Part shown: positions 1 to 64,000 of the stretch, piece by piece | Numbering within the stretch: the stretch's first letter is position 1 | How the letters are laid out: each line of letters begins with the position of its first letter | Origin: Piscinibacter sp. | GTDB taxonomy: Bacteria; Pseudomonadota; Gammaproteobacteria; Burkholderiales; Burkholderiaceae_C | Direction of reading: 5' to 3' | Assembly: GCA_017983795.1 (NCBI GenBank) | Contig: JAGOAS010000019.1 | Coordinates: 35,036 to 99,035 of the forward strand | Length of the DNA: 64,000 nt | Made by a program: the position numbers and the translations under genes | The notes under the pieces: generated by a model | Database searches by the model: none | What the model saw: the letters and a program-made list of their open reading frames with translations, nothing else | What the model was told of the DNA's origin: nothing

Positions 1-1293
1 TGGGCCCAGGCGCCGCGGCTGCGCCAGCAGGTCATGCTCCATTGGGCAGACGCGCTGGAGCGCAAGAGCGATGAACTGGCGCGACTTCTGACGCTCGAGA
101 ACGGCAAGGTGCTCGCGCAGTCACGCGGGGAGATGGCCGGCGCGATCTCGGAGATCCGCTACTACGCCGGTCTTGCGCGCACCTACCCGGGCCACGTGTT
201 CGAGGTCGAGCCGGGCACCTTCTCCACCTTGATCAAGGAGCCGGCCGGGGTGGCCGGCCTGATCATCCCCTGGAACGCCCCGGTGGTGCTGCTGATCCGG
301 GCCCTGACGCCGGCGCTGGCGGCCGGCTGCACGGTGGTGATCAAGCCGGCGCCTCAGTCCGCACTGATCACCGCGGCGGTGATCGCCGAACTGCACGCCG
401 TACTCGCCGCGCTGGGCGACAGGGTTCGAGGCGTCGTCAACCTGGTGAGCGAGAGCGGCCACGAAGTCGCCCAGGCGCTTGTCACCTCCCCCGAGGTGGA
501 CGTGATCAGCTTCACCGGCAGCAATGCCACCGGGGCTCGCATCATGGCGGCGGCCGCGCCGACGATGAAGAAGCTGTCGCTGGAACTCGGTGGCAAGGCG
601 GCCTGCCTGGTGTTCGATGACGTCGACGTGGAGCGCGTGGCGGGCCAGTTGGCCGCCGCCGCAACCATCATCTCCGGCCAGCAGTGCACCGCGGCGCGGC
701 GCGTGCTGGTGCACGCTTCGAAGTTCGAAGCGATGAAGGCGGCGCTGTCGCGCGCGCTGTCTTCACTGGTGGTGGCGCCGGGGGACTCGCCGGGCGCCCA
801 GGTCGGCCCGCTCATCGATGCTGCCTCGCGCGAGCGAGTCGCGGCGCAGATCGAGCGCACGCTGGCCGAAGCCGACGAGGTGGTCCTGCGAGGCGGCCGG
901 CCCGGGGGTGCGCTCGCGGCGGGCTGCTTCCTGTCTCCCACGCTGGTGGCACACCGCGATACCGGTGCCTTCTTCATGCAGGAGGAGATCTTCGGCCCGC
1001 TGGTCGTCATCGAGCGATTCGAGGACGAGGCCGAGGCCGTCGCGCGCGCCAACCACAGCGAGTACGGCCTGGCGGCCAGCGTGTGGACGCACGACGGTGC
1101 GCGGGCGATGCGCGTCGCGCGGGCGCTGCGCAACGGCACCGTGTGGATCAACGACCACAACAAGCTCTTCGCCGAGGCCGAGACCGGTGGCTACCGGCGC
1201 AGCGGCCTGGGCCGACTGCACGGAGTCGATGCACTCGTCGACTTCACCGAGATCAAACACATCTATCAGAACGTGGGCGTCGTTGGCGCCTGA
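1..1293 (+). CDS. NAD(P)-dependent aldehyde dehydrogenase, 5' end outside the window
   Basis: Oxidises an aldehyde to the carboxylic acid with NAD(P); the substrate cannot be told from sequence. The frame is open from base 1, so the true start lies upstream; about 430 residues are visible against the usual 480-500. Counting from base 1, the general-base Glu (LELGGK) is near residue 195 and the nucleophilic Cys (GQQCTA) near 229; the FTGS cofactor-loop motif and the EEIFGP motif follow in family order. The stop is 22 bases before the enoyl-CoA hydratase start, so the two are probably co-transcribed with the importer genes downstream. Betaine-aldehyde-type and semialdehyde-type enzymes are equally possible. 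Confidence 0.93.
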   Translation, partial: WAQAPRLRQQVMLHWADALERKSDELARLLTLENGKVLAQSRGEMAGAISEIRYYAGLARTYPGHVFEVEPGTFSTLIKEPAGVAGLIIPWNAPVVLLIRALTPALAAGCTVVIKPAPQSALITAAVIAELHAVLAALGDRVRGVVNLVSESGHEVAQALVTSPEVDVISFTGSNATGARIMAAAAPTMKKLSLELGGKAACLVFDDVDVERVAGQLAAAATIISGQQCTAARRVLVHASKFEAMKAALSRALSSLVVAPGDSPGAQVGPLIDAASRERVAAQIERTLAEADEVVLRGGRPGGALAAGCFLSPTLVAHRDTGAFFMQEEIFGPLVVIERFEDEAEAVARANHSEYGLAASVWTHDGARAMRVARALRNGTVWINDHNKLFAEAETGGYRRSGLGRLHGVDALVDFTEIKHIYQNVGVVGA

Positions 1294-1315
1294 CCCCTGC
1301 ACCCGAGGAACTGCC

Positions 1316-2128
1316 ATGAAACTTCACGAACTTGCCCATCCCGCGGCTGTGCTGCCCGCCGAGCTTGACGGCTTCCGCATCGAGCTCAGGCCCGAGCAAG
1401 AACGAGCCGACATCGTGCTCGACCGGCCGCCATTCAACGTGGTGAGCATGCTTGCGCGCGATCAGCTTCGCATCGCGTTCGAGGCGTTGGATGCCGACGA
1501 GCGCATCCGCGTCATCGTGCTGCGCGGCGCCGGCGAACACTTCTCCAGCGGTGGCGACATCAAGGGCTTTCTCGCGGCGACGCCCGAGCACGTCAGCAAG
1601 CTGGCCTGGAACGTCGCGGCTCCGGCGCGCTGCAGCAAGCCGGTGATCGCGGCAGGGCGCGGCTATTGTTTCGGCGTCGGCTTCGAGCTGTCGCTGGCCT
1701 GCGACTTCCGGCTGGCCACGGAGACGACGCTCTATGCGCTGCCCGAGCAGAAGCTCGGCCAGATCCCCGGATCCGGAGGATCTGCGCGCCTGCAGAAGAT
1801 GGTGGGCATCACGCGCACCAAGGACATCGTCATGCGCTCGCGCCGCATTACCGGCCGCCAGGCCTTCGAGTGGGGCGTGGCCACCGACTGCCTGCCGGAC
1901 GGCGAGCTCGAGAAGGCCACCGATGCGCTGGTCGATGAACTGCGCGCGTTCTCGCCGATCGCGCAGCGTACCGCGAAGAAGCTGCTCAACGACACCGAAG
2001 ACTCCCCGCTGTCGATCGCGATCGAACTGGAGGGGCACTGCTACTCGCGCCTGCGCAGTTCGGAGGACTTCCGTGAAGGGGTCGAGGCGTTCCACAGCAA
2101 GCGCAAGCCGAACTTCGTCGGCCGCTGA
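1316..2128 (+). CDS. enoyl-CoA hydratase/isomerase family protein
   Basis: Crotonase-fold enzyme of 270 residues that probably hydrates an enoyl-CoA in acid or aromatic catabolism. Oxyanion-hole segment FSSGGDIKGF and the second one around GYCFGVGFELS are present. Both catalytic glutamates of true hydratases are kept: one in GFELSLACD, one in LPEQKLGQIPG. The ATG was chosen because GAGGAA lies 8 bases upstream and the crotonase fold begins soon after; the frame is open further upstream only as an overlap with the aldehyde dehydrogenase. The pairing with an aldehyde dehydrogenase recalls feruloyl-CoA/vanillin genes, but nothing in the sequence proves that substrate. Confidence 0.92.
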   Translation: MKLHELAHPAAVLPAELDGFRIELRPEQERADIVLDRPPFNVVSMLARDQLRIAFEALDADERIRVIVLRGAGEHFSSGGDIKGFLAATPEHVSKLAWNVAAPARCSKPVIAAGRGYCFGVGFELSLACDFRLATETTLYALPEQKLGQIPGSGGSARLQKMVGITRTKDIVMRSRRITGRQAFEWGVATDCLPDGELEKATDALVDELRAFSPIAQRTAKKLLNDTEDSPLSIAIELEGHCYSRLRSSEDFREGVEAFHSKRKPNFVGR

Positions 2129-2160
2129 TCAGATCGATCCACCCCACGCAAGGAGGCCAC

Positions 2161-3150
2161 ATGGCCACTGAAGTCTCCAGGCCGCGCCGCGCGCTGTCGC
2201 TGGCCGCCGGCGCCGTCGCGCTGGCGGGCCCATGGATCACCACGGCGCGCGCCGCCGACTATCCCGGTGGGCCGCTTCGCATCGTCGTGCCCTACCCGGC
2301 GGGCGGGTTCAACGACACGCTCGGGCGCCTGGTCGCCAAGCAGCTGTCCGCGGCGTGGAAGGTGAGCGCCGTGGTGGACAACAAGCCGGGTGCCGGAACG
2401 GTGATCGGCACGCAGGCCGTGGCCACGGCCCCGGCCGATGGCCAGACGCTGCTCGTCATCCAGTTCCCGTTCGCCACGAACCCCTGGCTCTACAAGCTGC
2501 CCTACGACAGCGAGCGCGCGTTCGCCCCCGTGATCCTGGCCGGGCGCTCGCCGATGGTGCTGGTCACCCATGCGGGCAGCCCCTATCGCAGCGCCGCCGA
2601 TGTGATGGCCGCGGCGCGCGCCAATCCGGGCAACATCAACTACGGCACCTCGGGTGCCGGCTCGTCCAATCACCTGGCCATGGTGCTGTTCGAGAGCCAG
2701 GCCGGCGTGCGCATGAACCCCGTGCCCTACAAGGGCAGCGCCCCGCTGATGACCGATCTGGCGGGAGGGCACGTGGGCCTGGCCGTCGATCTGCTGCCGC
2801 AAGTGCTGCCCTTCATCCAGTCCGGCAAGGCGCGCGCCCTGGCGATTGCCAGCCAGCGACGATCCCCGCTGCTGCCGGATGTCCCCACTGCGGCCGAGAT
2901 CGGCCTGCCGGGCTACGAGGTGTCGTCCTGGCATGGCCTGGTCGCTCCGGCAGGCACGCCGCAGCCGGCGCTCGACAAGCTCAATCGCGAGATCAACCGG
3001 ATCCTCACCGAGGACGAGGTTCAGCGAGCGTTCGCTGCACAGGGCGTCACCCCCGACGGTGGCTCGCCCGCAGTGTTGCGCGACTTCATCGCCAGCCAGA
3101 TGGCGTTGTGGAAGCGCGTCATTCAGCAGCACGGCATCAAGGCCGAGTGA
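2161..3150 (+). CDS. Bug/TctC-family periplasmic solute receptor
   Basis: Periplasmic receptor of 329 residues of the tripartite tricarboxylate transporter type. A basic N-terminus plus a hydrophobic run ending at TARAADYP is a signal peptide. The mature start (YPGGPLRIVVPYPAGGFND) carries the typical Bug first strand and ligand loop, and GTSGAGSSNHLA and PYKGSAPLMTDL are the usual inner motifs. No TctA/TctB membrane genes are next to it, which is common for the very expanded Bug families of Burkholderiales. It sits between the hydratase and an ABC importer, so it may deliver the same class of carboxylate, or act only as a sensor; the ligand is unknown. Confidence 0.93.
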   Translation: MATEVSRPRRALSLAAGAVALAGPWITTARAADYPGGPLRIVVPYPAGGFNDTLGRLVAKQLSAAWKVSAVVDNKPGAGTVIGTQAVATAPADGQTLLVIQFPFATNPWLYKLPYDSERAFAPVILAGRSPMVLVTHAGSPYRSAADVMAAARANPGNINYGTSGAGSSNHLAMVLFESQAGVRMNPVPYKGSAPLMTDLAGGHVGLAVDLLPQVLPFIQSGKARALAIASQRRSPLLPDVPTAAEIGLPGYEVSSWHGLVAPAGTPQPALDKLNREINRILTEDEVQRAFAAQGVTPDGGSPAVLRDFIASQMALWKRVIQQHGIKAE

Positions 3151-3178
3151 ACCCGGGCACAACCCAAGGAGACAAACC

Positions 3179-4354
3179 ATGATTCGATACCACGTCAACA
3201 CGATCGTCGCCGCGCTCGCGCTTGCCGCGCCGCTGGTCGCATCCGCCCAACCCGGCCCGATCCGCGTCGGCGTCGTCACCCCGCTGTCGGGCACGTACGC
3301 CGGCATCGGCCAGCAGGTGAAGTGGGGCCTGGACCTCGCGGCCGCACAGATCAATGCAGCCGGCGGCGTGATGGGCCGCAAGCTGGAGCTGGTCTACGAG
3401 GACGAGGAGGCCAACCCGGCCGTGGCGACTCAGAAGGCCGAGAAGCTGTTCCAGGTCGGCAAGGTCGACTTCCTCACCGGCACGGTCAACTCTGGCTCGA
3501 CCCTGGCCGTGGGGCAGGTGGCCGAGCGCAACAACCGCTTGATCGCGACCACGGTGTCCTTCGCCGACTCGATCACGGCCGACAAGTGCAGTCCCAACGT
3601 GTTCCGCGTCAACGCGCGTGCCGGCATGCAGAGTGCCGCGCTGGCCGACTGGATGGCCTCGACGCACAAGAATGCCAGTGTCTTCTACCTCGGGCCCGAC
3701 TACGAGATGGGCCGCAGCACGGTGGCGGCATTCAAGGCGGCCGCCGAGGGCAAGGGCGCCAAGACCGTCGGCGAGGTGTTTGCGCCGCTGGACAACAAGG
3801 ACTACTCGCCGTACTTCGGCCAGATTCGCGGCGCACGCCCGACCGTGATCTACACGTCGGTGGCGGGCAACGACACGGTGCGCCTGTTCACGCAGATGGC
3901 CGAGTTCGGCGTCAACCGCAACGTGCAGGTCGTCGGCGCGTCGGGCACGGTGACCTCGCAGAACCTCGGCGCCATCGGCAAGGCGGCGGATGGGTTCGTC
4001 ACCGGTGTCGGCTACGCGTCCAGCATCGACTCAGAGGCCAACCGCAAGTTCGTCGCCGAGTTCGAGGCGGCGAACAAGGCCAAGCCCGATCTGTACGGCG
4101 CCGACTCCTATGGCGTTCTGTTCCTCTACAAGGCGGCGGTGGAGAAGGCCAAGAGCACCGACACCGACAAGGTGCGCGACGCGATGCGCGGCCTGCAGTG
4201 GGCCACGCCGCAGGGCACGAAGACCATGCGCGCGGGCGACCACCAGGCGATGCAGGACATGTACGCCGTGAGGGCGGAGGGCGGCCAGTTCCGCATCGTC
4301 GGCAAGGTGGCTGCCGAGGCGGCGATCGGCGCCGACGCCTGCACCCGATTCTGA
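3179..4354 (+). CDS. ABC transporter substrate-binding protein, LivK/branched-chain type
   Basis: Periplasmic binding protein (391 residues, peripla_BP_6 fold) of a branched-chain amino-acid type importer. Signal peptide: short basic start, hydrophobic segment, cleavage near ASAQP. The mature protein begins IRVGVVTPLSGTYAGIGQQ, typical for this family, with DEEANPAVATQKAEKL in the first lobe. AAGG-type and YAVRAEGGQFRIVG motifs are as in receptors for aromatic or aliphatic acids. An AAGGAG ribosome site lies 9 bases before the ATG. It is followed directly by the matching permeases and ATPases, so this is the receptor of that importer. The ligand is likely an organic or aromatic acid given the catabolic genes upstream (inference). 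Confidence 0.93.
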   Translation: MIRYHVNTIVAALALAAPLVASAQPGPIRVGVVTPLSGTYAGIGQQVKWGLDLAAAQINAAGGVMGRKLELVYEDEEANPAVATQKAEKLFQVGKVDFLTGTVNSGSTLAVGQVAERNNRLIATTVSFADSITADKCSPNVFRVNARAGMQSAALADWMASTHKNASVFYLGPDYEMGRSTVAAFKAAAEGKGAKTVGEVFAPLDNKDYSPYFGQIRGARPTVIYTSVAGNDTVRLFTQMAEFGVNRNVQVVGASGTVTSQNLGAIGKAADGFVTGVGYASSIDSEANRKFVAEFEAANKAKPDLYGADSYGVLFLYKAAVEKAKSTDTDKVRDAMRGLQWATPQGTKTMRAGDHQAMQDMYAVRAEGGQFRIVGKVAAEAAIGADACTRF

Positions 4355-4364
4355 GAACGCCGCC

Positions 4365-5249
4365 ATGCTGGACTGGCTGCAGTTCGTGCTGGCGCCGCAG
4401 GTCGTCAACGGCCTGTCGATCGGCGTGGCGGTGGTGTTGATGGCGCTCGGGCTGACGATCATCTTCGGCCTGCTCGACGTCATCAACATGGCGCATGGCG
4501 AGTTCTACGCGATCGGCGCCTACGCGGCGCTGGGGCTGATCGGCGCGGGCCTGCCGTTCTGGTGGGCGCTGGCGCTGACGCCGCTGCTGATGGCGCTGGT
4601 GGGCTACGCGACGGAGCGCGCGCTGATCCAGCGCGTCTTCCACAGCAAGGACCGCCACACGCTGACGCTGCTGCTGACCTTCGGCATCGCCATCATCCTC
4701 GAGGACATCTTGAAGATCGTCTTCGGCGCGAATCCGCTGCGCATCGAGCAGCCGATCACCGGCGCCACCGAGATGTTCGGGCTGTTCTTCCCCAACTACC
4801 GCCTGTTCCTGATGGCGGTGGGCGCGGTGGTGATCGCGGCGGTCTGGCTGCTCGTATTCCGCACCCGGCTCGGCGCGATGGTGCGCGCCGCCGCCTTCGA
4901 CCGCCACATGGCCGCTTCCCTGGGCGTGCCGGTCAGCGTGGTCTACGCCGGCACCTTCGCCTTCGGGGTGGCGCTGGCCGGCCTGTCGGGCGTGCTGCTC
5001 GCGCCGATCTACTCGGTGTTCCCGACCATGGGGCGCGACTTCGTGCTGATCGCGTTCAGCGTGGTGATCATCGGCGGCATGGGCTCGATCAAGGGCGCGG
5101 TGATCGCCGGGCTGCTGCTGACCCAGGTGCAGTCGATCTCGAGCCTGGTCATCTCCCCGGTGTGGAGCGATCCGCTGTTGTTCGGAATCATGGTGCTGGT
5201 GCTGATGTGGCGCCCGCACGGTCTGTTCGGGAGGCTCGGCCATGGCTGA
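4365..5249 (+). CDS. livH: branched-chain-type ABC transporter permease LivH
   Basis: Inner-membrane permease of 294 residues, mostly hydrophobic, about eight membrane segments. The family signature NGLSIGVAVVLMALGLTIIFG at the start and DVINMAHGEFYAIGAYAA are clear LivH marks; the cytoplasmic coupling loop contains RAAAFDRHMAASLGV, and IGGMGSIKGAVIAGL is the conserved C-terminal motif. Starts 10 bases after the receptor stop and ends inside the start of livM, so translation is coupled. Works as a heterodimer with LivM and the LivG/LivF ATPases. The specificity is set by the receptor. Confidence 0.95.
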   Translation: MLDWLQFVLAPQVVNGLSIGVAVVLMALGLTIIFGLLDVINMAHGEFYAIGAYAALGLIGAGLPFWWALALTPLLMALVGYATERALIQRVFHSKDRHTLTLLLTFGIAIILEDILKIVFGANPLRIEQPITGATEMFGLFFPNYRLFLMAVGAVVIAAVWLLVFRTRLGAMVRAAAFDRHMAASLGVPVSVVYAGTFAFGVALAGLSGVLLAPIYSVFPTMGRDFVLIAFSVVIIGGMGSIKGAVIAGLLLTQVQSISSLVISPVWSDPLLFGIMVLVLMWRPHGLFGRLGHG

Positions 5250-6255
5250 GGTACTGACCATGGTGCGGGCGAGCGCCCCGTCTGCCGGCGCGCGGCGGTC
5301 CGCGGTGCGCTGGTTGAGCTGCGGGTTCTTCGCGATCGGCCTGCTGTTCGCGGCCGTGGCGGCCGCACGCGGCGACGTGTTCTTCTTCCGCCTGGCCACC
5401 GAGGCGCTGATCTTCGGCGGGCTCGCGCTCAGCGTGGACCTGCTGCTCGGGCGCACCGGCCTGCTGCCGCTCGGGCAGGCGCTGTTCTTCGGCTTCGGCG
5501 CCTATGTCTCGGCGCTGACGCTCAAGCACCTGGCGCCTTCCCTGCCGCTGGCGCTGGCGATGGTGCTGATCAGCGGCACGCTGGTCGGCCTGGTCGGCGG
5601 GCTGATCGCGATCCGCGCCAAGGGCGTGTACTTCGCGCTGATCAGCTTCGGCCTGGCGCAGGTGGTCAGCAAGATCGTCTTCAACACCCGCGAACTGGGT
5701 GCGTCCGACGGGCTGATCGGCGTGCCCGCGCCCGTCATCCATCTCGGCGTGGCGAGCCTCGATACGGCTCACGCTCCGAGCTTCTTCCTGCTCGTGCTGG
5801 CCGGCATGGCCGCGGTTCTGGCCCTGCTGATGCGTCTGATGGACACGCCGTTCGGGCGCCAGCTCGACGCGATCCGCACCAACGAGCAGCGCCTGGCCTT
5901 CCTCGGCTTCGACCCCTGGCGCTACAAGCTGGCCGCCTTCGTGCTCGCTGCCGACATCGCCGCGCTCAGCGGCGCGCTCTACCCGATGCTGCGCGGCTTC
6001 GTCTCGCCCGAGCTGATGTTCTTCCAGGTCTCCGGCAACGCGGTGATCAACGTGATCGTCGGCGGTACCGGCAGCTTCATCGGCGCGCTGTACGGCTCGG
6101 CGCTGCTGACGGCGCTGAAGTCGGTGGTCGGGTCCTTCACGGCCCACCATGCCATCGCGATCGGCGCACTGTTCGTCGTGTCGGTGATCTTCTTCCCCAA
6201 GGGGCTGATCGGCTACCTCGCGCCGGCCCTGGAGCGCCGTTGGAGCCGCCGATGA
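5242..6255 (+). CDS. livM: branched-chain-type ABC transporter permease LivM
   Basis: Second permease subunit, 337 residues, with about nine hydrophobic segments after a short cytoplasmic N-terminus. LGRTGLLPLGQALFFGFGAY is the LivM signature, IRTNEQRLAFLGFD the coupling helix, and GGTGSFIGALYGSALL the conserved C-terminal segment. The ATG overlaps the livH stop by 8 bases and has GGGAGG upstream. Its own stop overlaps the livG start (ATGA). Partner of LivH in the membrane domain of the importer. Confidence 0.95.
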   Translation: MAEVLTMVRASAPSAGARRSAVRWLSCGFFAIGLLFAAVAAARGDVFFFRLATEALIFGGLALSVDLLLGRTGLLPLGQALFFGFGAYVSALTLKHLAPSLPLALAMVLISGTLVGLVGGLIAIRAKGVYFALISFGLAQVVSKIVFNTRELGASDGLIGVPAPVIHLGVASLDTAHAPSFFLLVLAGMAAVLALLMRLMDTPFGRQLDAIRTNEQRLAFLGFDPWRYKLAAFVLAADIAALSGALYPMLRGFVSPELMFFQVSGNAVINVIVGGTGSFIGALYGSALLTALKSVVGSFTAHHAIAIGALFVVSVIFFPKGLIGYLAPALERRWSRR

Positions 6256-7007
6256 ACGATGCCATCCTGCAAGTGCGCGACCTGACGGTGCGCTTCGGCT
6301 CGCTGGTCGCGGTCGATGGCGTCGGCTTCGATGCGCAGCGCGGCCACATCACCGCCGTGATCGGGCCCAACGGCGCCGGCAAGAGCAGCCTGTTCAACCT
6401 GATCAGCGGCGCCATCCGGCCCAGCGCCGGCCGCGTGCTGCTCGAGGGTCGCGACCTGACCGGCGCGAGCCCCGAGCGCATGCTGGCCGCCGGGCTGTCG
6501 CGCTCGTTCCAGATCACCAACCTGTTCTTCGAGCTGCCGGTGCGCGAGAACCTGCGCCTGGCGGCGCAGTTCGTCGAGGGCGGCCGCGGTCTGCTGCGCC
6601 ACGTCTCGGCCAGCCGGGTGGCGCAGCAGCGAGTCGACGAGCTGATCGAGCGCTTCTCGCTGCAGGGCCGCGCCGACGAACTCGCGGGCTTCCTGTCGCA
6701 CGGCGAGCAGCGCCGGCTGGAGATCGCCGTGGCGCTGGCGGCGCGGCCGCGCCTGCTGTTGCTCGACGAGCCGACGCAGGGCATGAGCCATGCCGACACG
6801 CAGGACACGGCCGAGCTGATCAGCGGGCTGGCCGACGAGGGACTGTCGATCCTTCTGGTGGAACACGACGTCGACCTGGTGATGAACCTGTCGGACCACG
6901 TGGTCGTGATGCACCAGGGCGCCAAGCTCGCCGAAGGGCGGCCGCAGGCGGTGCGCGCCGACGCGGCCGTGCAGGCAGCGTATTTCGGGGAGGCGGCCCA
7001 TGCTTGA
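6252..7007 (+). CDS. livG: branched-chain-type ABC transporter ATPase LivG
   Basis: Cytoplasmic ATPase of 251 residues. Walker A GPNGAGKSS, LivG-type Q-loop region (SRSFQITNLF), signature LSHGEQRRLE, Walker B LLLLDEPTQGMS and the switch His in LLVEHDVDLV are all present. The signature has His where LSGGQ has Gly, which is tolerated in LivG proteins. The ATG at 6252 overlaps the livM stop in the ATGA arrangement; a TTG twelve bases upstream is in frame but less likely. Energises the importer together with LivF. Confidence 0.95.
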   Translation: MNDAILQVRDLTVRFGSLVAVDGVGFDAQRGHITAVIGPNGAGKSSLFNLISGAIRPSAGRVLLEGRDLTGASPERMLAAGLSRSFQITNLFFELPVRENLRLAAQFVEGGRGLLRHVSASRVAQQRVDELIERFSLQGRADELAGFLSHGEQRRLEIAVALAARPRLLLLDEPTQGMSHADTQDTAELISGLADEGLSILLVEHDVDLVMNLSDHVVVMHQGAKLAEGRPQAVRADAAVQAAYFGEAAHA

Positions 7008-7707
7008 GCTGAGCGACGTTCACACCCATTACGGGCTGAGCCATGTGCTGCAGGGCGTGAGCCTGCGCGTGGGGGCCGGCGAGGTGGTCGGCCTGTTCGG
7101 CCGCAACGGCGTGGGCAAGAGCACGGTGATGAAGACCATCGCCGGCTGGGTGGCGCCGAGCCGTGGCTCGGTGCGGCTGAACGGGCAGGAGATCGGCGGT
7201 TCGGCGCCGGAGCGCATCTGCCGGCGTGGCGTCGGCTTCGTGCCCGAGGACCGGCGCATCTTCCCCGGCCTGACGGTGCAGGAGAACCTGGTCCTCGGCT
7301 TCATGCAGAGTCCCGGCCGCAGCCGCGCCGAGGATCGGCGCCGCCTGGACGCCATATACACGCGCTTTCCGCGCCTGGCGGAACGGCGCGGCCAGATGGC
7401 CACGACGCTCTCCGGCGGCGAGCAGCAGATGCTGGCGATGGCGCGCGTGCTCGTCGGTGAGCCCCGGCTGCTGCTGATCGACGAGCCCACCGAGGGCCTG
7501 GCGCCGAAGATCGTCGACGAGATCTTCGCGCTGATGGAAGGCCTGCGCCGCGATGGCATCCCGATCCTGCTGGTGGAGCAGAACATGCATCGCGCCATCG
7601 GCCTCGTGCAGCGCTTCTACGTGCTGGAGCGGGGCGCCGTCGTGCTCGAGGGCGACGGCGGCAACCGCTCGCACCGCGAGGCACTGGTTCGGCAATTGGC
7701 GGTCTGA
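7000..7707 (+). CDS. livF: branched-chain-type ABC transporter ATPase LivF
   Basis: Second ATPase, 235 residues. N-terminal LELSDVHTHYGLSHVLQGVSL is characteristic of LivF; Walker A GRNGVGKST, the GFVPEDRRIFPGLTVQENL segment, signature LSGGEQQML, Walker B LLLIDEPTEGL and the switch region LLVEQNMH follow in order. Overlaps the end of livG by 8 bases. With LivG it forms the nucleotide-binding dimer under LivH and LivM. Its stop overlaps the region just before the next small reading frame, which is separated by only one base. Confidence 0.95.
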   Translation: MLELSDVHTHYGLSHVLQGVSLRVGAGEVVGLFGRNGVGKSTVMKTIAGWVAPSRGSVRLNGQEIGGSAPERICRRGVGFVPEDRRIFPGLTVQENLVLGFMQSPGRSRAEDRRRLDAIYTRFPRLAERRGQMATTLSGGEQQMLAMARVLVGEPRLLLIDEPTEGLAPKIVDEIFALMEGLRRDGIPILLVEQNMHRAIGLVQRFYVLERGAVVLEGDGGNRSHREALVRQLAV

Positions 7708-7708
7708 C

Positions 7709-8116
7709 ATGGTGGCCGACGACCGGCGCATCGCCTGGCTGCTGGCGGCCGAGACGCTCGAGCGCGGCCGCGTCGAGGCGAGGGCCAGCTTGTCAGCCGT
7801 CGCGAAGGCAGGCTTCCGCACGGTGGCGATGAGCGCGTCGACATCGGCCGACGCCATCGGGCGGGATCTCGAGGAGGAAGCGAAGCGCATGGGCCTGCAG
7901 TGCATCCTCCTCGAGGATTCGGAGTACTACCGGCTCAGCGCCGCGCTGGGCGAAGCGCAGCGCCGGGCGCAGGCAAGTGCACTCTCGCGTGACGGGTTCG
8001 ACGGGTTCATCCTGTGCGCGAGCAGCGACAGCCGCATTCGGGCCGAGTCCCTGCTGGCAGCGGCCCGTGCGCTGCTGCGTGATCTGGACCAGCGCGATTG
8101 GGAGTCGTACCACTAG
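7709..8116 (+). CDS. small unknown protein at the end of the liv operon
   Basis: 135-residue protein that I do not recognise. It starts one base after the livF stop, so it is very probably translated as part of the importer operon. No signal peptide or membrane segment; mostly helical, acidic and alanine-rich. There is a weak alternation of hydrophobic strand and helix (FRTVAMSAS, LQCILLEDS, FDGFILCASSD) suggestive of a small alpha/beta fold. Codon use matches the neighbours. It could be an accessory or regulatory protein of the pathway, but no function should be assigned. A spurious frame remains possible. Confidence 0.6.
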   Translation: MVADDRRIAWLLAAETLERGRVEARASLSAVAKAGFRTVAMSASTSADAIGRDLEEEAKRMGLQCILLEDSEYYRLSAALGEAQRRAQASALSRDGFDGFILCASSDSRIRAESLLAAARALLRDLDQRDWESYH

Positions 8117-8332
8117 GGCACTGCGCTCCCAAGTCCAACGGCAACACAGGACCTCTCGCGCCGCCCAGGTCTCACACCATGCCGCGCCCTTGCCTGCAAA
8201 GGTCTTGCGGTGACCCGTGGACAACGTGACTGCACAGGCCAGTGCAAAACGACCCGCCGGGCCCGCCCTTGACCGGCTCGCCCGAAGCGCCCAAAGTCGC
8301 CGGCACGCCTACGTGTCGCCCGCGACTCACCG

Positions 8333-10816
8333 ATGTCATCGCGCCTGATCCAGACCGCCGAGCACGGTCTCGTCGTCTTCTGCGGCGCCGGCGTGTCGAT
8401 GGTTCCGCCGAGCAGCCTGCCGTCGTGGTGGGCGCTCAACGAACAGATCGTCGCCAGCCTCGCCGCGCTGATCGAGCGCTACTGCGGTGCGGCGCAGGCG
8501 CAGGCCTGGGCCGCGCTGCTGAATGCGCGGCGCACGGCGGGATCGTTCCCGCCCGAGTACCAGGCCGAGTTGATCAGCAGGCACTTCGGCTCGGCCTACT
8601 TCAAGGTGCTGCAGTGCCTCGACGGCGAGACGCCGAACGCGGTGCACGAATCGCTCGCCGCGCTCGCGCAGGCGGGCGTCGTGCGCGTGATCGTCACCTC
8701 CAATTTCGACCGGCTGCTCGAGCGCGCCTTCGCGCGCCGCGGCGTGCCGCTGGACGTGCACATCACGGCGGCGCAGTTCGAGGCGCTGGCCGATCGGCTG
8801 GCGGGCGAGCCGTCGCCGGCGGCGCCGTGCCAGCTGCTCAAGCTGCACGGTTCGGTGGAGGAGCCGGACACGCTGGTCGACACGCTTGCGCAGCGCATGC
8901 GCGGGCTGTCGCCGGCCATCTGCAGTGCGACGCGCTCCTGCCTGCAGCGCTACCACTGGCTGTTCCTGGGCTACTCCGGCGCCGACCTGGAGGCGAACCC
9001 GCACTACCTGGGCTTGCAGGCCGAGGCGGCCACCGCGGTGGGGTTGTCGTGGCTGGTGCGCGACGACGCCCGCGTGACGGTTCCGCCGAGCGTGACGCGC
9101 ATCGTGTCGCTCTTCGGTGAACGCGGCGAGCTGCTGCGCGGAGAACTCCCCGGCTGGCTGCAGCAGGCCTTCGGTCGCTGGCTGGCGCCGGCCGCAGACC
9201 CTGCTGCCGCCACGCCGCTGACGCCGTCCGTGCCGGCGCGCGAAGCCCTCGTGCGCCACACCCGTGAATGGGCCGAGGCCCTGGGCCCCGAGCGGGCCGC
9301 ACTCGTCATCGCCGACATGCTGGGCCACGTGGCCGGAGATCCGGCGGCCGCGCGTGAGCTGCTGGCGAAGGTGCTGGACGCCGCCTCGACGCCCCCCAAT
9401 GCGCGGCCCGCGCTCGCCAACGCACTGGCGAATACGCTGAACAGCCTCGGCGACATCGCCGCGGCGCGCCAGGTCGCCGAAGCCGCGCTGGCGCGCCTGC
9501 CGGCGGGCGAGGGGCCGGAACGCATCGGCCTGCAAAGCACGCTCGGCCTCATCGACTTCGGCGCCGGGGCGTGGGCGGCGGCGCTCGAGGCCTTCGACCG
9601 CGTGGCTGCCGACAGCGCCGCCCGCGGCGACGACGAACGGCGCGGCATTGCGCTGCACAACCGCGCGATGGTGCTGGAGCGGATGGCTCGCTTCGACGAC
9701 GCGGCCGAATGCTACGGCGAGGAACTGGCGCTGGTCACGCGCCTGGGCGACGTGATGGCGCAGGCGCAGGCGCAGAACAACCTGGCGGCGCTGCACCTGC
9801 GCACCGGGCACTACGCGCAGGCGATCGACGCGGCCCGTGCGGCCATCGCGCTTCGCGAGCGTCTCGGCGACGAGCTCGGCGTGGCCCATGCGATGGGCAA
9901 CATCGGCTCGGCGCTGAGCCAGCAGGGCGACGTGAAGGGCGCGCTGGCGGCGTACGAGAAGATCCTGGCGGTCTTCCGCCGCATCGGCCATCGGCAGGGT
10001 GAGCTGACGACGCTGTTGAACCTGGGCACGGTCGCCGGCGAGGCCCATGACCACGCGCGTGCCGAAGCGCCGCTGCGCGAGGCGCTGGCGCTCGCGACGG
10101 CGACCGGCCATGGCGGCGAGCGCCTGCGCGCGCTGTGGGAGCTGGCCGCCACCTGCCGCGAAACCGGGCGCCCCGACGAGGCGCGCGCGCTGCTGGCCGA
10201 GGCGCTGGAGCAGGCCCGTGCGGCGCAGGACCGGGCCGCCGAAGCCAATGTGCTGGTCGAGACCGGCGTGCTGCACTGGCGCCGCGGCGCGCTGGCCGAG
10301 GCCGAGGCCGCGCTGCGCGACGGCATCCGCCTGCGCGAGACGATCGCCGAGCCGACGGCGCTGGACGCTGCGCGCTCCAACCTGGCACTCGTGCTGCGCG
10401 CGCAAGGTCGCCTCGACGAGACGGCGGCGCTGCTGGAAGCGCTGCTGGCGTCCGCCGCGCAGCGCGGCGAGCAGGGCACGGTGGCACACCTGCACTACAA
10501 CCTCGGCGCCCTCCAGCACGAGCGCGGCCAGGTGGACGAGGCCGTGCGCCACTTCGACGCCGCGCAGCGCTGGTACCGCGACGCCGGCCAGACCACGCGC
10601 GCGGTGCAGGTGCTGTCGACGCTGGGCACCGTCTGCGGCACGCAAGGCAAGGTCGGCGCCAGTCTGGCGTGGTTCGACCAGGCGATCGCTCTCGCGTCGG
10701 AGGCAGCGCACCGGGACGCGATCGGGGCGGGCCTGAAGCGCGTCATCGAAGTTCTGCTGCGCAACGGCTACCCCGACATCGCGCAGACCTTTGCGCAGCG
10801 CGGCGCATCGGGCTAA
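8333..10816 (+). CDS. SIR2-like domain fused to TPR repeats, putative NAD-hydrolysing defence protein
   Basis: 827 residues. Residues 1 to about 285 form a SIR2-like domain: nucleotide loop FCGAGVS (residues 16-22), TSNFD with Asn124, KLHGS with His172, and LFLGYSGAD near 210-220. Asn and His at these spots are the catalytic pair of NAD-degrading SIR2 domains in phage-defence proteins such as DSR2 and ThsA (family knowledge). There is no Cys4 zinc module, so a sirtuin deacetylase is unlikely. From about residue 300 to the end there are some ten or eleven roughly 40-residue TPR repeats of the tandem, kinesin-light-chain-like type (NNLAALHLRTGHYAQAI and similar), a likely sensor. No signal peptide. 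It is a lone gene, ending 4 bases into the convergent ABC exporter. No clear ribosome site precedes the ATG. Confidence 0.85.
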   Translation: MSSRLIQTAEHGLVVFCGAGVSMVPPSSLPSWWALNEQIVASLAALIERYCGAAQAQAWAALLNARRTAGSFPPEYQAELISRHFGSAYFKVLQCLDGETPNAVHESLAALAQAGVVRVIVTSNFDRLLERAFARRGVPLDVHITAAQFEALADRLAGEPSPAAPCQLLKLHGSVEEPDTLVDTLAQRMRGLSPAICSATRSCLQRYHWLFLGYSGADLEANPHYLGLQAEAATAVGLSWLVRDDARVTVPPSVTRIVSLFGERGELLRGELPGWLQQAFGRWLAPAADPAAATPLTPSVPAREALVRHTREWAEALGPERAALVIADMLGHVAGDPAAARELLAKVLDAASTPPNARPALANALANTLNSLGDIAAARQVAEAALARLPAGEGPERIGLQSTLGLIDFGAGAWAAALEAFDRVAADSAARGDDERRGIALHNRAMVLERMARFDDAAECYGEELALVTRLGDVMAQAQAQNNLAALHLRTGHYAQAIDAARAAIALRERLGDELGVAHAMGNIGSALSQQGDVKGALAAYEKILAVFRRIGHRQGELTTLLNLGTVAGEAHDHARAEAPLREALALATATGHGGERLRALWELAATCRETGRPDEARALLAEALEQARAAQDRAAEANVLVETGVLHWRRGALAEAEAALRDGIRLRETIAEPTALDAARSNLALVLRAQGRLDETAALLEALLASAAQRGEQGTVAHLHYNLGALQHERGQVDEAVRHFDAAQRWYRDAGQTTRAVQVLSTLGTVCGTQGKVGASLAWFDQAIALASEAAHRDAIGAGLKRVIEVLLRNGYPDIAQTFAQRGASG

Positions 10817-11520
10817 AGGCTCCGCCCTTCGCCGCGCTCCTCGTGCGTGCGTCCGTCGCGGATGTGATAGAGCCGCTTGAAGGTCGGGATGATCTTCTCG
10901 TCGTGCGTGACCACGATGACCGCCGTGTGGTACTGCACCGCCATCTGGTCGAGGATGCGCACCACGGCGAGCGCGCGTTCGCTGTCCAGCGGCGCGGTCG
11001 GCTCGTCGGCGAGGATCACCGGCGGCCGGTTGGCCAGCGCGCGTGCGATCGACACGCGCTGCTGCTCGCCGCCGGAGAGCTCCGAGGGCTGCGCGGCGGC
11101 GCGATGCTCGACGTCCAGCGCCTTCAGCAACTCGCGCGCGCGTGCCCGGGCCTGCGCATTGGGCTGCCCCGCCAGCATGGGCAGCAGCGCCACGTTGTCG
11201 GTGACGTCGAGGAAGGGGATGAGGTAGGGCGCCTGGAAGACGAAGCCGATGCTGTCGCGGCGCAGCGCGCGCAGGTCGGGGATCTTCCAGCCCTCGTCGT
11301 AGATGGTGTCGCCGCCCAGCACCATCTTGCCGCCGCTGGGCTCGATCACCGCGCCCAGGCACTTCAGCAGGGTGCTCTTGCCCGAGCCCGAGGGCCCGAT
11401 CAGGCCGACCACCTCGCCGGGCGCGACGACCATGTTGACGTCCTTCAGTGCATCGACCGCGGTGTCGCCCTCGCCGTAGCGCTTGCGCAGGCCTTCGATG
11501 CGGATGCCGAGCTCGGCCAT
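10813..11520 (-). CDS. ABC transporter ATPase, MacB/DevA-like
   Basis: 235-residue cytoplasmic ATPase of the lipoprotein/macrolide-export group. Walker A GPSGSGKST, Q-loop FVFQAPYLIP, signature LSGGEQQR, Walker B VILADEPTAPLD and switch His in IVVTHDEKI are present. It is the last gene of a minus-strand set running TetR, HlyD adaptor, FtsX-type permease, ATPase; it starts one base after the permease stop. The set resembles DevBCA/MacAB exporters that push substrates from the periplasm through an outer-membrane channel; no TolC gene is adjacent. The stop overlaps the SIR2-TPR stop by 4 bases. Confidence 0.93.
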   Translation of the reverse strand: MAELGIRIEGLRKRYGEGDTAVDALKDVNMVVAPGEVVGLIGPSGSGKSTLLKCLGAVIEPSGGKMVLGGDTIYDEGWKIPDLRALRRDSIGFVFQAPYLIPFLDVTDNVALLPMLAGQPNAQARARARELLKALDVEHRAAAQPSELSGGEQQRVSIARALANRPPVILADEPTAPLDSERALAVVRILDQMAVQYHTAVIVVTHDEKIIPTFKRLYHIRDGRTHEERGEGRSL

Positions 11521-11521
11521 C

Positions 11522-12721
11522 TCAGCCTCCGATCGCCGCAGCCGGGTCGACCTTGAGCGCGACGCGGATCGCCAGCGTGCTGGCCAGCGCGCAGATCAGC
11601 GTCACCGCCAGCAGGCCGCGCAGCGCGTCGCCCGGCTCGAGCAGCACATATTTGGGGAAGATCGGCGCCCAGACCGTGGCGGCCACCTTGCCCACCACGA
11701 AGCCGATCAGCCCCAGGCCCAGCGCCTGCTGCAGGATCATTCCGGCGATGGTGCGGTTGCGCGTGCCGATCAGCTTGAGCACCGCGATCTCGCGGATCTT
11801 GCCCAGCGTCATCGTGTAGATGATGAAGGCCACGATGGCCGCGCTGACGACGGCCAGGATGACGAGGAACATGCCGATCTGCTTGGCCGAGGTGGCGATC
11901 AGCTTGTCGACCAGGATCGCCTCCATCTGCGCGCGCGTGTAGGCCTCGAGGTGCTTCCAGCGCCGCACCGGCTCGGCCACGCGCTCGGCGTCCGCGCCCG
12001 GCCGCACCTGCACCAGGATCGCATTGACGTTGCGGTTGTTCGCCTGCGCGGCCTGGATCGCCTCGAGCAGCCCGGGAACGCCGGGGCGGTTCAGGGCCGG
12101 GTTGGCGGCGGTGCGCGCGCGCTCGTTGAGGATGGCGTCGTTGTCCTTGAGGAACTGCGCTTCCTGCGCGTCCTTGAGCGGAATGAACACCATCGGGTCG
12201 CCGCCCGAGGACACCATGCGCCGCGTCAGCCCGACCACGGTGTAGTCGTGGCGCCGGATGCGGATGCGTTCGCCCAGCGCGAAGCCGGTGCGCAGGTCGG
12301 CCACCGCCTCGTAGTGGCTGCGCGTGATGTGCCGGCCCGCCACCAGATAGGCGGGCTCGCCGGGCTGGCCGGGTTCGAAGCCGACCACCATCGCGCGCAC
12401 GTCGCCGGCGCCGTCGCTGCGCCGCACCTGCATGGTCAGGTAGGTGACGTTGGCCGCGCGTGCCACGTCGGGCAGGCCCAGCACGCTGCGCACCACGTCG
12501 TCGCGCAGGCTGGACGATTCGGCATAGGGGCCCTGGGTGTCCTGCTGCACGATCCAGAGGTCGGCGCCGCTGTTGCCGAGCAGCGCGCGCGCATCGTCGA
12601 CCATGCCGCGGTAGACGCCGGCCATGGTGAGCGTCACGCCGATCAGCAGGCCCAGGCCCAGGCCGGTGAGGACGAACTTGCCCCAGGAGTGCAGGATGTC
12701 GCGGCCGGCCAGGCTGATCAT
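11522..12721 (-). CDS. ABC exporter permease, FtsX/DevC type
   Basis: 399-residue inner-membrane protein. One hydrophobic segment near residues 15-35 (FVLTGLGLGLLIGVTLTM), a large periplasmic domain of about 230 residues, then three membrane segments (AKQIGMFLVILAVVSAAIVAF, LGLGLIGFVVGKVA, LLAVTLICALASTLAI). This is the MacB/FtsX topology. Between the membrane segments, IREIAVLKLIGTRNRTI is the conserved FtsX coupling motif. Start overlaps the adaptor stop by 4 bases (ATGA). Couples the ATPase downstream to the HlyD adaptor upstream; substrate unknown. Confidence 0.93.
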   Translation of the reverse strand: MISLAGRDILHSWGKFVLTGLGLGLLIGVTLTMAGVYRGMVDDARALLGNSGADLWIVQQDTQGPYAESSSLRDDVVRSVLGLPDVARAANVTYLTMQVRRSDGAGDVRAMVVGFEPGQPGEPAYLVAGRHITRSHYEAVADLRTGFALGERIRIRRHDYTVVGLTRRMVSSGGDPMVFIPLKDAQEAQFLKDNDAILNERARTAANPALNRPGVPGLLEAIQAAQANNRNVNAILVQVRPGADAERVAEPVRRWKHLEAYTRAQMEAILVDKLIATSAKQIGMFLVILAVVSAAIVAFIIYTMTLGKIREIAVLKLIGTRNRTIAGMILQQALGLGLIGFVVGKVAATVWAPIFPKYVLLEPGDALRGLLAVTLICALASTLAIRVALKVDPAAAIGG

Positions 12722-13908
12722 GGACGTTGCCCCGTCAGCGACTCCACCACGCGGATGCGGCTGGTGGCGGCGAGCTCCTTCTCGCTGTGCAGCACGACGG
12801 TGGAGCCGGCCGCGAGGCCTTCGAGCACCTGCACCTGGCCGTCGAGGCTGGCCCGGCCGACGCGGATGGGCGTGAAGTGCAGGCGCTCGTCCGCGATCGT
12901 CCACACGCCGGCGCGGCCTTGCTGCCGCTTGATCGCCGCGTTGGGCAGCGTCACGGCCTTGGGCGTCGCCGGCAGGGCGAGGCTCACCTCGGCGAGTTCG
13001 CCCACCGACAGCGCCGCCGGCGCCTGGTCGAAGGCGACCTGGGCGATGCGCTCCTCGGTGACGCTGTCGCTCACCGCCTCGACGCGCGCCACCTTGCCGG
13101 CCAGCGTGCGGCCCGTGTCGGAGCGCAGCACGATCTGCGCCGGCAGGCCCACGGCCAGGCCTGACGAACGCGCCTGGTCGAGGCGCACCTTGACCCACAG
13201 CGACGCGGGTTCGATCAGCCGCAGCACCGCCTGGCCGGCGACGACCGTGGAGCCGGGCTCGGCATCGCGGGCGACGACGATGCCGGCGATCGGCGCGCGC
13301 AGGCGCACGTTGGCGCGCTGCTGGTGGATGCCCGAGCGCTCGGCGGCGAGGCGTTGCTGATCCTGCCGCGCGGCGGCGAGATTGGCCTGCGCGGCGCCGA
13401 GCGCGGCCTCGGCCGAGGCCTGCTCCTGCAGCCGGGCTTCGAGCGCGCCGGCGCTGATGAAATTCTGCGCGGCGAGCTCGGTGTGGCGGCGCGCGTTGAG
13501 CGTCGCCAGCTCGCGCCGGGCCAGGGCGTCCTGCTGCTGCGCCGCGGCCGCGGCCACCGCACTGCCGGCGCGCGCGATGGCCGCATCGAGGGCCAGCGCG
13601 CGTTCGTCGAGGTCCACCGGGTCCATCTCCGCCAGCAACTGGCCGGCCGCCACCGTGTCGCCCACCTCCGCGGCCACCGTCTTGACGCGCCCCGCGACGG
13701 TCGGGCCGATCAGGATGCTGCGCCGCGCCTCGACCGTGCCGATGCCGAACAGGGCGGGCGTGATGCTTCCTTCGCTGGCCGTCGTGATGGTCACGCGCGT
13801 CGGCGCGAGCGGGCCGGAGCGCAGCGCCACCATGACCAGGGCGGCGAGCAGGGCGAGGCCCAGCAGCGCCAGCAGCCACCGGCTGCGGGTGAGCGCGCCG
13901 GGCTTCAC
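12718..13908 (-). CDS. HlyD-family membrane-fusion (adaptor) protein
   Basis: 396-residue periplasmic adaptor anchored by one N-terminal membrane segment (residues about 10-28). A split lipoyl domain (GRVKTVAAEVGDTVAAGQLLAEMD and IAGIVVARDAEPGSTVVAGQAV) flanks a long alanine-rich helical hairpin, followed by beta-barrel and membrane-proximal domains. It belongs to the MacA/DevB type used with the FtsX-type permease encoded next. Overlaps both neighbours by 4 bases, so the four genes are one transcription unit with the TetR repressor first. Confidence 0.93.
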   Translation of the reverse strand: MKPGALTRSRWLLALLGLALLAALVMVALRSGPLAPTRVTITTASEGSITPALFGIGTVEARRSILIGPTVAGRVKTVAAEVGDTVAAGQLLAEMDPVDLDERALALDAAIARAGSAVAAAAAQQQDALARRELATLNARRHTELAAQNFISAGALEARLQEQASAEAALGAAQANLAAARQDQQRLAAERSGIHQQRANVRLRAPIAGIVVARDAEPGSTVVAGQAVLRLIEPASLWVKVRLDQARSSGLAVGLPAQIVLRSDTGRTLAGKVARVEAVSDSVTEERIAQVAFDQAPAALSVGELAEVSLALPATPKAVTLPNAAIKRQQGRAGVWTIADERLHFTPIRVGRASLDGQVQVLEGLAAGSTVVLHSEKELAATSRIRVVESLTGQRP

Positions 13909-14504
13909 GACGCCGCTCCGATGCCGCGCAGATACAGCGCGAAGACCGGACCCGCCTGCTGGCGCATCGCCGCCGGCCGGCCGCCCAGCATCGACTGCAT
14001 CACCAGGCCCTGGATGAGCCCGATGAAGCCCGTGGCGGCCGCTTCGACATCGACGTCGGCGCCGATCTGCCGCTGCGCGACGGCCTCGTTCAACACCGCC
14101 AGCAGCAGCTTGCGGTAGCCCTGCAGCACCGCGCGCACCTCGAGCTTGGCCGCGGAGTCGGCGGGCTGCTGCAGCTCATGGAAGATGAAGCGCGGCACGC
14201 CGGGGTGCGCGATGACGAATTCGACGTGCGCCTGGAACATCGCCGCCAGCGCCTCGCGCGGCGTGCCGGCCTGCGCCGCCGCGTCCTGCAGGGCCTGCAG
14301 CAGCGCTTCGCGCACCCAGCGCATCGCGGCCAGCCAGATGGCGTCCTTGGTCGGGAAATGCTTGAACACCGCGCCCTGGGTGACGCCGATCGCCTCGGCG
14401 ATGTCGCCGGTGGTGATCAGCGCCGGGCTGGACGCGCTGGCCAGCTGCAGGGCGGCCGCCACGATCTCGGCCTGGCGGTGCTCGGTGGGGAGGCGGGTCT
14501 GCAT
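13905..14504 (-). CDS. TetR-family repressor of the ABC exporter
   Basis: 199 residues. N-terminal helix-turn-helix: EIVAAALQLASASSPALITTGDIAEAIGVTQGAVFKHFPTKDAIW, with the typical G-V-T-Q-G-A-V-x-K-H-F recognition helix. The C-terminal ligand domain is diverged. First gene of the exporter operon, overlapping the adaptor by 4 bases. A 28-bp palindrome begins 5 bases upstream of the ATG, so autorepression of the whole operon is likely. The inducer is probably an exported compound (inference). Confidence 0.93.
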   Translation of the reverse strand: MQTRLPTEHRQAEIVAAALQLASASSPALITTGDIAEAIGVTQGAVFKHFPTKDAIWLAAMRWVREALLQALQDAAAQAGTPREALAAMFQAHVEFVIAHPGVPRFIFHELQQPADSAAKLEVRAVLQGYRKLLLAVLNEAVAQRQIGADVDVEAAATGFIGLIQGLVMQSMLGGRPAAMRQQAGPVFALYLRGIGAAS

Positions 14505-14509
14505 GGCTC

Positions 14510-14537
14510 ACTGGTAAGTCATCGATTACTTGCCAGT
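14510..14537. promoter_or_regulatory. 28-bp palindrome, likely TetR operator
   Basis: Arms ACTGGTAAGT (14510-14519) and ACTTGCCAGT (14528-14537) around a centre with ATCGAT (14521-14526). 24 of 28 positions are symmetric. It lies directly upstream of the TetR start and between it and the divergent DUF302 gene. On the plus strand TTGCCA (14530-14535) inside the right arm could be a -35 box with TACCAT at 14555-14560 as a weak -10, so one repressor could control both directions. Binding is inferred, not shown. Confidence 0.75.
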
Positions 14538-14607
14538 GTACGTCGATTCCGGGATACCATCCACCGTATCTGCCGAGTGCGGCTTTTTTCACCATGGAGG
14601 AAGCGCC

Positions 14608-15009
14608 ATGTACGGATTTACCACCACCCTCACGGGCCTCTCTTTCGACGCGGCGCTGGAGAAGACCACGGCGGCGCTCAAGGCCGAAGGCTTCGGCGTG
14701 CTGAGCGACATCGACGTGCAGCGCGCGATGAAGGAGAAGCTCGGCGCCGAGATGCGGCCCTACCGCATCCTCGGCGCCTGCAACCCGCCGCTGGCACATC
14801 AGGCGCTGCAGGCCGAACCCGACATCGGCCTGCTGCTGCCCTGCAACGTGATCGTGCGCGAGGAAGCGCCCGGGCGCGTCGTGGTCGGCTTCCTGGATCC
14901 GCAGACCATGGTGGGCCTGGTGGGCAAGCCCGGCGTGAAGCCGGTGGCCGACGAGGCCGAGCGCAGGCTGCGCCGGGCCTGTGCGGCGCTCGCCGGCGCA
15001 ACAGCCTGA
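14608..15009 (+). CDS. DUF302 family protein
   Basis: 133-residue cytoplasmic protein of the DUF302 family, whose role is unknown. Typical features: opening [37 protein letters not shown], the segment [17 protein letters not shown] with the conserved Cys-Asn-Pro, [10 protein letters not shown] with a second Cys, and V.FLDPQTM. ATG 14608 was chosen because GGAGGAAG lies 7 bases upstream; an in-frame ATG at 14530 would overlap the palindrome and add a non-conserved 26 residues. Divergent from the TetR exporter operon and possibly co-regulated by it. Confidence 0.92.
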
Positions 15010-15050
15010 CCGGGATGCAGCGCGAGGAGTGCGCTATCCTCGCGACCGCC

Positions 15051-15287
15051 ATGGAGTGTTTGCAGCGCTGGTGTCCTGAGGTGGTGACGCAAGGGAAGAA
15101 GAAGACGCCCGCCGCAGATCGCCGCTCGGGCGGTGATCGGCGCAGGGTCGACAAAGGTTCGCCGAACGGCCGCGAGCGCCGCGTCGGCATGGAGCCGCGC
15201 AAGCCCGAGATCTCGGAAGTGGAGATCACGCCGTCCGAGTGGGCGGCCCTCGAAGAAGATCTGCTGCGGCCCAAGCCCAAGGGCTGA
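15051..15287 (+). CDS. small charged protein of unknown function
   Basis: 78 residues, rich in Arg, Lys and Glu, no membrane segment. A DRRSGGDRRRVD motif, then RERRVGMEPRKPEISEVEITPSEW and an acidic tail; I recall similar short proteins in Burkholderiales, which together with a non-random sequence argues that it is real. The start is uncertain: ATG 15015 and ATG 15051 are in frame, and GTG 15081 or 15084 would give a shorter protein starting just before the conserved part. None has a strong ribosome site. Forty-two bases after the DUF302 gene. Function unknown. Confidence 0.6.
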   Translation: MECLQRWCPEVVTQGKKKTPAADRRSGGDRRRVDKGSPNGRERRVGMEPRKPEISEVEITPSEWAALEEDLLRPKPKG

Positions 15288-15311
15288 GGCGCCCGCCCGC
15301 GACGCGCCGGC

Positions 15312-16955
15312 TCAGAAGCTCGTCTTGGTCTTCACGTTGAGCTGCACCTTCTTGATGTCGGCCGAGGCGCCGAGGGGGAAGGCCAGGTCCACGTGCAGCA
15401 CGTTGCTGAACGCCGAGCGCACGCTGACGATGCGCAGCCCGGCGCCGACGTTGCTCAGCCAGCCGGGGTCGATGCTGTTGACGTAGTCGCCGCCCCAGGC
15501 GCGGCCGGCATCGAAGAACAGCGCGCCGCCGACGCGGAACAGCTGCCAGACATAGAGATCGGTGTAGAAGCGCTCCTCGACGGTGAACAGCGCGCGCCGC
15601 GTGCCGCTCTGGTAGCGCAGCGGGTAGCCGCGCAGGCCGTTGTCGCCGCCGAGCAGCAGCAGATCGGGCAGTTCGGGCCGCGTCAGCTGGTCGAGCGAAG
15701 CAGCCGCGTAGAAGAGCCGGCGCCGGCCCTGCGGCAGGTAGTACTGCGCCTGCGCGCCGACGCGCTGGCGCTGCACCCGTCCGTCGTCGATCTGGCCGCT
15801 GATCTGCGCCTGTGCCATCAGGCGGTGCTCGGGCCAGGGCTCGAAGCCGCGGCCGATGCTGGCCGTATAGAGCCAGGGGCTGCGCGTCGAGCCGAGCCCG
15901 GCGGAGGCCTTGCCGAGCTGAAGCTTGGCCGCCAGGCCGAGCGCGAAGAACTCCGGGCGGCCGATCAGGTTGCGGTTGACCTCGCGCTCGAAACGATCTT
16001 CCACCAGCTCGTAGCGCACGAAGGGCGCGCGCAGTTTCTCGCTGGCCGGCAGCGCCGCGGGCGCGACCAGTGCCGGGTCGTTGGCATAACCGTCGTCCTG
16101 CAGGCTCAGGCCGAGCGAGTACCGTTGCACCCAGCCCTCGCGCAGGCCCGGCGAAAGCCCGCCGAACAACTCGGCGCGCCGCTCGCTGCGGCGGTACTGC
16201 GCGACCACCTCGCCGGCGTTGTAGACGCTGTCGATGCGCTTGTCGTCGAGGGCCGACACGCCGGCCGTCCAGCGCGCATCGAGCTCGTAGAAGGGCCGCA
16301 CCAGCGAGACGGCGTCGCGGCTGCCGTCGCTGCTGGTGGCGTGCGAGTAGTCGAACGAGGCCCAGGTGCCGAAGGCGCGCGGGTTGGAGAAGACGAATTC
16401 GGTGCTGGTGCGGTCGACGTCCTTGGAGCGGCCGATGCCGACCGAGGTGCCGGTGCCGAGGATGTTGTAGTCGCGGATGCGGAAGCCGCCGGTGTTCGCG
16501 CCGCCGCTGCGCCCGGCGCTGAAGCCCGGGTCGAGCGACCAGGTATCGCGCGTTGCCACCTCGATGTCGACCACGCCGTCGTGCACGGCCGCCGGGCGGA
16601 TCACGACCTCGTAGAGATAGCGGTTGCTGCGCAGCAGCCGCTCGGTTTCGTCGATCAGCCGCGCCGAGACCGGCTCGCCGCTCTTGAACAGCAGCGCACG
16701 TTCGATCACGCCGGTGTGCGTGACGATGTGCAGCCGGTTGGCGGCGCGGAACAGCGCCTTGTCCTCGTCCGGGTTGGCAAGGTCGAAGATGTCGCCGGCC
16801 AGCACGCGCACCTCGCCGATGCGCGCGCCCGCGGCCTCGAGCTCGGCGAAGCTGGGCAACGGGGCGTCGCCGCCCTGCGCGCGGGCCGGAGCCATCCACG
16901 CGAGGCCGACGCACAGGAGGATGGCGAACCACGGCATGCGCGCAGTGTGCGCCAT
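15312..16955 (-). CDS. Omp85/BamA-like outer-membrane barrel protein
   Basis: 547 residues with a signal peptide (cleavage near ARAQG). About residues 45-130 look like a POTRA-type module (VRVLAGDIFDLAN, VVRPAAVHDGVVDIEVAT). The remainder is a beta-barrel of alternating strands; GGDNGLRGYPLRY is the Omp85 lid-loop motif (x-R-G-Y), and the last residue is Phe, as in barrel-assembly substrates. Only one or two POTRA units fit, fewer than the five of BamA or three of TamA, so it is not the essential BamA. It may insert or export a specific partner. Start at 16955 rather than the internal ATG at 16937. Confidence 0.88.
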   Translation of the reverse strand: MAHTARMPWFAILLCVGLAWMAPARAQGGDAPLPSFAELEAAGARIGEVRVLAGDIFDLANPDEDKALFRAANRLHIVTHTGVIERALLFKSGEPVSARLIDETERLLRSNRYLYEVVIRPAAVHDGVVDIEVATRDTWSLDPGFSAGRSGGANTGGFRIRDYNILGTGTSVGIGRSKDVDRTSTEFVFSNPRAFGTWASFDYSHATSSDGSRDAVSLVRPFYELDARWTAGVSALDDKRIDSVYNAGEVVAQYRRSERRAELFGGLSPGLREGWVQRYSLGLSLQDDGYANDPALVAPAALPASEKLRAPFVRYELVEDRFEREVNRNLIGRPEFFALGLAAKLQLGKASAGLGSTRSPWLYTASIGRGFEPWPEHRLMAQAQISGQIDDGRVQRQRVGAQAQYYLPQGRRRLFYAAASLDQLTRPELPDLLLLGGDNGLRGYPLRYQSGTRRALFTVEERFYTDLYVWQLFRVGGALFFDAGRAWGGDYVNSIDPGWLSNVGAGLRIVSVRSAFSNVLHVDLAFPLGASADIKKVQLNVKTKTSF

Positions 16956-16971
16956 GGCGCTTGCCTGGGGC

Positions 16972-17586
16972 TTAAGCTCTGAGCCCGCGCAGGTAGGCGT
17001 CGAGCGCCTGCTCGCCCACGCGCACCAGGTCGAAGGCCTGCGGGTCGATCATCCAGTTGCTGATCAGCCCGTCGACCAGCGCTTCGACGCCCTGCGCCGC
17101 GGCGCGCGCCGGCAGCGCGGATTTCCACAGGCCCAGCCGCGCCGCACGGCGCAGGCCGCGCTCGACGTTGGCGACGCGGTTGCGCAGCCCGGCCAGGCGG
17201 CGCTCGTGCACACCGCGCAGCGCATGGCCGTGCTCGACCTTGAACAGCGCCACCTCGAATACGCGCCGCGCCTGCGGGTCGGCCACGGTGGCGCGCAGCG
17301 CCGCCACGTAGCTGTTGCGGATCTGCGCCACCGGGTCGTCGAGCGTGCGCTCGCCGCTCTTCAGGATCTCCGCCTCCAGCGGCAGGGTGACGCGGTTGAG
17401 CATCGCGTTGAAGAGGTCGGCCTTGTTGCGGAAGTGCCAGTACACCGCGCCGCGCGTGACGCCAGCGGCGCGCGCGATCTGCTCCAGCGAGGTGCGCGAC
17501 ACGCCGCGGCGCTGGAATTCGCGCTCGGCCATGTCGAGGATGCGCGCGCGGGTGCGCTCGGCGTCTTGCTTGGTGCGTCGCGGCAT
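16972..17586 (-). CDS. TetR-family repressor of the RND pump (AcrR/TtgR-like)
   Basis: 204 residues. Opening RRTKQDAERTRARILDMAEREFQRRGVSRTSLEQIARAAGVTRGAVYWHFRNK is the AcrR/TtgR/MexR-group DNA-binding domain with the GVTRGAVYWHF recognition helix. The C-terminal drug-binding domain keeps the IRNSYVAALR and RNRVANVERGL stretches. ATG 17586 was chosen over an upstream in-frame ATG at 17616, which falls inside the operator. Divergent from the efflux genes; multidrug ligands would release it (family knowledge). Confidence 0.94.
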   Translation of the reverse strand: MPRRTKQDAERTRARILDMAEREFQRRGVSRTSLEQIARAAGVTRGAVYWHFRNKADLFNAMLNRVTLPLEAEILKSGERTLDDPVAQIRNSYVAALRATVADPQARRVFEVALFKVEHGHALRGVHERRLAGLRNRVANVERGLRRAARLGLWKSALPARAAAQGVEALVDGLISNWMIDPQAFDLVRVGEQALDAYLRGLRA

Positions 17587-17608
17587 GGGGTGAAACGAAC
17601 TCGCCCTC

Positions 17609-17630
17609 ACATACATTCAAACCTGTATGT
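17609..17630. promoter_or_regulatory. AcrR-type operator between repressor and RND pump
   Basis: Perfect inverted repeat ACATACA (17609-17615) and TGTATGT (17624-17630) with an 8-base spacer. This is close to the known AcrR/TtgR box, where ACATACAT and ATGTATGT arms flank a short spacer. TATAGT at 17630-17635 touches the right arm and is a good -10 for the pump genes on the plus strand, so bound repressor would block polymerase. It sits 23 bases before the repressor start and 57 before the pump start. Confidence 0.85.
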
Positions 17631-17687
17631 ATAGTAGCCGCCTTGTTGCCGGCGCCGGGAGGCGATTGGCCGCCGCGAGAGGATTTC

Positions 17688-18905
17688 ATGAGCACCAGCC
17701 AGCCGGCCCGCCGCCGCATTCCGTTCCCCGTCCTGCTTGCCGCGCTGGCGCTGCCGCCGGCCCTGGCCTTGACCGCCTGCGGGCCCAAGACCGACGCCGC
17801 CGCGCCGGCCGCCCCGCCGCCGCCGGAAGTCGGCGTGGTGACGGCCACGCCGGCCGCGGTGGGCGTGCTCACCGAGCTGCCCGGCCGCACCGAGGCCTCG
17901 CGCATCGCCCAGGTGCGCGCGCGCGCCGCCGGCATCGTGCAGCGCCGGCTCTTCGCCGAAGGCAGCGACGTCAAGGCCGGCCAGGTGCTGTTCCGCATCG
18001 ACGACGCGCCCTACCGCGCCACGCTGGCCGCCGCGCAGGCCACGCTGGCGCGCGCCGAGGCCAACGTGCTGCAGACGCGCGCCCAGGCAGAGCGCTACAA
18101 GCCGCTGGCCGAAGCCAATGCGGTGAGCCAGCAGGAATACATCGCCGCCCAGGCCGCCTTCAAGCAGGCCGAGGCCGACGTCGCTTCCGCCAAGGCGGCG
18201 GTGCAGACGGCGCAGATCAACCTGGGCTACACCAGCGTCGCCGCGCCCATCGCCGGGCGCATCGGCCGCGCGCTGGTCACCGAGGGTGCGCTGGTCGGGC
18301 AGGGCGAGGCGACGCAGCTCGCCGTGGTGCAGCAGATCGATCCGCTCTACGTCAACTTCACGCAGAGCGCCGACGAGGTGCTGCGCCTGCGCGCCGCCAT
18401 CGCCGGCGGCAGCTTCCAGAGCGCCGGGCCGGCCGGCTCGGTGGCGGTGAGCCTGGTGCTGGACGACGGCAGCGTCTACCCGCAGCGCGGCAAGCTGCTG
18501 TTCTCCGACCTCTCGGTCGACCCCGGCACCGGCCAGATCGCGCTGCGTGCCGAGGTGCCCAACCCCAAGGGCGCGCTGCTGCCGGGCCTGTACGTGCGCG
18601 TGCGCCTCGCGCAGGCGCAGCTGCCGCGTGGCATCACGCTGCCGCAGCAGGCGGTGCAGCGCGGCACCGCCGGCGACACGGTGATGGTGGTCGGCACCGA
18701 TGGCAAGGTCGCGGCGCGGGCGGTGAAGGTCGGCCAGGGGCCGGCGCGGCAATGGGTGGTGCTCGAAGGCCTCACGGGCGGTGAGCAGGTGGTGGTCGAC
18801 GGGCTGCAGAAGATCCGCCCGAACGCGCCGGTGAAGGCGGTGCCCTGGGCGCCGCAGGCCGCGGCCTCGGCCGCTTCGGCGCCCGCATCGGCCGCCTCGC
18901 GCTGA
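17688..18905 (+). CDS. RND efflux periplasmic adaptor (AcrA/MexA-type lipoprotein)
   Basis: 405 residues. Lipoprotein signal: LALPPALALTACGPK, with the lipobox Cys after LTA, so it is anchored to the inner membrane as AcrA is. Lipoyl half-motifs GRTEASRIAQVRARAAGIVQ and IAGRIGRALVTEGALVGQG frame a long helical hairpin; beta-barrel and membrane-proximal parts follow (DPLYVNFTQSADEVLRL). ATG 17688 has GAGAGGA 7 bases upstream; the in-frame upstream codon lacks this and is not kept. First gene of a three-gene pump operon under the AcrR-type repressor. Confidence 0.95.
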   Translation: MSTSQPARRRIPFPVLLAALALPPALALTACGPKTDAAAPAAPPPPEVGVVTATPAAVGVLTELPGRTEASRIAQVRARAAGIVQRRLFAEGSDVKAGQVLFRIDDAPYRATLAAAQATLARAEANVLQTRAQAERYKPLAEANAVSQQEYIAAQAAFKQAEADVASAKAAVQTAQINLGYTSVAAPIAGRIGRALVTEGALVGQGEATQLAVVQQIDPLYVNFTQSADEVLRLRAAIAGGSFQSAGPAGSVAVSLVLDDGSVYPQRGKLLFSDLSVDPGTGQIALRAEVPNPKGALLPGLYVRVRLAQAQLPRGITLPQQAVQRGTAGDTVMVVGTDGKVAARAVKVGQGPARQWVVLEGLTGGEQVVVDGLQKIRPNAPVKAVPWAPQAAASAASAPASAASR

Positions 18906-18918
18906 GGAGCCGCCCGCC

Positions 18919-21900
18919 ATGGCGCAGTTCTTCATCGACCGGCCCATCTTCGCGTGGGTGATCTCGCTGTTCATCCTGGTCATCGGCGCGGTCTCGATCA
19001 CGCAGCTGCCGGTGTCGCAGTACCCGCCGGTGGCGCCGCCGTCCATCGTCGTCAACGTCAACTACCCCGGCGCCTCGGCCTCCACGCTGGAAGACAGCGT
19101 GATCGCCGTGATCGAGCGCGAGATGAACGGCTCGCCGGGGCTGGCCTATTTCGAGTCGGTCTCGCAGGCCGACGGCAGCGGCTCCATCACGCTGAGCTAC
19201 GAGCCCGGCACCAATGCCGACCTGGCGCAGGTCGACGTGCAGAACCGCCTGAGCCGCGCCACGCCGCGGCTGCCGCAGGCGGTCACGCAGCAGGGCGTGC
19301 GCGTCGACAAGGCGAACGCGAACTTCCTGCTCTTCATCGTGCTGTCCAGCGACAAGGGCGTGCTCGATCCGGTGGCGCTGGGCGACTTCGCCTCGCGCAA
19401 CGTGCTGCCCGAGATGCAGCGCGTGCCCGGCGTCGGCCAGGCGCAGCTGTTCGGCACCGAACGCGCGATGCGCATCTGGATCGACCCGGCCAAGCTGGTG
19501 GGCTACAAGCTCTCGGCCGCCGACGTCAATGCGGCGATCGCGGCGCAGAACGCGCAGGTGTCCTCGGGCACCATCGGCGAGCTGCCCAATACCGCCGACC
19601 AGGGCATCTTCGCGACGGTGGTGGTGAAGGGCCAGCGCGAGAGCGTCGAGCAGTTCGGCGAGATCGTGCTGCGCGCCAACGCCGACGGCTCCAGCGTCAA
19701 GCTGCGCGACGTGGCGCGCATCGAGCTCGGCGCGCAGAGCTACGGCATCCGCACGCGGCTCAACGGCGAGCCCTCCACCGGCATCGGCATCCAGCTCTCG
19801 CCCACCGCCAACGCGCTGCAGACCGCCGGGCTGATCAAGAAGCGCCTGGACGAACTGCGCCCCTATTTCCCGGCCGGCGTGAAGGCGACCATCCCCTACG
19901 ACAGCTCGACCTTCATCGGCATCTCCATCAAGCAGGTCGTGGAGACGCTGGTCGAGGCGGTGGTGCTGGTGTTCCTGGTGATGTTCCTGTTCCTGCAGAA
20001 CATCCGCTACACCATCATCCCGACGCTGGTGGTGCCGATCGCGCTGCTGGGCAGCTTCGCCGCGCTGCTGGCGATGGGCTTCTCGATCAACGTGCTGACC
20101 ATGTTCGGCATGGTTCTCGTGATCGGCATCGTCGTCGACGACGCCATCGTGGTGGTCGAGAACGTCGAGCGCATCATGAGCACCGAGGGCCTGCCGCCGC
20201 TGCAGGCCACGCGCAAGGCGATGGGGCAGATCTCCGGCGCCATCGTCGGCGTCACGGTGGTGCTGATCTCGGTGTTCGTGCCGCTGGCCTTCTTCAGCGG
20301 CGCGGTGGGCAACATCTACCGCCAGTTCGCCGCGGTGATGGTGACCTCGGTGGCCTTCTCGGCCTTCCTCGCGCTCTCGTTCACGCCGGCGCTGTGCGCC
20401 ACGCTGCTCGAGCCGGTGGAGGCCGGCCACCACCACGCCAAGCGCGGCTTCTTCGGCTGGTTCAACCGCGGCTTCAGCCGTACCGCCAAGGGCTACGAGG
20501 GCCTGGTCGCACGCATCCTGCGCCGCGCCGCGCGCTATATGGTCATCTACGCGGCCATCGTCGCCGCGGTGGTGCTGCTGTTCGGGCGCCTGCCCACCTC
20601 CTTCATCCCCAACGAGGACCAGGGCAACATCCTCGTCAACGTGCAGCTGCCGCCGGGCGCCACGCAGAACCGCACGCTGGCGGTGATGCAGCAGGTCGAG
20701 CAGTACATGCTCGCGCAGCCCGAGGTGCAGAACATGGTCTCGGTGATGGGCTTCAGCTTCTCTGGCAGCGGCCAGAACGCCGGCCTCGCCTTCGTGACGC
20801 TGAAGGACTGGAGCGAGCGCAGCGGCGCGGCCCATTCGGCGCAGGGCCTGGTCGGCCGCGCCTTCGGCGCGCTCGGCAAGATCCGCGACGCGATCATCTT
20901 CCCGGTCAGCCCGCCGGCGATCCGCGACCTGGGCCGCGCCAACGGTTTCGCGATGCGCCTGCAGGACCGCGGCAGCAACGGCCACGACGCGCTGCTGGCC
21001 GCGCGCAACCAGCTGCTCGGCCTGGCGGGCAAGAGCCCGCTGCTGGTGGCCGTGCGCCCCGACGGCCTGGAAGACGCCGCGCAGCTGCAGCTCGACATCG
21101 ATCGCGACAAGGCACAGGCCATGGGCGTGGGCTTCACGGCCATCAACAGCGCGCTGTCCACGGCGCTGGGCTCCAGCTACGTCAACGACTTCCCCAACGC
21201 CGGCCGCGTGCAGCGCGTGGTGGTGCAGGCCGACGCGCCCACGCGCATGCAGCCGCAGGACCTGCTGCGCCTGAATGCGATGAACAGCGCCGGCAACCCG
21301 GTGCCGCTGGCGGCCTTCGCGAGCACGCGCTGGATCACCGGCGCGATGCAGCAGGTGCGCTACAACGGCTATCCGACCATGCGCATCGCCGGCGAGCCGG
21401 CGCCCGGCGTGAGCAGCGGCGCGGCGATCGCCGAGATGGAGCGCCTGGCCGCCCAGCTGCCGCCCGGCTTCGCCTACGAGTGGACCGGCCTGGCGCGCGA
21501 GGAAAAGCTCTCCGGCTCGACGGCGCTGATCCTGTTCGCCTTCTCGCTGCTGTCGGTATTCCTCTGTCTTGCGGCGCTGTACGAGAGCTGGTCGATCCCG
21601 CTGTCGGTGATCCTCGTCGTGCCGCTGGGCGTGCTCGGCGTGATCCTGGGCGCGAGCGTGCGCGGGCTGGAGAACGACGTGTTCTTCAAGGTCGGCCTGA
21701 TCACCATCATCGGCCTGTCGGCCAAGAACGCGGTGCTGATCATCGAGTTCGCGAAGGATCTCGCCGCGCAGGGACGCAGCCTGGTCGACGCGGTGCTCGA
21801 AGCGGCGCACCTGCGCTTCCGCCCGATCGTGATGACCTCGATGGCCTTCATCCTCGGCGTGCTGCCGCTGGTGCTGGCCAGCGGCGCCGGCTCCGCCAGT

Positions 21901-22104
21901 CAGCACAGCATCGGCACCGGCGTGCTGGGCGGCATGCTGAGCGCCACCGCGCTGGCGGTGTTCTTCGTGCCGGTGTTCTTCGTCGTGGTGCGCAGCATCT
22001 TCAAGGGCAGCGAGCGGCAGCGGCAGTTCGACCGCGCGCACGGCCACGCGATCGGCGCGGATGCCGCGGCTGCGGCCGATGCCGCCGGCAAGGAGCAGGC
22101 ATGA
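18919..22104 (+). CDS. RND multidrug efflux pump, HAE1 family (AcrB/MexB-like)
   Basis: 1061-residue inner-membrane proton-driven exporter, the usual HAE1 length. Starts MAQFFIDRPIFAWVIS, the AcrB/MexB hallmark. Twelve membrane segments with two large periplasmic loops. Proton-relay pair Asp-Asp in GIVVDDAIVVVENVER and Lys in GLSAKNAVLIIEF are present; the motif GSGSITLSYEPGTN-like segment is in the porter domain. GAGGAG lies 9 bases before the ATG. Ends overlapping the outer-membrane factor start by 4 bases. Exports hydrophobic drugs or solvents by family; the actual substrate is unknown. Confidence 0.96.
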   Translation: MAQFFIDRPIFAWVISLFILVIGAVSITQLPVSQYPPVAPPSIVVNVNYPGASASTLEDSVIAVIEREMNGSPGLAYFESVSQADGSGSITLSYEPGTNADLAQVDVQNRLSRATPRLPQAVTQQGVRVDKANANFLLFIVLSSDKGVLDPVALGDFASRNVLPEMQRVPGVGQAQLFGTERAMRIWIDPAKLVGYKLSAADVNAAIAAQNAQVSSGTIGELPNTADQGIFATVVVKGQRESVEQFGEIVLRANADGSSVKLRDVARIELGAQSYGIRTRLNGEPSTGIGIQLSPTANALQTAGLIKKRLDELRPYFPAGVKATIPYDSSTFIGISIKQVVETLVEAVVLVFLVMFLFLQNIRYTIIPTLVVPIALLGSFAALLAMGFSINVLTMFGMVLVIGIVVDDAIVVVENVERIMSTEGLPPLQATRKAMGQISGAIVGVTVVLISVFVPLAFFSGAVGNIYRQFAAVMVTSVAFSAFLALSFTPALCATLLEPVEAGHHHAKRGFFGWFNRGFSRTAKGYEGLVARILRRAARYMVIYAAIVAAVVLLFGRLPTSFIPNEDQGNILVNVQLPPGATQNRTLAVMQQVEQYMLAQPEVQNMVSVMGFSFSGSGQNAGLAFVTLKDWSERSGAAHSAQGLVGRAFGALGKIRDAIIFPVSPPAIRDLGRANGFAMRLQDRGSNGHDALLAARNQLLGLAGKSPLLVAVRPDGLEDAAQLQLDIDRDKAQAMGVGFTAINSALSTALGSSYVNDFPNAGRVQRVVVQADAPTRMQPQDLLRLNAMNSAGNPVPLAAFASTRWITGAMQQVRYNGYPTMRIAGEPAPGVSSGAAIAEMERLAAQLPPGFAYEWTGLAREEKLSGSTALILFAFSLLSVFLCLAALYESWSIPLSVILVVPLGVLGVILGASVRGLENDVFFKVGLITIIGLSAKNAVLIIEFAKDLAAQGRSLVDAVLEAAHLRFRPIVMTSMAFILGVLPLVLASGAGSASQHSIGTGVLGGMLSATALAVFFVPVFFVVVRSIFKGSERQRQFDRAHGHAIGADAAAAADAAGKEQA

Positions 22105-23489
22105 ACGCGCCGCGTCTGGGCACCCTCGCCGCCGCCGCGCTGCTGGCCGGCTGCATGAACCTCGCGCCACGCTACGAGCGCCCCGCCGCGCCGGTGGCCG
22201 AGCGCTTTCCGCTCGCGCCCGAGGCCGTCGCGGCGGCGGCGAGCGCGCCGGCCGCGGCCGAACTCGACTGGCAGGCCTTCGTCGGCGACGAACGGCTGAA
22301 GCAGCTGATCGCGCTGGCGCTGATCAACAACCGCGACCTGCGCATCGCCGCGCTCAACATCGAGGCCACGCGCGCCCAGGCCGCGGTGCGCGATGCCGAC
22401 CGCTGGCCGAGCGTCAACGCCGGCCTGAGCGGCTCGCGCACGCCCACCGCCGCCGGCGGCATCAACTCGCTCTACACCGCCGGCCTGCAGGTGACGGCCT
22501 ACGAGCTCGACCTGTTCGGCCGCCTGCGCAACCTCGGCGACGCGGCGGCCGCCCAGGTGCTCGCCAGCGAGGAAGCGCGCAAGGCGGTGCAGATCAGTTT
22601 GGTCGCCGCAGTGGCCAACGCGCACATCGCGCTGGTGTCCGACGATGCGCTGCTCGAGCTGACGCGCCAGACGCTCGCCACGCGCGAGGAGTCGCTGCGC
22701 CTCGTGAAGCTGCGCTTCGACAATGGCGCGAGTTCCGAGCTCGATCTGCGCCAGGCCGAATCGCTGCTCGAATCGGCGCGCGCCAGCCTGGCGCTGGCCA
22801 CGCGTCAGCGCGCGCTCGACGAGAACGCGCTGGTGCTGCTGGTCGGCCAGCCGCTGCCGGCCGCCTTGCCGGCCGCCTTGCCGGTGGAGGCCTCGGCCGG
22901 CCTCGCCGAACTGCCGGTGGGCCTGCCCTCGGAGGTGCTGCTGCGCCGGCCCGACGTGCGCCAGGCCGAGCAGCAGCTGATTGCCGCCAACGCGAACATC
23001 GGCGCGGCGCGCGCCGCCTTCTTCCCGCGCATCACGCTGACCGGCAGTGCCGGCGTCGCCAGTGGCCACCTCAGTGACCTGTTCAAGTCCGGCCACGCGG
23101 CCTGGAGCTTCGCGCCGCAGCTGATCCAGCCGCTCTTCGATGCGGGGCGCAACCAGGGCAACCTCGATCTGGCGAAGGCCAACCGCGACATCGCTGTGGC
23201 GCAGTACGAACGCGCCATCCAGAGCGCCTTCCGCGAGGTGGCCGATGCGCTGGCCGGCCGCGCGACGCTGGGCGATCAACTGAATGCGCAGCGCAAGCAG
23301 CTCGAGGCCGAACAGGCGCGCAGCCGCCTCGTCGAGCTGCGCTGGCGCAACGGCGCGGCCAGTTCGCTCGAACTGCTGGACGCACAGCGTTCGCTGTTCG
23401 CCGCGCAGCAGGCGCTGCTGCAACTGCAGGCGCAGTCGGCGCAGAACCTGGCGACGCTCTACAAGGTGCTGGGCGGCGGCTGGAAGTGA
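22101..23489 (+). CDS. outer-membrane efflux channel, OprM/NodT lipoprotein
   Basis: 462 residues. Lipoprotein signal AAALLAGCMNLAPRY with the Cys-x-x-x-x-x-x-Y pattern typical of OprM-type factors. Two repeats of the TolC fold: YELDLFGRLRN in the first, and FAPQLIQPLFDAGRNQGNL in the second; the long helical pairs are alanine- and leucine-rich. The ATG overlaps the pump stop (ATGA). Completes the tripartite channel across the outer membrane. A strand-like C-terminus (YKVLGGGWK) is as in OprM. Confidence 0.95.
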   Translation: MNAPRLGTLAAAALLAGCMNLAPRYERPAAPVAERFPLAPEAVAAAASAPAAAELDWQAFVGDERLKQLIALALINNRDLRIAALNIEATRAQAAVRDADRWPSVNAGLSGSRTPTAAGGINSLYTAGLQVTAYELDLFGRLRNLGDAAAAQVLASEEARKAVQISLVAAVANAHIALVSDDALLELTRQTLATREESLRLVKLRFDNGASSELDLRQAESLLESARASLALATRQRALDENALVLLVGQPLPAALPAALPVEASAGLAELPVGLPSEVLLRRPDVRQAEQQLIAANANIGAARAAFFPRITLTGSAGVASGHLSDLFKSGHAAWSFAPQLIQPLFDAGRNQGNLDLAKANRDIAVAQYERAIQSAFREVADALAGRATLGDQLNAQRKQLEAEQARSRLVELRWRNGAASSLELLDAQRSLFAAQQALLQLQAQSAQNLATLYKVLGGGWK

Positions 23490-24236
23490 TCAGCCGCCCC
23501 GGTAGGGGCTGTGCAGTTCCACCGGCTTGGCGCGGCGCTTGCGCGCGTTGATGTTGAGCATCTCCACCACCACCGAGAAGGCCATCGCGAAGTAGACGTA
23601 GCCCTTGGGCACGTGGTGGTCGAAGCCCTCGGCGATCAGCACCACGCCGACGACGACCAGGAAGGACAGCGCCAGCATCTTGATGCTCGGGTGGTCGGAG
23701 ACGAACACGCCGATCGGCCGCGCAAACAGCATCATCAGCGCCACCGAGAGGATCACCGCGGCGATCATGATGCGCACGTCGTCGACCATGCCCACCGCGG
23801 TGATGATCGAGTCGAGCGAGAACACGATGTCGATCAGCATGATCTGCAGGATCACCGCGCCGAAGGTGCCCTTGACGGCGCTGCTCGCTTCGCCTTCCTC
23901 GCCTTCGAGCGAGCCGTGGATCTCGTGCGTGGCCTTCCACACCAGGAACAGGCCGCCGGCGATCAGGATCAGGTCGCGCCCGGAGATCTCCTGGCCGAAC
24001 ACGGTGAACAGCGGCGCCACCAGGCCGACGATCCAGGCCAGCACCAGCAGCAGCCCGATGCGCATGACCATCGCCATCGCCAGCCCGATGCGCCGCGCCC
24101 GCTCGCGCTGCGCCGGCGGCAGCTTGTCGACCAGGATGGAGATGAAGATGATGTTGTCGATGCCGAGCACCAGCTCGAGCGCGGTGAGCGTGGCCAGGGC
24201 GATCCAGGCCTCGGGCGAGGCGAGCAATTCCAGCAT
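23490..24236 (-). CDS. TerC-family integral membrane protein
   Basis: 248 residues, about seven membrane segments. TerC signatures: LELVLGIDNIIFISILVDKLP near residue 20, and IDIVFSLDSIITAVG in the second half; the Asp residues there are thought to bind divalent metal. HHVPKGYVYFAMAFSVVVEMLNI near the end is typical. ATG 24236 was preferred because AGGGGAA lies 7 bases upstream. Related proteins are linked to manganese export or metal insertion during protein export. Immediately convergent with the efflux operon (adjacent stops). Confidence 0.93.
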   Translation of the reverse strand: MLELLASPEAWIALATLTALELVLGIDNIIFISILVDKLPPAQRERARRIGLAMAMVMRIGLLLVLAWIVGLVAPLFTVFGQEISGRDLILIAGGLFLVWKATHEIHGSLEGEEGEASSAVKGTFGAVILQIMLIDIVFSLDSIITAVGMVDDVRIMIAAVILSVALMMLFARPIGVFVSDHPSIKMLALSFLVVVGVVLIAEGFDHHVPKGYVYFAMAFSVVVEMLNINARKRRAKPVELHSPYRGG

Positions 24237-24333
24237 GTCGGTTCCCCTGCGGCGGCGATGCCGTTGACGGTCTGGCATGCTAAGCGCCCCGCCGGCGCGC
24301 CGGCCCGATGCCCGCAGGTTTCACTTTCCCATC

Positions 24334-24807
24334 ATGCTGTCTTCCCTGTTCCCGCTCGGCTGGGCGCATTACCTCGCCGGCGGCCTCGTCATCGGCGCCG
24401 GTGTCGCGCTGCTCTATGTCGCCACCGGCCGCCTCGCCGGCATGAGCTCGGTATTCAGTTCGAGCTGGTCGTTCGTGTCGGCGCGCGCCGTCTTCCGGCA
24501 ACCACGCTGGCTCGAGAGCCGCGCCTGGCGGCTGCAGCTCGCGCTCGGCCTGGTGATCGGCGCGGCGCTGTGGTGGCTCACGCTCGGGCCAATGCAGCCG
24601 CTTGCCACTGCGGTGCCGGCCTGGCGGCTCGCCCTCGGCGGCCTCGTCGCCGGCTTCGGCGCACGCCTGGCCGGCGGCTGCACCTCGGGCCACGGCATCT
24701 GCGGCATCGGCTCCTTGAAGCTGCCCTCGCTGCTGGCGGTGCTGACGTTCATGGCCACCGGCTTCGTCACCGCGCAGGGCCTGGCGATGCTGGGAGCGGC
24801 ACCATGA
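24334..24807 (+). CDS. YeeE/YedE-family sulfur-compound permease, first half
   Basis: 157 residues, four or so membrane segments. The signature GGCTSGHGICG with its Cys is that of the YeeE/YedE (TsuA) thiosulfate-type transporters; MSSVFSSSWSF precedes it. Half the length of full transporters, and the next gene encodes the other half with a 4-base overlap. The ATG at 24334 begins just before the first membrane helix; a longer in-frame start at 24277 has no ribosome site. Probably takes up a reduced sulfur species for thiolation or oxidation. Confidence 0.9.
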   Translation: MLSSLFPLGWAHYLAGGLVIGAGVALLYVATGRLAGMSSVFSSSWSFVSARAVFRQPRWLESRAWRLQLALGLVIGAALWWLTLGPMQPLATAVPAWRLALGGLVAGFGARLAGGCTSGHGICGIGSLKLPSLLAVLTFMATGFVTAQGLAMLGAAP

Positions 24808-25235
24808 GTGCGGCTGTCTTCACCGTCATCGCCGGCGCGCTGTTCGGCTTCGGGCTGGCGCTGTCGGGAATGATCCGGCCCGAGGTGGTGCTGGCCTTCC
24901 TGCAATGGCAGGACTTCGGGCTGATGCTGGTGATGGCCGGCGGCCTCGCGCTCACGCTCGTCGCCTACCAGTTCGCGCCGCGCTGGCGCCGCACGCCGCT
25001 GCTGGCCGCGGCCTACGAGGCGCACACGGCGCGCATGCAGCGCGACACCTTCGTCGGCGCGGCGCTGTTCGGCGTCGGCTGGGGCCTGAGCGGCGTCTGC
25101 CCGGGCCCGGCCATCGCCGGCCTCGGCGCGGGCAACCTCGACATGCTGTGGTCACTCGCCGGCCTTGCCGCGGGGGCCTGGCTGCAAGGCGTATTCGCGG
25201 CGCCGGCGGGCGAGGCCGACTGGCAGGAAGGCTGA
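24804..25235 (+). CDS. YeeE/YedE-family sulfur-compound permease, second half
   Basis: 143 residues, four membrane segments. GLALSGMIRPEVVLAFL at the start and GVGWGLSGVCPGPAIAGLG later carry the conserved Cys of the second YeeE repeat. The overlap with the preceding half suggests coupled translation and a two-chain transporter. In this window the single-chain version is at 62238-63350. Many genomes keep this split pair near sulfur-trafficking genes, but none is next to it here. Confidence 0.9.
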   Translation: MSAAVFTVIAGALFGFGLALSGMIRPEVVLAFLQWQDFGLMLVMAGGLALTLVAYQFAPRWRRTPLLAAAYEAHTARMQRDTFVGAALFGVGWGLSGVCPGPAIAGLGAGNLDMLWSLAGLAAGAWLQGVFAAPAGEADWQEG

Positions 25236-25236
25236 G

Positions 25237-26601
25237 TCAGGCCACCTGACGCAGCCGCGCCAGCAGCTCGCGTCGTGCGGCCTCGCGCCGCGGTGAATCC
25301 TCGGCAGCCCATTCGGGATGCGCGCGCGCCGGCTGCAGCGCGCTCAGCACGTTCTGCAGCCGCTCCATCGCCACGGCATGGCGTTCCAGCTCGACGCGCC
25401 CCTCGGCCGCATGGCCGCGGGCCTGCAATGCGAAGTGCAGGCCGAGCAGGCGCTGCGCCGCGACCAGCAGCACGCTGTCTTCCAGCGAGAGCGATTCGCG
25501 CCCCTGCAACGCATCGGCGGCGCGCCGGGCCAGCGGGCCGAAGCCCTGGCTGATCGCGCCGCCGATGGTGGCGCCGAGCGCGGCCGCCGCACCCAGCGAC
25601 AGCCCGGCGGTGGCGGCATCGACCGCCAGCCCGACGCCGGCGCCGATCGCCGCGCCCTTGCCGAGCCGCGCGCCGGCGTCGCGCAGCGTCTCGGGGTGGA
25701 ACAGGTCGGCGGCCCAGCGGCCGTCGAGCCAGGGCAGCATGGCCAGCTCGGCGTCGCTGCGCGCGAAGGCGTGCAGATCGAGCAGCTCGCGCACCGCGCG
25801 GCGCGCGCGTTCGAGCGCCTCGGCGCGGAAGGCTTCCAGCGCCGCCGCCTTGCGCGCTTCGTCAGCGAGCTCGTCGCGCTCCAGCGTGCGGCGCAGCGCG
25901 GCGAGCGCGAGCAGCGCATCGGCCACGAGCCGTCGCCCGGCCTCGTCGCGCGCGGCGCGCTCGCGCTCGACGAAGCCCGCCACCGCGCGCAGCGGCGCCT
26001 GGCGCGCCGGCAGCAGCAGGGCGAGGCTGTCGTAGAGCTGGCGCTCGGCGCCGTCGAAGGGTGCCACCGCGTCGAAGCGCACCTGCGCGTGCAGCGCGAA
26101 GTCGGCCAGCAGCGCGCCCCATTCGGCCTCGCGCGAGCCGGCGTCGCGCACGAAGTTCAGCACCGGCAGCACCGGCTTGCCGCAGGAAGCGAGGATCTCG
26201 ACCTCGCAGCGGAACTTGGCGAGCACCGGCTCGCGCGCGTCGATCACGAACAGCGCCGCATCGACTTCCAGCAGCGCGCGCAGCACCTTGGCTTCCTGCT
26301 CGAAGGCCTCGTCGGCGGCGCGCGTGGCGAGGAAGGCGCGGATGCGCTGCGGCGGCGTCATGTCGGCGCGCAGCGGGCCGAGCGCGTGCAGCAGGCCGAT
26401 CGGATCTTCCAGCCCCGGCGTGTCGAGGAAGCGCAGGCGCACGCCGTCGTCGCCGGCCAGCTCCACCGCCTCGACGTGGCGCGTGGTGCCGGGCTGGCTC
26501 GATACCTCGCCGAAATCGCGCCGCCGTGTCAGCGTGCGCAGCAGCGAGGTCTTGCCGGCATTGGTGTGGCCGACCACGGCGAGGGCGAGGCGTTCAGCCA
26601 T
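25237..26601 (-). CDS. GTPase with DUF3482 C-terminus
   Basis: 454 residues. N-terminal small GTPase: G1 GHTNAGKTSLL, switch Thr in QPGTTRHVEAV, G3 DTPGLED, and a G4-like NFVRD in place of NKxD, which may lower guanine specificity. The C-terminal half is DUF3482: a helical region with glycine/alanine-rich segments (GKGAAIGAGVGLAVDAATAG, LGAAAALGATIGGAISQG) that look able to insert in membrane. Its start overlaps the end of the DUF2868 gene by 8 bases. The two families always travel together in proteobacteria (from memory); process unknown. Confidence 0.9.
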   Translation of the reverse strand: MAERLALAVVGHTNAGKTSLLRTLTRRRDFGEVSSQPGTTRHVEAVELAGDDGVRLRFLDTPGLEDPIGLLHALGPLRADMTPPQRIRAFLATRAADEAFEQEAKVLRALLEVDAALFVIDAREPVLAKFRCEVEILASCGKPVLPVLNFVRDAGSREAEWGALLADFALHAQVRFDAVAPFDGAERQLYDSLALLLPARQAPLRAVAGFVERERAARDEAGRRLVADALLALAALRRTLERDELADEARKAAALEAFRAEALERARRAVRELLDLHAFARSDAELAMLPWLDGRWAADLFHPETLRDAGARLGKGAAIGAGVGLAVDAATAGLSLGAAAALGATIGGAISQGFGPLARRAADALQGRESLSLEDSVLLVAAQRLLGLHFALQARGHAAEGRVELERHAVAMERLQNVLSALQPARAHPEWAAEDSPRREAARRELLARLRQVA

Positions 26602-27946
26602 GGCTGCTCAGCGCCGCGCCGGCGTCGGCGTGCACCGTGATGTCGCCGCGCCCGCAGGCGGCCAGCCAGTCGCGCCAGCGCGCCAGTTGCGCCGCATCGG
26701 GCGCGGGCAGCAGCAGCAGCAGCGCGATGCTGCCCGCGCGTGCCGCCTCGATGAAGCGCAGCGTGCCGCGATCGGGCGTGGAAGGCGCGTGGCAGGCCAT
26801 CAGCAGCCGCGCCGGCGGGTGATCGGCGATGCGGCGCAGCAGCGCCTCGCGTTCCTCCATGCCGCCGTCGACGCGCTCGCTCCACGCGGCGCGCTCGAGC
26901 AGCGCGGCGGGCAGCGCGAGCTCCTGCGGCAGCTCGAAGCCGATCAGCACCAGCGTGCCGGGCTCGCCGCCGCCGGCCGCGTGGGCCGGCGCAGGCGCGG
27001 CGTGTCGGGCGTGCTCGGCGTCCAGCACGCGCGTCGGCGCGAGCGCCTCGAAGCGGGCGATGAGGCGGCGGTAGTAGGGCTCGTCGAGGTCGAGGCGGCC
27101 GGCGTCACGGCGGCGCCACCACACCGCCGTGCACAGCATCGCCAGCAGCAGGCGCGGCAGGGCGCCGTAGGCCAGCGTGCAGGCGATCAGCCAGTAGCCC
27201 AGCAGGCGCGAGGCATCGGGGTCGTCGAGATCCTCGGGCACCGGCGCCGGCAGGCCGATGTGCTCGGGCAGCCAGGCGATCGCCTGCGCGGCGTCGTGCA
27301 GCGTCTGCGGCGCGAGGATGGTGGTCTCCCAGCCGAGCCGGTAGGCGCTGAAGGCGAGCACGGCCCACAGCAGCAGCGCCGCGGCGGTGTAGACGATGGC
27401 CCACAGCAGATGGTTGAGGCCGCCCAGCACCCAGGTGGTGAGGTGCTGCGCATCGAGAGCGCGCGCGGCCGAGGGCCAGACGCGCCGCACATGCGCCGGC
27501 GCGCGGCGGTGGCGTGCGAGCGCGGCCACCGCGCGGCCGAAGGCGCCGCCCTGGCTGCGCGCGCCGAGCACGGTGAGCAGCGCCCACACCACGATGCCCA
27601 CCACGTTGGGCGCGATCAGCAGCGCGATCGCCGCCACCGCATTGATGTGCCGGCCTTCGCCGAGCAGCGCCATCGCCACCAGCAGCGCGAGCACGACGCC
27701 GAGCGCGGCCAGCGCGAGGCCGAGCAGCAGCAGGCGGTCGCGCAGCCGGGCGAGGTCGCGGTCCAGCCCGGTGTCGGCGGCCAGGCGCCGCGCGCGCTGC
27801 ACGATGCGCGTCTCGCGCTCCTCGCCGGCGGCCAGGGCTTGCGCGAGCGCGGCGTCGTCGCGCAGCGGCGTGTCGGCCTCGAGATCCTTCACGGCCTCGG
27901 TGAGCAGCAGATCCGGGAGCGCGATGCCGTCGGTTCGGGAACTCAT
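26594..27946 (-). CDS. DUF2868 membrane protein paired with the DUF3482 GTPase
   Basis: 450 residues. Two hydrophobic segments around residues 72-96 and 105-125, two more near 185-215 (LLWAIVYTAAALLLWAVLAF) and 260-285, then a soluble C-terminus with a nucleotide-independent alpha/beta look (GTLVLIGFELPQEL, PARLLMACHAPSTPDRG). Start at 27946: a short charged N-terminus precedes the first membrane segment; the longer reading frame upstream is a low-complexity extension. Probably presents the GTPase to the membrane. Role unknown; a GTP-driven membrane remodelling job is a guess. Confidence 0.88.
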   Translation of the reverse strand: MSSRTDGIALPDLLLTEAVKDLEADTPLRDDAALAQALAAGEERETRIVQRARRLAADTGLDRDLARLRDRLLLLGLALAALGVVLALLVAMALLGEGRHINAVAAIALLIAPNVVGIVVWALLTVLGARSQGGAFGRAVAALARHRRAPAHVRRVWPSAARALDAQHLTTWVLGGLNHLLWAIVYTAAALLLWAVLAFSAYRLGWETTILAPQTLHDAAQAIAWLPEHIGLPAPVPEDLDDPDASRLLGYWLIACTLAYGALPRLLLAMLCTAVWWRRRDAGRLDLDEPYYRRLIARFEALAPTRVLDAEHARHAAPAPAHAAGGGEPGTLVLIGFELPQELALPAALLERAAWSERVDGGMEEREALLRRIADHPPARLLMACHAPSTPDRGTLRFIEAARAGSIALLLLLPAPDAAQLARWRDWLAACGRGDITVHADAGAALSSHG

Positions 27947-28077
27947 CACGGCAAGCCTAACAGGCGCGCCGCACGCCCCCGCGGCGTGGTCGATCTGCGA
28001 TCGGGGCGGGAAAATTTCGCAGCCGGGCGGGCCGCCCCGCTGGCGCGCCGCGCCGCGCCCGTCGCACACTGGTGGCC

Positions 28078-28272
28078 ATGAGCTCAGCCAAGCCCACCGC
28101 CTTGCACCAGATCGTCGTCAACGATGCGCGCGAGTTCGCCGTCTGGCCGAGCGCCAAGCCGCTGCCTTCGGGCTGGCGCCCGGCCGGCCGCACCGGCTCG
28201 CGCGAGGAACTGCTGGTGCACCTGCGCTCGGCCTTCGCGCCGCTGGTCGACCTGCCGCCTGTTCGGAAGTGA
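28078..28272 (+). CDS. orphan MbtH-like protein
   Basis: 64 residues. HQIVVNDAREFAVWPSAKPLPSGW matches the MbtH fold: N-D, W-P and P-x-G-W positions are kept, followed by GRTGSREELLVHL. The usual C-terminal W-T-D-x-R-P is replaced by FAPLVDLPP, so the third Trp is missing. MbtH proteins bind adenylation domains of non-ribosomal peptide synthetases; none is encoded in this window. Starts at ATG 28078; a GTG 6 bases earlier is also in frame. Stands alone between the DUF2868 gene (divergent) and the P-type ATPase (convergent). Confidence 0.82.
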   Translation: MSSAKPTALHQIVVNDAREFAVWPSAKPLPSGWRPAGRTGSREELLVHLRSAFAPLVDLPPVRK

Positions 28273-28292
28273 GGCGGAAGTGAGGGGCTGAG

Positions 28293-30722
<2,430 letters not shown>

Positions 30723-30799
30723 GGCGGCGCATTGTCGGCGCTCGTGCGAGGCTTGATCTGTCGCACCTTGGCAGGCCGGGCTTGCGCGACACTCCGTGC

Positions 30800-31111
30800 A
30801 TGAAGATCGAAGCTCTCGCCCTCGGCCTCGCCCTGCTGATCGCCGCGCCCGCGCAGGCGGCCGACGCTGCGGCGCTCGCCGCCGACCACGGCTGCCTGAA
30901 CTGCCACGGCGTGCGCAGCCACCCGCACGAGGCGCCACTGCTGAAGGATCTGGCCGCGAGGCTGGGCCGCCGCAGCGATGTCGACGCGGCCGCCCGCCAC
31001 GGCCTCGAAGAGCTGCGCGAGAAGGACTCGGTGCACGCCCATCGCATGACGAGCGACGAGTCGGCGCTGGCCATCCTGCGCTGGATGGCGCAGGGCGCCA
31101 AGATGCGCTGA
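30800..31111 (+). CDS. small periplasmic class I cytochrome c
   Basis: 103 residues with a signal peptide cleaved after AQA. One heme-binding motif CLNCHG right after the mature start, and an axial Met candidate in HRMTSDES before the C-terminal helix ESALAILRWMAQG. The mature protein is about 80 residues, normal for a monoheme class I cytochrome. Starts at ATG 30800. Electron partner unknown; the acyltransferase downstream is separated by a repeat element. Confidence 0.9.
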   Translation: MKIEALALGLALLIAAPAQAADAAALAADHGCLNCHGVRSHPHEAPLLKDLAARLGRRSDVDAAARHGLEELREKDSVHAHRMTSDESALAILRWMAQGAKMR

Positions 31112-31114
31112 AGC

Positions 31115-31192
31115 ATGAAGCCCCCAAGCTCACGTTGTTCGCTGCCCCCCGAGGGGGCGCTCAGTGGCTTCGGAACGGCCGGGCGCCACTGA
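31115..31192. repeat. two-hairpin intergenic repeat, Burkholderiales-like
   Basis: Hairpin 1: GCCCCC (31144-31149) and GGGGGC (31153-31158). Hairpin 2: TCAGTGGC (31161-31168) and GCCACTGA (31185-31192), ending 2 bases before the PlsC start codon. From memory, elements of this form (GAAGCCCCCAAG followed by the C6-GA-G5 hairpin and a second arm pair) recur in Burkholderiales chromosomes. It may terminate the cytochrome transcript or hide the acyltransferase ribosome site. Confidence 0.65.
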
Positions 31193-31194
31193 CG

Positions 31195-32085
31195 ATGCTC
31201 GCGCATCTGCCCCCGCTGCTGCGCGGCGTGATCACCGCCACGCTGCTCGGCCTGAATACGCTGGTCGCCTTCACGACCATGATCCCGCCGGCGCTGGTCA
31301 AGCTGCTGGTGCCCGCGACCGGCGTGCGCAACGCCTGCACGCGCATGCTCAACGCGATCGCCAACCGCTGGGTGGCCAACAACAACGCCTGGATCCACGC
31401 CGTCAATCGATCGCGCTGGGACGTGCAGGGCGTGGCCGGCCTGCACCGGCGCGGCTGGTACCTGGTGTCGAGCAACCACCAGAGCTGGGTCGACATCCTG
31501 GTGCTGCAGCGCGTGCTGCATGGCCACGTGCCCATGCTCAAGTTCTTCCTCAAGGCCGAGTTGATCTGGGTGCCGGTGATCGGCCTGGCCTGGTGGGCGC
31601 TCGACTTCCCCTTCATGAAGCGCGGCCGCGGCCATGGCGCGCGTTCGAGCGACCTCAAGACCACGCGCGAGGCCTGCGAGAAATTCAAGCGCATTCCCAC
31701 TGCGGTGATGAATTTCGTCGAGGGCACGCGCTTCACGCGCGCCAAGCACCACGCGCAGAAGAGCCCCTACCGCCACCTGCTCAAGCCCAAGATCGGCGGC
31801 CTGGGCATCGCGCTGGCAACCATGGGCGAGCAGTTCGAATCCATGCTCGACGTGACCATCGTCTACCCGCACGGCACGCCGACCTTCTGGGAGCTGCTCT
31901 CCGGCCGCCTCGACGCCGTGCTCGTGCGCGTGCAGCAGCGCGACATCCCGGCCGATCTGCTGGGCGGCGACCCGGTGGGCGACAAGGCCTACCGCCAGCG
32001 CCTCACGGCCTGGATCGAGGGCCTGTGGGTCGAGAAGGACGAGCAGATCGGCCGTCTGCTCGGCGGCGGCGCCGACGGCGGTTAG
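31195..32085 (+). CDS. 1-acyl-glycerol-3-phosphate acyltransferase family protein (PlsC/YihG-like)
   Basis: 296 residues. One N-terminal membrane segment (LRGVITATLLGLNTLVAF). Catalytic HX4D motif as NHQSWVD (His95, Asp100), substrate motif FVEGTRFT and the YPHGTPTF stretch are as in the YihG branch, which adds acyl chains to lysophosphatidate or related lipids at the membrane. The start at 31195 has no visible ribosome site; it lies directly behind a hairpin, which may explain weak or regulated translation. Followed after 10 bases by the helicase. Confidence 0.9.
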   Translation: MLAHLPPLLRGVITATLLGLNTLVAFTTMIPPALVKLLVPATGVRNACTRMLNAIANRWVANNNAWIHAVNRSRWDVQGVAGLHRRGWYLVSSNHQSWVDILVLQRVLHGHVPMLKFFLKAELIWVPVIGLAWWALDFPFMKRGRGHGARSSDLKTTREACEKFKRIPTAVMNFVEGTRFTRAKHHAQKSPYRHLLKPKIGGLGIALATMGEQFESMLDVTIVYPHGTPTFWELLSGRLDAVLVRVQQRDIPADLLGGDPVGDKAYRQRLTAWIEGLWVEKDEQIGRLLGGGADGG

Positions 32086-32095
32086 AGTCGCGCCG

Positions 32096-34291
32096 GTGCA
32101 ATCCTCACCGGCCGACCCCACCCGCGCGCAACTCGATCGCCTGCGCCGCGCCGCCTACCTGCTGCCGCAGGCCATCACCCCCGCCGAGTTTTGCGACGGT
32201 CCGCCCGCCGAGGGCGAGGCCGCCTTGCAGCGCGCCGGCTGGCTGATGCTCAGCAAGGCCGCGGCCGGCGCGCGGCCGAGCCGCTGGATCGCACCCGCCG
32301 ACGTGGCCGCGGCGATCGCCCACCTGGAGGCCACCGGCGCCGCTGTGCAGGGCGCGCTGCCGCAGATGCTGGAGCGCCGCGCCACGCTGATCGCCCAGGG
32401 CGTGCAGCGCGTAGCCGGGCGCTTCATGCGCCAGGTGATGCAGACACTCGAGGTGCGCGTGCCCGACGCCGCACCCTGGCGCGTGGCGCTGGCGCATCTG
32501 GTGCCGGTCGATGCCGGCCTGGCCTGGGCCTTTCATCGCACGGGCGACGTCGACGCGCTGCGCGCCGCGCTCGGCGGCGGCGCGGCGCCGCACCCGCAGG
32601 CCGAGGCGATCCGCACACACCTGCAGTACCTCGTCGCGCGCAGCCAGGCCTACCAGCCGCGCCGGCTCGATTCGCTGTTCCCGCGCCTGGCCGCCGAATG
32701 CGCGCAGCCGCGCGCGCTCGACGCGCTGAAGACCGCGCTGACCAAGGCGCAGGACCGCTGGGAGCAGCGCGTCACCGAACTCGTCGCGCTCGAAGGGCTG
32801 ACGCTGGATCTGGCCTTCCAGCGTTATCCCGACAGCTTCGCCGCGGCGCGCCAGCTTGGGCGGCGCATCACGCTCTACGTCGGCCCGCCCAACAGCGGCA
32901 AGACACACGCCGCTTTCGAGCGCCTCGCGCAGGCGCTGGACGGCGCCTACCTCGCGCCGCTGCGCCTGCTCGCGCTCGAGGGCCGCGATCGCCTCGTCGC
33001 GCGCGGCGTGCCCTGCTCGCTGCTCACCGGCGAGGAGAACGTGCCGGCCCCCGATGCGCGCGTGGTGTCGAGCACCATCGAGATGGTCAACACCGGCCGG
33101 CCCATCGACGTGGCGGTGATCGACGAGGCGCAGATGCTGTTCGACGTCTCGCGCGGCTGGGCCTGGACGCAGGCCATCGTCGGCGTGCCGGCGCGCGAGC
33201 TGATCGTGATCTGCTCCGACTTCGCCGTGCCGGCGATCGAGCGCCTGATCGCGCTGTGCGGCGAGACCTGCGAGGTGCGCCGCTTCGAGCGCAAGCAGCA
33301 CGTGCAACTGCTGGCGCGGCCGGTGCCGCTGGCCAGCCTCGCGCTCGGCGACGCGGTGGTGGCCTTCAGCCGCCGCGACGTGCTGATGCTGCGCGACCAG
33401 ATCGCCGCCGCCGGGCACCCGGTGTCGGTGATCTACGGCGCGCTGCCGCCCGAGGTGCGGCGCCGCGAGGCCGAGCGCTTTGCGGAAGGCGAATCGCACA
33501 TCCTCGTGGCCACCGATGCGATCGGCATGGGCCTGAACCTGCCGATCCGCCGCGTGCTCTTCAGCACGCTGGAGAAGTTCGACGGCGAGGCCGATCGGCC
33601 GCTGGAGGCCAGCGAGGTGCACCAGATCGCCGGCCGCGCCGGCCGCTACGGCCTGCACGAGGAAGGCTTCGCGGGCGTGCTCGACACGGCCGAGCCGGAA
33701 GCGGCGCGCGAGTTGCGCGAGCTGATGGCGCGCCGTGCCGAGGCGCCGTCGCAGTTCAAGGCGCCGGTGGCGCCGAATCCGTGGCACGTGGAGACCATCG
33801 CCAGCCGCCTCGGCCGCCGTTCGCTGCGCGAGGTGCTGGGCGTCTTCGTCGACCAGCTGCGCCTGGACGACGCGCACTTCGAGGTCGCCGAGCTGGAGCA
33901 GATGCTGCTGCTGGCCGAGCAGCTCGACGCCTGCGCCGCAGCGCTGCCGCTGCAGCAGCGCTTCCGCTATGCGCAGGCGCCGGTGGACACGCGCACCGAC
34001 ACGCAGCTGCAGGCCTTCCTCGAATGGGCGGCCGCGCATGCGGCCAGCGGCAAGGCGGGGCGGCCCTGGTTCCTCGACGAGGTCGATGCGCACAGCCGCC
34101 TCGACCGCATGGAGATGGCGCTGCGTGCCTGCACGCTGTGGCTGTGGCTGGACCTGCGCTTCGAAGGCGTCTACGGCCACGTCGCGGAAGTGCTGGCGCT
34201 GCGCGGCGCGCTCAACGACGGCATCGAGCGCCAGCTCGGCGGCAAGCGCCCGCTGGCACAGCTGCGCCGCGGCATGCGGCGCGCGCGCTGA
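32096..34291 (+). CDS. SUV3-like DEAQ-box RNA helicase
   Basis: 731 residues, start GTG. Residues 1-250 form an N-terminal region without a recognised domain. Helicase core: Walker A YVGPPNSGKTHAAF (Lys269), DEAQ at Asp343, and QIAGRAGRYG in the second RecA lobe, with VIYGALPPEVRRREAERF before it. The G-P-P-N-S-G-K-T and QIAGRAGR motifs are those of the mitochondrial Suv3 group, also known in a subset of bacteria. It probably unwinds double-stranded RNA in decay with an exonuclease; that partner is not in the window. 10 bases after the PlsC gene. Confidence 0.9.
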   Translation: MQSSPADPTRAQLDRLRRAAYLLPQAITPAEFCDGPPAEGEAALQRAGWLMLSKAAAGARPSRWIAPADVAAAIAHLEATGAAVQGALPQMLERRATLIAQGVQRVAGRFMRQVMQTLEVRVPDAAPWRVALAHLVPVDAGLAWAFHRTGDVDALRAALGGGAAPHPQAEAIRTHLQYLVARSQAYQPRRLDSLFPRLAAECAQPRALDALKTALTKAQDRWEQRVTELVALEGLTLDLAFQRYPDSFAAARQLGRRITLYVGPPNSGKTHAAFERLAQALDGAYLAPLRLLALEGRDRLVARGVPCSLLTGEENVPAPDARVVSSTIEMVNTGRPIDVAVIDEAQMLFDVSRGWAWTQAIVGVPARELIVICSDFAVPAIERLIALCGETCEVRRFERKQHVQLLARPVPLASLALGDAVVAFSRRDVLMLRDQIAAAGHPVSVIYGALPPEVRRREAERFAEGESHILVATDAIGMGLNLPIRRVLFSTLEKFDGEADRPLEASEVHQIAGRAGRYGLHEEGFAGVLDTAEPEAARELRELMARRAEAPSQFKAPVAPNPWHVETIASRLGRRSLREVLGVFVDQLRLDDAHFEVAELEQMLLLAEQLDACAAALPLQQRFRYAQAPVDTRTDTQLQAFLEWAAAHAASGKAGRPWFLDEVDAHSRLDRMEMALRACTLWLWLDLRFEGVYGHVAEVLALRGALNDGIERQLGGKRPLAQLRRGMRRAR

Positions 34292-34681
34292 TCAGACGAA
34301 GGCGAGCAGCCCGAGCGCGCTCTTGGTGATCGCGGTGGCGACGATCTGCGCGAAGCACAGCAGCGCCGCCAGCCAGGCCGCGATGCGCACGCCGCGCGGC
34401 CGCGTCGGCTTGAGCGCCAGCATGCCCAGGACTATGTAGGCGAGCAGCCCGACGATCTTGGCGCCCAGCCAGGGCGTGGTGAGCGGATTCAGGCGCAGCG
34501 TCCAGGCCAGCGTGATGGCCGAGACGAGCAGCACCGTGTCGACGATGTGCGGCAAGGTGCGCGCCGCGCGGCTGCGCACCCAGGCCGCATCGGTCAGCGC
34601 GGCCGCGCCGCGGGCGACGAAGCCCGTGATCGAGAGCGTCACCGCGCTCTGGTGGATGAGCTTGAGGGTGAAGTAGTCCAT
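34292..34681 (-). CDS. SirB2-family membrane protein
   Basis: 129 residues, four membrane segments. MDYFTLKLIHQSAVTLSITGFVARG is the SirB2 opening, LPHIVDTVLLVSAITLAW and WLGAKIVGLLAYIVLGMLAL the middle part. The name comes from invasion gene regulation in Salmonella, but the family is broad in proteobacteria and the molecular role is unknown; a heme- or quinone-linked role has been suggested by fold. Converges with the helicase (stop bases adjacent). Its upstream region holds two large hairpins. Confidence 0.88.
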   Translation of the reverse strand: MDYFTLKLIHQSAVTLSITGFVARGAAALTDAAWVRSRAARTLPHIVDTVLLVSAITLAWTLRLNPLTTPWLGAKIVGLLAYIVLGMLALKPTRPRGVRIAAWLAALLCFAQIVATAITKSALGLLAFV

Positions 34682-34717
34682 GTCGGTTCAGTCGTTCCAC
34701 CGATGTTCCACCGAGCA

Positions 34718-34790
34718 CGGCGAGGGCGTGGCCTGCCGGTCTGTGCGCGACCCGATATCCGTGCTCGACCGGCAGGCCACGCCCTCGCCG
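34718..34790 (+). repeat. hairpin element A (24-bp stem, 25-nt loop)
   Basis: Arms 34718-34741 and 34767-34790 are perfectly complementary over 24 bases. The 25-base loop is 34742-34766 and has GATATC near its middle. In the opposite orientation, element B (34836-34908) has the same loop with one change. GAGCACGG just before and into the stem (34713-34720) can also pair with CCGTGCTC at the loop end (34759-34766), so a second fold competes. No T-tract, no known family recognised. Confidence 0.9.
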
Positions 34791-34835
34791 AAGCAGCACC
34801 GAGTATGTCGGGAATCGCGAACCCCGGTGGTGGCA

Positions 34836-34908
34836 CGGCGTGGGCCGGGCAGGCGGGGCGAGCACGGATATCGGGCCGCGCACAGCCCCGCCTGCCCGGC
34901 ACACGCCG
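34836..34908 (-). repeat. hairpin element B, same loop, covarying stem
   Basis: Arms 34836-34859 and 34885-34908 pair over 24 bases with one mismatch (34843 with 34901). The loop 34860-34884, read on the minus strand, equals the element A loop at 24 of 25 bases. Comparing stems in loop orientation, seven of the 24 positions differ from A with both partners changed so pairing is kept. Lies between the nnrS stop and the SirB2 start. Confidence 0.9.
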
Positions 34909-34938
34909 CGCGCCGATGTCGCGCGCGAAGCCGGCCAA

Positions 34939-36132
34939 TCAGCCCGGCTTGCCGTCGAGCCGCGGGCGGATGAGGAAGGGCGCGTAGCGGATCGCGTAGA
35001 GCATGAAGCCGCAGGCCCACAGCCAGCCCGAGACCATCGCCGCGCCGACGGTGAACTGCGGCGCCACCAGCGGCACGCCCACGCGCACCAGCGCCGCGGC
35101 GAGCACGCACAGGTAGCAGGCGACGTCGAAACGGTCGGAGCGCAGCGGCCGCGCGGTGTGGCCGCGTGCGGTGCGCGTCATCATGCCGATCGTCATGCCG
35201 CCGATCGCGCCGGCGGTGAGCGCATGCGTGGCCACCGAGGCGACGATCAGGCCCGCTTCGGCGCAAGCGCGCAGCGCGAGGTGCAGCACGATGAAGGCAT
35301 AGGCCGCGTGCAGCACCCACACCAGCGGCGTGCGCAGCGTGCGCCAGGGCTGCCACAGGTAGAGCCGCGCAGCATGCAGCGCCGCGGCGAGCGCGAGCAG
35401 CACGGCCATGGCCGCGCCGTGCAGCCCGGCCAGATCGGCCGCCAGCAGCGCCAGCACCGCGCCAAGCGCGAAGCGCTCCAGCGTCTCGTTGCGGCGTGCC
35501 TGCACGCCGGGCACGCCGTTGTTGGTAAACATCGGGATGACGCGCCCGCCCATCACCGCCATCACGAAGATCATCAGGTCGAGTGCCACCTGCACGCCCA
35601 CCCAGCCGGGCAGCGTGAGCACGCCCAGCTGCGCGAGATGCAGCGTGAACTGCGCGATGCCGAAGGCGAACAGCACGCCGACGAAGAAGTAGTTGCGCTT
35701 GTTGCGCGCGCGGTAGAGCGGGATGGCCAGGCCGATGCCCGCAGCGATCGGGAACGCCGCGTTCACCACCGCCGCCACCCAGCCGAAGGGCGTCAGCACC
35801 AGCACGCGGCCGGCCAGCCACAGCAGCGCCAGCAAGGCCAGCGGCAGCCCGGTGGGCGTGGGCTGGCCCGACCAGTTGCGCCCGGCGGTGAAGAGGAAGC
35901 CCACCACCACCGCGAGCGCGTAGCCGAACAGCATCTCGTGCGCGTGCCACAGCGGCCCGGCGAGATAGGGTCGGCCCAGCCAGCCGCTGAACTGCAGCGC
36001 CCACAGCAGCACCGAGAGCGCCGCGAAGCTGCTGGCCAGCAGGTAGAAGGGGCGGAAACCCAGTTCCCAGAGCGCGAAGCCGCGTCCGGGCTGAGGCTTG
36101 GGTTCTTCGATGTTGAGCAGCACCGTGGTCAT
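34939..36132 (-). CDS. nnrS: NnrS-family heme/copper membrane protein
   Basis: 397 residues, about twelve membrane segments. Conserved NnrS marks: LGFRPFYLLASSFAALSV, GPLWHAHEMLFGYALAVVVGFLFTA (paired His), GGRVIPMFTNN, and ATHALTAGAIGGMTIGMMTRTARGHT. NnrS proteins help cells withstand nitric oxide. Start at 36132 overlaps the nsrR stop by 4 bases, so it is the gene directly downstream of its regulator. The longer reading frame upstream overlaps nsrR and is not used. Confidence 0.94.
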   Translation of the reverse strand: MTTVLLNIEEPKPQPGRGFALWELGFRPFYLLASSFAALSVLLWALQFSGWLGRPYLAGPLWHAHEMLFGYALAVVVGFLFTAGRNWSGQPTPTGLPLALLALLWLAGRVLVLTPFGWVAAVVNAAFPIAAGIGLAIPLYRARNKRNYFFVGVLFAFGIAQFTLHLAQLGVLTLPGWVGVQVALDLMIFVMAVMGGRVIPMFTNNGVPGVQARRNETLERFALGAVLALLAADLAGLHGAAMAVLLALAAALHAARLYLWQPWRTLRTPLVWVLHAAYAFIVLHLALRACAEAGLIVASVATHALTAGAIGGMTIGMMTRTARGHTARPLRSDRFDVACYLCVLAAALVRVGVPLVAPQFTVGAAMVSGWLWACGFMLYAIRYAPFLIRPRLDGKPG

Positions 36133-36602
36133 GGTAGAGCCTTCGCCGCGGCGGCGCGAGGCCGCTCGCGGTCGATGAAGAGCAGGCGCGAGATCGTCGC
36201 GCGCTGTTGAACGAGATCGGCCAGCGTATAGCCGTCGAGCACGGCGTCGAAGGCCGCGGTGGCCTCGCGCAAGGCGCCGTGCAGGCGGCACACGCGGGCG
36301 ATGGTGCAATGGCGCGCGTCGTCGTCGAAGCATTCGGCCGGCGTGGCGCCGCCCTCGGCGCGGCGCACCACCTCGCCGACGACCAGCGCGCTTGCGTCGC
36401 AACCCAGCGCCAGCCCGCCGCCCTTGCCGCGCACCGTGGCCACCCAGCCCTGCTGGGCGAGGAAGTGCACGACCTTGGTCAGGTGGTTCTCCGACACCTC
36501 GAAGGCCTGCGCGATCTCGGCGATCGTGGCGCGCCGGCCCGGTTCGCAGGCCAGGTAGATCAGCACGCGCAGGCTGTAGTCGGTGAAGCGGGTCAGGCGC
36601 AT
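36129..36602 (-). CDS. nsrR: Rrf2-family NO-sensing repressor NsrR
   Basis: 157 residues. Opening MRLTRFTDYSLRVLIYLA is that of NsrR; winged-helix core FEVSENHLTKVVHFLAQQGWVATVRGKGGGL. Iron-sulfur ligands Cys91, Cys99 and Cys105 (CFDDDARHC..VC) with the beta-proteobacterial spacing 8 and 6. NO damages the cluster and frees the target genes. Two NsrR-like boxes are in the divergent region 36924-36991 upstream, so its targets include the DUF2249 gene and the DUF59 operon; nnrS follows in its own operon. Confidence 0.94.
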   Translation of the reverse strand: MRLTRFTDYSLRVLIYLACEPGRRATIAEIAQAFEVSENHLTKVVHFLAQQGWVATVRGKGGGLALGCDASALVVGEVVRRAEGGATPAECFDDDARHCTIARVCRLHGALREATAAFDAVLDGYTLADLVQQRATISRLLFIDRERPRAAAAKALP

Positions 36603-36633
36603 CGCACCGCCTCGTCGTGCGGAAACGCGGCGC

Positions 36634-36906
36634 TCAGCTGCCGCAGCAACCGCCGCAGCAGGAGCCGGCCGCTTCGCGGCGGGTGATCTTCACGCGCCAG
36701 GTCTCGGGGCCGGATTCGAGGTAGGTCCACGAGAAGCCGTTGGGCATCTGGGCCTGCAGCTGCTGGTGCAGCGGCTGCGGATCGTGGTCGTTCACCAGCT
36801 CCAGCGCGGCGCCCGGCAGCAGCGCGCCCAGCGTCGAGAAGATCAGCGGATGGCGCTCGCGCGGAGCGATGCTGCGCACGTCGATGGTGGTGGTGTTGGC
36901 GGACAT
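36634..36906 (-). CDS. DUF2249 domain protein
   Basis: 90 residues. VRSIAPRERHPLIFSTLGALLPGAALELVNDHDPQPLHQQLQAQMPNGFSW with the conserved DHDP-PL motif is DUF2249, a small fold also found fused to hemerythrin-type proteins and in NO/denitrification loci. A Cys-rich end (SCCGGCCGS) could bind metal or be a redox site. An NsrR-like box starts 18 bases upstream of the ATG. Thirty-one bases before nsrR on the same strand, so the three genes may share a promoter. Confidence 0.92.
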   Translation of the reverse strand: MSANTTTIDVRSIAPRERHPLIFSTLGALLPGAALELVNDHDPQPLHQQLQAQMPNGFSWTYLESGPETWRVKITRREAAGSCCGGCCGS

Positions 36907-36923
36907 GGGGCTGCGATCTCCAT

Positions 36924-36946
36924 AAGATGCATTGACGATGCACCTA
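36924..36946. promoter_or_regulatory. NsrR-like box 1, next to the DUF2249 gene
   Basis: AAGATGCAT (36924-36932) and ATGCACCTA (36938-36946) around a 5-base spacer TGACG. The left half equals the AAGATGCAT core of the NsrR consensus. Position, 18 to 40 bases upstream of the DUF2249 start, is right for repression. Confidence 0.8.
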
Positions 36947-36968
36947 TCCTAAAGGCGAAGCTGTTCAT

Positions 36969-36991
36969 AAGCAACATTGAAAATGCATCTT
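36969..36991. promoter_or_regulatory. NsrR-like box 2, next to the DUF59 gene
   Basis: AAGCAACAT (36969-36977) and ATGCATCTT (36983-36991) around TGAAA. The right half read on the minus strand is AAGATGCAT, again the NsrR half-site, and AAGATGCATTT continues into the spacer. Twenty-two bases from box 1; the pair would let one repressor silence both divergent units. Confidence 0.8.
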
Positions 36992-37053
36992 CTGGCTTGT
37001 TTCGGTTGATGATGATCAAAGCGGCGCCGCGCCGTCAGGCCAACATCACGGCC

Positions 37054-37386
37054 ATGGACACGAACCCCACGTTCGATGCCGAGCGTCGCCGCGCGCTCGA
37101 GGCGCTCGGCGCGGTGAACGACCCCGAGATCGGCGAGAGCATCGTCGACCTGGGTCTGGTGGAGAGACTGGACATCACGCCGCAGCGCGTCGAGCTCGCG
37201 CTGGTCTTCACCAGCCCGACCTGCCCGATGGGCGACGCCATCGCCGACGAAGCCTGGCAGGCGCTGCAGCAGGCCTTTCCGGACCGCGAGGTGCAGGTCG
37301 AGGAGGCCCTGGGCGTGCCGTGGGATCCTTCGCGCCTGAGCGAAGGCGCGCGCGAGCGGCTGGGCTGGAACGACCGACAGGCATGA
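37054..37386 (+). CDS. DUF59/MIP18-family metal-sulfur cluster assembly protein
   Basis: 110 residues. ALGAVNDPEIGESIVDLGLVERLDI with the D-P-E-I motif, and FTSPTCPMGDAIADEAWQAL containing the single reactive Cys, are typical of DUF59/PaaD/MIP18 proteins that help load iron-sulfur clusters. In NO-stress loci it may repair clusters harmed by NO (inference). Two ATGs at 37009 and 37012 are in frame but lie only about 20 bases from the NsrR box; 37054 leaves room for a promoter and starts at the conserved domain. Overlaps the next gene by 4 bases. Confidence 0.85.
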   Translation: MDTNPTFDAERRRALEALGAVNDPEIGESIVDLGLVERLDITPQRVELALVFTSPTCPMGDAIADEAWQALQQAFPDREVQVEEALGVPWDPSRLSEGARERLGWNDRQA

Positions 37387-38501
37387 CGATGAAACGAGCC
37401 GAGGCAGGCATGCCCTCGCGGGGCTTTCCGCGCGCATCCATCCTGGTGCTGGTGATCGCGCTCGCGGCGGGTGCCGCGATGCTCTCCGGCCTGGCCGGTG
37501 GCTTGGTGCGCATCGGCTGGCCGCTGCTGCCCGAACATTTCGTGGCGCCAGTGGCGCTGCACAGCGCGCTGATGGTGTGCGGCTTCTTCGGCTTCGGCAT
37601 CGCGCTGGAGCGCGCCGCGGCCTTGAAGAATCCGATCGCCTTCGCCGCGCCGGCGCTGGCGGCCTGCGGCACGGTTGCGGCGCTGGCGCTGCAGCCCGGG
37701 CTCGCGGGCATCTTCTGGCTGCTGGCCGCGCTGGCGCTGGTGGCGGTGTACGCCGAGGTGCTGCGCCGTGCGCCGGAATTGCACACTGCCGTCGAAGCCG
37801 CGGGCGCGCTCGTCTGGGCCGGCGGAACGCTGTGGTGGCTGCTGGCACGCCCGTTCTCGGTGGTGGTGGCCTGGTGGGCGGCCTTCCTGGTGCTGACCAT
37901 CTTCGGTGAGCGCCGCGAGCTGGCGCGCTTCGTGCCGCTGTCGGAGAAGGCGCGGCGCGGCTATATCGCCATGGTTGTCGTGCAGGTGGGTGCGCTCGTC
38001 GTGCTGGCCGTGCCCTGGCACGAGCATCCGATCGCCGGCGGGCTGTGGTGGCTGTCGATGTCGCTGTTCTCCGGCTGGCTGCTGCGCTACGACCTCGCCT
38101 GCCGGCCCAAGGTGCACCGCTTCGGCTGGGCGCTGCACACTGCGCGCTCGCTGCGCCTGGGCTACACCTGGATGATGCTGGCGGGCCTGTGGGGCGTGGT
38201 GAACGCGCTGCGCGGCATGCCGCTCGATTCACCCGGCCCGCTGCACATGCTGCTGCTCGGCTTCGTCTTCTCGATGGTGTTCGGCCACGCGCCCATCATG
38301 CTGCCGGCGCTGCTGCGCACGCCGATCTCGCCGCCCGGCCCCTTCGCCTTCGTGCCGGTGGGCCTGATGACGCTGGGCGTGACGCTGCGCGCGGTGGGCG
38401 ACGCCATCGGCAGCAGCGGCGTGCGCGCCGGCGCCGGCGCGCTGCAGGCGGCGGCGATCCTCACCTTCGCCTTCACGATGATCCGGCATCTGCGGCGCTG
38501 A
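37383..38501 (+). CDS. uncharacterised multi-pass membrane protein of the NO locus
   Basis: 372 residues, about ten to twelve membrane segments, no signal peptide. Histidines sit in or near helices (PVALHSALMVCGFF, HMLLLGFVFSMVFGHAPIMLP, GWALHTARSL), a layout like NnrS and heme-copper membrane proteins; the PLHMLLLGFVFSMVFGHAPIMLPALL segment resembles the heme-site part of those families. Translationally coupled to the DUF59 gene (ATGA) and under the same NsrR-like box, so a part in NO defence is likely. Not NnrS itself. The last 29 bases overlap the convergent radical SAM gene. Confidence 0.82.
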   Translation: MTMKRAEAGMPSRGFPRASILVLVIALAAGAAMLSGLAGGLVRIGWPLLPEHFVAPVALHSALMVCGFFGFGIALERAAALKNPIAFAAPALAACGTVAALALQPGLAGIFWLLAALALVAVYAEVLRRAPELHTAVEAAGALVWAGGTLWWLLARPFSVVVAWWAAFLVLTIFGERRELARFVPLSEKARRGYIAMVVVQVGALVVLAVPWHEHPIAGGLWWLSMSLFSGWLLRYDLACRPKVHRFGWALHTARSLRLGYTWMMLAGLWGVVNALRGMPLDSPGPLHMLLLGFVFSMVFGHAPIMLPALLRTPISPPGPFAFVPVGLMTLGVTLRAVGDAIGSSGVRAGAGALQAAAILTFAFTMIRHLRR

Positions 38502-40395
38502 GCGATCGTTCGATGAACTGCCGCGCCACGCGCGGCTTGGGTACCGGCATGTCGAACCAGCGGCGCACGTCCTGCTCCAGGGCGACGCCGTGCATGAAGT
38601 TGTAGATCGCCTTCTTGAGCCCGACGCCGAGGCGGTCGTGGTCGACGCCGGTCGGGTCGACGAAGGCTACGTCGTTCTTCGCGAAGCCGCCCGGCGGCAG
38701 CGGCAGCAGGGTCACGCCGAATGCGGCCGGATCCTTGCCCACCGGCGAATGCACGGTGCAGGCGAAGCGGTGGAAGAAGCCGCTCTGGATGCAGCCGGCG
38801 GCGAACAGCTGGCGCACATATTCGAGCGCGTCCACCGTGTCCTGCACGGTCTGCGTCGGGAAGCCGTACATCAGGTAGGCGTGCACCAGGATGCCGGCCT
38901 CGGCGAAGCCGCGCGTCACGCGCGCCACCTGCTCGACCGAGACGCCCTTCTTCATCAGCGCCAGCAATCGATCGGAGGCGACTTCCAGCCCGCCGGTGAC
39001 GGCGATGCAGCCGCTCTCGGCGAGCTCCTCGGCGAGCGCCGGCGTGAAGGTCTTCTCGAAGCGGATGTTGCCCCACCAGGTGATGGCGACGCGGCGGCGC
39101 TTGAGCTCCGCGGCGAGCGCGCGCAGCGCCTTGGGCGGCGCGGCCTCGTCGACGAAGTGGAAGCCGGTCTGGCCGGTCTCGGCGACGATGGCCTCGATGC
39201 GATCGACCAGCGTGGCAGCGTTGGCCGCCTCGTAGCGCGAGATGTAGTCGAGGCTGGTGTCGCAGAAGCTGCACTTCTTCCAGTAGCAGCCGTGCGCCAC
39301 GGTGAGCTTGTTCCAGCGCCCGTCGCTCCACAGCCGGTGCATGGGGTTGAGCATGTCCAGCAGCGAGAGGTAGCGCGCCAGCGGCAGGCCGTCCCAGGTG
39401 GGCGTGCCGGTTTCCTCGAAGGGGATGTCGGGCTCGGGGAAGTGCACGTAGCGGACCACGCCATCCTCGCGCACGAAGCTGCGCACCAGGCGCTCGCGCG
39501 AGCGCCGTCCTTCGAGATGCTCGATGAACGCCAGCAGCGGCCGCTCGCCGCCGTCGAGCGTGATCACGTCGACGAAGTCGAACAGGCGCGGCTCGGCCAG
39601 CTCGCGCAGCTCGGTGTTGATGAAGCCGCCGCCCAGCGCGACGGTGATGGCCGGGTCCTGCGCCTTGATCGCCTGCGCGATGCGCAGCGCGCCGTACATC
39701 GCGCCGGGGAAGGGCACCGACAGCAGCACCAGCGTGGGACGGTGGCGCGCGATGGCCTCGAGCGCGAGGCGCTGCAGCGTGCGGTCGAGGAGATTCGGCG
39801 GCGCGGCCAGCGCCTGCGCCAGCGGCTCGAAGCTGGCCTGGCTGGTGGCAAGCTGCTCGGCGTAGCGCACGAACTCGAAGCGCGGGTCGATGGCGTCGCG
39901 CAGCACGTCGGCCAGGTCGTTCAGGTAGAGCGTGGCGAGATGGCGCGCGCGGTCGTGCGTGCCGAGCGCACCGAAGGCCCAGGCGAGCGGGTCGCCGCCG
40001 TCCTCGTCGGCCACGTAGGCGTCGAGCGCGGCGAAGCGCTCGCCCTCGGGCAGCAGGCCGCGCGCGGCGATGCGGTGCATCAGCGTGGCGTCGCGACCCT
40101 GCAGGAAGGCGATCACCGGGTCCACGGTCGCCTCGTAGCGCTCGAACTGGTCGACGAAGGCCTGCACGCGCTCGCTGCGGCGCTCGCTCGGCAGTGCATC
40201 GATCTCGGTGCGCAGCGCGCGCAGGCCCTTGGCACTCAGCAGCTCCAGCACCAGCGCCAGCGCGAGATCCTCCTGCGCGGCGGCGATGCCGCGCGAGCGC
40301 AGGAATCCGGTCAGGTAGGCGGTGGAGGGGTAGGGCGTATTCAGCTGCGTCATCGGCGGGATGACGGCGAGCACGCGGGTGGCGGGGGCGGGCAT
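38473..40395 (-). CDS. B12-binding radical SAM protein
   Basis: 640 residues. The first part has a long helical insert, then a B12-binding Rossmann-type domain (LVLLSVPFPGAMYGALRIA, ALGGGFINTELREL). The radical SAM site reads GCYWKKCSFCD, a Cys-x4-Cys-x2-Cys pattern rather than the usual x3-x2. Downstream WWGNIRFEKTFTPALAEEL, GGLEVASDRLLALMKKGV and YGFPTQTVQDTVDAL are as in these enzymes. Substrate unknown; methyl transfer or ring contraction by family. It runs against the NO-locus membrane protein, overlapping 29 bases, and is divergent from the HD-GYP gene. Confidence 0.9.
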   Translation of the reverse strand: MPAPATRVLAVIPPMTQLNTPYPSTAYLTGFLRSRGIAAAQEDLALALVLELLSAKGLRALRTEIDALPSERRSERVQAFVDQFERYEATVDPVIAFLQGRDATLMHRIAARGLLPEGERFAALDAYVADEDGGDPLAWAFGALGTHDRARHLATLYLNDLADVLRDAIDPRFEFVRYAEQLATSQASFEPLAQALAAPPNLLDRTLQRLALEAIARHRPTLVLLSVPFPGAMYGALRIAQAIKAQDPAITVALGGGFINTELRELAEPRLFDFVDVITLDGGERPLLAFIEHLEGRRSRERLVRSFVREDGVVRYVHFPEPDIPFEETGTPTWDGLPLARYLSLLDMLNPMHRLWSDGRWNKLTVAHGCYWKKCSFCDTSLDYISRYEAANAATLVDRIEAIVAETGQTGFHFVDEAAPPKALRALAAELKRRRVAITWWGNIRFEKTFTPALAEELAESGCIAVTGGLEVASDRLLALMKKGVSVEQVARVTRGFAEAGILVHAYLMYGFPTQTVQDTVDALEYVRQLFAAGCIQSGFFHRFACTVHSPVGKDPAAFGVTLLPLPPGGFAKNDVAFVDPTGVDHDRLGVGLKKAIYNFMHGVALEQDVRRWFDMPVPKPRVARQFIERSLSAADAGSS

Positions 40396-40560
40396 GGATT
40401 GGCGGCGGATTTCACGCCATTCTCGCCGCCGACGGCCTGCGCTTGCGATCGGTCAAGCAGCCGGGGCGAGCCGGCGCCGAGACTGCCGCCCTGCCGGCGC
40501 TCAATGCCGGCGTGCAGCGGCCGAAATCACGACCACGCATTACCGGCTTGTGAGACTGTC

Positions 40561-41645
40561 TTGCCCAACCGCACCATCCTCATCGTCGACGACGACCCCG
40601 GCAACCTGACGCTGCTCGGCGAGTTGCTGAGCGAGCGTTACCGCGTGCGCGCCGCCAACTCCGGACCGCGCGCGCTGCAGCTGGTGGCGCAGGCGCCGGC
40701 GCCGGACCTGATCCTGCTCGACATCATGATGCCCGGCATGAGCGGCTTCGAGGTGCTCGAGCAGCTGCGCGCCGCGCCCGTCACGCGTGACATCCCGGTG
40801 ATCATCACGACGGCGATGGACGGCGACGAGGACGAGCTGCGCGGCCTGGTGCTGGGCGCGGTCGACTACCTCACCAAGCCCCTGAAGCCGGCCGTGGTGC
40901 TGGCGCGCGTGCACACCCACCTCGAGCTGAAATCGGCGCGTGACCGGCTGCGCCGCGACAACGCCGCACTGGAGGACGAGATCGCGCGGCGCCTGCACGA
41001 GAACCAGGTGGTGCAGGAAGTCACCATCCGCGCGCTGGCGCGCCTGGCCGAGACGCGCGACAACGAGACCGGCAACCACATCCTGCGCACCCAGGCCTAT
41101 GTCGAGACGCTGGCGTGGCGCGCCGGCCAGCATGCGCGCTTCGCGCCCGCGCTCGACGAGCACGCCATCGCGCTGATCGCCAAATCGGCGCCGCTGCACG
41201 ACATCGGCAAGGTCGGCATCCCCGACACGGTGCTGCTCAAGCCCGGCAAGCTCACGCCCGAGGAATGGGAGGTGATGAAGACGCACGCGCGGCTGGGCGC
41301 CGACGCGATCGCTCGCGCCGTCGAGGACACCCACCAGCCGGTCGAGTTTCTCGCCTACGCGCACCAGATCGCGCTGCACCACCACGAGCGCTGGGACGGC
41401 AAGGGCTACCCCGACGGACTGGCCGGCGAAGCCATTCCGCTCGCGGCGCGGCTGATGGCGCTGGCCGACGTGTTCGATGCGCTGATCTCGCGGCGCGTCT
41501 ACAAGGACGCCATGGCGCCCGAGCAGGCGCGCGCCATCATGGCCGAGCAGCGTGGCGGGCACTTCGATCCCGACCTGCTGGACGTCTTCCTCGCCGGCTT
41601 CGACGACTTCTGCGCCATCGCGCAGCGCTATCCGGAAGAAGCGGC

Positions 41646-41649
<4 letters not shown>
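40561..41649 (+). CDS. response regulator with HD-GYP cyclic-di-GMP phosphodiesterase domain
   Basis: 362 residues, start TTG. Receiver domain residues 5-120 with ILIVDDDPGN and phospho-acceptor Asp54 (LLDIMMPGMSG). A short coiled coil leads to the HD-GYP domain: LHDIGKVGIPD (His213, Asp214) and HHERWDGKGYPDGLAGE (Gly-Tyr-Pro 282-284). RpfG-type; it should hydrolyse cyclic-di-GMP when phosphorylated. The stop overlaps the hybrid kinase start by 4 bases, so the two form a unit. Confidence 0.93.
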
Positions 41650-46678
<5,029 letters not shown>

Positions 46679-46691
<13 letters not shown>

Positions 46692-47287
46692 ACCAGCCAG
46701 TCGACCAGACGACGGTCGAGCAGGGAGAGCCCCATGCACTCGGGCGGCAGCTGCATGTCGGGCTGGGCGGTGGCGGCGGCGGTCTGCGCCTCGTCCCAGT
46801 GGCGCAGCGCGCTGGCGCCGGAGGCTTCGCGCGTGGCGTAGACCAGGCGCGCGTCCGACTCCCACTGCAGGAGCATGGCCGGGATCAGCTCGGGCGTGTG
46901 CGGCAGCGCCGGGTCGAGCAGGATCACCGCGTCGCCGCGCGCCGCGAGGATGCCGGCCTCGAAGGCGGCTTCGAGCCGCGCCGGGCCGTCCAGCGTCAGG
47001 CGGCGGAAGCCGGGCAGTTCGCCCCAGGAGCTCATCAGCGAGTCGGTGCCGTCGCGGCTGCCGCAGTCGACCACGATCACCTCCCACGGGTAGCCGCACT
47101 CGGTGAGCGTGTCGCTCAGGATGGGCAGCAGCTTGGCGAGCGTGTGGGCCTTGTCGCGGCAGGGCAGCACGCACGAGACGGTCTGGCGTGCGCCGGAGAG
47201 CTGCGCCCAGCCCGAGGCATGCGCCCACGACGGTTGATCGTGCGGGGGCGCGGGCGTGGGGCGCTGGAGATCGGGTCGGGGGGGCAT
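46679..47287 (-). CDS. short family-2 glycosyltransferase with degenerate active site
   Basis: 202 residues; related DPM1-like proteins are 230-330. TVSCVLPCRDKAHTL and EVIVVDCGSRDGTDSL resemble the family-2 donor site, but VDDGS has become VDCGS, and the metal-binding DxD has become LLDPALPHTPEL. FEAGILAARGDAV precedes it. The missing acidic residues and short C-terminus argue for an inactive or repurposed protein. No membrane helices. Stops overlap the kinase by 13 bases. Could also be a decaying gene. Confidence 0.75.
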
Positions 47288-47414
47288 ACCGTGATATTTG
47301 CCGCAAAGTCTTGGCGTAGCTTAAGCGGAGAGCCCGGAAATCGCGCCTGGCCGGTCACGTCGGTGACCACCTGTTTCCGGGGGGTGCGTGGGCGCGCTGA
47401 TATGCTGCCCCGCC

Positions 47415-47963
47415 ATGATGAAACCCCTCGCCTGCGTGCTCGCACTGGCCCTGGCCGGCTGCGCCTCCACCAAGAGCGGCAACGGTGTCGCCGACGCCGC
47501 CACCGCGCCGCTGTCCGACCTCAACCTGGTGCGCGCCGAGATCCCGCCCGCGCTGGCCGAGGCGCTCAAGAGCCCCTACAAGGCGCCGGCCGGCAGCGGC
47601 TGCGAGGCGATCGCCGCCGAGGTCGGCCAGCTCGAGGCGGTGCTGGGCGCCGACCTCGACGTGCCGCCCAGCGCGGCGCGGCCCAGCCTGATCGAGCGCG
47701 GCGGCCATGCCGCCGGCGAGGCCGCGGTGGGCGCTTTGCGCAGCACCACCGAAAGCGTCATCCCGTTCCGCGGCTGGGTGCGCAAGCTCACCGGCGCGGA
47801 GCGCTACTCGCGCGAGGTGGCCGCCGCGATCGCCGCCGGCTCGGTGCGCCGCTCCTACCTGAAGGGCGTGGGCCAGGCGCGCGGCTGCGCAGCGCCCGCT
47901 GCGCCGGCCGCGCCCGCCGCAGCGGCCGGCGCGGCAAGCGCTGCCAGCGCGGCGCAGTCGTGA
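47415..47963 (+). CDS. putative lipoprotein of unknown function
   Basis: 182 residues. Lipoprotein signal MMKPLACVLALALAGCAST with lipobox LAGC. The middle contains GCEAIAAEVGQLEAVLGADLDV and SVIPFRGWVRKLTGAERYSREVAAAIAAGSVRRSYLKGVGQARGC, which look ordered; the last 30 residues are almost only Ala, Pro and Ser. Two Cys residues beyond the anchor. ATG 47415, with another at 47418. Overlaps the next gene by one base. Confidence 0.75.
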   Translation: MMKPLACVLALALAGCASTKSGNGVADAATAPLSDLNLVRAEIPPALAEALKSPYKAPAGSGCEAIAAEVGQLEAVLGADLDVPPSAARPSLIERGGHAAGEAAVGALRSTTESVIPFRGWVRKLTGAERYSREVAAAIAAGSVRRSYLKGVGQARGCAAPAAPAAPAAAAGAASAASAAQS

Positions 47964-48325
47964 TGCGCCGCGCGCTGCTGCTCGCCATCGCACTGGCGGC
48001 ACCCTGCCTCGCGCAGGCCGCCGGCTTCGATGCGCCCGGCCTGGCGCGTTTCGACACCGGCTACGCACGCTGCGAGGCGCGCTTCGCGCACATGAAGGGC
48101 GCGCGCGACGAGGCCTACCTCGCCGTCTACCGCGTCAAGGCCGATGCCAAGGCGCGCGCCCGGCTCGCCGAACTGCGCCGCAGCGCGGCCTACCGCAAGG
48201 AGCAACGCGCCGCGCAGGCCGAGGCCGCCAAGCCCGCGGCGAGCGCGCCCGCCAGCCCGCTCGAGCAGCAGTGCCAGGCGCTGTGGACGCAGGTGCAGCG
48301 CGCGCGCAGCACCGCCAAGGGCTGA
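47963..48325 (+). CDS. small exported protein
   Basis: 120 residues with a signal peptide (LLLAIALAAPCLAQAAGFD). The mature part GYARCEARFAHMKGARDEAYLAVYRVKADAKARARLAELRRSAAYRKEQR is a charged helix, with a second Cys near the end; an Ala-rich linker is between. It begins on the last base of the lipoprotein gene, so the two are an operon. No family recognised. Confidence 0.7.
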   Translation: MRRALLLAIALAAPCLAQAAGFDAPGLARFDTGYARCEARFAHMKGARDEAYLAVYRVKADAKARARLAELRRSAAYRKEQRAAQAEAAKPAASAPASPLEQQCQALWTQVQRARSTAKG

Positions 48326-48331
48326 CGGACC

Positions 48332-48595
48332 TCAGGGCCGCTCGGGCATCCGCGTCACGCTGCACTGGATCACCGGCCCGGCCGGCGCCGGCGTGGCCTG
48401 GCAGGCCATCACGCGGGCGGAAGAGGGGTCGTGGAACCACGCCGTGCTGCTGGCACCGGCCGCGGCCGTGCCGATCGGCAGGAAGGCGGGCTGGATCTGC
48501 ACCTGCACCTGCGAGCGCGCCAGCGGCGCGGCGAAGAGAACGGCCACGGCGGCCAATGCGGCCAGCCCCGCGGCGATGCGGACGGGTTGTTTCAT
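48332..48595 (-). CDS. small exported protein
   Basis: 87 residues. Signal peptide about residues 1-29 (IAAGLAALAAVAVLFAAPLARSQ). The mature part has QVQIQPAFLPIG, WFHDPSSARVMACQATP and VIQCSVTRMP, with two Cys that may form a disulfide. GGAGA lies 8 bases before ATG 48595. Convergent with the preceding small protein; stops 6 bases apart. Function unknown. Confidence 0.65.
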   Translation of the reverse strand: MKQPVRIAAGLAALAAVAVLFAAPLARSQVQVQIQPAFLPIGTAAAGASSTAWFHDPSSARVMACQATPAPAGPVIQCSVTRMPERP

Positions 48596-48652
48596 GATCA
48601 GTCTCCGGCGACGGCGCGCCACTCGCGCGCCGAGGCCGAGCCTAGCAGCCTG

Positions 48653-49198
48653 CTAACGCTTCGCCCGCCGTTGCGGCGCCTCTCCCGCAGCGCGCAGCGC
48701 CTGCGCCTCGGCGCGCTTGGCCTTGGTGGCGGCGCGCTGGTAGGCCGCCTCCGCCTGCGCGCGCAGCGCCACCGCCTTGGCCAGCGCGGCGAGATAACGC
48801 TCCGGCGTGTAGGTGTTCTGCGTGCCGATGAACACGCTGCGGCGCAGCGGCGTCTCGCCGTAGCGCGGCAGCGAGACCGACAGGCTCGAGTCCATCGTGC
48901 TGGAGCCCGGCCGGCAGCGCACCACCGGGCCGGTGATGCCCACCGGCAGGTCGCTGCGCTTGTGGCCGCTGGTGCGGCGCGGCAGGCGCGAGGGCGCCGG
49001 CAGCTTGGCGATGCGGCGCAGCAGCTCCGTTCGCGCCGCTGCCAGCGCGGCGGCGGCGCCGCGTGCGCCGTCGGAATACAGCTTGGTGCCGCCGTAGCGC
49101 AGCTGCCAGCCGTGGGTGGAGCGATGGTCGATGCGCTGGATGCCCTGCGGCACCTCGAAGCGCTCGCCGGTGTGGATCACGACGTTTCTGGTCTTCAT
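48653..49198 (-). CDS. unknown protein with two possible AP2-like repeats
   Basis: 181 residues, basic. Residues about 5-62 and 90-150 each look like three strands plus a helix: HGWQLRYGGTKLYSDG before AAALAAARTELLRRIAKL, and SLSVSLPRYGE and RRSVFIGTQNTYT before ERYLAALAKAVALR. That layout is like the AP2/ERF DNA-binding fold, so DNA binding is possible. GITGPVVR joins the two. Similar proteins occur in Burkholderiales from memory. No signal peptide; C-terminal tail is Ala/Arg-rich. Function unknown. Confidence 0.72.
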   Translation of the reverse strand: MKTRNVVIHTGERFEVPQGIQRIDHRSTHGWQLRYGGTKLYSDGARGAAAALAAARTELLRRIAKLPAPSRLPRRTSGHKRSDLPVGITGPVVRCRPGSSTMDSSLSVSLPRYGETPLRRSVFIGTQNTYTPERYLAALAKAVALRAQAEAAYQRAATKAKRAEAQALRAAGEAPQRRAKR

Positions 49199-49225
49199 GG
49201 CCTTCCTCGCGGACTGCGTTGCGGG

Positions 49226-50944
49226 TCAGCCTCCCCGGGGTCTTGTCATTGTCGGTATGGCCTGCATGGTAGCGAGTGCGTGGCGCAACATGGATTGAGC
49301 GAGCTCTTCCTCGCCGAGAAAGACGCGCGCGCCGCCCTCCGCGGCCAGTCGATTCGCCTCGTCGGCGTTGTGCGAACGCACCGCCACCTGCACCTGCGGG
49401 TTGAGCGTGCGCGCGGTCTCGATCATGCGGCGCACGCCGAGCGCATCGGGCACGGCGATCAGCAGCAGCGCGGCCTGGGCGATGTGCGCCTGGATCAGCA
49501 CCGCCGGCTCGGCGGCGTCGCCGCTCACCGCCGGCAGGCCCTGCGCACGCAGTTCCTCGACGCGCTCGCGGTTGGCGTCGACCACCACGCAGGCCGTGCC
49601 GGCCTCGCGCAGCGCGAGCGCGATGCGCCGGCCGACGCGGCCGTGGCCCACCAGCACCACCTGGCGCGCGAGGTAGCGCGCTTCGGTGTGGGCGGGCAGC
49701 TCGGCGAGCGGGTCGTCGCGCTGCGCGAGGCGCCGCGCCAGCGCCGAGCGCGCCAGGATCCAGCGCTCGAAGGGCGAGGTGCAGGAGAAGGTCAGCGGGT
49801 TGAGTGCGATCGAGATCAGCGCGCCGGCGACGATCAGGCTCTGGCCCTCGGGCGGCAGCAGCTGCAGCGAGACCCCCAGCGCGGCGAGGATGAAGGAGAA
49901 CTCGCCGATCTGCGCCAGGCTGGCCGACACCGTGAGCGCGGTATTCAGCGGGTAGCGCAGCAGCAGCACCAGCGCGCCGGCGGCGAGCGACTTGCCGACC
50001 ACGATCACCGCCACCACGGCCAGCACCTGCAGCGGCCGCTCGACCATCACGCGCGGGTCGAACAGCATGCCCACCGAGACGAAGAACAGCACGGCGAAGG
50101 CGTCGCGCAGCGGCAGCGACTCCTCGGCGGCGCGGTGGCTGAACTCCGACTCGCGCAGCACCATGCCGGCGAAGAAGGCGCCGAGCGCGAAGGACACGCC
50201 GAACAGCCTGGCCGAGCCGAAGGCGATGGTCACGGCCGCGGCCACCACGCACAGCGTGAAGAGCTCGCGCGAGCCGGTGCGCGCCACCTGCCAGAGCAGC
50301 CAGGGAAAGAGGCGCCGCCCCAGCACCAGCATCAGCGCGACGAAGGCCGCCACCGCGAGCAGGGTGCGTGCCAGCGTGAGCCACAGCTCGGCGTCGATGC
50401 CTGCCCCGCCGCCGCCGCGCAGCATCGGCGCGAGCGCCGGCAGCAGCACCAGCACCAGCACCATCGCCAGGTCTTCCACCACCAGCCAGCCCACCGCGAT
50501 GCGGCCGTTCACCGTGTCGACCGCGCCCTTGGCCTCCAGCGCCTTGAGCAGCACCACCGTGCTGGCCACCGACAGCGAGATGCCGAATACCAGCGCGGCG
50601 CCGAGGTCCCAGCCCCAGGCGCTCGCCATCGCCGCGCCCATCGCGGTGGCGGCGGCCATCTGCACCACCGCGCCGGGCACGGCGACGCGCTTCACCTGCA
50701 GCAGATCGTCGAGCGAGAAGTGCAGCCCGACGCCGAACATCAGCAGCATCACGCCGATCTCGGCGAGCTGCGCGGCCAGCGCGGCGTCGGCGACGAAGCC
50801 GGGCGTGAAGGGGCCGATGACGATGCCGGCGGCGAGGTAGCCCACCAGCGCCGGCAGCCGCAGGCGCGCGGCGACGAAGCCGAGCACGAGCGCCAGCCCG
50901 AGGGCCGCGGCGATGGTGTTGATCAGCGCGAGTTCATGGTGCAT
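49226..50944 (-). CDS. KefB/YbaL-type monovalent cation:proton antiporter
   Basis: 572 residues. CPA2 transporter domain with about twelve membrane segments: LPALVGYLAAGIVIGP, VGLHFSLDDL, SLSVASTVVLLKALE, VEDLAMVLVLVLLP and SFALGAFFAGMVLRESEFSHRA. From about residue 410 a TrkA-N domain with the nucleotide loop VGHGRVGRRIALALREAG follows. As in KefB/KefC, potassium or sodium would leave in exchange for protons. ATG 50944 was preferred to a TTG 6 bases upstream. The downstream small gene may be separate. Confidence 0.92.
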   Translation of the reverse strand: MHHELALINTIAAALGLALVLGFVAARLRLPALVGYLAAGIVIGPFTPGFVADAALAAQLAEIGVMLLMFGVGLHFSLDDLLQVKRVAVPGAVVQMAAATAMGAAMASAWGWDLGAALVFGISLSVASTVVLLKALEAKGAVDTVNGRIAVGWLVVEDLAMVLVLVLLPALAPMLRGGGGAGIDAELWLTLARTLLAVAAFVALMLVLGRRLFPWLLWQVARTGSRELFTLCVVAAAVTIAFGSARLFGVSFALGAFFAGMVLRESEFSHRAAEESLPLRDAFAVLFFVSVGMLFDPRVMVERPLQVLAVVAVIVVGKSLAAGALVLLLRYPLNTALTVSASLAQIGEFSFILAALGVSLQLLPPEGQSLIVAGALISIALNPLTFSCTSPFERWILARSALARRLAQRDDPLAELPAHTEARYLARQVVLVGHGRVGRRIALALREAGTACVVVDANRERVEELRAQGLPAVSGDAAEPAVLIQAHIAQAALLLIAVPDALGVRRMIETARTLNPQVQVAVRSHNADEANRLAAEGGARVFLGEEELAQSMLRHALATMQAIPTMTRPRGG

Positions 50945-50965
50945 CGGCAAGGGGTTCCATCGGGT

Positions 50966-51018
50966 TAGGGCCTGTTTGCCGAGTCACGCGAGCCTCCTCG
51001 CAGCGTTAACAGGCCCTA
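50966..51018. repeat. inverted-repeat element before the antiporter gene
   Basis: TAGGGCCTGTT (50966-50976) and AACAGGCCCTA (51008-51018), perfect 11-bp arms around a 31-base middle. The right arm holds the mltB-like stop codon. Similar AGGGCCTGTTAAC repeats, from memory, are common between Burkholderiales genes. May act as transcription stop for the MoxR operon or as a mobile-type repeat. Confidence 0.7.
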
Positions 51019-52086
51019 GCGTCGTTGCCGCCGGATGGCCTCGCCGAGTTCGATCACGGCCATCGCGTAGTAGCTCGACCAGTTGTACCTCGTGATGGCG
51101 TAGAAGTTCCCGGTGCCCGCGAAATACACCGGCGCGGCGTCGCCGTTGGCGAGCTCGATCAGCGCCAGCTTGCCGTCCCAGGCGCGGCCGGCCTCGTCGA
51201 GCCGGGCGCCGCGCTCGGCGAACTCGGCGGCGGCGAAGCTGGGCAGGATGTCGGGCACCAGCAGCAGCGCGCGGTCGCGCACCTCCACCGGCGCGGCCAC
51301 GCCGAAGTGCGTCGGCGCGTCGCGCTCCCAGCCGAACTGGGCGAGGTAGTGCGCCACGCTGCCGATCACATCGGCCGGGTTGCGCTGCAGGTCGATGTGG
51401 CCATCTTCGTCGAAGTCGATGCCGTAGCGCAGCAGGCTGGAGGGCATGAACTGCGGCATGCCCATCGCGCCGGCGTAGCTGCCCAGCGGCTCGGTGGGGT
51501 CGAGGTTCTCCTGCCGGCAGTAGCGCAGGAAGGCCTCGAGCTCGCTGCGGAAGAAGGGCGTGCGGTCGCGCCGGCCGCTGGGGAAATCGAAGGACAGCGT
51601 GGCCAGCGCATCGAGCACGCGAAAGCCACCGGTGTTGCGGCCGTAGATGGTCTCGACGCCGACGATGCCGACCACGATGGCCGCCGGCACGCCCCAGCGC
51701 TCTTCGGCAAGCGAGAGCCAGCGTTCGTTCTCGGCCCAGAACGTTAGCCCGGCGCGGATGCGCAGCGGCTCGACGAAGCGCGCGCGGTAGGCGGCCCAGT
51801 TCTTCGCCGTGCCGGCCGGCGGCGGCATGATGAGCCGCGTCACCGCCGGCACGAAGCGGGCGCGCGCGAGCGCCTCGCGCGTCCAGGCCGGATCGAGCCC
51901 CTGGCGCTGCGCGGCTTCGTCGGCGAAGCGCATCACGTCCTCGCGTTCGCCGTAGGGCGGCAGTTCCTCGTCCTTGCGCGGCGCGGCGAGCGTGGGCAGG
52001 GCGATGGCGGCGGCGCCGGCGGTGAGAGCTTGCAGGGCGAAGCGGCGGGCGGGGAAGCGGTTGGAAGGGCGGGGCAGGTCGGTCAT
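51016..52086 (-). CDS. mltB: lytic murein transglycosylase B
   Basis: 356 residues. Cleaves peptidoglycan glycan strands in the periplasm. N-terminus PARRFALQALTAGAAAIALP is a possible twin-arginine signal. Catalytic-domain marks: GVETIYGRNTGGFRVLDALATLSFDFP with the catalytic Glu in VETIYG, GSYAGAMGMPQFMPSS, and FAGTGNFYAITRYNWSSYYAMAV at the end. Start overlaps the transglutaminase stop by 4 bases, so it is the last gene of the MoxR operon; the stop sits in the repeat. Confidence 0.93.
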   Translation of the reverse strand: MTDLPRPSNRFPARRFALQALTAGAAAIALPTLAAPRKDEELPPYGEREDVMRFADEAAQRQGLDPAWTREALARARFVPAVTRLIMPPPAGTAKNWAAYRARFVEPLRIRAGLTFWAENERWLSLAEERWGVPAAIVVGIVGVETIYGRNTGGFRVLDALATLSFDFPSGRRDRTPFFRSELEAFLRYCRQENLDPTEPLGSYAGAMGMPQFMPSSLLRYGIDFDEDGHIDLQRNPADVIGSVAHYLAQFGWERDAPTHFGVAAPVEVRDRALLLVPDILPSFAAAEFAERGARLDEAGRAWDGKLALIELANGDAAPVYFAGTGNFYAITRYNWSSYYAMAVIELGEAIRRQRR

Positions 52087-54140
52087 CGGGAAGTCGTGGC
52101 CGCGAGGCTGCGCGCCGCGGCGGCAAAGGAGCGGGTCAGCGATGGGTCGGGCGCGCGGCGTGCCTCGCGGCCGTAGCGCTGCGCCTGCAGGGTTTCGAGC
52201 AGGGCGGCGAGCGGCTCGCCGGCGCTGCCGTGGCGCTCGCGCACGCGCCGCGCCAGGGTGCCGGGTGCGTCCTGCGCGTCGGCCGCGATGCCGATGCGGC
52301 GCAGCGCGGCGAGCAGCGCCTCGCGCTGGCGCGCCCAGGGGTCGATGCGGTGGCGGTCCCACCAGGCCCAGGCCGCGCCGATGAGCGCCAGCGTGCTCAG
52401 CGCGGTGACGATCAGCTTGGCCAGCGTCTGCCAGTCGGGTGCCTCGACGCCGAGATCCTTGAGCAGGTCGAACTGCTGGCCGCGCGAGTAGTTGAGCACC
52501 CACTGGTTCCAGCGGTTGTCGATGGCCTCCCAGGCTGCGCGCAAGCGCTGCATCAGCTGCGGGCTGACGGCAGCGATCGTGCCGGCCACCAGCCCCGGCG
52601 GCGCGGCCAGGCGCAGGCTGCGCTGGATGCGATCGGGCGCCACCGCAGCGGTCGGGTCGGCGCGCACCCAGCCGCTGCCGGCCTGCCAGTATTCGGCCCA
52701 GGCGTGCGCGTCGCTCTGGCGCACGATGTAGTAGTCGTCCACCGGCTGCGGGTCGGCGCCCTGGTAGCCGGTGACGATGCGTGCCGGCACGCCGAGCGCG
52801 CGCATCAGCACCACGAAGGTGGCGGCGAAGTGCTCGCAGAAACCTTCCTTGCGGTCCAGCCAGAACTCGTCGATCGCGTCGCGCCCGTACTCGCCCGGTG
52901 CCAGCGTGTAGGTGTAGCCGCCCTCGCGGATGTGGCGCATCAGGTGCTGCGCGAGTTCGCGCGCGCCGGCGTTGGCGAGCCCCGGTTCGCGGCGCAGCGC
53001 GGCGGCCCATTCGAGCGTGCGCGGGTTGAAGCCGGCGGGCAGATCGAGGTAGTCCTGCAGGCCGGGCAGCGGCTCGCGCGGGCCGTGCTCGAAGCGCAGA
53101 TGGGCCTCGGCGCGAAAGCGCAGGCGCTCGGCCAGCGGCCGGTCGACCAACCACTGCAGGTCCTGGCTGCGGCGCACGCGGTAACCCTCGATCTGCGGCG
53201 CCGTCGGGCTGGTCTCGAGCAGGGGCAGCGTCGGCAGGCGCAGCGGCTCGAGCGTCATCTCGTAGCGCAGCGCGGGGCCCGTGGTGCGCAGTTCGGCCTG
53301 CGGCTGCTGCGCGGGCGGGAAGTGCGGCAGCAGTGGCCGCCATTCGGTGCCGTCGAAGGCCGCCAGCACCGGGCCGCGGAAGTAGAGGCTTTGCGGCGGC
53401 GGCACGGCGCCTTCGAAGCGCAGGCGCAGCGCGACGCGGTCGTCCAGCGCCACCTCGGCCACCTGGCCGAGGCGCATGCGGTCGGACAACCCGGTGGCCG
53501 AGACGCCGTCCTTGGGCACGCCCCACAGCGGGCCGATGCGCGGGAACAGCAGGAACAGCAGCAGCATGATGGGCGCGCCCAGCAGCGCCGTGCGCCCGGC
53601 CAGCCGCGCGGCCTGCTTGAGGCTGGGCTGGCCGACCGGCATGTGCGCCAGCACCAGCGCCGTGAGCAGGCCCCACACCGACACCAGCATCGCCACGGCC
53701 ACGCCCAGCGACTGCGAATAGAGGAAGTGCGTCAGCACCAGGAAGAAGCCGAGGAAGAAGACCACGAAGGCATCGCGGCGCGCGCGCAGCTCGAGCGTCT
53801 TCAGCGCCATCAGCACCACCGCCATGGTCACGCCCGGCTCCTTGCCGAGCAGGGTGCGGAAGCTCATGAAGGTCAGCCCGGCGGCGATCGCCAGCACCAT
53901 CACCAGCAGCCAGCGGCCCGGCAGCGGCCCGTTGCCGACGGCGAGCGCGGCACGCCACAGCAGCATCAGCGCGGTCAGCGCCGTGCACCAGGCGGGCAGG
54001 TGCGGCACGTGCGGCAGCACCGTCCAGCCGATCACGCCGAGCAGGAACAGCGTGTCGCGCCCCTCGCGCGGCAGGCGCGACCAGCCCGGCCAGCGCGGCA
54101 GCCGCCAGCCGGGGCCGCTCAGGAATGAAGTTAGCGCCAC
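52083..54140 (-). CDS. TgpA-like transmembrane transglutaminase
   Basis: 685 residues. Five or six membrane segments in the first 200 residues (DTLFLLGVIGWTVLPHV, LLVMVLAIAAGLTFMSF, FVVFFLGFFLVLTHF and more), then a periplasmic DUF3488 region and a transglutaminase domain with triad Cys435 (GFCEHFA), His479 (SDAHAWAEYW) and Asp495 (RADPTA). A further membrane helix near residue 560 precedes a short tail. Start GTG 54140 overlaps the DUF58 stop by 10 bases and just precedes the first helix. Core partner of MoxR/DUF58 proteins; cell-surface substrate unknown. Confidence 0.9.
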   Translation of the reverse strand: MALTSFLSGPGWRLPRWPGWSRLPREGRDTLFLLGVIGWTVLPHVPHLPAWCTALTALMLLWRAALAVGNGPLPGRWLLVMVLAIAAGLTFMSFRTLLGKEPGVTMAVVLMALKTLELRARRDAFVVFFLGFFLVLTHFLYSQSLGVAVAMLVSVWGLLTALVLAHMPVGQPSLKQAARLAGRTALLGAPIMLLLFLLFPRIGPLWGVPKDGVSATGLSDRMRLGQVAEVALDDRVALRLRFEGAVPPPQSLYFRGPVLAAFDGTEWRPLLPHFPPAQQPQAELRTTGPALRYEMTLEPLRLPTLPLLETSPTAPQIEGYRVRRSQDLQWLVDRPLAERLRFRAEAHLRFEHGPREPLPGLQDYLDLPAGFNPRTLEWAAALRREPGLANAGARELAQHLMRHIREGGYTYTLAPGEYGRDAIDEFWLDRKEGFCEHFAATFVVLMRALGVPARIVTGYQGADPQPVDDYYIVRQSDAHAWAEYWQAGSGWVRADPTAAVAPDRIQRSLRLAAPPGLVAGTIAAVSPQLMQRLRAAWEAIDNRWNQWVLNYSRGQQFDLLKDLGVEAPDWQTLAKLIVTALSTLALIGAAWAWWDRHRIDPWARQREALLAALRRIGIAADAQDAPGTLARRVRERHGSAGEPLAALLETLQAQRYGREARRAPDPSLTRSFAAAARSLAATTSR

Positions 54141-55131
54141 AGCGCCAGCGCCTCCAGGCAGCGGCGCCGCTGCGCCTCGCCTTCGGCGGGCTCGATGCTC
54201 GCGCCGGGCAGGACCAGGCCGTATTCGGCGCCGGCGCGCTGCGCGGCCAGCACCCAGGCCGCCAGGCGCGACAGCCGCTCCTCCGGCGCCAGCGTGGCGC
54301 AGGCCTGCCAGTCCAGCCAGAGCTGCTGGTGCACCGCGCCGGCGGTGTCGCGGCTGACCAGCTCGCCGCCGCTGGCCAGGGCCTTGGCGGCCTTCTTCCA
54401 GTAGACCAGCTTGAGCGGGTCGCCGCGCCGGTAGCTGCGCACGCCTTCCATCTCGCCGCCTTCGGCGGAGCGGCTGCGCGCCAGGCCGCCGGCCACCGCG
54501 CGTGCCGGCGGCAGCGGCGCCGCGGGGCGCTCCGGCGCCGGGTAGACGAGCAGCTGCGAGGCCGGGCGCCAGATCGCCCAGGCGCGGAACAGGCCGAGCG
54601 GGAAACGCGTCTCGATGCTCAGCGCGGGCAGGGCGTGCAGGCCGCGTGTCGCGGGCACGAAGCCGATCTGCGCGCTGGCCTGGCCTTGTGCCGGCACGTC
54701 GATCCAGGTGCGCGTGGCGGCCTGCGCGTCGGCCAGCTTGAGGCCGATGCCGAAGCGCGCGCCGTCGGGGCTGGTGAGCACGGCTTCGAGCAGCGCGCTC
54801 TCGCCGGCGAATACCGGCGCGGGCGCGCGCAGGCGCAGCGTCAGCCCGCGCAGCGTGCCGTGCGTGACGTGCATGGACACCGCGCCGCTGCCGGCCAGCA
54901 GGAAGGTCAGCACGTAGCCGAGGTTGAGCTGGTAGTTGATCGAGGCGAGCAGCAGCACGACCAGCGTGGCCGCGAACATCAGGCCGGCCGCCGTCGGCAC
55001 GATGTAGATGTTGCGTTGGCCGAGCAGCAGCGTGTCGGCGCTCGGCAGGCGAGCCTGCCACCAGCGACGCACTTGCGAGCGCAGCGCGGCCAGCGGGTGC
55101 GGCCAGGCGAGGGACGCCGCGCTGCCGAGAT

Positions 55132-55135
<4 letters not shown>
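54131..55135 (-). CDS. DUF58 membrane protein
   Basis: 334 residues. Two membrane segments after a basic N-terminus (NIYIVPTAAGLMFAATLVVLLLAS, LGYVLTFLLAGSGAVSMHV). The DUF58 signature is MEGVRSYRRGDPLKLVYWKKAAK (residues about 240-265). Start GTG 55135 forms GTGA with the MoxR stop. Acts with the MoxR ATPase and the transglutaminase in envelope-linked roles that are poorly understood. Confidence 0.92.
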
Positions 55136-56058
<923 letters not shown>

Positions 56059-56093
56059 GACCAAACCATAACCGAAGAGAGACAAGCGGACCG

Positions 56094-57029
56094 ATGAGCA
56101 CAGCGTTCTTCACCCATGCCGATTGCCGCCGTCACGACATGGGCGCCGGGCACCCCGAGTGCCCGCAGCGGCTCGATGCGATCGAGGACCATCTGATCGC
56201 CACCGGGCTGGACATCGCGCTGACGCGCCACGACGCGCCGCTGGTCGACCTGAAGGACGTCGAGCTGGCGCACACGCACCATTACGTCGCCGAGCTGCGC
56301 GACCTGCTGCAGCAGATCGAGGCCAGCGGCGAGCCCAAGGCGCTCGATCCCGACACCGCCGCCAACCCCGGCACCTGGAAGGCCGCGCTGCGCGCCGCCG
56401 GCGCCGCCGTCGCGGCCACCGACGCCGTGCTCGACGGCCGCGCCGAGAACGCCTTCTGCGCGGTGCGCCCGCCCGGCCACCACGCGACGCGTGACGAGGC
56501 GATGGGCTTCTGCTTCTTCAACAACGTCGCCGTCGCGGCGCGCCACGCGCTCGACGTGCGCGGGCTGGAGCGCGTCGCCGTGATCGACTTCGACGTGCAC
56601 CACGGCAACGGCACCGAAGACATCCTCGCCGGCGACGAGCGCGTGCTGATGGTCAGCTTCTTCCAGCACCCGCTGTACCCCTACAGCGGCGCGGTGCCCA
56701 AGGCGACCAACATGCTCAACCTGCCGATCCCGCCCTACACGCGCGGCGGCGAGTTGCGCGAGCTGATCGAGGCGAACTGGATGCCCGCGCTCAACGCGTT
56801 CCGGCCGCAGATGATCTTCATCTCCGCCGGCTTCGACGCGCACCGCGAGGACGATCTCGGCCAGCTCGGGCTGGTCGAGGCGGACTACGAGTGGATCACG
56901 ATGCGCGTCAAGGACGTGGCCGACCGCCATGCCAAGGGCCGCATCGTCTCGTGCCTGGAAGGTGGCTACAACCTCAGCTCGCTGGCGCGCAGCGTGGCGG
57001 CGCACTTGCGCGTGCTCACAGGGGTGTGA
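56094..57029 (+). CDS. histone-deacetylase-family (class II, AcuC-like) enzyme
   Basis: 311 residues. Zinc-hydrolase marks: VRPPGHHATRDEAMGFCFFNN, DFDVHHGNGTEDI, FISAGFDAHREDDLGQL and SCLEGGYN. The paired catalytic histidines (GHH) and zinc ligands (DVHH, D of GFDAH) are all there. Removes acetyl groups from proteins or polyamines by family; substrate unknown. Divergent from the MoxR operon with a short 35-base gap. Confidence 0.94.
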   Translation: MSTAFFTHADCRRHDMGAGHPECPQRLDAIEDHLIATGLDIALTRHDAPLVDLKDVELAHTHHYVAELRDLLQQIEASGEPKALDPDTAANPGTWKAALRAAGAAVAATDAVLDGRAENAFCAVRPPGHHATRDEAMGFCFFNNVAVAARHALDVRGLERVAVIDFDVHHGNGTEDILAGDERVLMVSFFQHPLYPYSGAVPKATNMLNLPIPPYTRGGELRELIEANWMPALNAFRPQMIFISAGFDAHREDDLGQLGLVEADYEWITMRVKDVADRHAKGRIVSCLEGGYNLSSLARSVAAHLRVLTGV

Positions 57030-57032
57030 GCC

Positions 57033-57182
57033 TCAGCGCACGCCCAGCTTCATCATCAGCTTGAGGTACTCGAGCTGCGCGTTGAGCGTCTGCAGCCGCT
57101 GCAGCAGCTCGTGCCAGCGCAACTCCTGGGCCTCGGCGGGAGACAGCTTGCGCGGCGGCTGGAAGTCGGGGGCGGACGGCAT
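57033..57182 (-). CDS. small conserved helical protein
   Basis: 49 residues: MPSAPDFQPPRKLSPAEAQ then LRWHELLQRLQTLNAQLEYLKLMMKLGVR, a likely coiled-coil helix. Ends 3 bases after the deacetylase on the other strand. Similar very short Burkholderiales proteins ending LEYLKLM come to mind. No function known. Confidence 0.55.
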   Translation of the reverse strand: MPSAPDFQPPRKLSPAEAQELRWHELLQRLQTLNAQLEYLKLMMKLGVR

Positions 57183-57262
57183 GATGCGAGGGCGGGATGG
57201 AGTGGCGTCATCGTCCTGCGCGGCTCCGCGCGCGGCAATCCCGTGCTTCGGGTGCCGGGTCT

Positions 57263-57580
57263 TCACCAAGCGCTCTGGCAGGCGCTCAGGCGTTCGCGCT
57301 GCGGCAGGGCGAGCAGCCGGTTGACCTCGGCGTTGTAGGTGCTGCGGTAGGCGTCGCTCTTGCGGATCGCCGCCAGGTCGAGCTTGCGCTGCTCGACCGC
57401 ACGCTGAAGGATTTCCTGGCCCGGCTTGACGCTCTTCGCGTCGATGCTCGCGCAGACGAACAGCACCGCCTCGATGCCGCCGACCACCTGCTCGGCAGCC
57501 GCCGCGGCGTTCAGCGGAGCCGCTGCCGTGGCCAGCGCCAGCGCGGCTGCACCGGCCGCATGGAGGAAGTGGGTGCTCAT
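57263..57580 (-). CDS. small exported protein of unknown function
   Basis: 105 residues. Signal peptide about 1-27 (AAGAAALALATAAAPLNAAAAAE). The mature part: GGIEAVLFVCASIDAKSVKPGQEILQRAVEQRKLDLAAIRKSDAYRSTYNAEVNRLLALP then a Cys near the end, so two Cys may pair. Helical. No family recognised. Confidence 0.72.
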   Translation of the reverse strand: MSTHFLHAAGAAALALATAAAPLNAAAAAEQVVGGIEAVLFVCASIDAKSVKPGQEILQRAVEQRKLDLAAIRKSDAYRSTYNAEVNRLLALPQRERLSACQSAW

Positions 57581-57658
57581 CTCGCCAGGATTCGGGAGTC
57601 GACAACCCGGGATTGTGCGACGCCGGGGGCGATCGTGCAGCCCCCCGACCGCACGCCC

Positions 57659-58042
57659 CTACAGCGGGCGCCGGCGCGGCGGCAGCAGCCGTTGTTCTTC
57701 GGGCAGCTCGGCCTCGCCGTCCATCTCGAGCGCCATCTGAGTGCACACGGCGCGGCACAGCGTCACCGCGCGCTGGTTGGCGATGCGGTAGTAGATCTGC
57801 GTGCCCTCGCGGCGGCGCCCGAGGATCTGCGCGCGGTACAGCGTGCCCAGGTGCTGCGAGAGATTGGGCTGGGTGGTGTCGATCTGCTCCAGCAGTTCGG
57901 AGACGTTGCGCTCGCCGTGGCACAGCGCCGAGAGCAGCTTGAGGCGGATCGGCGTGGACAGCAGCGAGAACAGCTCGGCGGCGGATTCGAAGACCTCGTC
58001 GGCCTCGGCCTTCTGGCCGGCGGGGGCGGTGGCGTCGCTCAT
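57659..58042 (-). CDS. ArsR-family regulator of the sulfur-oxidation genes
   Basis: 127 residues. Winged-helix: FSLLSTPIRLKLLSALCHGERNVSELLEQIDTTQPNLSQHLGTLYRAQILGRRREGTQIYYRIA. Cys at 41, 96 and 100. Persulfide sensors SqrR/BigR/HlyU use a Cys pair about 66 residues apart; here the gaps are 55 and 59 and the first Cys is 3 positions further along the helix, so sensing must differ or the pairing be new. Last gene of the minus-strand set: metallo-hydrolase, thioredoxin, cytochrome, regulator. Confidence 0.9.
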   Translation of the reverse strand: MSDATAPAGQKAEADEVFESAAELFSLLSTPIRLKLLSALCHGERNVSELLEQIDTTQPNLSQHLGTLYRAQILGRRREGTQIYYRIANQRAVTLCRAVCTQMALEMDGEAELPEEQRLLPPRRRPL

Positions 58043-58064
58043 GCGCGAGAGTCTAGCGAGACCG

Positions 58065-58388
58065 TCACTTGCGCCCGAAGCGGTAGTGGTCGCGGTCGAG
58101 CACCGCGGCGATCGCCGCCGTCTCCTCGGGGAAGAGGCTCAGGTTCAGCTCGGTGCTGCAGTACTCGACCATGCCGCGCAGCGCGCCGGGGTTGTTGATG
58201 CGGCCCTGCGGGCGGTAGATGGCGCTGCCGTCGCCGCCGACGCGGCGCATGTGGCAGGCGCTGCAGCGGTGCTCGGCGATCAGCTTCTCGCCGAGCGCGA
58301 GGTCGGCATCCTTGAAGAGCGCGCTGACCTGCGCGGCCGCGGCCAGCGGCGCGGCGAGAACGATGGCGGCGAGCAGCTTGCGGTTCAT
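58065..58388 (-). CDS. small periplasmic cytochrome c
   Basis: 107 residues with a signal peptide (cleavage near AAAAQ). One heme motif EHRCSACHMRRVGG at about 42-46, and the C-terminal segment MVEYCSTELNLSLFPEETAAIAAVLDRDHYRF. No clear distal Met follows at the usual place, though MVEY or MNLS-type positions are candidates. Twenty-two bases before the ArsR gene, 15 after the thioredoxin stop. Possible electron acceptor for sulfur oxidation. Confidence 0.88.
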   Translation of the reverse strand: MNRKLLAAIVLAAPLAAAAQVSALFKDADLALGEKLIAEHRCSACHMRRVGGDGSAIYRPQGRINNPGALRGMVEYCSTELNLSLFPEETAAIAAVLDRDHYRFGRK

Positions 58389-58403
58389 GGCCGTGCTCCG
58401 GGC

Positions 58404-58883
58404 TCAGGCGAAGGTGAGCAGTTCCATCACGTCCTCCTCGAACATCTCGCCGGGGATGGCCTGCTTGAGGCGCCCCTGGCGATCGACCAGCAGCGTGAGC
58501 GGGATGACGCGGCGCGCGGCCAGCGCCGCGGCGAGCGCGTCGTGGTCCAGGCTGACGGGGAAGGCATAGCCGTTGACGGCGAGGTAGCGCTGCACCGCCG
58601 CGCGGTCGCGCTCGCGGCACACCGTCAGCACCTGCGGACCGCCGTCGCCGCCGGCGCGGTAGAGCTTGTCGACATGGGCGTTGTGGCGCTTGCAGAACGG
58701 GCAGCTGATCGACCAGAACACCACCACCTGCGCGCGGCCGGCCGCCGGCGTCCAGCGTGCGCCGTCGAGCAGCGTCACCTCCGGCCAGCGCACGAGTTCG
58801 CCCGGCGCGGCCGGTGCCGCGTAGGCTGCGCCAGCCGTGCAGGCTGCGGCCGCAAGCAGGAAGGCGCGCCGGCTGCGCTTCAC
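58404..58883 (-). CDS. TlpA/ResA-type periplasmic thioredoxin
   Basis: 159 residues. N-terminus KRSRRAFLLAAAACTAGAAYA has a twin-arginine and a hydrophobic core, so export by Tat or Sec. Thioredoxin fold with active site SISCPFCKRH; the cis-Pro loop is VIPLTLLVDRQGRLKQ. Reductant or thiol handler in the periplasm; with the neighbours it may reduce a sulfur carrier. Overlaps the metallo-hydrolase stop by 4 bases. Confidence 0.92.
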   Translation of the reverse strand: MKRSRRAFLLAAAACTAGAAYAAPAAPGELVRWPEVTLLDGARWTPAAGRAQVVVFWSISCPFCKRHNAHVDKLYRAGGDGGPQVLTVCRERDRAAVQRYLAVNGYAFPVSLDHDALAAALAARRVIPLTLLVDRQGRLKQAIPGEMFEEDVMELLTFA

Positions 58884-59818
58884 TTCGCCTCGTGCTCCAT
58901 CAGCAGGTAGGTGTTGTAGGCGTTGATGCGGTTGGCGGCCTGGAACAGCGGCAGCTTGTCGAAGCGCGACCAGTCGGCCCTCGCATACGCCTCCTCGAAG
59001 GGCTCCATGTTACGCGCGGCCTCGCCCATGGTCAGGCGCAGGTGCGCGAGGTAGTCGCGCGTCAGCTGCAGGTCGGCGCGCGCACTCGTCGAGGCCGGCC
59101 CGTGGCCGGGCACCACCACGGCGATGTCGTAGCCGAGCAGGCTGTCGAGCGCCTCTATCCAGCGGCGGCTGTCGGCCTGGCCGACGAAGGGCACGCGGCC
59201 GCGGAATACCAGGTCGCCGGCGAACAGCACGCGCAGCCGGGGCACGTAGACCACCAGATCCTCGGGCGTGTGCGAGGGGCCCACCGGTTGCAGGCGGAAC
59301 TCCATGCCGCCGAGCGTGAGCGTGGTCGGGCCGTCGATCCAGCGATCCGCCGGCACGAGCCGCGTGTTCTCGTCGATCCAGGGGAAGATCTGCTCGCGGC
59401 TCACCTTCAGGCGCTGCGCGGCGGTCTCCGAGTTGAGGTATTCGCCGGCGGCGCGCTGCGCGATCACCGTCGCGCCCGCCGCCTTGAAGGCCTGCAGGCC
59501 GTAGATGTGGTCGGCGTGGTAATGGGTGATGATGACGTGCGTCACCGGCAAGGGCGTGATGCGGCGGATCTGCGCGAGCAGTTCCTCCGCCAGTGCCGGT
59601 GAGCCGAGCGCGTCGATCACCACCACGCCGTCGTTCGTGAGCACGAAGCCGGCGTTGGAGATGAAGTTGCGGTTCGCCGCCGAGCCCAGCGCCGACTGCC
59701 CCTGCACCATCCACACGCCGGGCGCCACCGCCTCGGGCACGGGCGTGTCCTGCGCGCGCGCGGCGCCGTGCAGCAGCAGCGCCGGCACGGCCAGCAGCAG
59801 GGCCGCCAGGGATCTCAT
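58880..59818 (-). CDS. SoxH-like periplasmic metallo-beta-lactamase-fold hydrolase
   Basis: 312 residues with signal peptide (cleavage near ARAQD). Metal site: ITHYHADHIYGL (HxHxDH), PSHTPEDLVVY, FAGDLVFRGRVPFVG and VVPGHGP supply the usual ligands. Related proteins are called SoxH in sulfur oxidation loci and are near quinoprotein systems; a thioester or glyoxalase-like job is possible. First gene of the minus-strand set; divergent from the fccA-like gene through an AT-rich 148-base region (59819-59966). Confidence 0.9.
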   Translation of the reverse strand: MRSLAALLLAVPALLLHGAARAQDTPVPEAVAPGVWMVQGQSALGSAANRNFISNAGFVLTNDGVVVIDALGSPALAEELLAQIRRITPLPVTHVIITHYHADHIYGLQAFKAAGATVIAQRAAGEYLNSETAAQRLKVSREQIFPWIDENTRLVPADRWIDGPTTLTLGGMEFRLQPVGPSHTPEDLVVYVPRLRVLFAGDLVFRGRVPFVGQADSRRWIEALDSLLGYDIAVVVPGHGPASTSARADLQLTRDYLAHLRLTMGEAARNMEPFEEAYARADWSRFDKLPLFQAANRINAYNTYLLMEHEAK

Positions 59819-59966
59819 GCCGGCCCTTCGTGTCGTCCAACGATTCATTCGCATTGACTGATATTTGACTTGTGCAGAAGCAAGCCTGGCAATTGCGTAA
59901 ACCCGGAGCGCGCCGGGCCGCAGGCTTGCCCACAATCGGCGCGATCCACTGCCGAGGAGACCACCG

Positions 59967-60284
59967 ATGCACGAACCCCGTTTCCTGGCCGCCGCCGTGC
60001 TGGCGCTGGCCGCCCCCTGGGCCCTGGCACAGGGTCCGGACGCCAACCTGGCGCGCAATCTCGCCGCCACCTGCGCCAACTGCCACGGCACCAACGGCAA
60101 CGTGCGCGGCAAGGAAGTCAAGCCGCTGGCCGGTGTGTCGGCCGAGAAGATCCTGGCGCAGATCGCCGACTACAAGAGCGGCGCCCAGCCCGCGACGATC
60201 ATGCACCAGATCTCCAAGGGCTACAGCGACGATCAGCTCAAGCTCATCGCCGCCTGGTTCGCCGCCCAGAAGCCGACCCCCTGA
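59967..60284 (+). CDS. fccA: cytochrome c subunit of flavocytochrome c sulfide dehydrogenase (small, FccA-like)
   Basis: 105 residues with signal peptide (cleavage after ALAQG). Heme motif CANCH (Cys36, Cys39, His40) and the axial Met in TIMHQISKGYSDDQLKLIAAWFAAQ. About 80 mature residues, one heme. GGAGA precedes the ATG. It lies 14 bases before the flavoprotein gene, as in FccAB/SoxEF pairs, and should pass electrons from the flavin to cytochrome c. Confidence 0.92.
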   Translation: MHEPRFLAAAVLALAAPWALAQGPDANLARNLAATCANCHGTNGNVRGKEVKPLAGVSAEKILAQIADYKSGAQPATIMHQISKGYSDDQLKLIAAWFAAQKPTP

Positions 60285-60298
60285 GGAGGAGAGACGAC

Positions 60299-61585
60299 AT
60301 GAACGACACGATGTTCTCCCGCCGCCGCCTGCTCGGTGCCGGCGCTGCGCTCGGTGGCCTCGCGCTCACGGGTTGCGCGACCACGTCCTCCGGGCCCGCT
60401 ATCGGCCGCGTGGTGGTGGTCGGCGGCGGCTTCGGCGGCGCCACCGCGGCGCGCTACCTGAAGATGTGGGGCGGCAATGTCGACGTGACGCTGGTCGAGC
60501 GCAACGCCGCCTTCGTCTCCTGCCCGATCTCCAACCTCGTGCTGGGCGGCTACAAGCAGATCGGCGAGCTCACGCGCGGCTACGACGGCCTGAAGGCCAT
60601 GGGCGTGAAGCTGGTGCAGGGCGAAGTGACCGCCATCGATGCGGCCGCCAAGAGGGTGAAGCTGGCCGACGGCAGCACGCTCGCCTACGACCGCCTGGTG
60701 GTCTCGCCCGGCGTCGACTTCATGACCGAAGCCGTGGGCGGCCTCGCCGCGCCGGCCGCGCAGGCGAAGTTCCTGCACGCCTGGAAGGCCGGCGCGCAGA
60801 CCGTCGCGCTGCGCCAGCAGGTCGAGGCGATGAAGGACGGCGGCGTCTTCGCCATCTCCATTCCCAAGGTGCCCTACCGCTGCCCGCCCGGGCCCTACGA
60901 GCGGGCCTGCGTGGTCGCCTCCTACCTGCAGGCGGCCAAGCCCAAGTCCAAGGTGCTGGTGCTCGACGCCAACCCCGAGATCCAGTCGAAGAAGGCGCTG
61001 TTCGAGAAGGCCTTCAAGGACCGCTACGCCGGCATCCTCGAATACCGGCCGAACGCCGAGCTGAAGGAAGTCGACGTGGCCAGCGGCACGGCCAAGCTCG
61101 AGTTCGAGGACGTCAAGGCCGATGTGCTCAACCTCATCCCGCCGCAGCGTGCCGCCGATCTGGCGAAGAATGCGGGCCTGGTCAACGTCAACAACCGCTG
61201 GGTGGGCGTGAACTGGCTGAGCATGGAGTCGACCGCGCTGCCGGGTGTGCACGTGCTGGGCGACGCCACCTTCCCGGCGCCGACCATGCCCAAGTCCGGC
61301 CACATGGCCAACCAGCATGCCAAGGTGGCGGCGGCAGCGATCATCCAGCTGCTCAAGGGCGAGGCGGTGAATGCGACGCCGGTGGTGATGAACACCTGCT
61401 ACAGCTTCGTCTCGGGCAAGGACGTGATCCACGTCGCTTCGGTGCACCAGTACAACGCCGAGCAGAAGACCTTCCTGCCGGTGCAGGGCGCGGGCGGCGT
61501 GTCGGCCGCGGCCAACCAGGTGGAAGGGCGCTACGCGCTTTCGTGGGCCGACAACATCTGGGCCGACAGCCTCGCGCTGGCCTGA
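60299..61585 (+). CDS. fccB: flavocytochrome c sulfide dehydrogenase, flavoprotein subunit
   Basis: 428 residues. Tat signal SRRRLLGAGAALGGLALTGC; the GC also makes a lipobox, so it may be a Tat lipoprotein. FAD Rossmann VVVVGGGFGGATAARYL. Cys75 (VSCPISNLVLGG) matches the flavin-linking Cys42 of Allochromatium FccB, Cys195 (YRCPPGPYERA) its Cys161 and Cys367 (NTCYSFV) its Cys337, the redox pair. Oxidises sulfide to sulfur in the periplasm. GGAGGAG lies 8 bases before the ATG. Convergent with cytochrome c4. Confidence 0.95.
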   Translation: MNDTMFSRRRLLGAGAALGGLALTGCATTSSGPAIGRVVVVGGGFGGATAARYLKMWGGNVDVTLVERNAAFVSCPISNLVLGGYKQIGELTRGYDGLKAMGVKLVQGEVTAIDAAAKRVKLADGSTLAYDRLVVSPGVDFMTEAVGGLAAPAAQAKFLHAWKAGAQTVALRQQVEAMKDGGVFAISIPKVPYRCPPGPYERACVVASYLQAAKPKSKVLVLDANPEIQSKKALFEKAFKDRYAGILEYRPNAELKEVDVASGTAKLEFEDVKADVLNLIPPQRAADLAKNAGLVNVNNRWVGVNWLSMESTALPGVHVLGDATFPAPTMPKSGHMANQHAKVAAAAIIQLLKGEAVNATPVVMNTCYSFVSGKDVIHVASVHQYNAEQKTFLPVQGAGGVSAAANQVEGRYALSWADNIWADSLALA

Positions 61586-61603
61586 TGCGCCAGGGCGTTA
61601 CCG

Positions 61604-62215
61604 CTACTGCAATCCGCTGATGTAGCTCGCCACCGCCTTCAGCTCCAGCTCGCTGAGCTTGGAGGCGATGGTGTGCATCACCGCGTTGTCGTTGGTGCGC
61701 TCGCGCTTGCTGAAGGCCTTGAGCTGGTTCTCCACGTACTGCGCGTGCTGGCCGCCCACGCGCGGCAGGCGGTCGGTGCCGTGGCCGGCGGCGCCGTGGC
61801 AGTCGGCACAGGCGGCGACGCCGGAGAAGGGGTTGCCGCGGTTGTAGACGAAGCGGCCCACCTGCGCGAGCTCGGGATCGGCCACCGCATGCGTGCGCGT
61901 CGGCTTGGACTCGAAGTACATGCCCAGCAGGCGCATCTCCTCGGCCGTGAGGTCGGAGGCCATCGCCTGCATGGTGTCGTTCTTGCGCTTGCCGCTCTTG
62001 TAGTCGGCCAGCTGGCGCTCGACGTAGTTCGCATGCTGGCCGGCCAGGCGCGGGAATACCGGGCTCGAGCTCTCGCCTTCGCTGCCGTGGCAGATGAAGC
62101 ACTTGGCTTCGACGATCTCGACGGCGCGGCTCAGGTCGGCCGCGTGGGCGAGCGGCAGCAGGGCGATGCCCGACAGCAGGGCGAGACAGGCAAGCAGACG
62201 AGGGCGCAGGCTCAT
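61604..62215 (-). CDS. diheme cytochrome c4
   Basis: 203 residues with signal peptide (cleavage near AHAAD). Two heme domains: KCFICHGSEGES and CADCHGAAGHGTDRLPRVGGQH, each followed by the c4-type helix motif (NYVERQLADYKSGKRKNDTMQAMA, QYVENQLKAFSKRERTND); axial Met residues in MQAMAS and VMHTIAS. Electron carrier for sulfur oxidation to a terminal oxidase. Last gene of the minus-strand set, DsrE, YeeE, cytochrome c4. Converges with fccB 18 bases away. Confidence 0.94.
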   Translation of the reverse strand: MSLRPRLLACLALLSGIALLPLAHAADLSRAVEIVEAKCFICHGSEGESSSPVFPRLAGQHANYVERQLADYKSGKRKNDTMQAMASDLTAEEMRLLGMYFESKPTRTHAVADPELAQVGRFVYNRGNPFSGVAACADCHGAAGHGTDRLPRVGGQHAQYVENQLKAFSKRERTNDNAVMHTIASKLSELELKAVASYISGLQ

Positions 62216-62237
62216 GATGGAGGCGTCGTGTGCAGGT

Positions 62238-63350
62238 TCAGGTGAAGGCGCGGCTGGCCGGCACCGGCTGGTCGCCGAGGTGGGGCTGGGCGGCTTCGTG
62301 GCCATGCTGGTCGATCAGCCGGTCGGTGAGCGCCGCGCCCGCCCACATCGCGCTGAGCGTAACCCACGAGGTGACGGTGAATACCGCTGCGCCGGAGAGG
62401 CCCGCGCCGACTGCGCAGCCGCCGGCCGTCATGCCGCCGAAGCCCATCAGCAGCGCGCCGATCAGGTAGCGCCGCATCGAGGCGCCGCCGGCAAAGCCTT
62501 CGAGCTTGAGCTCGCGAAACAGCGCGGCCGCGACGAAGGCGCCGAGGAAGACGCCGGGCACCAGGCCGAGGTCGAAGGTGGGCGGTTTGTCGGGCGCGAA
62601 CAGCACGCGCGTCAGCACCTCGGCGCTCGGCCCGGTGAAGCTGAGCGCCTGGATGGGCGCGAGCCCGGCTTCCATCGAGGTGGCCGCCACCGTGGCGGTG
62701 AACCACCAGGCGGCCGCGATCGCCAGGCCGACGACGCTCGCCCCCGCCCAGCCCCAGGGCGCGACACGCTGGCGCCGCGCCCACAGCACCGCGGCGGCCA
62801 GCCACACCGCGCCGAACAGCAGCGCGCCGGGGCGGCCCAGGCCGGTGATCACCGTGAGGTCGCGCGAGGAGCCGCCTTCGACCGTCCACCACGCCGAGAT
62901 GTGCTCGCGCCAGGGCGAGAGCGCACCCGTCCAGGAGGCCTGCGCCGCCACCGCGAAGACCAGGCCCGACAGCACCGAGCGCAGGTTGCCCTGCGCGGCC
63001 AGCACCAGCAGTCGGCTCGAACAGCCGCGCGCGAGGATCATGCCGATGCCGAACAACGCGCCGCCCACCGCCGCACCGGAAAGACTGCCGCGCGCGGCGA
63101 GCTGGCGCGCATTGCTCACGTCCATCGCGCCGAGCGCGATCAGCCCTTGCGTGGCCAGCAGCGCGATCGAGAAGGCGAACAGCCAGACGGTGAGCTTGCC
63201 GCCCGGCATGCCGCGCGCAAACTCGATCACCGCTGAGCGCAGGCAGAAGCGCGAGCGCTGCGCGAAGAAGCCGAACACGAAGCCGATGCAGACGCCGCCG
63301 CCGGCCAGCACCGGCGCCTGGCCGAAGCGGTCGAGCAGCGTCTCGAGCAT
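62238..63350 (-). CDS. YeeE/YedE-family permease, full length (SoxT/TsuA-like)
   Basis: 370 residues, about nine to ten membrane segments. Three Cys motifs: QRSRFCLRSAVIEFARG, ILARGCSSRLLVLAAQGNLRS and MTAGGCAVGAGLSGAAV, the Cys ladder of TsuA used to carry thiosulfate or sulfide. It equals both halves of the split pair at 24334-25235 joined. Twenty-two bases before cytochrome c4, 10 after DsrE. Probably brings a sulfur compound in or out for the oxidising enzymes. Confidence 0.93.
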   Translation of the reverse strand: MLETLLDRFGQAPVLAGGGVCIGFVFGFFAQRSRFCLRSAVIEFARGMPGGKLTVWLFAFSIALLATQGLIALGAMDVSNARQLAARGSLSGAAVGGALFGIGMILARGCSSRLLVLAAQGNLRSVLSGLVFAVAAQASWTGALSPWREHISAWWTVEGGSSRDLTVITGLGRPGALLFGAVWLAAAVLWARRQRVAPWGWAGASVVGLAIAAAWWFTATVAATSMEAGLAPIQALSFTGPSAEVLTRVLFAPDKPPTFDLGLVPGVFLGAFVAAALFRELKLEGFAGGASMRRYLIGALLMGFGGMTAGGCAVGAGLSGAAVFTVTSWVTLSAMWAGAALTDRLIDQHGHEAAQPHLGDQPVPASRAFT

Positions 63351-63360
63351 GTCGCTTGCT

Positions 63361-63774
63361 CTACGGTTTGATGTAGGCCGCGCCCTCGCGCTGCAGCTTG
63401 GCCACGCGCACCACGCCCGAGGGCGTGAAGCCGGCCTCCTCGATGAACTGATCCTTCTTCAAACCGCGGTTCTTCAGCGTGATCTCGCAGACCTCGAACT
63501 TCACGCCGCGCGCCACCAGCTCCTGCACGGCCACCTCGTAGGGGTTGCCGTTGCGGTCCTTGGCGTCTTTCATCAGGAAGTCGACGCCGTTGGCGTGGGC
63601 CACGGCGGTGATCTTCGCACCCGGGTCGACGTCGAGGTGGTTCTTGATGTTGCGAAGACCCTTGAGGGCTTGCGTCGCGGCATCGTCGAAGTGGTAGACC
63701 ACCTTGTCCTGAGCGAACGCGCCGAAAGCGGCGAGCGCGAGCAGCGCGGCGGTGAAGAGGCGTCGGATGAGCAT
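63361..63774 (-). CDS. exported DsrE-family protein
   Basis: 137 residues with signal peptide (cleavage near GAFAQD). DsrE/F fold: KVVYHFDDAATQALKGLRNIKNHLDVDPGAKITAVAHANGVDFLM, and FEVCEITLKNRGL holding the single Cys that carries persulfide in DsrE proteins. Periplasmic versions occur with sulfide dehydrogenase and YeeE permeases and may hand sulfur to them. First gene of its operon. Confidence 0.92.
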   Translation of the reverse strand: MLIRRLFTAALLALAAFGAFAQDKVVYHFDDAATQALKGLRNIKNHLDVDPGAKITAVAHANGVDFLMKDAKDRNGNPYEVAVQELVARGVKFEVCEITLKNRGLKKDQFIEEAGFTPSGVVRVAKLQREGAAYIKP

Positions 63775-64000
63775 GGCTTGTCCTCCAGTAGCAGGCTCAG
63801 GCGAGCCCGGGGTTACCTTGCACGCCGATCAGCCGCGGCGTGTTGATGCGGCGCGGCGCAACGCGCCCCTTGGCGGCCCCTCGTCGTTTCGTGTGGAATC
63901 CAACACCGACAATAGCTGGTCGTAGTCGAGCCCGGTGGGCATGTGGGCAGGCCGCATTTGGGCCTGTCCACATGTCCACGGGGCGGCTGTTCAACGGTTC

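Follow-up and report, generated by a model that had tools for sequence, protein, structure and literature searches.

In a Piscinibacter genome, the stop codon of an nnrS gene and the start codon of sirB2, its neighbor in the operon, stand 257 bp apart, and two long hairpins in opposite orientation lie in the gap. The question raised by this locus is what such a structure is and how an operon can accommodate it. Insertions within operons are usually expected to harm expression; the element described here suggests survival by carrying its own reading frame. The window (the whole stretch of 64,000 nt that was analysed) holds one copy of what is probably a non-autonomous, dispersed insertion element that occupies tight stop/start junctions of operons and keeps the neighboring genes coupled through a bridging frame. 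The features of the locus are as follows.

34292 to 34681, minus strand: downstream operon gene, SirB family (Pfam PF04247, E 4.4e-39), its start codon 21 nt from the element edge
34639 to 34938, minus strand: mini-ORF across the element, 99 codons, with a TTG start right after the nnrS stop and reaching 40 nt into sirB2
34694 to 34717, no strand assigned: A-side element end CCACCGAGC, containing an 11-bp tandem duplication that includes a 10-base direct repeat
34718 to 34790, plus strand: hairpin A, with a 24-bp stem and a 25-nt near-constant loop, adjoining the start of the downstream gene
34791 to 34835, no strand assigned: spacer of 45 nt with partial CCACCACCGAGCGCG-like repeats of the unit ends
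34836 to 34908, minus strand: hairpin B, the hairpin A unit inverted
34909 to 34917, no strand assigned: B-side end, CGCGCCGAT in the window and CGCTCC.. in most copies, the inverted partner of the A-side end
34939 to 36402, minus strand: upstream operon gene, NnrS family (Pfam PF05940, E 7.3e-107), start codon uncertain

Paired stems and constant loops

An earlier note on this DNA had described two inverted hairpins whose loops are nearly identical and whose stems have diverged while remaining paired, and a recount bears this out. All 24 stem pairs form in hairpin A and 23 of 24 in hairpin B when the latter is read on the minus strand; the loops agree at 24 of 25 positions, the 5' arms at 16 of 24 and the 3' arms at 17 of 24. 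The 10-base direct repeat reported beside them, GTTCCACCGA, is indeed present at 34694 and 34705. Each hairpin is predicted to fold with about -67 kcal/mol.

A search of the whole genome of the window (G000; 45 contigs, 99.7% complete) with the 241-base region returned 23 matches at 11 places. Among the seven other genomes of the genus, only Piscinibacter aquaticus KACC 15278 (G005; record VOPW01000001.1, 77% complete) carries copies, at 4 places. Because family hairpins number 19 (one of them partial) at the 11 places and 8 at the 4 places, in two species, the twin hairpins are not a product of chance. Further copies with a shared loop and retained pairing had been predicted, and their lack named as the result that would count against the idea; such copies are what was found.

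The element is about 200 bp long and consists of two inverted units of about 100 nt, each a long hairpin with a near-constant loop. The complete copies, eight in G000 and four in G005, measure 188-197 nt between the stem feet, have spacers of 42-51 nt and carry short inverted ends with the typical forms CCACCGAGCGCGGC and GCCGCGCTCCGA. The other three of the 11 G000 copies (L022, L023 and L024) are internally deleted and have lost parts of their hairpins.

Pairing in the stems was followed over 13 A and 13 B hairpins, a set that omits the partial hairpin of L024 and in which L022 contributes no complete A and L023 no complete B. Across these, 96% of stem pair cells hold. Two-sided changes occupy 25 cells in A (shuffled mean 7.4) and 32 in B (shuffled mean 9.6), values that none of 500 shuffles reached for either hairpin, and one-sided G-U cells are few (1 in A and 4 in B). 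The predominance of two-sided over one-sided changes (57 cells against 5) would also be expected if the two arms corrected each other by template switching, in which case the paired changes would arise by mutation and selection would be unnecessary. As a full account this seems rather unlikely, since it leaves unexplained the constant loops, the constancy of second codon positions in hairpin A, the choice of sites and the orientation described below; template switching could act jointly with the insertion and coupling proposed here.

The earlier note had further supposed that the fold matters as RNA or single-stranded DNA, with the loop as the part recognised; to the RNA alternative the stems lend no support. 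In the outer stems, departures from Watson-Crick pairing on the transcript strand comprise 10 G-U and 12 A-C over all rows, or 8 and 11 when the copy between convergent genes (L015) and the reversed copy (L018) are set aside. With G-U and A-C departures about equally common, wobble is not favoured on that strand, and selection on the stem at the RNA level is unsupported. The paired stems and constant loops may be a recognition feature for a mobilising enzyme, probably as folded DNA.

Outer-stem mismatches lean to one strand per hairpin, alike for A and B despite their inversion. On the strand on which both loops read GAGCACGG, the departures are 17 G-T and 5 A-C, a post-hoc count in which some columns recur.

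Insertion at operon junctions

The junction that spans 257 bp between nnrS and sirB2 in the window measures 9-28 bp in four relatives (G007, G005, G001 and G003). Over both species the copies occupy 13 distinct sites, two of which are filled in both (L022/L028 and L023/L026). At 11 of the 13, at least one relative has an empty junction, and the element is therefore an insertion. The two sites outside this count are L015, whose flanking genes lie apart in all seven relatives, and L016; the empty state of L027 is based on two contiguous matches in G000.

The junctions so occupied are tight. At 10 of the 11 sites, in the relatives that were read, the native stop and start lie no more than 28 bp apart, and often the genes overlap or are separated by one base. 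The exception is L018, where the native gap is 42 bp in G005 and about 106 bp in G007. Tightness holds for the relatives read; longer gaps occur, for example, in G002 at L017, L023 and L025, and in G001 and G004 at L025. On a crude gene map of the window, gaps of 1-40 bp between co-directional genes make up 170 of 8,690 intergenic bases (about 2%), so that, with 10 of 11 sites in tight junctions, the class of target that the element occupies is very small.

Genes flanking the element, named from their sequence by eye apart from NnrS and SirB, include those of ABC transporters of the peptide, branched-chain amino acid, nucleoside and glycerol-phosphate types, and the operons concerned look unrelated to each other. 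Co-directional genes flank 12 of the 13 sites; at the remaining one, L015, the genes are convergent. In 11 of the 12 co-directional cases hairpin A is turned towards the start of the downstream gene (hand-calculated two-sided binomial, about 0.006); at L025 that gene is interrupted in G005 and was placed through its counterpart in G000. The sole reversed copy is L018, which occupies the sole roomy junction.

A cis-acting RNA element that sets the ratio of operon gene products, for example an RNase III or RNase E site, an attenuator or an mRNA stabiliser, would owe a common orientation to its function, would be transcribed with the operon and might well have folds as stable as these (about -67 kcal/mol each). 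The shared orientation at 11 of 12 sites is in its favor. The transcript strand shows no preference for wobble (10 G-U, 12 A-C), the target operons look unrelated and are empty at these sites in relatives, and 3 of the 11 G000 copies have dispensed with parts of the hairpins, all of which makes such a function an unlikely explanation of the element.

Insertion by a classical cut-and-paste route is likewise improbable. A MITE moved by a DDE transposase would have terminal inverted repeats and a fixed target duplication, and the short inverted ends and clean empty sites are of the kind expected. Against this, a permutation test over 12 copies gave no evidence of a general target-site duplication (sum 54, mean 54.07, p 0.55), although the single sites L017, L019 and L028 look duplicated and are suggestive, and the margins outside the element ends vary among copies in both length and sequence.

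An unrooted tree of six flanking blocks places G007 with G000 apart from G005 and the rest (local support 1.000); not every block includes all genomes, and one of the six is without G007. Because G007 groups with G000 yet has no copy at all, and is empty at the L022/L028 site, the two sites shared by G000 and G005 imply either that the element entered one junction more than once or that it was lost precisely.

Several further observations concern individual sites. L015 (G000:C3 near 104806) lies at a breakpoint, its flanking genes being separated by 7-10 kb, and carried on opposite strands, in each of the other seven genomes. The L018 junction of one relative (L091, G007:C47) contains a further hairpin-like stretch of the CCCCTCGGGGG...CGAGGGG type. 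L021 and L027, one in each species, lie in the same liv-type operon, which is of the branched-chain amino acid transporter kind; as they occupy different gaps of that operon, they were not taken as one shared site.

Outside these two species, the genomes searched yielded no convincing copy. A covariance model of the hairpin was positive in 2 of the 8 genomes that make up the genus sample (G000 and G005), in 1 of 299 genomes of the family and in 1 of 399 of the order, in both cases G000 itself. With strict filters, and with 16 candidates scored per genome in the family search and 12 in the order search, diverged copies could have been missed; G005, absent from the matches of these searches, was probably not in that sample. 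A single weak hairpin in one of the 399 order genomes (G399, E 8.5e-4) was judged to be chance. The exact loop pattern, searched across the genome collection, occurred in P. aquaticus and in four other records (Massilia, Sediminimonas, an Oscillibacter MAG and an uncultured eubacterium), where it has no flanking arms and was put down to chance. Matches of 28-37 bases in G007, G011 and G018 lie in apparently coding stretches, with hairpin-model scores no better than E 0.9. An origin from phages or plasmids was rejected, as the phage and plasmid collections held no match to the element and viral contigs no exact match to the loop.

An open frame across the element

In the common orientation, the element supplies a short open frame running from at or near the stop codon of the upstream gene to at or near the start codon of the downstream gene. 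A frame was counted as bridging when, on the transcript strand, its start codon lay from -2 to +8 of the upstream stop and its end from -15 to +2 of the downstream start, limits that were chosen after a first look at the copies. Bridging mini-ORFs of 39-91 codons are present in 10 of 12 copies (L017, L019-L024 and L026-L028), and deletion of one or two bases in the middle of each copy reduces the count to 3 of 12 in either case. Counted by site, as two copy pairs share theirs, the figure is 8 of 10. Eight bridging copies start with ATG or GTG and two, L020 and L021, with TTG (L020 also has ATG three bases on). The internally deleted copies L022, L023 and L024 keep the frame open. L016, treated separately, carries an ORF of 81 codons whose position places its end in an ATGA overlap, and the reversed copy L018 has no bridging ORF.

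At the downstream junction, the ATGA overlap is found in 4 of 13 copies (L016, L017, L022 and L028), and the other seven bridging copies end 4 to 14 nt before the start codon. The non-bridging copies are L025 and that of the window (L014). In the latter, the sirB2 start is preceded, at 9 nt, by a TGA whose phase differs from that of the mini-ORF by 2; the shift is attributable to the 11-bp tandem duplication that contains the direct repeat, since 11 mod 3 is 2. This frame-shifting duplication, the insertion into an operon junction and the mini-ORF in most copies are points that go beyond the earlier note.

Codon positions within the frame are unequal. Hairpin A, read in the mini-ORF frame over 12 rows (A23 dropped; L015 and L018, which lie outside the coupled layout, included), differs at 0.156, 0.034 and 0.177 of codon positions 1, 2 and 3. 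The corresponding values for hairpin B, over 11 rows (B28 and B18 dropped; L015, outside the coupled layout, included), are 0.095, 0.108 and 0.167. This pattern fits translation with some constraint on the peptide, weakly for B. In L014, L027 and L028 the frame through hairpin B is a different one, so that what is retained seems to be the openness of the frame and not a particular peptide; the three mini-ORF peptides scanned against Pfam had no match.

Two considerations bear on these counts. Long open frames are expected by chance in GC-rich DNA, and the local layout of stops and starts yields part of the bridging. Secondly, the G005 genes beside L025, L026 and L028 are interrupted, with 61, 265 and 228 codons respectively, where the second and third have 444 and 335 in G000, and indel errors in the G005 assembly may be responsible, so that the G005 frames, including L025, are less sure.

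An operon that holds a bridging copy is probably still translatable despite the insert. Ribosomes could terminate at the upstream stop, re-initiate, cross the element and re-initiate at the downstream gene, by which the coupling of the two operon genes would be kept. From the layout of the copies, translation of the mini-ORF appears likely and may be the reason that such insertions persist. The bridging ORF would also explain the orientation better than would a Shine-Dalgarno sequence supplied by the element.

Known systems and a second hairpin family

The earlier note had assigned the hairpins to no known repeat class. In agreement with this, Rfam had no match at gathering score in four loci, including the window copy and L017, and a second Rfam scan gave only microRNA matches far below their gathering scores, so a known Rfam RNA family was rejected; nor is any GTAG or CGTC tag conserved at the stem foot, as judged by eye. 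Titles and abstract openings retrieved by literature search included none on this element, which does not by itself prove its absence from print. What the claim did not anticipate is that the siting at start codons and the bridging ORF resemble mycobacterial interspersed repetitive units (MIRUs), and the earlier interpretation as a whole is partly supported.

To our knowledge, MIRUs lack long hairpins. The likeness to them lies in layout. At 11 of the 13 distinct sites the A end lies just before a start codon, that of the co-directional gene downstream, and as sequence layout an internal ORF links the neighboring genes in 10 of 12 copies and in L016, against 3 and 3 of 12 in the controls. For the downstream junction a MIRU review gives a spacing of -4 nt, taken here as an ATGA overlap, and the element has this spacing in only 4 of 13 copies. 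Because it occurs in one genus of another phylum, differs in spacing in most copies and has twin covarying hairpins, and because the likeness is one of layout, the element appears to resemble the MIRU strategy and is not classed as a MIRU. If borne out, the strategy described for MIRUs would extend to another phylum, with structures that are both paired and readable, and would provide a means of testing translational coupling and a clue to a mobilising enzyme.

REPINs and BIMEs provide another comparison. According to one account (PMC3116915) they are extragenic, dispersed pairs of inverted palindromic units with a spacer and compensatory changes, and the present element is also an inverted pair of hairpin-forming units. 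By this analogy a RAYT (Y1) transposase would move the pair in single-stranded form, and the mini-ORF would be only tolerated read-through; the 17 G-T against 5 A-C departures on the GAGCACGG strand would suit one recognised strand per hairpin. Such an origin is nevertheless distinctly unlikely. REPINs are tied to RAYTs, and a search for RAYT-type Y1_Tnp transposases gave 0 hits in G000 and G005 (the latter only 77% complete), with 5 of 14 control genomes positive. The element has 24-bp stems, 25-nt loops and a bridging ORF, is nearly confined to operon junctions and occupies 11 places in its genome; according to the REP papers, REP families are often much larger. GTAG and CGTC REPs, as described in PMC3733652, have stems of 5-13 bp and 8-9 bp and hairpins that are often dimers of opposite units, compared with 24 bp and no tag here; the same source indicates that CGTC REPs also seem to be without a dedicated transposase.

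Repetitive hairpin-forming elements of mitochondria, some of them double, are likewise short, dispersed and thought to be mobile, according to PMC2800124. The sponge mitochondrial elements described there have conserved stems and varying loops, the reverse of the Piscinibacter element, belong to organelle genomes and are presented with no mention of a coupled ORF.

At the livM/livH-type junction that holds the twin-hairpin element in G000, G007 carries a different insert, with a bridging ORF of 25 codons (L098, G007:C24). A second family of about 80 bp (MKPPSSLRSLPPEGA...), also with a bridging mini-ORF of about 25 codons, was examined at loci L109-L138. A 23-base pattern taken from the G007 insert, allowing two mismatches or fewer, occurs at 60 places across all 8 genomes of the genus, and the reversed pattern at none. 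The phage collection held no match to it, and the plasmid collection gave matches on replicons of Paraburkholderia, Variovorax, Burkholderia and Azoarcus (11 records).

Among the 30 of 60 copies examined, the ORF bridges with long genes at both ends in 16, at one end in 10 and at neither in 4. Under stricter limits 14 of 30 bridge, compared with 7 and 8 after deletion of one or two bases; the contrast is weaker than in the twin-hairpin family, as the shifted controls reach half the real count. A terminal hairpin is present in 26 of 30; its loop is near-constant, its paired stems are of many kinds and 5-10 bp long (3 bp in two), and the stop codon usually lies inside or adjoining the stem.

The two families may be instances of a broader class in Burkholderiales of mobile 'coupling cassettes', unrelated in sequence and alike in design, a tentative proposal to which we give slightly less than even weight. 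The design would comprise a constant loop, a freely covarying stem and an open mini-ORF that meshes with the stop and start of operon genes, with stop/start targeting by an enzyme not yet described; the instances would be the twin-hairpin family in two species and the 80-bp family in the 8 genus genomes and on other replicons. At the ugp-type junction of L025, G004 has a second-family member in its gap. Because two unrelated families thus occupy the same junctions, it is suggested that this type of junction is itself the target, or that only insertions of this kind survive.
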